Shown piece after piece: positions 1-34,135 of a DNA stretch of 34,135 nucleotides. The notes beneath the pieces are model-generated. The model saw only the letters and a program-made list of their open reading frames with translations, did not search any database and had not been told where the DNA came from. The position numbers and the translations under genes are program-made. Source of the stretch: Candidatus Binatia bacterium. GTDB taxonomy: Bacteria > Eisenbacteria > RBG-16-71-46 > SZUA-252. Where the stretch lies: NCBI GenBank assembly GCA_035631035.1, contig DASQJL010000022.1, positions 1-34,135 of the forward strand, given 5' to 3'. Position 1 is the stretch's first letter. Each line of letters opens with the position of its first letter.

Positions 1-1800
1 CGGGCAGCCGTCCTGGATCACGAAGTTCGGCACCACGCGATGGAATTCGAGCCCGTTGAAATATCCCGAGCGGGCGAGCCGGGCGAAGTTCTCGACCGTG
101 CGCGGCGCCTCGTGGGGGCGGAGCGCGATCAGGACCGTGCCCCGCTCGGTGACGACGGTGGCGCGCGTGGCGGGCTTCGCGGGAAGCGGATCCACGCGGA
201 GCGGCGGCGCGGGCTCGGCCGGGATGGAATCGTCGGGCAATCCCAGCGCGCGCGTCGCGGTCTCGCGGATGCGCCGCTCGGCGTCGCTCCGCGCGGGGCG
301 AAGCGCCGTGAGCGCGTCGGGAGTCTTGAGAGCCGCGAGCGCCGTGGCCGCCGAGGCCGCGACGTCCGCGTCGTCGGGCTTGGACCGCGCCGCGAGAAGC
401 CGGGCCAGCGCGGGCACCGAAGCCGAATCGCCGAGCGCCCCGAGCCCCTCGGCAGCCGAAGCCTCCACCGTGAAGTCCTTCGATCCCAGCGCCGCGCGGA
501 GCGCCGGGATCGCAGCGCGCCGGTCGGCGGCCCGACGCGAGAGCGCAGAGGCCGCGCCCGCCGCTTCGGCGGGATCGGAGTCGGCGCGCACGCGCGCGAG
601 CAGGATCTCGAGCGAGGCGGGGCCGGTGAGGTCGCCGAGCGCGTCGATCAGCCCCGAGCGCAGGAAGGGCGGCAGCAGGTCGAGCGCGGGCGCCACGGCC
701 GGAACGGCCTCCTCGCCCCGGATCTGGAGCAGCGCGATCGCGGCTCCCTGGACCACGCCGGTGGCGCTGTCGGCGAGCGCGGCCTGGAGCGACGCCGCGG
801 CCGCGGTGTCGCGCAAGGCACCCAGCGAGAGCGCCGATTCCCACCGCACGTGAGGATTCGAGTCCTGAAGGGCCGCGCGGAGCCCGGGAGCGCCGGCCTG
901 CGCCTTCAGCGCGCCCAGGGCGTGCGCGGCGTTCACGCGGACGCGCCAGGCCGGGTCGGCGAGGAGCGCGATGAGGCGGGTTGCCGCCGCCGAGTCGGCG
1001 ACGTCCCCGGCCGCGCGCGCGGCCATGGAGCGCACCAGGGGGTTGGGATCGCCGAGGAGCGGCTCCAGCGCGGGACCGGCTCGCCGGTCTCCGATCCGGC
1101 CCAGCGCATAGGCCGCGCGCCAGCGCGTCTCGGGGTCTTCCCCCTTGGAGGCGAGCGCGAGCGGAGCGACCAGGGAGGAGTCGCGTGCGCGCCCCGCGGC
1201 GAGCGCGGCGGCTTGCCGCTCGGTCGCCCGCTGAGCGTGGAGCGCGGCCGCCAGGGCGGGGGCGGCGCCGCGGGCGCCGAGGTATCCGAGCGCGGTGATC
1301 ATCGTCACGCGCGCGGCGGGATCGGTCTCCGTCTCGAGACGCGACGCGACCGCGGGTGCGGCGGCGGAGTCTCCGACCAGCGCGAGGGCGAACGCCGCCT
1401 CGCGGCGCACCGCCGCCGAGCGGTCGTGGAGCGCCGCCGCCAGCGCGGACGCCGAGCCGCGGTTCTGGATGCGCCCGAGAGCGCGCGCGGCGGAGGCCCG
1501 CAGGGCGGGTGCGGGCCCGGCGAGGAGCGCGCGCGAGAGCCCGGTCGTGTCGCGATGCGCCTCGCGCTGGGAGATGATCGCCGCGGTCAACGTGCGACCC
1601 GAGATGCGGGTGGAGGCGGGACGCGTCGCGGCGGGGCCCGTCGTGGCGGGCCGAGCCACGGCGGGGCCGGCGGGGCGAGGCGCGGCAGCGCTGGCAGCGT
1701 GCGCGACACGCGGCGCCCCCGCGACGAGAGACGCCAGGGCGAGCGCGGCCACCAACCCGCGCACGCGCACGCCTCGTCCCGTCCGCACCGATCCGCTCAT
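1..1800 (-). CDS. HEAT-repeat protein with C-terminal cyclophilin (peptidyl-prolyl isomerase) domain, partial
   Basis: The reverse strand is open from an ATG at 1800 to the window edge (600 codons, C-terminus missing). A basic start and hydrophobic stretch near residues 14-33 look like a signal peptide, so an envelope location is likely. Residues of about 60-520 are alanine-rich helical repeats of HEAT/PBS-lyase type, with recurring patterns such as RWRAAYALGRIGD and VRVNAAHALGAL. Near residue 540 a cyclophilin domain begins: it has APRTVENFARLA and then GYFNGLEFHRVVPNFVIQDG, which carries the His-Arg, Phe and Gln of the cyclophilin active site. The repeats probably bind a partner and the cyclophilin part isomerises prolines. 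The start lies 8 bases after the stop of the glycosyltransferase gene upstream, so it is the last visible member of the sigma-factor operon. The domain calls are firm; the client is unknown. Confidence 0.87.
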   Translation of the reverse strand, partial: MSGSVRTGRGVRVRGLVAALALASLVAGAPRVAHAASAAAPRPAGPAVARPATTGPAATRPASTRISGRTLTAAIISQREAHRDTTGLSRALLAGPAPALRASAARALGRIQNRGSASALAAALHDRSAAVRREAAFALALVGDSAAAPAVASRLETETDPAARVTMITALGYLGARGAAPALAAALHAQRATERQAAALAAGRARDSSLVAPLALASKGEDPETRWRAAYALGRIGDRRAGPALEPLLGDPNPLVRSMAARAAGDVADSAAATRLIALLADPAWRVRVNAAHALGALKAQAGAPGLRAALQDSNPHVRWESALSLGALRDTAAAASLQAALADSATGVVQGAAIALLQIRGEEAVPAVAPALDLLPPFLRSGLIDALGDLTGPASLEILLARVRADSDPAEAAGAASALSRRAADRRAAIPALRAALGSKDFTVEASAAEGLGALGDSASVPALARLLAARSKPDDADVAASAATALAALKTPDALTALRPARSDAERRIRETATRALGLPDDSIPAEPAPPLRVDPLPAKPATRATVVTERGTVLIALRPHEAPRTVENFARLARSGYFNGLEFHRVVPNFVIQDGCP

Positions 1801-1808
1801 CCCGCAGC

Positions 1809-2774
1809 TCAAACCCGCACCCCCTCCCCCAGCGTCGCCGCCACCGCCTCCAGCACCATCGCCGCCGTCACCGACTCGAGCTTCGCGTCCGGGGCGCGAA
1901 CCGTTCGGACCTGCCCGCCCACCGGTTTCCATTCGTCGGGATCGGTCCAGCCGTAGATCCCCACGGTGGGACATCCCACGGCGCCGGCGAGGTGCAGGGG
2001 CCCCGTGTCGTTTCCCACGTAGAGCGCCGCGCGGGCGAAGCGCGCGGCCAGCGTCGGCACGGCCTCGCCGCGCACGACGGGCAGCTCGCGGCCGGCGCAC
2101 GCGCTCAAGGCCGCTGCCGTTCCCGAATCTTGAGGCCCCTCGAGCACGTGCACGTCCAGCCCGCGCCCCGCGAGCGCGGCCGCGACCTCGGCGAAGCGCT
2201 CCACGGGCCATCGGTTCTTGATCTTGCCGGCGCCGGGGTGAAGATACGCCACGCTGGCGGGAGCGCGCGACAAGAGGCGGGGGTCGGCCACGTAGTGGGG
2301 CGGAGCGGGCGCCGCGATGGCGCCGGCCGCGCGGGCCAGGGTCATCGAGACCTCCGACTGGTGGAGCTTCCCCTCCGGGTACGGAACCGCGCGCGTCAGG
2401 GCGGCCCAGTCGTGGCGGCCGTAGCGCGCCGGGGCGAACCCGATCCGCTGGCGCGCCCGCGCGCGCCGCGCGAGCAGCGCGCCGCTCACCGAATAGGAGA
2501 CGGTGGTGAAGTAGACCGAGAGATCGGGACGCGGCGCCACATGGAGCGCCTCGCGAACCGCGGCCCACGCGCCGCGGCCGCGCAGCACGCGGATCTCATC
2601 CGCCCAGGCCTGACCCAGGACCGCGGGCGCATTCTGCGGCCCGACGATCAGCGTCAGCTTCGCGGCGGGATAGCGGTCGCGGATCGCCCGGATGGCGGGA
2701 ACGTTGAGGAGGAGATCGCCGAGCTGGTTCTGAGGGCGGTAGAGATGGATTCGACGCGGGGCGTCGGAATTCAT
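1809..2774 (-). CDS. Glycosyltransferase family 9 (heptosyltransferase-like)
   Basis: A 321-residue protein of the LPS heptosyltransferase (GT9, GT-B fold) type. The start at 2774 gives the usual family opening: a short beta strand (RRIHLYRPQNQLGD) followed by LLLNVPAIRAI. An upstream extension in the same frame overlaps the anti-sigma gene and has no family similarity. The C-terminal half has the donor-binding region: LHPGAGKIKNRWP, and near residue 255 GNDTGPLHLAGAVGCPTVGIYG. Such enzymes transfer ADP-heptose or a related sugar to lipid A core or another surface glycan at the inner face of the membrane. The true sugar cannot be read from sequence. It sits between the anti-sigma gene (stop 20 bases upstream) and the HEAT/cyclophilin gene (8 bases downstream), so it is probably transcribed from the ECF sigma promoter. 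There is no clear Shine-Dalgarno; a strong hairpin lies just before the start. Confidence 0.9.
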   Translation of the reverse strand: MNSDAPRRIHLYRPQNQLGDLLLNVPAIRAIRDRYPAAKLTLIVGPQNAPAVLGQAWADEIRVLRGRGAWAAVREALHVAPRPDLSVYFTTVSYSVSGALLARRARARQRIGFAPARYGRHDWAALTRAVPYPEGKLHQSEVSMTLARAAGAIAAPAPPHYVADPRLLSRAPASVAYLHPGAGKIKNRWPVERFAEVAAALAGRGLDVHVLEGPQDSGTAAALSACAGRELPVVRGEAVPTLAARFARAALYVGNDTGPLHLAGAVGCPTVGIYGWTDPDEWKPVGGQVRTVRAPDAKLESVTAAMVLEAVAATLGEGVRV

Positions 2775-2792
2775 GGGCCCGGCGGCGGGCCC
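2775..2792 (-). promoter_or_regulatory. Perfect hairpin directly before the GT9 start codon
   Basis: GGGCCCG and CGGGCCC form a 7-bp perfect stem around a 4-base loop. The hairpin fills the space between the anti-sigma stop (2794-2796) and the GT9 ATG (2774). No T-run follows, so it is not a typical terminator. It could hide the ribosome-binding region or protect the mRNA; that is inference. Confidence 0.45.
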
Positions 2793-2793
2793 G

Positions 2794-3129
2794 TCAGCTC
2801 TTCTCTTCGGGGGTGCCGGATGCGCGCTTCGTGCCGGGGGTTCCTGGCGTTCCCGGAGTGCCGGCGGGGCCTTGAGGGCCCTCATGAGCGCCCTGGGGCT
2901 TCATCCGCTCGAGCTCGAGGACCTTCACCAGCCGGTCGTGGCACTCGACGGGCACCTCGGGCCTGGCCTCGTGGCGGTAGAGCTTGATCGTCATGGTCAT
3001 GCTGTCGAACTGGGCGCGGCAGTCGCTGCACACGTGAATGTGCTTCCGCATTTCGTGAAGAACTTCCTGCTTCAGGTCCTCGTCGATGAACGATGAAATC
3101 GAATCCAGTACCTCGCGGCACGTCATCAT
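2794..3129 (-). CDS. Zinc-finger (zf-HC2) anti-sigma factor with collagen-like tail
   Basis: A 111-residue soluble protein. Residues 4-37 hold the ZAS-type zinc site: Cys4, then His30-x3-Cys34-x2-Cys37 (HIHVCSDC), which is the standard anti-sigma motif. There is no membrane segment, so it would bind its sigma factor in the cytoplasm; zinc/thiol sites of this kind often sense redox stress in other bacteria. The ATG at 3129 overlaps the TGA of the sigma gene by four bases (ATGA), the classic coupled layout; a second in-frame ATG follows at once. The C-terminal tail (about residues 84-101) is an unusual run of Gly-X-Y triplets (GPQ GPA GTP GTP GTP GTK), like a short collagen repeat, followed by a charged end. 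Function is firm by family and context; the tail's role is unknown. Confidence 0.9.
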   Translation of the reverse strand: MMTCREVLDSISSFIDEDLKQEVLHEMRKHIHVCSDCRAQFDSMTMTIKLYRHEARPEVPVECHDRLVKVLELERMKPQGAHEGPQGPAGTPGTPGTPGTKRASGTPEEKS

Positions 3130-3743
3130 GATGCTTTGGCCCTCGTCCGATCGGCTTTGGTCTCGCTGAAGTATTGCGCGAGACGGTTGCGGACCTTGAG
3201 GCGTGCCCGGTGGAGACGCGATTTCACGGCCGCCACCGAGAGATCGAGAATCTCCGCCACGTCGGCATTCGACAGCTCTTCCACGTCCCTGAGGATGAAG
3301 ACTTGTCGAAATTCGGGTGGGAGTGCATTGATCGCCTCGTCCATGACTTTCTGCATTTCCTGATTCAACAGCTGTTCGACGGGGCCGGGGGCCCAGTCGG
3401 CGATGGAGATCGGCGCTTCCCGCTCATCCGAATCCTCGATCGAGACCTGGGGAAGCTGCTTCTTCCGAAGCCGCATCAGTGCCGAGTTCGCGGTGATGCG
3501 GTAGATCCACGTGGAGAACGTCGAGTTCCCCTTGAACGATTTGATGCCGCGATACGCCCGGAGGAACGTTTCCTGAAGGACGTCTTCCGCGTCCTCCGGA
3601 TTCCGCAGCATTTTCATCGCCAGGCTGTAGACCTTGGACTCGTACCGCGTGACCAGCTCGCCAAAGGCGCGCTCGTCATCCTGCTGCGATTTGCGGACGA
3701 GTTCCTCGTCGGTCGCTGTTGGATTCACGAACTCCTCAGTCAT
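3126..3743 (-). CDS. ECF RNA polymerase sigma factor (RpoE-like)
   Basis: A 205-residue sigma-70 family protein with only regions 2 and 4, as in ECF sigma factors. Region 2 (about 27-95) contains [20 protein letters not shown] and the [10 protein letters not shown] strand of the -10 recognition helix. Region 4 (about 135-190) contains [18 protein letters not shown] and the helix-turn-helix [20 protein letters not shown]. The frame stays open to an ATG at 3782, but I chose ATG 3743: a sigma-70-type promoter (3785-3813) would start transcription near 3778, downstream of 3782, and 205 residues is normal for the family. It is translationally coupled to the zinc-finger anti-sigma gene. It probably directs transcription in response to envelope or oxidative stress once the anti-sigma lets go; the target promoters are not evident here. 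Confidence 0.93.
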
Positions 3744-3784
3744 GGATGCCAGTACCGGACAACAGGTTCTGAAAACCTCCATCG

Positions 3785-3813
3785 AGGCTACGGAGCAAAC
3801 CGGAGGGTGTCAA
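3785..3813 (-). promoter_or_regulatory. Sigma-70-like promoter of the ECF sigma operon
   Basis: On the reverse strand: TTGACA (3813-3808), 17-base spacer, TAGCCT (3790-3785). The -35 box is perfect and the spacing ideal; the -10 matches consensus at T1, A2 and T6. Predicted transcription start near 3778, about 35 bases before the ATG at 3743. Confidence 0.6.
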
Positions 3814-3887
3814 GGAGGGCCGTTACAGGCGCAGGGGCACAGCGACTTAGGATGCAGGGTCTCCGACGGGGGTTCGCCGCGGCACGG

Positions 3888-3899
3888 CGTTTCGAAACG
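3888..3899. repeat. 12-bp perfect palindrome between the sigma-54 activator and ECF sigma genes
   Basis: CGTTTCGAAACG is its own reverse complement. It lies about 20 bases after the stop of the activator gene and about 75 bases upstream of the -35 of the ECF sigma promoter. It could be an operator or part of a terminator, but no poly-T follows. The rest of 3783-3917 holds only the promoter and G/C runs. Confidence 0.35.
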
Positions 3900-3917
3900 G
3901 GGGCCCGGGGGGGCCGT

Positions 3918-5360
3918 TCAGGCGAGCTGGCCGACCCGGGGGACGACCGCTTCCTCACGGTCGCGCCCGATGCCATGGCGGCGCATTTTGCAACGAAGAC
4001 TGCCCCGGCCGATGTGGAGCAGCCGGGCCGCCTCCACGACGTTGCCGCCGCTCTTTTCCAGGGCGCCCTCGATGGCCGCCTTCTCCAGGGCGAGGAGCGA
4101 GATCCCCTCGGCCGGAATCCGGATGCCGAGCGAGCCGAGATCGGCGTCGCCGATCGGGCGGGGCTGGAGATCGGGAAGCGCGAGCTCCGCGGGTCCCATC
4201 TCCTCGGCTCGGCTCAGGAGCACCGCGCGCTCGACGGCGTTCATCAGCTCGCGGACGTTGCCGGGCCACGGGTAGTGGAGCAGAGCCTTTTCGCCCGCGG
4301 CGTTCAGCCGCACCGTGCGCCCCAGCTTGCGGGAGACGCGCTCGGTGAAGAGGCGCCCGAGGACGACGATGTCGCCGTTCCGCTCGCGCAGCGGCGGCAC
4401 CTCGATCGGAACGACGTTGAGGCGGTAGTAGAGGTCCTCGCGGAAGCGTCCGGTGCGCACCTCGTCGGACAGCGCCCGGTTGGTCGCGGCCAGGATGCGC
4501 ACGTCCACCGGGATGTCGCGCGAGCCGCCGACGCGCCGCACGACTTTCATGTCGAGGAACTTGAGGAGCTTGGCCTGCAGCGTGAGCGGCAGCTCGCCGA
4601 CTTCGTCGAGGAAGACCGAGCCGTGCTCGGCCGCTTCGAAGAGGCCGATCCGCTGCTGGGTCGCGTCGGTGAACGCGCCCTTCTCGTGGCCGAACAGCTC
4701 GGACTCGAGCAATTCGCGCGGGATCGCGGCGCAGTTGATCTCCATGAAGGGGCCGTGCGCGCGGGGGCTCTCGCCGTGGATCGCCTGCGCGAAGAGCTCC
4801 TTGCCCACGCCGCTCTCGCCCAGGATCAACACCGACGTGGCGCTGCTCAGGGAGACGCTCTGCGCCAGCTCGACGGCGCGGCGGATGGCGGGGCTCTCCC
4901 CCACGATCCGCTCGAAGCGGAACTCCTGCTCGACGCGCGCCGTCTCCCGCTGCTCGCGGGCGTGCTGCACCACGCTCCGGCCGGCCGCCTGGAGCAGCCC
5001 GTCCAGCGCCTCGGTGCGGAGCGGCTTCAGGAAGATGTTCCGGATGCCGCTCGCGTTCATGTCGGCGGCATCCGCGGCGTCCTCGCGGTCCAGCCAGAGC
5101 ACCAGCTGCATGCGGGGCCAGCGCTCCTTCAGCCGGCGGATGGCGTCGCGCCGGTCCACCGGGTAGCTCTGCTCGCTTTCCGCCTGGGCGCGCGACCCGA
5201 AATCGAGCACGCCGAGGGAGCACGCCTCTTCCACGCGCGTGGCCAGGAACTGGTCCACCGTGTCGGCGAGGACGACCGCGGCATGGCGCCGCTCCAGGTA
5301 GGCGAGCAGCGACTCCCGCTCGGCGCCCGGCGGCATGATGACGGCGACGTTCAAATTCAA
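3918..5360 (-). CDS. Sigma-54-dependent activator with degenerate receiver domain
   Basis: A 480-residue NtrC-type bacterial enhancer-binding protein. Residues 1-125 have a receiver-like fold: Asp53 in VLDF and Lys112 in FLKPL are in place, but the acidic pair that binds magnesium after strand 1 is absent (VAVIMPPG), so normal phosphorylation is doubtful. The AAA+ core has Walker A GESGVGK (181-187), Walker B SVFLDE and the sigma-54 contact loop GAFTDA (228-233) where most relatives have GAFTGA. The C-terminus has a Fis-type helix-turn-helix ([11 protein letters not shown] then a recognition helix). The start is a TTG at 5360 that overlaps the kinase stop codon as TTGA, with GGGGGA just upstream. 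An ATG at 5336 is possible but would remove the first beta strand. Coupling to the hybrid kinase suggests one pathway. No sigma-54 promoter was found close by that would name the target. Confidence 0.92.
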
Positions 5361-7666
5361 GAGGTTGCGTCCCCCCTCGGGTCGCGGCGGAAGAAGGCGC
5401 CCGTTGACGGATCATTTATCGGCAGCGGGGCCGGAATGCTTAGCGCGATTCGCGGGGTGCCCGACCCCTCCAGGACCTGGCGAACCTTGGAGAGCAGGGC
5501 GGCGGGGAGGAACGGCTTCTGGATGAAGGGAGAATCGCCGGTCTGGATCCCGCGGCTCACGATGGCGTCGTCGGTGTACCCCGACATGTAGAGATGGTGC
5601 AGCCCCGGACGCACCTCCAAAATCGCCTCGACCACCTCGCGTCCGTTCGGCCCGGGCATGACCAGATCCGAGAGCACGAGGTCGATCGGCTGGGCGGCGT
5701 CGGCGGCAAGTCGAAGCGCGTCCTCCCCGGACATGGCCGTGACGACGCGGTAGCCCCCGCCTCCGAGCACCGCCGCGACCAGATTCCGCACCGTTTCCTC
5801 GTCTTCCACGAGCAGCACGGTCCCGTGGCCCCTGGCCTCGTTCGCGACGGGCTCCGGATTGCGGGCATGCACCTCGCGCGGATGGTGCGGGAGCAGAATG
5901 CGGAACGTCGTCCCCTGCCCGGGCGCCGACTGGACCTCGATGCTCCCGCCCCCCTGCTGCACGATGCCGTAGACCGTGGCGAGCCCGAGTCCCGTCCCCT
6001 CGCCGACGGGCTTCGTGGTGAAGAAGGGCTCGAAGATGTGCGCACGAACCTCCTTCGTCATCCCGACGCCGTTGTCGCGAACGGTGAGTGCGACGCGGCC
6101 CGGTGGGGGCTCGCCGCGCGCCGGCGGGGGTTCGACGAGACACTCCACCTCGAGCCAGAGATCGCCCCCCGTGGGCATCGCGTCGCGGGCGTTGACGGCA
6201 AGGTTCAGGATCACCTGCTCGATCTGACCGCGGTCGGCCCGGACCGTCGCTTCCGGCGCGCTGCGGGTGTGCAGGCGGACGTCCTCGCCGATCATGCGGC
6301 GAAGCATCCCGGTCATGTCGCCGACCACGTCGCCCAGGTCGACGCTCTCCGACACCACCACCGACTTCCGGCTGAAGAGGAGGAGCTGGCGCGTGAGCGA
6401 CGCGGCTCGCTCGCCCGCTTTCCGGACCTCATCCAGGGAGCGTCGCGCGGGGCTTCCCTCCGGGATGTCGCGCTCGGCCAGGCTGGAGAAGCCCAGGATC
6501 GCGGTCAGGAGGTTGTTGAAGTCGTGCGCCACCCCTCCAGCCAGCCGCCCGACCGATTCCATTTTCTGTGCCTGCCGGAGCTGGGCCTCGAGGCGCTTCC
6601 GCTCGGTGGCGTCCTGGCCGATCCCGATCCCGCGTCCGTCGGACAGGCGCACGTTCGCCCACGAGGTCTCGATGTCCCTCCCGTCCTTCGTCCGGGTCAC
6701 GAAGTCGCTCCAGTTTCGGTCGGCGCGCTCGATGAAGGCGCGCACCTCCGCCGCGACACTCGGATCGGGATAGAGGGCGGAGACCAGATCGTTTCCCGCC
6801 CCGTCCTCCTCCGTGTATCCCAGGGTGCGCTCGAACTCGCGGTTGACCGCGGTGATCGATCCGTCCTCGCCGAACAGGACCACCATCGCGGGGATGTGAT
6901 CGAATACCGTCTGGAACAGCTCCTTCTGCCGCGTCAGCTCTTCCCGGGCCTGCATCTGCTCGGTCACGTCGATGCACGTGCCGAGGTAGCCGTGGAAGAC
7001 GCCGTCCGGGTCGGTGTACGGCTCTCCGCGCGCGAGCAGCACCCGCCAGCGGCCACGGCTGTCCTTGGCGCGGAACTCGGACGCGAGCGGTCCCCGCGAC
7101 GAGAATGCGCGCTGGCAGTCGTCCAGATAGCGATCCCGGTCCTCCGGATGGACCGATTCGAACCAGCCCAGCCCGAGCTCGTCCCCCACGGTCGTGCCGC
7201 GGAAGTCGAGCCACTTGCGGTTCACCCACGTGCTCCGGCCGTCCGGGTGCGCGCTCCAGAGGATCGCCGGAACGTGGTCGGCGATCCGCTGGAAGTGCTC
7301 CTCGCTCCGGCGCAGCATCTCGTTGGTGTGCACCAGCGCCGTGATGTCCGTCGCGATGACGAGCTCGGCGGCGCGCCCCTGGTAGGTCACGGGCACCGCC
7401 GAGATCTGGACGCTGAAGACGGTGCCGTCCTTGCGCCGGTGCGTCCATTCGGTGCGCTTCGGGTTTTCGCGGCCGTGCAGGTGGGCCCGCAGGGCGGAGA
7501 TTTCCCCCGGCGGGCGGATCTGCTCGATGGTCATGGCCAGAAATTCTTCGCGGGAATAGCCGTAGGCGCGCACGGCAGCCCCGCTCACCGCGAGGAACCG
7601 AAGGGTCTCCACGTCGAAGACCCAGGCGGGTTGTGGGAGCAGCTCGAACAGGTCGTGGCGATCCAT
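5357..7666 (-). CDS. Hybrid sensor histidine kinase, three PAS domains plus receiver
   Basis: A 769-residue protein with no membrane segment, so a cytoplasmic sensor. Three PAS domains lie at about 5-115, 125-240 and 250-360; the first two end in the usual DIT and DVTEQ linkers. The dimerisation/phosphoacceptor domain follows, with His381 in [14 protein letters not shown] (the subfamily often called NtrB/PAS hybrid), then the ATPase domain: N box near 489-493, G1 DNGVGM (531-536), F box FEPFFTTK and G2 GTGLGL (557-562). The C-terminal receiver has EDE at 621-623, phospho-acceptor Asp667 (LSDLVMPG) and Lys718. It therefore likely autophosphorylates at His381 and passes phosphate to Asp667. The ATG at 7666 has AGGAG only one base upstream, so initiation may be unusual. 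The last codons overlap the start of the sigma-54 activator. The signal sensed cannot be told. Confidence 0.94.
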
Positions 7667-7716
7667 GCTCCTCTATATCGGCGCATGGACGCCCGCTCTT
7701 GAAGCGAACCGGATTC

Positions 7717-7788
7717 GCGCCGCGGGGCCGGGTTAGCGCCGCGGGGCCGGGTTAGTGCCGCGGGGCCGGGTTAGTGCCGCGGGGCCGG
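7717..7788. repeat. 19-bp tandem repeat, about 3.8 copies, spanning the msrA stop codon
   Basis: Two copies of GCGCCGCGGGGCCGGGTTA (7717-7735 and 7736-7754), one copy with a single change (GTGCC..., 7755-7773), and a partial copy of 15 bases (7774-7788). The partial copy encodes the end of MsrA (PAPRH) and the stop TAA is at 7773-7771. The tract therefore looks like repeated duplication of the last msrA codons. Because 19 is not a multiple of three, the TAA in successive copies closes a different reading frame each time. The rest of the space up to the kinase gene (7667-7716) holds nothing recognisable. Confidence 0.9.
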
Positions 7789-8274
7789 CATGTGGCAGGT
7801 CGGCGCGATCCCCTTCTTCTCGAAGTAGCGCTGGTGGTACTCCTCGGCGCGCCAGAAGGGGGCGGCGGGAACGACCTGCGTGACGATCGGCCGGCGGAAG
7901 CGCTTCGCGCCCTCCAGCTCGGCCACCTTGGCCCGGGCTTCCCGCTCCTGCTCCGGCGAATGGACGAAGATCGCCGAACGGTACTGCTCGCCCACGTCGG
8001 GCCCCTGCCGGTTCGGCGTGGTCGGGTCGTGGTTCTCGAAGAAGACGCCGAGCAGGGTGTCGTAGCTCACGCGCGCCGGGTCGTACACCACCTCCACCGC
8101 CTCGGCATGGCCGGTGCGGCCGGTGCAAACGTCCTCGTACGTGGGGTGCTCGGTGCGCCCACCGGTATAGCCCACGGCGACGTCCAGCACGCCCGGCACG
8201 GCGCGGAACATCGACTCCACGCCCCAGAAGCAGCCGGCGGCGAACGTGGCCTTCTCCTTCACCGTCGCGTTCAT
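7771..8274 (-). CDS. msrA: Peptide methionine-S-sulfoxide reductase MsrA
   Basis: A 167-residue enzyme that reduces the S-epimer of methionine sulfoxide in proteins, using thioredoxin. The catalytic motif GCFWG is at 14-18 with nucleophile Cys15. The family signatures GYTGG, YDP and [14 protein letters not shown] are present, followed by [11 protein letters not shown]-terminal Cys160 (TCHMPAPRH end) may be the resolving cysteine. The ATG at 8274 is preceded by GAGGAG at good distance. It is downstream of dnaK on the same strand but separated by a strong hairpin, so it may have its own transcript; the shared theme is repair of stress-damaged proteins. The stop codon lies inside the 19-bp tandem repeat, so the extreme C-terminus is part of the repeated unit. 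Length is normal for MsrA without an MsrB fusion. Confidence 0.97.
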
Positions 8275-8300
8275 GGAAACTCCTCGGGATGGGGAACGAA

Positions 8301-8329
8301 CGCCCCGGGAGGGACTTCCTCCCGGGGCG
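8301..8329 (-). terminator. Strong hairpin after dnaK
   Basis: A perfect 12-bp GC-rich stem (CGCCCCGGGAGG / CCTCCCGGGGCG) with a 5-base loop lies 40 bases past the dnaK stop and 27 bases before the msrA start. There is no good T-run, only GTTCGTT, so it may act as a weak or factor-assisted terminator or as an mRNA 3'-end protector. Confidence 0.65.
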
Positions 8330-8369
8330 CCATCAATACGTACGACAGGCTTCCCTTGCGACGCGGCCG

Positions 8370-10313
<1,944 letters not shown>

Positions 10314-10358
10314 GATCCCTCCGGTTTCGGGGCCGCTTCCTGACGGCTCCTGCGAATA

Positions 10359-10391
10359 CGGGCGGGCCCGGCTGTGGCCGGACCCCGCCCG
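10359..10391 (-). terminator. Hairpin between hsp20 and dnaK
   Basis: Arms CGGGCGGG (10359-10366) and CCCGCCCG (10384-10391) pair, and after a small internal mismatch CCGGC pairs with GCCGG around a 4-base loop. It lies 33 bases after the hsp20 stop and 45 before the dnaK start. Without a T-run it may be a partial terminator or a processing site that sets the hsp20:dnaK ratio. Confidence 0.5.
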
Positions 10392-10424
10392 CCGCAATGC
10401 TCAAGGGCTTGGATGCCGCTTCGC

Positions 10425-10850
10425 TTACTTCTCGACCTTGATCGCGATCTCCCGCGCCTTGGCCTGCTCGGCCTTGGGAATGCTCACCTGGAGCACGCCG
10501 TCGCGGTAGAGGGCCTCGATCTTGTCGCTGTTGACCAGGTGTCCCAGCGTGAACGAGCGCTCGAACATGCCGTACACGCGCTCCACCCGGTGATAGGTCG
10601 TTCCCTTCTTCTCTTCCTCCCGGCGCTTCTCGCCCCGGACGGTCAACTGATTATCCTCGACGGTGATCTTGATGTCCTCCAGCTTCATCCCCGGCAGCTC
10701 GGCGCGCACGACGTAGTGGTCGTCCGACTCCTCGATGTCGACGCGCGGCTGCCACACGGTCGGTCCCTCCGACTCGAAGCGGCGGCCGAGGAACTCGTCC
10801 ACGAAGCGGGTCATCTCGTCCCGAACGGGATTCCAACGGGTCACTGACAT
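10425..10850 (-). CDS. Small heat-shock protein (Hsp20/alpha-crystallin family)
   Basis: A 141-residue holdase chaperone. The alpha-crystallin domain covers about 35-130: it starts with PRVDIEESDDHYVVRAELPG, continues with the DIKITVEDNQLTVRGEKR strands, and has the signature YRDGVLQVSIPK. The C-terminal IAI matches the I-x-I motif used to form oligomers. The N-terminal arm (SVTRWNPVRDEMTRFVDEFL) is typical. ATG 10850 was chosen over the longer frame to 10949 because GAGGAGGAG lies just upstream and the extra residues are not family-like. It would hold unfolding proteins for DnaK, encoded next. Upstream is a -24/-12 promoter and dyads, and then a sigma-54 activator gene, so regulation by sigma-54 is proposed. 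Confidence 0.96.
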   Translation of the reverse strand: MSVTRWNPVRDEMTRFVDEFLGRRFESEGPTVWQPRVDIEESDDHYVVRAELPGMKLEDIKITVEDNQLTVRGEKRREEEKKGTTYHRVERVYGMFERSFTLGHLVNSDKIEALYRDGVLQVSIPKAEQAKAREIAIKVEK

Positions 10851-10923
10851 TTTCGCTCTCCTCCTCATGTCTATTTTTGTGAGCTCGCCGCCCCCACGGC
10901 GGCATTGCTTGCCAGGAGAGCTA

Positions 10924-10939
10924 TGCAGTTGCTGTGCCA
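10924..10939 (-). promoter_or_regulatory. Candidate sigma-54 (-24/-12) promoter of hsp20
   Basis: On the reverse strand TGGCACAGCAACTGCA matches the sigma-54 consensus TGGCAC-R-N4-TTGCW at all fixed positions but one. The essential GG and GC are exactly 10 bases apart. Transcription would start near 10913, about 60 bases before the hsp20 ATG, leaving room for the GAGGAGGAG ribosome-binding site. It is the only near-consensus sigma-54 site I found in the window, and it lies next to a sigma-54 activator gene. Confidence 0.6.
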
Positions 10940-10955
10940 AAACACGCAAATCTAG

Positions 10956-10973
10956 TAATATATTGGGATATTA
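10956..10973. promoter_or_regulatory. AT-rich inverted repeat upstream of the hsp20 -24 box
   Basis: TAATAT and ATATTA are perfect inverted arms around a 6-base spacer, 17 bases upstream of the -24 box. The stretch is strikingly AT-rich for this genome. It could be a regulator site, a bend, or part of a second (vegetative) promoter. Confidence 0.45.
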
Positions 10974-10993
10974 TCACTTAGCACTCAGAGGCG

Positions 10994-11021
10994 GTTATCC
11001 CCAGGAAATGTGCGGTTTCAA
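10994..11021 (-). promoter_or_regulatory. Possible second, sigma-70-like promoter upstream of hsp20
   Basis: On the reverse strand TTGAAA (11021-11016), 16-base spacer, GATAAC (10999-10994). The predicted start would be near 10987, beside GAGTGCTAA (10986-10978), which equals one half of a CIRCE operator without the other half. The -35 overlaps the dyad at 11015-11029. It may give basal expression; weaker case than the sigma-54 site. Confidence 0.3.
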
Positions 11022-11029
11022 TGTGAAAC
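11015..11029. promoter_or_regulatory. Perfect dyad, candidate enhancer site of the hsp20 activator
   Basis: GTTTCACATTGAAAC (reverse strand) has perfect 6-base arms and a 3-base centre. It lies about 85 bases upstream of the -24 box and about 110 from the predicted start, the usual distance for the upstream activating sequence of a sigma-54 activator. It is between the activator's stop codon and the hsp20 promoter. Only one copy was seen. Confidence 0.45.
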
Positions 11030-11052
11030 GAATGTTGATCCATTATAGAGCG

Positions 11053-12189
<1,137 letters not shown>

Positions 12190-12215
12190 CGGACCGGGGT
12201 CACCCTCCGCACTTC

Positions 12216-13469
12216 GTGAACCACATCGGACGGCTCGACTGGGGACTTCTGGCCTGGGTCTGGGGCGCGGCGCACCTCGTCTACCTCGGCGCGGCCGCGC
12301 TCGCACTCCGGGCGCCGGGGCCAGGGCCGGGCCGCCGTCCCGCGCGCGCGATCGCGCTCATCCTGGCGGTGGGACTGGTGCCCCGCCTGCTCCTGCTTCC
12401 GGCCGCGCCCTCCCTCTCCGGGGATCTCTATCGCTACCTCTGGGACGGCCGGCTGGTGGCGAACGGCTGGAATCCCTATCCCCGGCCCCCCTCCGACCCC
12501 GCGTTCGCGCCGTGGCACGACGAGGTCTACCGGCACCTGAACCATGCCGGCGTGCCCACCATCTATCCTCCCCTGGCCCAGTGGCTCTTCGCCCTCGCGT
12601 GGAAGCTGGGCGGAACGCCGCTCGCCTGGAAAGCGGTGCTCTTCGCGCTGGAGGCGGCGCTCGTGGCGGGTCTCCTGGTCCTGCTGCGCCGCCGCGGACA
12701 CCCCCCGGAGCGCCTCCTACTCTACTACTGGAATCCGCTGGTCGTGGTCGAATGCTACGGCTCGGGGCACGTGGACCTGGCCGCGGCGGCGTTCCTGGTC
12801 GCGGCCGTGGCGCTCCTGGAAGCGGGGCGCCGCGCGAGGGCGGGAGTCGCGTTCGGCGCGGCGGTGCTCGTGAAGCTGGTCCCGCTGCTCTTGGTCCCGG
12901 CCCTCGCGCGGCGCCGCGCCTGGAGGACGCTCGCGACGGCGTTCGTGATGATCGCGCTCCTCTACCTGCCGTTCCGCGCGGCCGGGGCGCGCCTGTGGGA
13001 GGGCCTCTCGACCTATGCCCGCCACTGGGAATTCAACGGCCCCCTCTACGCGGCGATCCGGCCGCTCTTCGCGAACGGGGACGACCCGCGCCTCCTGCTC
13101 GCCGCGTCGCTCGTCGTGGCCCTCCTCGTCATCGCGTGGCGCGCGCGGACGCTGAGCGGCGCCCTGCTCGCCTCCTGGGTGGCGTTCCTGATCCTCACCC
13201 CGACGGTCTATCCGTGGTACCTGGTCCCCGCGATCGCGCTCCTGCCGCTCCATCCCGACGCGGGACTCCTGCTCTTCTCGGGCACGGTGGCGCTCACGTA
13301 TCTCCCCCTGCCGCTCTATCGGGCGACGGGCGTGTGGCAGGTTCCGGGGTGGATTCTCTGGGCCGAGTACGGATCGCTGGCGGCCGTGTGGGCCGCGGCG
13401 GGGCTCCGCCGCGATCGCCGCGGTCAGCCGCGGCGCGCGGCGTGGAGGACGGAGACGCCCCCCACGTAG
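12216..13469 (+). CDS. GT-C fold polyprenol-phosphate sugar-dependent glycosyltransferase, polytopic
   Basis: A 417-residue protein with about 9-11 hydrophobic segments. After the first long loop comes GDLYRYLWDGRLVANGWNPY (residues 69-88), whose Asp70 and Asp77 match the catalytic acidic residue region of GT-C enzymes such as actinobacterial mannosyltransferases and the DUF2029/GT87 group. Later segments include YYWNPLVVVECYGSGHVD and LTPTVYPWYLVP, also typical. It likely takes a sugar from a lipid-phosphate donor on the outer face of the inner membrane; the sugar is unknown, though mannose or glucose is plausible. The start is GTG 12216, 26 bases from the divergent sigma-54 activator, with no clear Shine-Dalgarno. 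Its 3' end overlaps the convergent GT2 gene by 46 bases. Confidence 0.8.
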   Translation: MNHIGRLDWGLLAWVWGAAHLVYLGAAALALRAPGPGPGRRPARAIALILAVGLVPRLLLLPAAPSLSGDLYRYLWDGRLVANGWNPYPRPPSDPAFAPWHDEVYRHLNHAGVPTIYPPLAQWLFALAWKLGGTPLAWKAVLFALEAALVAGLLVLLRRRGHPPERLLLYYWNPLVVVECYGSGHVDLAAAAFLVAAVALLEAGRRARAGVAFGAAVLVKLVPLLLVPALARRRAWRTLATAFVMIALLYLPFRAAGARLWEGLSTYARHWEFNGPLYAAIRPLFANGDDPRLLLAASLVVALLVIAWRARTLSGALLASWVAFLILTPTVYPWYLVPAIALLPLHPDAGLLLFSGTVALTYLPLPLYRATGVWQVPGWILWAEYGSLAAVWAAAGLRRDRRGQPRRAAWRTETPPT

Positions 13470-14917
13470 AGGAAGCCGACCAGGTAGAGGACGAGGAACG
13501 GAAGGGGCGCGAGCATTCCCGCGCGCGCCAGGGAGAGCATCGCCCAGCCGAAATAGAGCCCCAGCGCGATCTCCGCCGCGGCCCAGAGGGAGAGCGGCGA
13601 GCGGTAGCGCTTCCCGCGCCAGCCGTCGGTCCGCCGCTCGATCCGGAACTTCGGCGTGCGATGGAACTCGGCCGAGGCGTTCCGAAGCCCGCTCAGCACG
13701 GCCCGGGTGTTGTTCACCGCGAGCCCCAGCCCCAGGGAGAGAACGAAGGGAACGAAGCGGAGCTGCCGCTTCCAGTCGCCGCGCGTCTCCCGCTGCGCCG
13801 CGGCGAAGTAGATGAGCGCCGGAATGGAGGCCGTGAGGAAGAGTGCCGCGTCCACCACGGTGAAGAGAAGGCTCTTTTCCTCGATCCGCGCGATCACGAC
13901 GGGATAGGCGATCGCCGCGACCAGGAGCAGCAGCACGTAGGCCACGTTGATGGTGAGGTGGAAGGTGGCCTCGAGCTTCACCGCGAACGGAAGCGGGGCG
14001 CGCCAGACGTCCGGCAGCACCTTCCGCGCCACCTGGATCGACCCGCGCACCCAGCGGTACTGCTGCGCCTTGAACGCGTTCATCTCGACCGGCAGCTCTC
14101 CGGGGCAGCCCACGTCCGGCGCGAAGACGAAGCGCCAGCCGCGGAGCTGGGCCCGGTAGGAGAGATCGAGATCCTCGGTGAGGGTGTCCCACTGCCATCC
14201 CCCGGCGTCCTCGATGCAGCGGCGGCGCAGGATTCCCGCGGTTCCGTTGAAGTTGAAGAAGCGCCGCGCGTCCATGCGCGCCGAATGCTCGACCACGAAA
14301 TGGCCGTCCAGCGAGATCGCCTGCGCCTGGGCCAACATCGAGTAGTCCTGGTTCAGGTGGCGCCAGCGCGCCTGCGCCATGCCGACGTCCAGCTCGTTCA
14401 GGTAAGGCACCAGGTCGCGCAGGAACGAGGGGGGAGGCACGAAATCGGCGTCGAAGATCGCGAGCAGCTCACCCTTGGCGTGGCGCAGCCCGTTCTGGAG
14501 CGCGCCCGCCTTGAACCCGTCGCGCGCGGCGCGGCGGAGATGCACCGCGTCCACCCCCCCGGCGCGCAGCGCGGCGACCCGCGCGGCCACGAGCCCGCTG
14601 GTGGCGTCGGTCGAGTCGTCGAGCACCTGGATCTCGAGGCGTTCGCGCGGATAGTCCATGGCCGCGGCGGCGTCGAGCAGGCGCTCGGCGACGTAGCGCT
14701 CGTTGTAGACGGGGAGCTGGATGGTGACGCGCGGCCACTCCGCCGGAGGCTCGGGGCGCGGCATGGGCGCCCTGCGCCTCCGGAAGAGGCGCAGGAGATG
14801 AAGACGGTGGATCCCGTAGGCCGCGAGCAGGCTCCAGACGACCAGGTGGAGCGCGAGCAGCGACTCCCGGACCGGGGTGGACAGCGCGGCGAGGAACGAA
14901 TTCATCGAGAGCGTCAT
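13424..14917 (-). CDS. Processive-type family 2 glycosyltransferase (cellulose synthase/CslA-like membrane enzyme)
   Basis: About 497 residues. One N-terminal membrane helix (about 18-40), a cytoplasmic GT-A domain, and four or five C-terminal helices. The D,D,D,QxxRW signature of processive beta-glycan synthases is complete: Asp100-Asp101 (LDDSTD), DAD at 156-158 (IFDADF), TED at 247-249 and QQYRW at 285-289. Layout and length resemble bacterial CslA-like glucomannan synthases and succinoglycan/cellulose-type enzymes. No PilZ domain is seen, so direct cyclic-di-GMP control is not indicated. ATG choices are 14941, 14917 and 14905, none with a strong Shine-Dalgarno; all lie in front of the first helix, so the protein changes little. 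It diverges from the GH15-like gene and converges on the GT-C gene, suggesting one glycan pathway. Confidence 0.9.
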   Translation of the reverse strand: MTLSMNSFLAALSTPVRESLLALHLVVWSLLAAYGIHRLHLLRLFRRRRAPMPRPEPPAEWPRVTIQLPVYNERYVAERLLDAAAAMDYPRERLEIQVLDDSTDATSGLVAARVAALRAGGVDAVHLRRAARDGFKAGALQNGLRHAKGELLAIFDADFVPPPSFLRDLVPYLNELDVGMAQARWRHLNQDYSMLAQAQAISLDGHFVVEHSARMDARRFFNFNGTAGILRRRCIEDAGGWQWDTLTEDLDLSYRAQLRGWRFVFAPDVGCPGELPVEMNAFKAQQYRWVRGSIQVARKVLPDVWRAPLPFAVKLEATFHLTINVAYVLLLLVAAIAYPVVIARIEEKSLLFTVVDAALFLTASIPALIYFAAAQRETRGDWKRQLRFVPFVLSLGLGLAVNNTRAVLSGLRNASAEFHRTPKFRIERRTDGWRGKRYRSPLSLWAAAEIALGLYFGWAMLSLARAGMLAPLPFLVLYLVGFLYVGGVSVLHAARRG

Positions 14918-14967
14918 CGTACCGCGCACGCATCGCCCCATGTTGCGCGTTCTTCCGCCGGTCCGTG

Positions 14968-14996
14968 TTGACCGTTCCCTGCCGCGCGGGTAATGT
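14968..14996 (+). promoter_or_regulatory. Sigma-70-like promoter of the GH15-like gene
   Basis: TTGACC (14968-14973), 17-base spacer, TAATGT (14991-14996). Predicted start near 15003, about 33 bases before the preferred GTG at 15036, which leaves the GGGAGGA ribosome site (15024-15030) in the leader. Confidence 0.6.
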
Positions 14997-15035
14997 GCGG
15001 AACGGGGTGGTGACGTGGGAAACGGGAGGATCACG

Positions 15036-16988
15036 GTGGCGCGCGGCTTCGTGGTGGGCAACGGAACGGTCCTCGCGACCGGCGACAGGCACGGCGCGCT
15101 CCACGAGCTCTACGCTCCCCATTTCGCCCCCGAGCATCAGATCCTCCGCCGCCCGGCCCGCATCGGGCTCCACGTGGACGGCCTCTTCCACTGGCTGGAG
15201 GACTCCTTCGAGGCAACCGCCGCGCGCGGCGAGGCCGCGCCGATCGCCGACCTCTCCCTGCGCGGCCACGGGCTCCCCTTCGAGATCTGGATCGAGACGT
15301 TCGCCGACTCGCGGCTTCCGATCCTCACGAGGCGCGTAGAAGTACGGAACGGGGACGACCGCCCGCACGATCTCCGCCTCGCGTTCCACTACGACTTCCG
15401 GGCCGCGGGCATCGGGCGCGGGGCGGCTTCCCGCGACGCCGCGACGGGCGGCGTGGTCCATCACGGCGGGCGGCGCGCGCTCCTGCTCAACGCCCTCGGC
15501 CCCGACGGCGCGGGCGTTCCCCAGGTCACCATCGCCGGCGAGCGCGGCCCCGACTGCCTGCTGGGCGTTCCCATCCCGCTTGGACCGGGCCAATCGGCCA
15601 TGGTCACGACGTGGATCGCCGCGGCGTCTTCCGTCCCGGAGGCGCGGCGGCTGGACGCGGAAGCGCGCCGCCTCGGCGTCCGCGGGCTCCTCGCGCGGAC
15701 GCGCGGCTACTGGGGACTCTGGGCCAGCGCGGGGGCGCGCGAGGAGGGGGATCTGCCGGAAGAGACCCGCTCCCTCTACGCGCACGCCCTCCTCACGCTG
15801 CGCCTCCTCCAGGCGCCCTCGGGCGCGTTCCTCTCCAGCCTCGAGGCGCCGCAGGGTTCCTCGGCGCCGGAGCGGCGCTGGTGCTACCTGCGCGAGGGCG
15901 CTCTGGCGGCCGACGCGCTCGGTCGCGCGGGGTACGGCGCGGCCGCGCGCCGCTGGTTCGAATTCACCGCGCGCGCCGCGCGCGAAGCCGGCGAGCTGCC
16001 GGCCATCCTCGACGCCGACGGCGCGCCGGCGCCCGCGCCCGAGTCGGCGCTGCGCGCCGCGGACGGAATCGCGCTCCAGCTCTGGGCGGCCGCGCGCCAC
16101 CTGGATCGCGAGCGCGACGCCGAGCTCATGGCGCCCGTCTACGACGACGCCCTGGCCCCAGCGGCCGAGCGTCTGGCCGCGGCCGTCGATCCCACGATCG
16201 GCCTGCCGGTCGGCGCCGATCGCTGGAGCGAACCCTGGGGGAACGAGCGCTGGGGCGCCCATGCGTCCACGGCGGCGGCGGTGCGCGGCGGCCTCCGGGC
16301 GGCGTCCCGCATGGCGGCGCTTTTCGGCGAGACGGCGCGCGCCCGCGCGTGGCTCGCCGCCTCCGACCTGCTCGGCCGCGCAGTGTCGCGCGCCCTCTAC
16401 GATCCGGAGCGGGGACGGTTCCTGCGCTCGGTGGTGGTGGAAGAGGGGGAGCGGCGGCTGGACGCCACCCTCGATGCGTCGCTCCTCTGGCTCGGGCTCT
16501 TCGACGACCTCGAGCCGGAGGATCCGCGCGTTCGCGCCACGTGCGCGGCGGTGCGCGGCGGGCTGTGGGTGCGCTCGGGCGTGGCGGGGCTCGCGCGGCA
16601 CGAGGCCGACGCGGCGGGGCCAGGTTCCGATCGCGCGGCGGGGCGCCCGTCGATCGCGCCGACGCTCTGGCTGGCGCAGCACATGATCCGGGTGGCGCGG
16701 AAGTCCCAGGACCTCGAGGAGGCGCGCATCCTCCTCCTCTGGGCGGCGGCGCGCGCCGAAGGCACGGGGCTCCTGCCCGAGCGGCTCGACCCCGCGAGCG
16801 GAGGCGCCGACGGAGTCTGTCCGTCGCTGGACGCGACGGCGGCGTTCGTGGCGACCGTGCTGGACTACGGAGAGCGGGCGAGGCTCCTCGCCCGTTGCGA
16901 CCGCTGCGGCGAGCCGGCGCCGGCGCGCCGCGCGCGGCGGGTCGCCGACCGGGTCGCGCTACTTCCAGGTGTCGTCGCTGACCTGTAG
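15036..16988 (+). CDS. GH15-like glycoside hydrolase (glucoamylase/trehalase family)
   Basis: A 650-residue protein with no signal peptide, so probably cytoplasmic. The N-terminal beta-sandwich opens with ARGFVVGNGTVLATGDRHGALHELYAPH, the family's usual start. The catalytic (alpha/alpha)6 barrel follows. The two acids fit GH15: Glu404 in WGNERWGAHAST (general acid) and Glu582 in GLLPERLDPASG (base). The usual YRYCWIRD stretch is changed to RWCYLREGAL (about 281-290), so the substrate pocket may differ. I chose GTG 15036 over GTG 15015 because GGGAGGA lies 6 bases upstream and the protein then starts as relatives do. It likely releases glucose from alpha-glucans or a related oligosaccharide. 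The neighbours are a glycan synthase and a GT-C enzyme. Its end overlaps the convergent barrel gene by 30 bases. Confidence 0.85.
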   Translation: MARGFVVGNGTVLATGDRHGALHELYAPHFAPEHQILRRPARIGLHVDGLFHWLEDSFEATAARGEAAPIADLSLRGHGLPFEIWIETFADSRLPILTRRVEVRNGDDRPHDLRLAFHYDFRAAGIGRGAASRDAATGGVVHHGGRRALLLNALGPDGAGVPQVTIAGERGPDCLLGVPIPLGPGQSAMVTTWIAAASSVPEARRLDAEARRLGVRGLLARTRGYWGLWASAGAREEGDLPEETRSLYAHALLTLRLLQAPSGAFLSSLEAPQGSSAPERRWCYLREGALAADALGRAGYGAAARRWFEFTARAAREAGELPAILDADGAPAPAPESALRAADGIALQLWAAARHLDRERDAELMAPVYDDALAPAAERLAAAVDPTIGLPVGADRWSEPWGNERWGAHASTAAAVRGGLRAASRMAALFGETARARAWLAASDLLGRAVSRALYDPERGRFLRSVVVEEGERRLDATLDASLLWLGLFDDLEPEDPRVRATCAAVRGGLWVRSGVAGLARHEADAAGPGSDRAAGRPSIAPTLWLAQHMIRVARKSQDLEEARILLLWAAARAEGTGLLPERLDPASGGADGVCPSLDATAAFVATVLDYGERARLLARCDRCGEPAPARRARRVADRVALLPGVVADL

Positions 16989-18197
16989 GCTGACCGCGAA
17001 GCGCACGAATTTCTCGCCGATCCCGAGCGCGTCCTTGTCCCCGCGCGAGCCCGCCTCCAGCGACAGATCCACCGCGCCGCCGCGATCCTGACTCCGGAGT
17101 CCGGTCCCCACCGAAAACGCCACTTCCTTGACGCCCGCCGTGCCGCCGGAGACGTCGGTGGCCCCCGCGCGGACCAGGAGATCGGGCCAGGTGAGGACGG
17201 TCGCCCCCACCCGCAGCGGGAGGCGGGTCAGGAAGCGCGACGCGTCCGCCGCCGGGAGCAGCTCGAGACCGAAGCTCCAGCGCTGCTCGGCGCGGAAGTC
17301 GGCCAGGTCGCTCTCCAGGGACGCGCGGCTCCAGTTGGCGCGGCGGTACTGCCCCACCGCGCGCAGGCGGTCGGTGAGCGGCGCCATCCCGCCCACGGTG
17401 AAGCCGGAGGGGATGGTCAGGTTGCGATGCTCCTCGCGCACGAACGTGCCCGCGGTGCGCTGCGTCGTCGCCAGCGGCAGCCGGCGCGGCAGCTCGTAGA
17501 CGCCGCCGAGCGCCCAGGTCCCATGATGCACCTGAGCGCCGAAGCGCCAGCGCCCCTGCCGCTCCCACGTGGTCTCGAGGGTGTCGCGCGTGGTGATGAG
17601 GGCCGGGTCCACGAAGTCGCGCGCCCAGTCCTCGCGGAAGCTGCCCACGATCACTTCGTAGTCGGCGCCCAGGTTGACCGACGGAGTGAGGCGCCGCGCG
17701 AGCGTGATCCGGATCAGGTCGATGCCGCCGGAGCCGTCGATGCGCAGGGTGGAGGGAGCGCCCGAGCTCTCCGGCCGGTCGATCCCGAAGCGTCCGTTCG
17801 TGCCGACGAGGTAGGCGCCGCCCAGGGTGAACCGGCCCGGGATCCGGACGAGCGCGCGCAGCGAGGGAACGACCGTCTCGCGCGCGGTCTCGCTCGGAAA
17901 CGACAGCGCGCTCACGCGGCGCATCGAGGGCATCACGGTTCCCTCGAGGATCAGGTGGTCCACCTCGGCGACCGAAGCGGGGTTCACGAGGGAGAAGGCG
18001 CGGGGGCCGTGCTCGGCCGCGCCCGCGCCGCCCAGCGCGCGCAGGCGCGCCGGCTCCTCCAGCGAGGGCTCGCCGAGCCCTCCCGCCGAGTACGCCGACG
18101 AGGCGCGCGCGGACGCCGGAACCGCGATCAGCGCCGCCGCGAGGAAGGGCGCGGCCATGCCCAGGCGCGCCACCCAGGAGTTCCGGCTCGCGCTCAT
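16959..18197 (-). CDS. Predicted outer-membrane beta-barrel protein
   Basis: A 412-residue protein with a clear signal peptide (residues 1-32, hydrophobic core MAAPFLAAALIAVPASA, cleavage probably after ASA/SARA). The N-terminal part (ARLRALGGAGAAEHGPRAFSLVNPASVAEVD) resembles the start of FadL/PorV-type barrels, in which a plug is followed by amphipathic strands. The rest alternates polar and hydrophobic residues (RWRFGAQVHHGTWALGGVYEL, RVGATVLTWPDLLVRAGATDV), as expected for about 12-14 strands. The ATG is one base after the TGA of the lipoprotein gene, so both are made together. Function, transport or scaffold, cannot be read. The last 30 bases overlap the convergent hydrolase gene. Confidence 0.8.
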   Translation of the reverse strand: MSASRNSWVARLGMAAPFLAAALIAVPASARASSAYSAGGLGEPSLEEPARLRALGGAGAAEHGPRAFSLVNPASVAEVDHLILEGTVMPSMRRVSALSFPSETARETVVPSLRALVRIPGRFTLGGAYLVGTNGRFGIDRPESSGAPSTLRIDGSGGIDLIRITLARRLTPSVNLGADYEVIVGSFREDWARDFVDPALITTRDTLETTWERQGRWRFGAQVHHGTWALGGVYELPRRLPLATTQRTAGTFVREEHRNLTIPSGFTVGGMAPLTDRLRAVGQYRRANWSRASLESDLADFRAEQRWSFGLELLPAADASRFLTRLPLRVGATVLTWPDLLVRAGATDVSGGTAGVKEVAFSVGTGLRSQDRGGAVDLSLEAGSRGDKDALGIGEKFVRFAVSLQVSDDTWK

Positions 18198-18198
18198 C

Positions 18199-19356
18199 TC
18201 AGAACCTCCCGGGCGGCGGGCTGGTGGTGTTGACCCGCAGCACCGGCGGCGTGACCGACTCGCGCGAGCCGACCTCGATCTCGGAGGCGTAGAAGCTGTT
18301 CGTCACGCGGATCAGGATCCCCTGGTTGGACGTGGAATCGGCCGACCATTCGCGGGCCAGCGAGATCGGGATCGGGATCGCGATCGAATCGCCCGCGACG
18401 ACGCGGACGCCGGTCAGGGTCTCGAGCGGCGTGGCGTCGAGCCCCAGCGTGCTGTCGATGGACGCGCCCTCGGTCCAGGCATTGCGGATGCGGTAGGCCC
18501 TGATCTCCACCGTGTCCGGCGAGGCGGGGCCCAAAAGATGCGCGACGAACCGAGCGCCGTTGATCGAGAACCCTGCCGGAGGGGGTGCCACGGGGGCGCG
18601 GAGGAGCACCTCGGACTGGAAGAGCCCGCCCAGGAGGAGCGTGCTCTCCGATCCGGTGGCCGGCGCCGCCGGGGTCTGGATCGAGAGGTCGGTGGGCAGC
18701 CGGGTGACTTTCGTGACCCGCGTCGTGGGCGCGAGCGTCGTGTGATAGACGATCTCGATCCGGCCGGTCCCCGCGAGGAAGCCGCGCACGCCGGTGCCGC
18801 TGTCGATACTCAGGACGAATCCCGGGAAGGTCGCGTCCGCGGCCCAGGCGCGGACCTGCGTGATCGCGGAGGCTCCGAGCTCGATCGTGAAGGGGGCCTG
18901 GCCGTCGGGACCGGTCCCGAGCAGCGTCCCGGGCGCGGGGCCGGGCCACTCCACGTTCGTCGTGTCCCACGCCGCGGCCGTATGAAGCGCGAGCACCCGG
19001 TTTCCGGCCAGGTAGCGGTCGACGCGGGGATCGAACTCCACCCGGAAGCGGACCGTGTCGATGACGGTCGTGACGAGGGTGTCGGGCAGCGTCCAGGTCG
19101 ATGGCCGGAAGAGCGCTCGCGATTCGTACGTGCCCTGGATCCCGACCAGCAGCGTCGGGCCCCGCACGGCGGTCGTCCTCGGCGCCACGTAGGTGTCCCG
19201 GTCCACGAGCGTGTCGGACTGATTCGTGGTCCCCAACCCCTCGTCGCCGCGGAGAAGCCGCTCGTTTCCGGTCAGGCGCGACGCGCGCTCGGAGCATCCT
19301 CCGAACAGGGAGGCGGCGAGCGCGAGCATCAAGGCGGCGACGGGGATCGAACGCAC
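18199..19356 (-). CDS. Probable lipoprotein of unknown function
   Basis: A 385-residue protein starting at GTG 19356: VRSIPVAALMLALAASLFGGC forms a hydrophobic signal ending in FGGC at residue 21, a plausible though not ideal lipobox. The mature part is beta-rich with many Thr, Asp and Val. It contains short patterns such as SRALFRP, DTVRFRVEF and TVEIRAYRI that recall DNRLRE-like or other repeated beta-sandwich domains; I would not assign a family. The in-frame extension to 19956 runs antisense through the kinase gene and is rejected. No Shine-Dalgarno is present; TACTAT lies 8 bases before the GTG, suggesting a leaderless mRNA. It is followed after one base by the outer-membrane barrel gene, so the pair probably forms a surface complex. 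Confidence 0.75.
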   Translation of the reverse strand: MRSIPVAALMLALAASLFGGCSERASRLTGNERLLRGDEGLGTTNQSDTLVDRDTYVAPRTTAVRGPTLLVGIQGTYESRALFRPSTWTLPDTLVTTVIDTVRFRVEFDPRVDRYLAGNRVLALHTAAAWDTTNVEWPGPAPGTLLGTGPDGQAPFTIELGASAITQVRAWAADATFPGFVLSIDSGTGVRGFLAGTGRIEIVYHTTLAPTTRVTKVTRLPTDLSIQTPAAPATGSESTLLLGGLFQSEVLLRAPVAPPPAGFSINGARFVAHLLGPASPDTVEIRAYRIRNAWTEGASIDSTLGLDATPLETLTGVRVVAGDSIAIPIPISLAREWSADSTSNQGILIRVTNSFYASEIEVGSRESVTPPVLRVNTTSPPPGRF

Positions 19357-19364
19357 GGGGGCAG

Positions 19365-19370
19365 ATAGTA
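19365..19370 (-). promoter_or_regulatory. Possible -10 box of a leaderless lipoprotein mRNA
   Basis: TACTAT on the reverse strand, 8 bases upstream of the GTG start, with no Shine-Dalgarno between. No good -35 was found. The remainder of the 143-base divergent spacer (19357-19499) has TTCGAA-centred symmetry near 19388 but nothing else I can name. Confidence 0.35.
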
Positions 19371-19499
19371 TCCCGTTGGCGCTTCGAACGCTAGAACGAC
19401 CGCGCGGAATCCGCTCCTCCCCTTCCCGCTCCAGTTTCCGCCGTTTCGTGCCGATAGGCCAAGAGCCCCTTTCCGTCTCGCTCCGGGAGTGTGAATCGC

Positions 19500-21776
19500 A
19501 TGGTGGAACCACGCTTGACCGCTCCAAGGTCCGTCGAATCGGCGACCGCCATGAGCCGCCGCGCGATGCTGCGCCAGGTCGTGGGCGGAACGATGGCGTG
19601 GGCGACGGCCGCGGCGGCGCTGGCCGTGGCGGCGGCGCTCTTCTTCGGGGCCCACGCCGGCAGCGCCGTCGCGCGCCAGGGCGAGCGCCGCCTGCTCGAC
19701 CTCGCGGCGGCGCTCGCCGCCTCCATCGCCCCCGAGGAGGCGGCCCTCGCGGGCGAACACGCTCCCGAGGCCCGCTTCTCGCGAGAGATCCGGGCGCAGC
19801 TCGTCGCGCTCCGGCGAAACGACGCCTCCATCCGGAAGATCGTCCTGCTTGAAGCCGGGTCCGATCGCGACCCGAGGATTCTGCTCGAGGCGGGCGGCGG
19901 TCGCGCGCCGGAACCCGACGCCGGCGGCGCGCCGGCGCCGGCTCGCCCCGAGCCACGGTACCGCGCGCCGCTCGGCGTGTCCCTGGAGGAGGCCGTTCGA
20001 ACGCCGGTGGTCTCTCCCGCCGGCGCCGGCGTGATCGCGGCGTTCGCCCCCGTGCTCGACGAGCGGGGGCGCACGGTGGCGATCGCAGGGATCGAGATGG
20101 ACGGCGGCGCGATCGCGGCGGCCGCGAGAGCCCGCCGCGCCGAAACGGCCGCCGCGGCCGGCGCGCTCGTGCTGGCCATCGCCTCCTTCGCCGCGTGGCG
20201 CGCGCGCCGCGGGCTGGCCGCGCTCGACCGCCTGCGCGGCCTGCGCGCGCAGATCGCGATCTACCGCGTCGGCGACGCGCTCGCCCGGGCGGAGTCGGAC
20301 GAGGAGCTGGTGCGGCTGGCCCTGGACGCCATCGCGAGCGGAAGCGGGATCGATCGCTGGACCATGTACCTCCGCGACGCTCCCGGGACGCGCTTCCGCC
20401 GCTTCGCCGAGCGCGGGGCCGAAGCCGGCGGGACGGCCGCCATCGAGCCGCGGCCCGCGGGCCCGGGCGTCGTGTCGATCCCGCTCGTGGACGGCTCCGA
20501 GACGGTCGGCGTGCTCCAGTGCCTGCTGCCGGGCGGACGCGAGCCGGAATCGGAGGAGCTCGCGCTCTTCCGCTGGATGGCCACGCAGGTCCTGGTCGGG
20601 CTCAAGCGGATCCGGATGGAGCGGCGCGATCAGCTGCTCGCGCTGTTCACGATGGGCACGGGCGAGATCCTGCTCGGCCTGGACCTGGGCGGGTTCGTGA
20701 CCTACGCGAACGCGGCCGCGGAGCGGGCCCTCGGCGCGACCGCGGGAGGTCTCACGGGGCGGCCGGTGGAATCGATGGTCCGGCTGGGGGCCGGCGAGGA
20801 GCCGTTCGGGCTGGTCGGCGCGCTGGACGGGGAGCGCGAATTCTCGGGGGAGGTCTGCTTCGTGCGCGCCGACGGTTCGCGCTTCCCCGCCGAGGTGCGC
20901 CTCTCGCCCGCGGTGGACCGCCAGGGCAAGCTGAGCGCCCTGGTCCTCCTGGGCCACGACGTGACCGAGCGGCGGGAGCGCGAGGCGGACCTCGAGAACC
21001 GCACGCGCGAGCTCGCGCTCCTGAACGAGCAGCTCCAGCGCGCGGTCGGCGAGCTGGAGGAGGCGCGGCAGGCGCAGAGCGAGTTCGTCGCGAACACCTC
21101 GCACGAGCTGCGGACGCCGCTCAACGCCGTCATCGGCTTCGCGAGCCTGATCGAGCAGGGCAACCACGAGTCCGACGAGGAGGCCCGCGACTTCGCCCAG
21201 CGGATCCGGCGGAGCGCCGAGCATCTCCTCGGGCTCCTGAACGACATCCTCGACCTGGCTAAGGTCGAGGCGGGTCGCTTCCAGCTCTCCATGACCGAGG
21301 GGGACGTCCGCGGCCCGGTGCGGGAAGCGCTCGACGCCGTCGCCTCGCTCGCGGCGAGCCGGGGACTCGCGATCGCCGCCGAGCTTCCGGAGGGCCCGCT
21401 CCCGGCCCGGCTCGACCCGGCCCGGGCCCGCCAGGTCCTGTTGAACCTGCTTGGGAACGCCCTCAAGTACACCGATAAGGGAGGGGTGCGGGTCCGCGCC
21501 TGGAGGGAGCCCGCCACGGGCGAGGCCAAGGTCGAGATCGTGGACACGGGCATCGGGATTTCCAAGGAGGGACAGCGCCGCCTCTTCACGAAGTTCGGCC
21601 GGGTGGACCTCTCGTACGCCGGCCGGCGTTCGGGTACCGGACTGGGACTCGCGATCTCGCGGGCGCTGGTCCAGGGGATGGGCGGAAGCATCACCGTCGA
21701 GAGCGACGGCCCGGAGCAGGGCACGCGCGCGACGGTCTCGTTCGCGGCGCCGGCGCCCGAGCCGGCGGTCCGCTAG
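19500..21776 (+). CDS. Membrane sensor histidine kinase with GAF-like and PAS domains
   Basis: A 758-residue kinase. A first helix (about 30-52) and a second (about 214-233) enclose an extracytoplasmic sensor of about 160 residues with no family I recognise. Inside, a GAF-like region (about 245-370) is followed by a PAS domain (about 378-490, ending HDVTERRERE), a coiled-coil linker (495-528), and the dimerisation domain with His535 in ANTSHELRTPLNAVIGF. The ATPase domain has the N box LLNLLGNALKYTDKGG, G1 DTGIGI (682-687) and G2 GTGLGL (712-717). ATG 19500 was preferred to GTG 19491, as GGGAG at 19485-19489 is then at a workable distance. The stop is 12 bases before the start of the next gene, a receiver, which is its likely partner. 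Confidence 0.93.
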   Translation: MVEPRLTAPRSVESATAMSRRAMLRQVVGGTMAWATAAAALAVAAALFFGAHAGSAVARQGERRLLDLAAALAASIAPEEAALAGEHAPEARFSREIRAQLVALRRNDASIRKIVLLEAGSDRDPRILLEAGGGRAPEPDAGGAPAPARPEPRYRAPLGVSLEEAVRTPVVSPAGAGVIAAFAPVLDERGRTVAIAGIEMDGGAIAAAARARRAETAAAAGALVLAIASFAAWRARRGLAALDRLRGLRAQIAIYRVGDALARAESDEELVRLALDAIASGSGIDRWTMYLRDAPGTRFRRFAERGAEAGGTAAIEPRPAGPGVVSIPLVDGSETVGVLQCLLPGGREPESEELALFRWMATQVLVGLKRIRMERRDQLLALFTMGTGEILLGLDLGGFVTYANAAAERALGATAGGLTGRPVESMVRLGAGEEPFGLVGALDGEREFSGEVCFVRADGSRFPAEVRLSPAVDRQGKLSALVLLGHDVTERREREADLENRTRELALLNEQLQRAVGELEEARQAQSEFVANTSHELRTPLNAVIGFASLIEQGNHESDEEARDFAQRIRRSAEHLLGLLNDILDLAKVEAGRFQLSMTEGDVRGPVREALDAVASLAASRGLAIAAELPEGPLPARLDPARARQVLLNLLGNALKYTDKGGVRVRAWREPATGEAKVEIVDTGIGISKEGQRRLFTKFGRVDLSYAGRRSGTGLGLAISRALVQGMGGSITVESDGPEQGTRATVSFAAPAPEPAVR

Positions 21777-21788
21777 AAGGAGGGTGCC

Positions 21789-22217
21789 GTGCCGGGGCGA
21801 ATCCTGGTCGTCGAAGACGACCCGATGAACGCCAAGCTGTTCCAGCTGATCCTGGCGCGCAAGGCGGGGTTGACGGTCGAGGTGACCGAGGACCCGGCGC
21901 TGGTGCTGGAGCGCGCCCGCTCCGGCGACATCGACGTGATCATCATGGACGTCTCGCTCTCGAACAGCGAGTGGGACGGAACGCCGGTCGACGGACTCGA
22001 GATCTCGCGGCGGCTCAAGCGGGACCCCGTGGCCGGCCGGATCCCGATCCTCCTCGCGACCGCCCACGCCATGAAGGGCTCCCGCGAGAACTTCCTGCGC
22101 GCCTCAGGCGCGGACGACTACATCTCCAAGCCGATCGTGAGCGCCGATGAGCTGGTCGCGCGCATCGAAGCCCTGATCGAGAAGAGGAACCATGCCCTTC
22201 CGCCTCCTCCTCGTTGA
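21789..22217 (+). CDS. Single-domain response regulator (CheY-like)
   Basis: A 142-residue receiver with no output domain. It has the acidic triad at 9-11 (VEDD), phospho-acceptor Asp54 (IIMDVSL), Thr91 and Lys114 (YISKP). A loop after the phospho-site (SNSEWDGTPVDG) is longer than usual, as in DivK-like proteins. The GTG start at 21789 follows AAGGAGG, a strong ribosome site, and the kinase ends 12 bases upstream. Likely role: accept phosphate from the upstream kinase and pass it on or bind a target. Its last 26 bases overlap the start of the next gene in another frame, so the two are translationally linked. Confidence 0.93.
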   Translation: MPGRILVVEDDPMNAKLFQLILARKAGLTVEVTEDPALVLERARSGDIDVIIMDVSLSNSEWDGTPVDGLEISRRLKRDPVAGRIPILLATAHAMKGSRENFLRASGADDYISKPIVSADELVARIEALIEKRNHALPPPPR

Positions 22218-22992
22218 CGACGAAGCGCACAACCGGAAGCTGCTCCGGATGGTGCTCCGCAAGGGCGAGTACGAGTTCTTCGACGCGGAGGACGGCGGCA
22301 AGGCGCTGGACATCCTGGCGAAGGAGACGATCGATCTCGTCCTGCTCGACCTGATGATGCCGAACCCGAACGGCTTCGACGTGCTCCACGCCATGCGGTC
22401 GAACGACCTTCACCGCGACATCCCGATCATCGTCGCGAGCGCCTCCACCGCGCCCGACGACGTGGAGCGCAGCCTGAGCATGGGGGCGGTGGACTACTTC
22501 ATGAAGCCGCTCACCGAGTGGGACATCCGCTTCCAGCTCCCGATCAAGGTGCGGAACGCGATCGCGCTCCACCGGGCCAGCGACGAGCGGCTCAAGGCGG
22601 AGCGGATGAAGGCGGTCTCGGCGATGGCGGTGGCGCTGAACCACGAGATCAACAACCCCTTACAAGTCATCCAGGGGAACGCGCAGCTCCTCTACGTGCA
22701 CCCCGGAATCCCTCCCGAGGCCCGGGAGAAGGTGCAGCGGATCCGCCAGGCCACGGAAACGATCGCGGGGCTGACGCACCGCGTGGCCGCGCTCCGCGAC
22801 ATCGTGACGGTGGACTATCCGGCGGGAAACCGGACCACGGTTCCGATGGTGAGCTTCAAGGCCTCGACGACGACCCGCGAGGGCGGGACCCACGGAGCGG
22901 CGAACGGCGGAAGCGCGGTGGACGGAGCAGCGGGCGGAGGCGGCGCCCCCGAATCGAACGACGCGCCCCCTCAGATCCCCAGCGCGGGGTAG
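22192..22992 (+). CDS. Receiver fused to a histidine-kinase dimerisation domain lacking the ATPase domain
   Basis: A 266-residue protein. Residues 1-122 form a complete receiver (VDDE at 8-11, Asp53 in LLDLMMP, Lys105 in YFMKP). Residues 135-205 form a dimerisation/phosphoacceptor domain with an H box, NHEINNPLQVIQG (His151). The ATPase domain that should follow is missing: after about 210 there is only a low-complexity Gly/Ala/Ser-rich tail up to the stop. The DNA at the end shows no ATPase remnant in another frame, because the convergent membrane gene occupies it. It may act as a phosphotransfer hub (from Asp to His) or be a substrate for the upstream kinase. The ATG at 22192 has AGAGGAA upstream and overlaps the preceding gene by 26 bases. 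The end overlaps the convergent gene by 22 bases. Confidence 0.85.
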   Translation: MPFRLLLVDDEAHNRKLLRMVLRKGEYEFFDAEDGGKALDILAKETIDLVLLDLMMPNPNGFDVLHAMRSNDLHRDIPIIVASASTAPDDVERSLSMGAVDYFMKPLTEWDIRFQLPIKVRNAIALHRASDERLKAERMKAVSAMAVALNHEINNPLQVIQGNAQLLYVHPGIPPEAREKVQRIRQATETIAGLTHRVAALRDIVTVDYPAGNRTTVPMVSFKASTTTREGGTHGAANGGSAVDGAAGGGGAPESNDAPPQIPSAG

Positions 22993-23612
22993 AGCCAGTT
23001 CAGGATCAGGAAGTTGAGGCGGCCGAGCAGCAGCGCGATTCGGCCCATCACGGTGAACCCGAAGGCCGCGCCGAACGAGACCATCAGGAACCAGATCCCC
23101 AGCCGCGCGATCCGCGACGTGACCGCGTTCTGCTCCTTCGAGAAGAAGAAGTAGGTCAGGACGCTGTAGACCCCCACGATGAAGACGAGCGATACGAGCA
23201 GCGTGTTCGCGTTCATCGGCCAGAGCGGCTGGATCGTGCGGGCGAGCTGCGGCAGCACCTCGCCGTGGATGCGCCGCGTGAACTCGACGCCGATGTAGTA
23301 GGCCACGTAGATCGCCAGCGCGTAGCGCGAGACCCACCCGATCCGCGGCAGGTAGCGCACGTAGAGCAGGACCCCGATCCCCCCCGCCACGAGCAGATCC
23401 CAGTTCCCGGCGAAGTCGGACTTCAGCGGCACGTAGAGATTCGGCACCAGCGTCTGGTTCAGCACGATGCCGATGTAATAGCCGAGAGAGACGCCCGCGA
23501 AGAGGCTCTCGGCGAAGCGGAAGAACGGGTTGTCCTTGTAGAGGAACGAGAAGGCGAAGAGCGTGAGGAGCGCCGGGATCCAGATCCCGATTCCGGGGAA
23601 GGTCGCGCTCAC
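22971..23612 (-). CDS. Polytopic membrane protein of unknown function (cassette gene 4)
   Basis: A 213-residue protein with about six hydrophobic segments, beginning IWIPALLTLFAFSFLY and including SLGYYIGIVLNQTLVP, LLVAGGIGVLLYVRYLP, YALAIYVAYYIGV, TLLVSLVFIVGVYSVLTYFFF and a C-terminal FGFTVMGRIALLLGRLNF stretch. There is no signal peptide and no enzyme motif. The GTG start at 23612 has AAGGGGG upstream. It is the last of four same-strand genes encoding membrane-bound proteins; the gap to the gene before is 34 bases. I do not recognise a named family with confidence. A role as a membrane subunit of a complex with the other three is inferred from synteny only. Confidence 0.8.
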   Translation of the reverse strand: MSATFPGIGIWIPALLTLFAFSFLYKDNPFFRFAESLFAGVSLGYYIGIVLNQTLVPNLYVPLKSDFAGNWDLLVAGGIGVLLYVRYLPRIGWVSRYALAIYVAYYIGVEFTRRIHGEVLPQLARTIQPLWPMNANTLLVSLVFIVGVYSVLTYFFFSKEQNAVTSRIARLGIWFLMVSFGAAFGFTVMGRIALLLGRLNFLILNWLYPALGI

Positions 23613-23646
23613 GCCCGGGCCCCCTTCGATCCGCCGTCCGTCCGGC

Positions 23647-24525
23647 TCATACCGCCCTGCGCTCCTTCCCGCGCGTCACCAGGAACGCCACGTTCCCCAG
23701 GATGATGAACAGGAGGATCACGGTGTGGAGCACCGTCTGTCCGTCCATCCCCTTCGTGGCCGTGAAGTACTTGGTCTCGTGGTAGTAGCGGTTCAGCTGC
23801 GGGTACTTCGCCATGAGGAGCTTCTCGTATTCCGCCGCTCCCTTCATGCCGCCGAACATTCCCTCGAGCTGCCCCGCGTTCAGATAGGCGTAGTACTTGG
23901 GCGCGCTCACCGCGGTCGGGCCGATGATGATCGGCGTGCCGTACTGGGCGTGGACCTGGGTGATCCAGTACTCCCCGATGACCCCCGTGGCCACCGTGAA
24001 GACGAGGGCGACGTGGCGGATGTCGTGGATCCCCCGCATGATCGGAAACTCGGCGATCGGCCGCCCGTTCACGTCGGTCGGGAACGCGTCGCCGATGTTG
24101 TCCCCCAGCCGGCGCATCACCGCCGCCGCGCCGTCCTTGTAGCCGAGATTGATGTAGTCCACGCCGTAGCGGAGGCCCGGCATCTCGGCCGCGACGCGCG
24201 CCACCGAGTTGTTCGCGAGCCCCAGGCCGCCGAGCGGGTAGAAGGCGCACACGATGACGCGCACTTTCTTGAGGAAGCACTGGCGCAGGAACGCCTCCGC
24301 CATCGGATCGTTCTCGGGCGCCGACGAGGGACCGTAGTCGTAGGAGATCCAGACCACGTCGGTCGGCTTCAGCCGCTCGATGAACTCGAACGCCCGGCGC
24401 GTGGACGAGGTGGTGGTGACCGGCAGCCCGATCGGGACGACGATCGGCGTGATGAGGCTCACCAGCACGAAGAGATAGATCCACCGGCGATCGAGGGCGA
24501 GAAGCCAGCGGAAGAAGCGCTGCAC
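23647..24525 (-). CDS. Membrane-anchored protein with central soluble domain, unknown function (cassette gene 3)
   Basis: A 292-residue protein with one helix near each end: about 14-36 (WIYLFVLVSLITPIVVPIG) and about 266-286 (TVILLFIILGNVAFLVTR). The central 230 residues form an alpha/beta domain: VVWISYDYGPSSAPEN, then RVIVCAFYPLGG, YGVDYINLGYKDG, and later TPIIIGPTAVSAPKYYAYL. Its C-terminal half has the same order of strands and aromatic patches as the soluble domain of cassette gene 1, so distant homology is possible. No catalytic motif is recognised. The GTG start at 24525 follows GAGGGGG and lies 14 bases after the previous gene's stop, so the operon structure is clear. Confidence 0.78.
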   Translation of the reverse strand: MQRFFRWLLALDRRWIYLFVLVSLITPIVVPIGLPVTTTSSTRRAFEFIERLKPTDVVWISYDYGPSSAPENDPMAEAFLRQCFLKKVRVIVCAFYPLGGLGLANNSVARVAAEMPGLRYGVDYINLGYKDGAAAVMRRLGDNIGDAFPTDVNGRPIAEFPIMRGIHDIRHVALVFTVATGVIGEYWITQVHAQYGTPIIIGPTAVSAPKYYAYLNAGQLEGMFGGMKGAAEYEKLLMAKYPQLNRYYHETKYFTATKGMDGQTVLHTVILLFIILGNVAFLVTRGKERRAV

Positions 24526-24539
24526 CTAGCGGCCCCCTC

Positions 24540-25343
24540 TCACGACTCGCTGCTCCCCAGACCGAGATAGCCGCGCTCGATCCCGAGGATGATGCGGATG
24601 GCCATCGAGGCGGCGCCGAGGGCGGCGCCGATGATGATCCCCGACTGCGCGGCGCCGTTGGGCGTGTCCATGATCCATTCCGTGAGCCGGCCGAGGGCCT
24701 GGCTGGCCGTGGCCGCGGCGGGCTGGAGCGGCGGAAAGGGAACCGCCAGGAACTCGAGGAGCGGCACGCGCCCCGCCATCACGAGGGCCGCGGCGATCAG
24801 GAGGATCGTGGCCTCCGTGTTCCGCGCGCGGAAGGCCCGAAACGCGGCGCTCGCCATGAAGAAGGCGAGCAGCGAGAAGATCGTCGACTGGAGCGGCTGA
24901 AAGAACTTGTCCTCCATCCATTTGAACGGCGTGGAGGATCCGTCGGGGGCGAATCCGATCCCCTGTCCCGAGACGGCGCCCCAGATGGAGAAGGAGCCCA
25001 TGACGAAGAGCCCCGTCAGGAGCACGGCCGCGAAGAACCATCCCGTCTCGCGGCGCGCGATCTTCCGTGTGTTGTTCTGGATCACGTTCACGATGCCGAG
25101 GAGGAGCGCGAATCCGGCCACGATGATGAGCCACTGGTCCAGACGGGGACTCATCCCCGTTTCGCCGGAGAGGAAGCTCTTGGGAATGTAGAGGGAGAGG
25201 ATCGGGACGATGCCGGCGATGAACGCGACGAGGAGCGGAATCCGGCTCCGCATCGCCGGGCTCCGCATCCCGAGCGCGATGCCGATCGTGGGCAGCACGA
25301 AGAAACAGGCGACCAGGGCGACGCGCCCGAACTCGAGGTTCAC
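24540..25343 (-). CDS. Polytopic membrane protein of unknown function (cassette gene 2)
   Basis: A 267-residue protein with six or seven hydrophobic segments, including VALVACFFVLPTIGIALG, IPLLVAFIAGIVPILSLYIP, WLIIVAGFALLLGIVNVI, WFFAAVLLTGLFVMGSF and, near the end, SGIIIGAALGAASMAIRIILG. GTG 25343 is preferred over the longer frame to 25532: GGGGAGA lies just upstream and the extension is arginine/serine-rich noise overlapping gene 1. It is 31 bases downstream of gene 1 and 14 upstream of gene 3. No motif allows a function. It lies with three other membrane proteins and likely forms a complex with them. Confidence 0.78.
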   Translation of the reverse strand: MNLEFGRVALVACFFVLPTIGIALGMRSPAMRSRIPLLVAFIAGIVPILSLYIPKSFLSGETGMSPRLDQWLIIVAGFALLLGIVNVIQNNTRKIARRETGWFFAAVLLTGLFVMGSFSIWGAVSGQGIGFAPDGSSTPFKWMEDKFFQPLQSTIFSLLAFFMASAAFRAFRARNTEATILLIAAALVMAGRVPLLEFLAVPFPPLQPAAATASQALGRLTEWIMDTPNGAAQSGIIIGAALGAASMAIRIILGIERGYLGLGSSES

Positions 25344-25374
25344 GCCGCGATCTCCCCGGGACGCGCCGTGGGTC

Positions 25375-26592
25375 TCATTGGGTCTGGAGGATCTTCGTGA
25401 TCCACGTGCTGCCGAACGTGGCGAACGCGATTCCGGCGAGGCCGACCACGATGCAGAGCGCCTTGAAGATGTCCTGCCCGCGGATCGAGCCGAGGAGCAC
25501 CGGCTCGCGCGAGAGGTAGGCGCTCGCGGCATACAGCTCCTCGCCGATCAGCGTGTAGTCGCAGGTCGCGACGAAGAACGGCAGCTGGGTCGGATCGGCC
25601 TGCCCCGCGATCTGGATGGCGCCGACCGACTGCCCCGTCTCGGCCAGGATCAGCGATTCGGCGAAGAAGTACCCGACCAGGAAGATCGTGGCCGGGCGCT
25701 CGCGCACCATGCGCGCCGAAACCGCCGCGGTGAAGGCGAACTGGTCGTACGTCACGTAGTTCACCATCTCCTCGCGGTAGAGGTCGGGACGCCCCTCGGC
25801 GAGATAGGCGGCGCGCACCGTTTCGCGCGCGGAGGCGAAGGTGAGCGGATCCTTGTTCGCGACGTCGAGGTCGGTGCCGTAGCGCGCGGTCGCGCGCGCG
25901 ACGTGCCCCAGGATCGACATCGAGGCCACGGTCTGGATGTCGTCCATGCTCTGGATGCCCGGGACGTAGAGCACCTTCTTCCCGGTCTCGGTCGCACGGC
26001 CGATCGCCTCGTCCACGGCGTTCAGCCCGGCGATGCGCCGGATGAAGATCGGCTTGCCGGAGCGGGCCATCTGGATCGAGCCGAGGAGCGCGACGAGGAA
26101 GATGATCGTGGCGATGAGCGAGTTGGTGCGGTCTTTGCGGAACCAGTTGTCGTGCGCCGAGGCCGGCTCGCTCACGACGGCGGGTCCCGCCGGGGCGGCG
26201 ATCGCCGCGGCGGCGGCGCGGGTCGTATCGGCCGGCGCGGCGGGGGCTTGAACGCGGAGCTCGTAGCGGTAGGTGTGCTTCTCCACCGCGCTCGCGTCCT
26301 TGTAGGTCTGCGTCCCGAGCGGCACCTCCGCGAGCGCCTTCCACTCGAACGCCGGCGCCTCGGCGCGGCGGATCTCGATCACCGACCCGGCGGGAACCGC
26401 CGCGCTGTCGGGATCGGCCCACGTGAGAAGAATCGAACCCCCGGAATCGCCGGGATTGTCCTGAGCAACGAAGTTCGTGGGAGCGGGAAGCGCGAGGCCG
26501 GGGACTGGCAAGGGGGTCGCGGCGCCCTGGGCCGATACCGCCGCGGGCGCGCTCAGGACGGCCAGAAGGAAGAAACCCACGGCCCATCGCAC
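25375..26592 (-). CDS. Signal-peptide, fibronectin-III-like, membrane-anchored protein, DUF6754-like (cassette gene 1)
   Basis: A 405-residue protein. Residues 1-22 are a signal peptide (VGFFLLAVLSAPAAVSAQ). Residues about 36-117 look like a fibronectin type III domain (PTNFVAQDNPGDSGGSILLTW, then TYRYELRV). A helix at about 156-175 (SLIATIIFLVALLGSIQMA) leads into a conserved-looking soluble domain (180-370) starting PIFIRRIAGLNAVDEAIGRA and containing KVLYVPGIQSMDDIQT. A last helix is at about 378-397. From memory the second half fits the uncharacterised family DUF6754; I could not check this. Start GTG 26592 has no Shine-Dalgarno; a -10 box is 7 bases upstream, so the mRNA may be leaderless. 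It opens the four-gene cassette and follows a methyltransferase by 33 bases. Confidence 0.8.
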   Translation of the reverse strand: MRWAVGFFLLAVLSAPAAVSAQGAATPLPVPGLALPAPTNFVAQDNPGDSGGSILLTWADPDSAAVPAGSVIEIRRAEAPAFEWKALAEVPLGTQTYKDASAVEKHTYRYELRVQAPAAPADTTRAAAAAIAAPAGPAVVSEPASAHDNWFRKDRTNSLIATIIFLVALLGSIQMARSGKPIFIRRIAGLNAVDEAIGRATETGKKVLYVPGIQSMDDIQTVASMSILGHVARATARYGTDLDVANKDPLTFASARETVRAAYLAEGRPDLYREEMVNYVTYDQFAFTAAVSARMVRERPATIFLVGYFFAESLILAETGQSVGAIQIAGQADPTQLPFFVATCDYTLIGEELYAASAYLSREPVLLGSIRGQDIFKALCIVVGLAGIAFATFGSTWITKILQTQ

Positions 26593-26599
26593 GGGGCGC

Positions 26600-26629
26600 A
26601 GCCTATCGGCGCGCCGCGCGGGGTGTCAA
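26600..26629 (-). promoter_or_regulatory. Sigma-70-like promoter of the four-gene membrane cassette
   Basis: On the reverse strand TTGACA (26629-26624), 18-base spacer, TAGGCT (26605-26600), then 7 bases to the GTG start at 26592. The TGA inside TTGACA is the stop codon of the upstream methyltransferase (26628-26626). Start codon and transcription start would nearly coincide. Confidence 0.55.
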
Positions 26630-27684
26630 CGTACTTTTCGCCCCCGGATTCGCATGATCGGCCACACGTAGACGGAAAGCGCGGGCCAGCGGGTGCAGAG
26701 AAAACGAAGAACGTCCTTCACCCACTGCCGCGGATGGGTCTCGATCTTCCGGGAGAAGAAGGCGGGGAGAAGCTCCGGGCGGAGTCCGGCCTCCGTGAAC
26801 TTCTCCATCATCCAGAAGGGATTCAGCTCGCGCTCGGGGTACTGGCCGTCCCGCGGGTCGCGATAGCCGAACTCCGGGCGTCGCCGGACGGCCCCCGTCT
26901 CGAGCAACTCCCGCGTCCCCTCGATCACGTCGTGGCCCACCAGCCCGCGCGTCGCGCGCGTCGCCTCGAAGAGCTGGTTCCGCGCGAGCGAAGGGAAGTG
27001 CTCGCCGATCAGGGCCCGGCGCGCCGCGAAGTAGGGGCCGTTCGGCTCGGCTTCCATGTCGCGCCATCCGCGCCGGCGGCGTCCCCGCGCCGGCAGGTAG
27101 AGGGAGTTGTTCTCGTCGCTCAGGAAGAAGATGCCCCCCGGCCGGAGCAGCCGGTTGGCTTCACGCAGGAATCCCTCGAGGTCGCGGACGTGGGAGATCA
27201 CGCAGTTGGCCATGACCCCGTCGAACGACGCCGACGGGAGCTCCATCGCGATCCCGTCCCCGTACCGCGATTCGAAGTGCTCGGGCGAGAGGGGCGGATC
27301 GACCGCCTGGGCCAGGTAGGCGCCGACGGCGACCATGTCGCGGTCGATCTCGGTGGCGAGCACCCGGCGGGCGCCGTAGATGGCGACCAGCAGGGCCTCG
27401 ATGCCGAACCCCGCCCCCAGGTCGAGCACGTCCTTCCCCTCGGCTTCCAGGTAGTCGTACATCGCGCGTCCCTTCTGGAAGACGTGCTCGATGCGCGCCG
27501 GATTCCGGAGGATGTTCAGATGCTTGTAGTAGACGAGGAAGTACTCGGGGAGCTTCTCGCGCAGGGCGGCGTCGCTCTGCATGAGGATCGCGCGGAGCGA
27601 GGCGAGGCGGCGGGCGGCCGTTCCGCCCGCGGGCCCGTGCGCCGCCTGCGAGGCGGGCCCGCGCGCGGTCGCTTCCGGGGTCAC
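26626..27684 (-). CDS. Class I SAM-dependent methyltransferase
   Basis: A 352-residue protein (or 318 if it starts at ATG 27582). Motif I is DVLDLGAGFGIEAL (residues 85-98), followed by VLATEIDRDMV at strand 2, and later SFDGVMANCVISHVRDLEGFL and LLRPGGIFFLSDENN, the post-motif regions of the Methyltransf_11 type. The C-terminal 150 residues are Arg-rich and contain aromatic patches (PYFAARRALIGEHF, NPFWMMEKFTEAG). Substrate unknown; a sugar, lipid or small molecule would all be possible. The GTG at 27684 overlaps the TGA of the sigma-54 activator gene as GTGA, so translation is coupled. I rejected the much longer open frame to 29499, which runs out of frame through that activator. Confidence 0.85.
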   Translation of the reverse strand: MTPEATARGPASQAAHGPAGGTAARRLASLRAILMQSDAALREKLPEYFLVYYKHLNILRNPARIEHVFQKGRAMYDYLEAEGKDVLDLGAGFGIEALLVAIYGARRVLATEIDRDMVAVGAYLAQAVDPPLSPEHFESRYGDGIAMELPSASFDGVMANCVISHVRDLEGFLREANRLLRPGGIFFLSDENNSLYLPARGRRRRGWRDMEAEPNGPYFAARRALIGEHFPSLARNQLFEATRATRGLVGHDVIEGTRELLETGAVRRRPEFGYRDPRDGQYPERELNPFWMMEKFTEAGLRPELLPAFFSRKIETHPRQWVKDVLRFLCTRWPALSVYVWPIMRIRGRKVR

Positions 27685-29429
27685 TGCCCGCTGGATTCGC
27701 TGAGGATCCGCGCGCGGCGGATCCCGTGGAAGTTCATCCGATTGTGGAGGTGCTGCCGGCTCACGCCCAGGGCGCGCGCCGCTCGCGACACGTTCGACTC
27801 GCACTGCCGGAGCGCCTCGCGGATCGTCTCGGCCTCGACGGAGTCCAGCGTCTCCCGCAGCGAGTGCTGGCCGTCCCACCGCCGGGATACCGTCGCCCCC
27901 AGCCCGAACAGGGAGGGCTCGAGCGGCGCCCCTTCGTCGGCCAGCGCGACCGCGCGGGCCATGGCGTTCTCCAACTCCCGGACGTTGCCCGGCCACGGGT
28001 AGCGCAGGAGCAGCTCCCGCGACTCCACGGTGAGGCCGCGGGTCGCTTTCGACTGCTGCTTCGCGAAGAGGTCCAGGAAGTGCTGCGCGAGGAGAAGGAT
28101 GTCCTCGCCGCGCTCGCGGAGCGGCGGCGATTCGATCGGCACCACGTTCAAGCGGTAGAAGAGATCCTGGCGGAAGCGCCCGCCGTCCACCTCGGCGCGG
28201 AGGTCGCGGTTCGTGGCGGTGATCAGGCGGATGTCCACGCGGCGGCTGACCGTGTCGCCCACGCGCCGGATCTGCGAATCTTGGAGCACGCGGAGGAGCT
28301 TGACCTGAAGCGAAGCGGGCATCTCCCCCACCTCGTCGAGGAAGAGCGTTCCCTGGTCGGCCGCTTCGAACAGTCCGACGCGGTCCTCGTTCGCTCCCGT
28401 GAAGGCGCCCTTCTTGTAGCCGAACAGCTCGCTCTCGAGCAGGTTCTCCGGGAGCGCGCCGCAATTGACGGCGATGAAGTTCCGGTCCTTGCGCGGCCCG
28501 TGCAGATGGATCGCGCGCGCGACCAGCTCTTTCCCCGTCCCGGTCTCGCCGGTGACCAGAACCGAGACCTGGGTCGGGATCACCTTCTCCATCAGGTCCA
28601 CGACGCGCTGCATGCGGGGGCTCTTGCCGATCAGGAGTCCGTAGCGGACGTCCTCCTTGAGCGCGCGGCGGAGATTCAGATTCTCGATCTCGAGGCGGTT
28701 CTTGGAATCCTTCAGCGCCTCGTGGAGGCGCGCGTTCTCGAGCGCCACGGCGACCAGCGCGGCGAAGCCCTCGAGGAGGGCGATGTCCTCGGGCGTGAAC
28801 TCGTGCGCGATGGAGTGGGAGTCGATGTAGAGCACGCCGAGGACGCGTCCCGCGTTCGAGATCGGAAGCGCGACGACGGTGCGGAGCGAAAGCTCCCGCA
28901 CGCTCTTTCGATCCTGGAAGAGCGAGGAGCCCATCGCGTCGGGAACCCAGACGGTCTCGCGGCGGTGCGCGGCCTCTTCGGCGATCCCCCACGAGATCTG
29001 GAAGTCGTCGGAGGAGACCGTGGTCTCGTCCTTGCTGCGCGCGACCTCGAAGTGGAGCTTGCCGTCTTCCCGGCAGAGCATCAGGAATCCGCGATCCGCC
29101 CCGGCGACCTGCACCACCGCGTCCACGATGCGCACGAGGAGCTCGTTCAGATCGAGCGTGCTCGTGACGGTGCGGCTCGCGTGCAGCAGATGCTGCAGCC
29201 GGTCGAGATCGGAGGTGACCCGGGGTCGCGAAGGCGATCGCGGCTGGGTCAGGAGCTCCCGTTCCCACTGCGAGAGCCCGCGGCTCAGAGCTTCGAGGGG
29301 GTCGTTCTCGGGAAGGTTCGCGGGATGGCTCCCCAGGGGCCGCGAAAGCGGGTCCCCGAGGGGCTTGCCCAGGGGGTTCGACGAGGCGGCCGACTCGTTC
29401 TCGTGGAATGGATCGGTGTGTTGGGACAT
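27681..29429 (-). CDS. GAF-domain sigma-54-dependent activator
   Basis: A 582-residue enhancer-binding protein. The N-terminal 60 residues contain a repeated Pro-Leu-Gly motif (PLGKPLGDPLSRPLG, 19-33). A GAF sensor domain covers about 85-235 (LDLNELLVRIVDAVV ... RVLGVLYIDSHS). The AAA+ core has Walker A GETGTGK (294-300), intact GAFTGA (341-346) and Walker B TLFLDE (361-366), with RPDLFYRLN-type R-finger sequence as RQDLFYRLNVV. A Fis-type helix-turn-helix ends it (ESNVSRAARALGVSRQHLHNRMNFHGI). The layout recalls NifA and NorR, which sense small molecules or redox state through GAF. ATG 29429 has AAGGA upstream. The next gene overlaps the stop codon, and the membrane cassette follows, so it is likely part of the same unit. 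The signal is unknown. Confidence 0.94.
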   Translation of the reverse strand: MSQHTDPFHENESAASSNPLGKPLGDPLSRPLGSHPANLPENDPLEALSRGLSQWERELLTQPRSPSRPRVTSDLDRLQHLLHASRTVTSTLDLNELLVRIVDAVVQVAGADRGFLMLCREDGKLHFEVARSKDETTVSSDDFQISWGIAEEAAHRRETVWVPDAMGSSLFQDRKSVRELSLRTVVALPISNAGRVLGVLYIDSHSIAHEFTPEDIALLEGFAALVAVALENARLHEALKDSKNRLEIENLNLRRALKEDVRYGLLIGKSPRMQRVVDLMEKVIPTQVSVLVTGETGTGKELVARAIHLHGPRKDRNFIAVNCGALPENLLESELFGYKKGAFTGANEDRVGLFEAADQGTLFLDEVGEMPASLQVKLLRVLQDSQIRRVGDTVSRRVDIRLITATNRDLRAEVDGGRFRQDLFYRLNVVPIESPPLRERGEDILLLAQHFLDLFAKQQSKATRGLTVESRELLLRYPWPGNVRELENAMARAVALADEGAPLEPSLFGLGATVSRRWDGQHSLRETLDSVEAETIREALRQCESNVSRAARALGVSRQHLHNRMNFHGIRRARILSESSGQ

Positions 29430-29490
29430 CGCGTCCTTGCCTCACAGTGCCGGCGCGCCCTGCGCGTCGGAAGGTCCCGGTCGACGACGT

Positions 29491-29519
29491 AGAATACAAC
29501 TGTAAAACTAGATTGTCAA
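29491..29519 (-). promoter_or_regulatory. Strong sigma-70-like promoter of the activator/methyltransferase genes
   Basis: On the reverse strand TTGACA (29519-29514), 17-base spacer, TATTCT (29496-29491). Predicted start near 29484, about 55 bases before the ATG. The TGA inside TTGACA is the stop codon of the upstream phosphoglycosyltransferase gene. Local AT content stands out. Confidence 0.7.
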
Positions 29520-30541
29520 GTGTCGGAACGGGGGGTGGGACGCTTCCGTCTCAGGGAAACCCCGAAAATGGCGTATCCAAGCGCCAAAATTAGAACTGCG
29601 CCCACCGCGAGCGGAGCGCTTTTCAGGCTCCAGACGCCGATTCCGACGGCGGAAGTGACGGTCACCAGGAGTGAAATCAAGGCCACCGTCCCCCACCGTC
29701 CACAAATCCGACCAAGTCGGTGGGTGGTGTGGTCGGTGCTTCCCTCGGCGATGGGACGGCCCGTGACCAGGCGGTCGAAGACCACGAAGAGGACGTCGAA
29801 GAAGGGGTACGAAAGAATACAGAGAACCCCCGCCGCGTGGGGCACGGTGAGGGCGTCGTCCAGGGCCTGCAGCGCCAGGGTGGCCAGGACGAAGCCGAGC
29901 AGGTGGCTCCCCGCGTCGCCCAGAAAGATGCGCGCGGGCGGGGCGTTGTAGACAAAGAATCCGGCGCAGGCTCCCGCCAGCGCCCATCCGAGCGCGCGAT
30001 CCATTCCGGCCCCGAAGAGGAGCGACAGGGCGAGGAATCCGGCCGCCGAGATCGGAACGATCGCGGCGACGATGCCGTCCATCGCGTCGAGGAAGTTCAC
30101 CGCGTTGAGCAGGCCGACGACGCCGACGAGGGCGATCGCCGCCAGGAGCGGCTGCTGCGCGAGGAATCCGCCGCCGCGAGCGCCCCAGAGAATCAACGTG
30201 ACCGCGACCGCGATCTGCCCCGCGAGCTTCCCCATCGGCCGCATCGGCCGGCGATCGTCCACCAGCCCGAGCGCGAGCGAGAGCGCGGCTCCGAAGAGCA
30301 CTCCGGCGCGTGGCCATTCGATGTCGGCGTGGAGGAGGACGTTCCCGAGGACCATGCCCAGCGCGACCGCGAGGGCGACGGCCACGCCGCCGAGAAGCGG
30401 CGTCGGCTCGGGATGGTGCTTCCGCGGGTCGGGATGGTCGAGGTATCCGAGGGCGGGCGCGAGGCGACGGAAGAGCGGCGTGACGACGAGCGCCGCAACG
30501 AATGCGAGCGGGGCGACGAGCGGTGTCAGGTGCGACGTCAA
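29516..30541 (-). CDS. WecA/TagO/MraY-family undecaprenyl-phosphate sugar-1-phosphate transferase
   Basis: A 341-residue polytopic membrane enzyme with about ten helices. The cytoplasmic-loop motifs of the family are all visible: DHPDPRKHHPEPTPLLGG (35-52), the Mg-binding Asp pair LGLVDD (91-96), NFLDAMDGI (149-157), ARIFLGDAGSHLLGF (about 202-216) and HTTHRLG (about 274-280). It starts a surface glycan by adding a sugar-phosphate, probably GlcNAc-1-phosphate, to undecaprenyl phosphate. The short size and HxxHR-type motif favour WecA/TagO over MraY. The start is a TTG at 30541 with GAGGA about 10 bases upstream; no other start is available in frame before it. It is 48 bases after the GT4 gene. 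Confidence 0.92.
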   Translation of the reverse strand: MTSHLTPLVAPLAFVAALVVTPLFRRLAPALGYLDHPDPRKHHPEPTPLLGGVAVALAVALGMVLGNVLLHADIEWPRAGVLFGAALSLALGLVDDRRPMRPMGKLAGQIAVAVTLILWGARGGGFLAQQPLLAAIALVGVVGLLNAVNFLDAMDGIVAAIVPISAAGFLALSLLFGAGMDRALGWALAGACAGFFVYNAPPARIFLGDAGSHLLGFVLATLALQALDDALTVPHAAGVLCILSYPFFDVLFVVFDRLVTGRPIAEGSTDHTTHRLGRICGRWGTVALISLLVTVTSAVGIGVWSLKSAPLAVGAVLILALGYAIFGVSLRRKRPTPRSDT

Positions 30542-30589
30542 GCCGCGCGCGTCCTCAGGCGGGAGGCGGCGTCACGCGGAGCGCATCGC

Positions 30590-31819
30590 TCAGAGCGGGA
30601 GCGCCCGGATCGGTGTCGACGCCCGGCCCCCGCGGGCGCCGACGTCGCGCGCCGATTCGATCGCGAGCACCGAGGCGTCCCACGTGAAGCGGGCGCGCGC
30701 CCAGGCGCGGCCGAGACCGCCCAGCGCGGCCGCCGCCCCGGGATCGCGAAGGAGTGCGACGGCGTGCGCCGCGAGGGTGCCGGCATCCTCCCCGATGCGG
30801 AGGATCCCCTCGGGAACGGGCTCGAGGCCGGCCCGCACGGCCGGCGTGGTCACCACCGGCGTGCCGCTGGCCAGCGCCTGGACCACCTTGTTCTGAACGC
30901 CCGCGGCGAAGCGATGCGGCGCCACGAACAGCGTGGAGCGGGCGAGCTCGTCCTCGGGATCGTCCACGAATCCCAGCACCCGCACGCCGGGGACCCGCTC
31001 GGCCCACCCGCGCAGCGCGTCGGAGCCCTTCCCCGCGATCGCGAGCGTCGCCTCGGGCACTTCGGCCCGCACGCGGGGGAAGACCTCGTGCACCAGGAAC
31101 CGGACGGCGTCGCGATTGTGGAACACGTCGTGAAATCCGAGGAACAGGAGGCGCGCCCGCTCGCGCGCGGCGGGAGCGCGCAGCCGCTCGGGATGCATTC
31201 CGTTGGGAACGACCCGCACGCGAGCCTCGGGGGCGATGCGCGCGAGGTGGCGGGCCTCGGCCTGGCTGATCACCCAGCATTCGTGGAACCGGGGCGCCAC
31301 CCCCGCTTCGTAGTCGCGGATGCGCGGCCCCTCGACCTGATAGAGCCATCGGTCCATGCCGCGCCGGAACGGGAGCGAGCGCTCGATCCCCGCGGAGATG
31401 ACGTCGGTGAGATCGAGGATCCAGCGGGCGCGCCCGCGGCCCACGTGCGGCAGCGCGTAGGGCGCCATGCGGAAGAGGTGCGTCACGACGACGTGGGGTC
31501 GCACGCGGCGCATCGTCTCCTCCACGCGCTCCCGCATGCGCGCGGAGCGGTAGTACGCGGCCTGGAGCGGAAAGCGCCCGGGGATCGCCTGCGCCGCGCG
31601 CAGCCAGGAGAGGGGACGCGGGAGCGGCACCGTGTCCACGCTCCGGAGGGTTCGGCGCAGCGGGGCGAGATCGTCCTCGCTCTGGCGCCGCGTGTCGAAC
31701 GAAAGGAGGTGGACCGCATGCCCGGCTTCCGCCGCCGCGCGCATCATGTGATAGACGCGGAACCGGTCGCCTCCGACCGGCGGGTAGGGCATGCGCGACG
31801 TGAGGACGAGGACGCGCAT
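30590..31819 (-). CDS. GT4-type glycosyltransferase, resembling the exosortase-associated TIGR03087 group
   Basis: A 409-residue GT-B enzyme. It opens RVLVLTSRMPYPPVGGDRFR, which is like TIGR03087 proteins found with PEP-CTERM/exosortase systems. The C-terminal half has LFLGFHDVFHNRDAVRFLV, then ATLAIAGKG, VRVLGFVDDPEDELA and the donor-binding region FAAGVQNKVVQALASGTPVVTT with the family's usual Lys-Val-Leu/Val-x-Ala pattern. It likely extends the lipid-linked glycan begun by the enzyme downstream. ATG 31819 was chosen because the family starts there; the longer frame to 31909 has none of its features. There is no Shine-Dalgarno: an extended -10 sits 9 bases upstream. No exosortase gene is in the window, so that link is unproved. 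Confidence 0.88.
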   Translation of the reverse strand: MRVLVLTSRMPYPPVGGDRFRVYHMMRAAAEAGHAVHLLSFDTRRQSEDDLAPLRRTLRSVDTVPLPRPLSWLRAAQAIPGRFPLQAAYYRSARMRERVEETMRRVRPHVVVTHLFRMAPYALPHVGRGRARWILDLTDVISAGIERSLPFRRGMDRWLYQVEGPRIRDYEAGVAPRFHECWVISQAEARHLARIAPEARVRVVPNGMHPERLRAPAARERARLLFLGFHDVFHNRDAVRFLVHEVFPRVRAEVPEATLAIAGKGSDALRGWAERVPGVRVLGFVDDPEDELARSTLFVAPHRFAAGVQNKVVQALASGTPVVTTPAVRAGLEPVPEGILRIGEDAGTLAAHAVALLRDPGAAAALGGLGRAWARARFTWDASVLAIESARDVGARGGRASTPIRALPL

Positions 31820-31828
31820 AGAGGCCGC

Positions 31829-31837
31829 AGTATACCA
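31829..31837 (-). promoter_or_regulatory. Extended -10 promoter of the GT4 gene, leaderless geometry
   Basis: On the reverse strand TGGTATACT: an extended -10 (TG-N-TATACT). The hexamer ends 9 bases before the ATG at 31819, so the transcript would start within a few bases of the start codon. Confidence 0.55.
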
Positions 31838-31846
31838 CGCGTGAAA

Positions 31847-31875
31847 TTGACACCGGCACCGGCGTCCCCGAGACT
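31847..31875 (+). promoter_or_regulatory. Promoter of the Wzx-like gene, leaderless geometry
   Basis: TTGACA (31847-31852), 17-base spacer, GAGACT (31870-31875), then 8 bases to the ATG at 31884. The -35 is perfect, the -10 is weak (three of six). It shares the 64-base divergent spacer with the GT4 promoter. Confidence 0.45.
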
Positions 31876-31883
31876 CCGCCCCC

Positions 31884-33269
31884 ATGCCCGGGACCGAGCG
31901 GCTCGCCACGTGGAGCAGGCGCTTCCAGCGCTTCGCATGGGGCGCGGGACCCGCGTTGATCTACGCACCCCTCGGCGTCCTGCGCAACAAGTGGCTCGCC
32001 TCGACCCTGTCCGCGCCCGGCCTCGGCGTTCTCGCCCAGGTCCTCGCGGCCATGAACTGGCTGGGACAGGCCGCCGGGCTGGGGCTGGGCCTGCCGGTCA
32101 CGCGGCTGGTCGGCGCGGCACGGGCCGCCGACGACAGCGCGCGCGAGCGCGCGGTGATGCGCACGGCGCTCCGGCTCGCGCTCGGAACGTCGTGCCTCAT
32201 CGCGGCGCTGGTCCTGATCGCCGCTCCGGTCCTCGCGCGCGCCCTGCTGGGCTCCTCCGCCTACGCCCCGCTCTTCCGCATCGCCTCGATCGGGATCATC
32301 GGGCTCGCCGGCGCGGGAACGCTCCTCGCGCTCTTCGCGGGCCGCGGCGACGTCCGCCCGCCGATCACGATCGCGGTCCTCGGCGCCGTGCCCGCGACGG
32401 TGCTGACCTTTCTCCTGGTCCCCCGGTGGGGACTCGCGGGCGCGATGATCGCGGCCGCCGTTCTCTACCCGGCGGGTGCCCTCGCCGCCATCGCCGTCCA
32501 CCGCCGCCGGTACCGGACCGCGCTCTTCGGCGGGCTGTCCGGGGAGCGGGGCGAGCCGGCGTGGGCGATGGCGCGGGTCGGCGCCGCGGGGCTGGCGCTC
32601 GGGCTGCTCGATCAGGGCGTTCTCCTCGTGCTCCGGGCGCATTACGTGCGCACCTACGGCGCCGCCGCGAACGGCTTCCTGCAGGCCGCCCTCGCGCTGA
32701 GCCAGCTGAGCGGGTCGCTCTTCTACACCTATCTCGCGAGCTATGCCTTCGGCACGCTGAGCGCCGCGGTCGCCGCGGCGGGACCCGGCCCGGCCGGCGC
32801 CGCCGCGGCCGGCGCCGACACGCGGCGGCAGGGCCCCGCCATCTTCCTCCTCGCGGCACTCCTCTTCGGAACCGGCATGTTGATCTCCACGCCTCTGCTC
32901 CGGCTCCTCTTCTCGCACCGGTTCGATCCCGCACGACCCCTCATGGCCTGGGCACTGCTCGGCGAGTATGGCCGCGTCGGCATGCAGGTCCTCCTGCTCG
33001 GCGCGCTGCCGGTCGGCGGCCTGCGCCTCTACGCGCCGATCGCGATCGCGTTTCCGACCGCGTTCGCCGCGAGCTACGCCGTCTTCACCGCGACCGGATC
33101 CGGCACGCTGAGCCTGCCCCGCGCCTACGCCGCGGCCGGCCTAGTCGCCGTGATCGCCGCCGCGGCGATCATGAGCCGCCGCGGCGTGACCCTCGGGGTC
33201 CGCGAGGCCCTGGCCCTCGCCGGCGGCGCGCTCCTGCTCGCCGGGGTCGCGAGCCGCGTGCTCCGGTAG
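31884..33269 (+). CDS. Wzx-like polysaccharide flippase (MOP superfamily)
   Basis: A 461-residue protein with about 12 hydrophobic segments and basic loops, in the pattern of O-antigen/polysaccharide flippases. Features that fit are the amphipathic N-terminus followed by LIYAPLGVLRNKWLASTLSAPGLGVLAQV, and the central FLLVPRWGLAGAMIAAAVLYPAGALAAI, which matches the sixth-helix region of Wzx proteins. It would move lipid-linked glycan units across the inner membrane. A loop at about 295-318 is Ala/Gly/Pro-rich. No Shine-Dalgarno precedes the ATG, which is consistent with a leaderless mRNA. It diverges from the GT4/WecA-like pair and precedes another glycosyltransferase, so a surface-glycan locus is likely. 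Substrate unknown. Confidence 0.82.
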   Translation: MPGTERLATWSRRFQRFAWGAGPALIYAPLGVLRNKWLASTLSAPGLGVLAQVLAAMNWLGQAAGLGLGLPVTRLVGAARAADDSARERAVMRTALRLALGTSCLIAALVLIAAPVLARALLGSSAYAPLFRIASIGIIGLAGAGTLLALFAGRGDVRPPITIAVLGAVPATVLTFLLVPRWGLAGAMIAAAVLYPAGALAAIAVHRRRYRTALFGGLSGERGEPAWAMARVGAAGLALGLLDQGVLLVLRAHYVRTYGAAANGFLQAALALSQLSGSLFYTYLASYAFGTLSAAVAAAGPGPAGAAAAGADTRRQGPAIFLLAALLFGTGMLISTPLLRLLFSHRFDPARPLMAWALLGEYGRVGMQVLLLGALPVGGLRLYAPIAIAFPTAFAASYAVFTATGSGTLSLPRAYAAAGLVAVIAAAAIMSRRGVTLGVREALALAGGALLLAGVASRVLR

Positions 33270-33272
33270 CGG

Positions 33273-33278
33273 TATACT
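33273..33278 (+). promoter_or_regulatory. -10 box of the last glycosyltransferase gene
   Basis: TATACT lies four bases after the flippase stop and 8 bases before a TTG start. The same GGTATACT string precedes the GT4 gene with nearly the same spacing to its start. No convincing -35 was found. Confidence 0.4.
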
Positions 33279-33286
33279 CGGCCGGC

Positions 33287-34135
33287 TTGGACGATCCCGG
33301 TTCGAGAACACGCCCGACGGTGCCGCGAGGGCCCGCGCTCGAGCGCGCGGCCCGTCTCGTTCGGCGCGCCCGCGCGCGCCTCTTCGGCTCGGGCCTCGCG
33401 CGCGACGTGAACGGCGGGTGGCGGCCCGCCGCCGGCCGGCCCGCCCGCCGGGCGCTCCTGCTGCACGTGGTCGAGCTGTTCCGCTCGAAGCCGGGGCGCC
33501 ATGCGCACCAGAACGTGGGCCAGGTGCACGAGCTGTCCCGCGCGCTCGCCGAGCGCGGCTTCGCTCTGGACGTGGCGGACTGGTTCGAGCGGCGACCCAT
33601 CCTCCGCGGCGCCTACGACCTGGTGATCGACCTCCACCCGCGGGAGCCGGCCCTGTACGACGCGCACCTCGCCCCAAACGCGATCCGGCTCTCCTACATC
33701 GGCGGCTGCAATCCATCGTGGAGCAATGCCGCCGAGCGCGAGCGCCTCGAGGCGCTGCGGGCGCGCCGCGGCGTTTCGCTCGAGCCACGGCGGCAGGTGC
33801 CCCCGTTTCCGGCCCGCCGGTTCGAGTCGTTCGACGCGATGCTCACGTTCGCCGGGCCGACGGCGATCCGCACCTTCGACGAGTTCCGCCTGCCGCCGGT
33901 GCACCGCCTGGTGAACAACGGCTACGAGGATCTCGTCCCGACCTCGCCCGACCGCCGCGACCCGCGCTGCTTCCTCTTCCTCGCCAGCCTGGGCCAGGTC
34001 CACAAGGGCCTCGACCTGCTCCTCGAGGTGTTCGCCGCCCGGCCCGCGCTCACCCTGATCGTGCTCTCGCGCTTCCGCCAGGAGCCCGACTTCGTCGACG
34101 CCTATCGCCGCGAGCTCTTCGAATCGGCCAACATC
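33287..34135 (+). CDS. Glycosyltransferase, probable GT4/GT-B type, partial
   Basis: An open frame of 283 codons runs to the window edge. Start is TTG 33287 (8 bases after a -10 box) or GTG 33320; neither has a Shine-Dalgarno. The first 45 residues are Arg-rich. Then come ALLLHVVELFRSKPGRHAHQN, YDLVIDLHPREPALYDAHL, LSYIGGCNPSWSNAAERERLEALR and later RLVNNGYEDLVPTS followed by RCFLFLASLGQVHKGLDLLLEVF. This last part matches the hinge and first strand of the donor-binding half of GT-B enzymes (a GxxxxHKGLDLLLEVF-type pattern). The donor-binding motif EX7E would lie beyond the edge. It follows the flippase by 17 bases, so it belongs to the surface-glycan locus. The specific sugar is unknown. Confidence 0.78.
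   Translation, partial: MDDPGSRTRPTVPRGPALERAARLVRRARARLFGSGLARDVNGGWRPAAGRPARRALLLHVVELFRSKPGRHAHQNVGQVHELSRALAERGFALDVADWFERRPILRGAYDLVIDLHPREPALYDAHLAPNAIRLSYIGGCNPSWSNAAERERLEALRARRGVSLEPRRQVPPFPARRFESFDAMLTFAGPTAIRTFDEFRLPPVHRLVNNGYEDLVPTSPDRRDPRCFLFLASLGQVHKGLDLLLEVFAARPALTLIVLSRFRQEPDFVDAYRRELFESANI

Follow-up and report, generated by a model that had tools for sequence, protein, structure and literature searches.

The closest described systems to the locus presented here are the ECF-type vitamin transporters, the GlmL/MutL family of ATPases (PF13941; NF040745, NF040744) and the Rnf/NQR complexes. In ECF-type transporters a shared energising module serves interchangeable membrane modules. 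As for the MutL-type ATPases of the ASKHA class, to our knowledge none is known to drive transport. The only catalogued family among the four membrane proteins of our locus is DUF6754 (PF20539), whose Pfam entry gives no function; the three genes that follow it, and its link to a MutL-like ATPase and to a protein here called c4, lie outside the family description, and literature searches on DUF6754 and related terms returned nothing on the system.

The window, that is the whole stretch of 34,135 nucleotides that was analysed, carries four genes on the minus strand between 22971 and 26592: A (25375..26592, 405 aa), B (24540..25343, 267 aa), C (23647..24525, 292 aa) and D (22971..23612, 213 aa). 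The initial annotation had described them as a tightly packed group with gaps of 14–34 bases, and the spacers are indeed 31 (A-B), 14 (B-C) and 34 bp (C-D), while the 3' end of D overlaps a convergent response-regulator gene by 22 bp. The protein architectures that it had proposed were also found. The product of A, read as a signal-peptide/Fn3/DUF6754 protein, starts with a signal-like helix, followed by an Fn3 domain at about residues 34–118 (26239..26493, minus strand; PDB profile and Foldseek), a TM helix, the DUF6754 region (25390..26154, minus strand) and a C-terminal TM helix. B, expected to have 6–7 helices, has 6 TM helices in its core, and a seventh is probably supplied by an N-terminal extension in the family of the window copy; C is anchored by a TM helix at each end of an alpha/beta domain; D has the 6 TM helices attributed to it. 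A search for catalytic families in A-D gave none, in agreement with the reported lack of enzyme motifs.

The match of A to PF20539 is full-length (E 1.5e-112, 375 bits against a cut-off of 27, profile positions 2–256 of 257), and the PDB matches of A by Foldseek were to the Fn3 domain only, a domain that the Bacillota members do not have. The Fn3 domain is predicted to be periplasmic and the DUF6754 alpha/beta domain to lie on the cytoplasmic side, and the alpha/beta domain of C is predicted to be extracytoplasmic; in fact, the charge bias (positive-inside rule) places the A domain inside and the C domain outside. In the models of these two soluble domains the secondary-structure elements follow the same order, and the comparison of the A and C profiles gave E 0.0013 for a single test with a probability of 18%, which is only suggestive of homology. 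B, C and D had no match to any family or solved structure. When the members of their alignments were searched for family matches, a single one was obtained, to DUF6677 (E 0.006), and B, C and D could not be assigned to TRAP, tripartite tricarboxylate or other catalogued carriers. Weaker leads were dismissed: a TMD0_ABC match of B (E 0.13, below the cut-off), a match of the D profile to transhydrogenase (E 0.56), and, for the fold of C, PDB hits to glycosyltransferases and transhydrogenase domain III with best TM-scores of about 0.2–0.35. A profile comparison of B with D as possible paralogues was negative.

Directly upstream of A, with a 33 bp gap, lies the gene of a SAM methyltransferase (26626..27684, minus strand), which overlaps by 4 bp the gene of a GAF/sigma-54 activator/Fis-HTH regulator (27681..29429, minus strand). 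Both had been reported as preceding the cassette, and both were confirmed. It had also been proposed that the cassette starts from its own promoter, and this was not supported: A begins 33 bp after the methyltransferase stop and, in the interval 22700–30700, the sole sigma-70-like site, a consensus match at 29491..29519 on the minus strand, is located 5' of the activator, with none before A. Because of the tight upstream spacing and of this single promoter match, A-D look like the last four genes of a six-gene operon. The methyltransferase is kept 5' of A in 12/12 related loci of the window copy's family and is a probable operon partner of the window's copy only.

The four genes keep together well beyond this locus. 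Among the A genes with enough downstream sequence, some in loci that overlap one another, 120 of the 125 are followed by B, C and D in the same order and on the same strand, and a few are solitary; the order is maintained in Eisenbacteria, Latescibacterota, Planctomycetota, Binatia and Bacillota. Profile searches of 290 genomes, among which the phylum of the window is over-represented, found A in 108, C in 109 and both in 106. The cassette is present in 45 of the 47 genomes of that phylum (1–7 copies each) and in 63 of the 243 outside it, but in none of the 14 named control genomes. In 5 of 6 Bacillota genomes there are 9–27 copies, some in tandem, with the maximum of 27 in one genome. A chance cluster of unrelated membrane genes is refuted by this conserved synteny and, for an overlooked known transporter, profile and structure searches of A-D found no transporter or enzyme family; nothing was found to support either explanation, and we consider them extremely improbable. 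The proposal that this was the best candidate for an undescribed system in the window is thus supported, the four genes being together in other phyla and outside known transporter or enzyme families, and the four-subunit membrane system seems to be previously undescribed. We are almost certain that A-B-C-D form one obligate unit, which would correspond to a physical complex of the four products. A mobile or phage origin was considered and set aside, with no plasmid match and no relative on viral contigs, as was an anti-phage defence system, since PADLOC models match none of A-D.

The cassette has soluble partners. The barrel-sandwich protein c4 was detected in 102/290 genomes, mostly as one full-length copy, and all of these 102 genomes also have A (59/59 outside the window's phylum). 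The c4 gene adjoins MutL in 83/102 genomes, MutL::c4 fusions occur in some cases, and c7, a small protein often beside MutL and c4, completes a c7-MutL-c4 run that in many loci lies immediately 5' of an ABCD copy. Pfam gave no match for c4 and c7 in the members first tested. In Binatia and in the Planctomycetota genome c4 was not found, though ABCD is present, so that MutL-c4 is either dispensable there or too divergent. It is very probable that ABCD and MutL-c4 are functional partners. The partner ATPase, of about 600 aa, belongs to PF13941 (412 bits, profile 1–450 of 450, above the cut-off), but its scores stay far under the curated cut-offs of GlmL (219 against 475 bits) and of the ornithine-degradation (Or-4) type (204 against 600 bits), and under that of the subfamily glmL_fam (158 against 204 bits); it differs from the GlmL/MutL family also in being longer, paired with c4 and associated with ABCD rather than with a mutase.

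The way in which these modules are combined recalls the ECF-type transporters, as usually one full-length c4-MutL pair is found for 1–7 ABCD copies. However, the ATPase is ASKHA/MutL-like and not of the ABC type, Pfam does not place B and D in the ECF-T or S families, and no ABC transporter family was found above cut-off in A-D by Pfam or NCBIfam. MutL-c4-c7 could be a mere assembly or reactivation chaperone, with ABCD driven by an ion gradient. This reading, to which we assign a substantial chance, somewhat short of even, concerns the role of the ATPase and is compatible with transport, so that its odds do not add to those of the others. It would explain why one full-length c4 commonly serves several ABCD copies, why Binatia do without c4, and the accessory-protein annotation of GlmL-type proteins; the strict co-occurrence (102/102) and the repeated operon linkage, on the other hand, would equally fit a stoichiometric subunit.

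A further likeness is to Rnf/NQR, as c4 paralogues match RnfC_N barrel-sandwich and Biotin_lipoyl domains, but neither the membrane nor the flavin or Fe-S subunits of Rnf/NQR were found in the cassette. These domain matches would suit a membrane enzyme or ion pump with amino-acid derivatives as its substrates, in which c4 and MutL carry or reactivate the catalytic step, as in Rnf or decarboxylase pumps. The association of MutL relatives with B12-dependent amino-acid mutases, judged from family names, one ABCD copy beside glycine-cleavage and lipoate-ligase genes, and the near-invariant residues of A (GRATE, Q335, CDY, D373..K376) and of C (E233, H266, N277; both numbered without the start Met) point in the same direction. 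Yet neither A-D nor c4 showed a recognisable catalytic, flavin, Fe-S or biotinyl-lysine motif, there was no match to an enzyme fold, and a genome with as many as 27 divergent paralogues suits substrate specificity better than one pump; we regard an enzyme or pump as unlikely.

The genes surrounding other copies give indications on the substrate. In Bacillota, where a gene follows D within 100 bp it encodes an amidohydrolase in 8 of 9 cases, compared with 7 of 250 other genes (Fisher p ~1e-10), and histidine-degradation genes, 5-oxoprolinase, peptidases and alanine racemase are also found near ABCD copies. ABCD is the sole evident transporter-like component in several catabolic runs, such as creatininase-ABCD-D-aminoacylase-alanine racemase (L147), ABCD-D-aminoacylase-PLP enzyme-dehydrogenase (L151), ABCD-5-oxoprolinase (L146) and ABCD-M20 hydrolase (L168). 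These neighbours suggest the uptake of amino-acid or peptide-like nutrients; the window's own copy, however, is accompanied by the regulator and the methyltransferase, and not by catabolic genes. The soluble partners, the high paralogy and the catabolic neighbours had escaped the initial annotation.

Several other copies adjoin Opp, OPT, SDF (Na+/dicarboxylate) or DUF819 transporters, by which the pathway substrate is perhaps already transported. Being next to unrelated transporter classes, like an accessory, ABCD might be a transmembrane sensor or regulator, in which C senses a ligand outside and A relays the signal inside to control neighbouring transporters and catabolic enzymes; the prediction of an alpha/beta domain on either side of the membrane and the position of the window copy after a sigma-54 activator are in line with this idea. 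It is nevertheless improbable, given that A-D contain no output domain (kinase, HTH, cyclase or GGDEF), that two distinct multi-TM subunits exceed the usual need of a receptor, and that often no other transporter occurs in the same gene run.

Gene unity, MutL-c4 co-occurrence, MutL::c4 fusions, fold models and neighbour statistics are what the data show, and the ABCD complex and its partnership with MutL-c4 are well supported, whereas transport itself is inferred; as to substrate transport as the functional class, the support is all from gene context, and the lack of any match of B and D to a known transporter family or fold speaks against it. On these sequence-derived grounds we give a transport role of ABCD a probability that reaches an even chance at most, and the complete explanation, in which ABCD and MutL-c4 carry out substrate-specific transport of amino-acid-type compounds, is the best available and close to a coin's toss. 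Transport, its direction, the topology drawn from the positive-inside rule and the part of the ATPase are all proposals. A-B-C-D would be a single inner-membrane complex with B and D as the membrane core, C would expose its tethered alpha/beta domain outside the cell membrane, and A would have its DUF6754 domain inside the cell and, in diderm hosts, a periplasmic Fn3. The cytosolic MutL/GlmL-like ATPase and c4, often with c7 beside them, would usually serve every ABCD copy in trans. Transport, most likely substrate-specific, would probably be uptake, and candidate substrates are peptides, N-acyl or D-amino acids, amides and histidine breakdown products; C may catch the substrate on the outside and B and D may provide its route through the membrane, with the domain of A perhaps coupled to MutL-c4, either for energy supply or for assembly and gating. 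A bolder version, in which ABCD and MutL-c4-c7 are an ATP-driven membrane transporter of several subunits and of a new class, the membrane being flanked by two alpha/beta domains of related structure and a shared ASKHA-type ATPase energising many substrate-specific copies, appears unlikely to us.

The seven-gene system (ABCD with MutL, c4 and c7) occurs in more than one-third of the sampled genomes. ABCD comprises four protein families, three of which have no Pfam entry, c4 and c7 are two more, and the poorly understood MutL/GlmL ATPases gain a new constant partner. Since the catabolic neighbours hint at concrete substrates, the function is directly testable. If ABCD is a transporter, it would represent a new family, perhaps with a new mode of powering, and the way in which uncultivated fermenters live on amino acids and peptides would be better understood.

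The genome to which the window (contig C22) belongs measures 3.35 Mb, is 97% complete, and its named relatives are mostly Candidatus Eisenbacteria. On the minus strand, gene A (25375-26592, 405 aa) is followed after a gap of 31 bp by B (24540-25343, 267 aa, GTG start), then 14 bp further on by C (23647-24525, 292 aa) and, after another 34 bp, by D (22971-23612, 213 aa). In a profile search A matched DUF6754 (PF20539) with an E-value of 1.5e-112, and it also contains an Fn3 domain; B, C and D matched no family in Pfam, NCBIfam or PADLOC, and profiles of these three and of the DUF6754 part of A retrieved no PDB chain with a meaningful E-value. The 3' end of D overlaps by 22 bp (22971-22992) a convergent response-regulator gene (22192-22992, plus strand). 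The initial annotation assigned the four genes their own promoter. This is unsupported, since the regulator gene (GAF, sigma-54 activator, Fis HTH; 27681-29429, minus strand) overlaps by 4 bp the methyltransferase gene (26626-27684, minus strand), whose stop is 33 bp from the start of A, and the only sigma-70-like site between 22700 and 30700 lies at 29519-29491. Thus, A-D seem to form the last part of a longer transcript. The methyltransferase directly precedes A in 12/12 compared loci of the window copy's family.

That the four genes belong together was borne out across phyla: in profile searches over loci with enough downstream sequence, some of which overlap one another, 120 of the 125 A genes were followed on their own strand by B, C and D, in Eisenbacteria, Latescibacterota, Planctomycetota, Binatia and Bacillota. 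The genomes were largely metagenome-derived and centred on the window's lineage, and genes in the compared loci were called with a simple codon model. Independent searches of 290 genomes found A in 108, C in 109 and both in 106 (outside the window's phylum 63, 63 and 61, respectively); the hypergeometric values are very small, overstating independence as the genomes are related, and the match holds across many families. DUF6754 genes lacking B, C and D (L180:7145-8263, L184:7730-8899, L188:11878-12999 and L179:12261-13475) are possible stand-alone variants of A.

Gene A occurs in 45 of the 47 genomes from the window's phylum, in 1-7 copies each, and in none of the 14 control genomes; among six Bacillota genomes, five have 9-27 copies, reaching 27 in 3.8 Mb and, in another genome, 15 in 1.5 Mb. 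The cassettes duplicate as units, with tandem arrays in several genomes, and the window's genome holds three, on C22, C130 and C27. The C130 copy (L074:2353-13987) lies in the run GcvT-GcvH-GcvPA-GcvPB-c14-c7-MutL-c4-ABCD-lipoate ligase, which many related genomes keep, often with a dipeptide ABC transporter downstream. In the third copy of the window's family (L073, L075, L093), a gene 32-52 bp upstream of A encodes a large protein of the membrane/TPR type, with 637-651 aa in complete copies.

Upstream of the C130 copy, and of many others, are found the small protein c7, a MutL-family ATPase (412 bits to PF13941) and c4, of about 374 aa and with no Pfam match. The ATPase fails to reach the NCBIfam cut-offs for GlmL and for the ornithine-pathway type, and so represents a distinct branch. 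All 102 genomes with c4, out of 290, also have A, and in 83 of them c4 lies within 2.5 kb of MutL. Natural MutL::c4 fusions also occur, as in L224, where positions 45-515 of a 985-aa protein are MutL and positions 695-737 match a barrel-sandwich domain (RnfC_N); the single-protein fusions, of about 850-985 aa, are at L224:6131-9088, L225:3151-5697 and L226:6321-9170. Since a single full-length c4 accompanies several ABCD copies in most genomes, the MutL-c4 module would work in trans; the window's genome has both of the module's genes on C130. No c4 match was found in the Binatia and Planctomycetota genomes (G053-G057, G064), although ABCD is present, which suggests that the partner has diverged there or that ABCD does without c4. 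Additional, divergent MutL-c4 pairs occur in Bacillota, some adjoining FtsX/MacB-like ABC permease genes, and the module may also work with another type of membrane system. At L218:6831-13121 and L219:3853-7080 such pairs lie within FtsX/MacB-like permease/ATPase clusters with no adjacent ABCD.

The shared theme of the cassette's neighbours is amino-acid and peptide catabolism. In Bacillota, nine genes for proteins of 150 aa or more lie within 100 bp downstream of D and run in its direction; eight of them encode metal-dependent amidohydrolases, as do 7 of the 250 other genes of these loci (Fisher p about 1e-10; the query set came partly from the adjacent genes themselves, membership being confirmed by Pfam). 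Adjacent or near are also D-aminoacylase-like enzymes, creatininase, alanine racemase, 5-oxoprolinase (LamB/YcsF), urocanase, histidase, formiminotransferase, M20 and M14 peptidases and TldD/PmbA, names not assigned by Pfam being our reading of the sequence. In several catabolic runs nothing apart from ABCD is evidently transporter-like; other copies lie beside dipeptide ABC transporters, an OPT transporter, a Na+/dicarboxylate symporter, DUF819 or glycine-cleavage genes, and a rival reading is that ABCD is a sensor steering neighbouring transporters. Computation supports the cassette's unity, partners and catabolic context.

AlphaFold models of A and C, built from 18-19 aligned sequences each, reached mean pLDDT 80.1 and 89.4 and pTM 0.61 and 0.83, respectively. 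In both, the soluble part lies between two TM helices with identical helix/strand order; the domain profiles compare at E 0.0013 (one test) with 18% probability, which is only suggestive of relatedness. The C model had no close fold in the PDB. From family-averaged charges and the positive-inside rule, the A domain and the B N-terminus are predicted inside and the C domain outside; family-averaged topology gives D six helices. Bacillota A proteins lack the Fn3 part, which would fit a periplasmic role in diderms.

DUF6754 is so far a Pfam name only: the literature searched, which leaves out most subscription papers and so perhaps an earlier mention, contained none. Within the same literature, the four-gene unit, its multiplication and the MutL-c4 partnership appear undescribed.

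ABCD could alternatively be a membrane enzyme or pump employing the barrel-sandwich protein c4. The likeliest reading is a membrane complex, for which we infer binding, transport, its direction and the ATPase's job: the tethered domain of C would bind substrate outside, B and D would provide the passage, and the domain of A would couple to MutL-c4, whether for energy, gating or assembly; this module may drive ABCD or merely assemble it.
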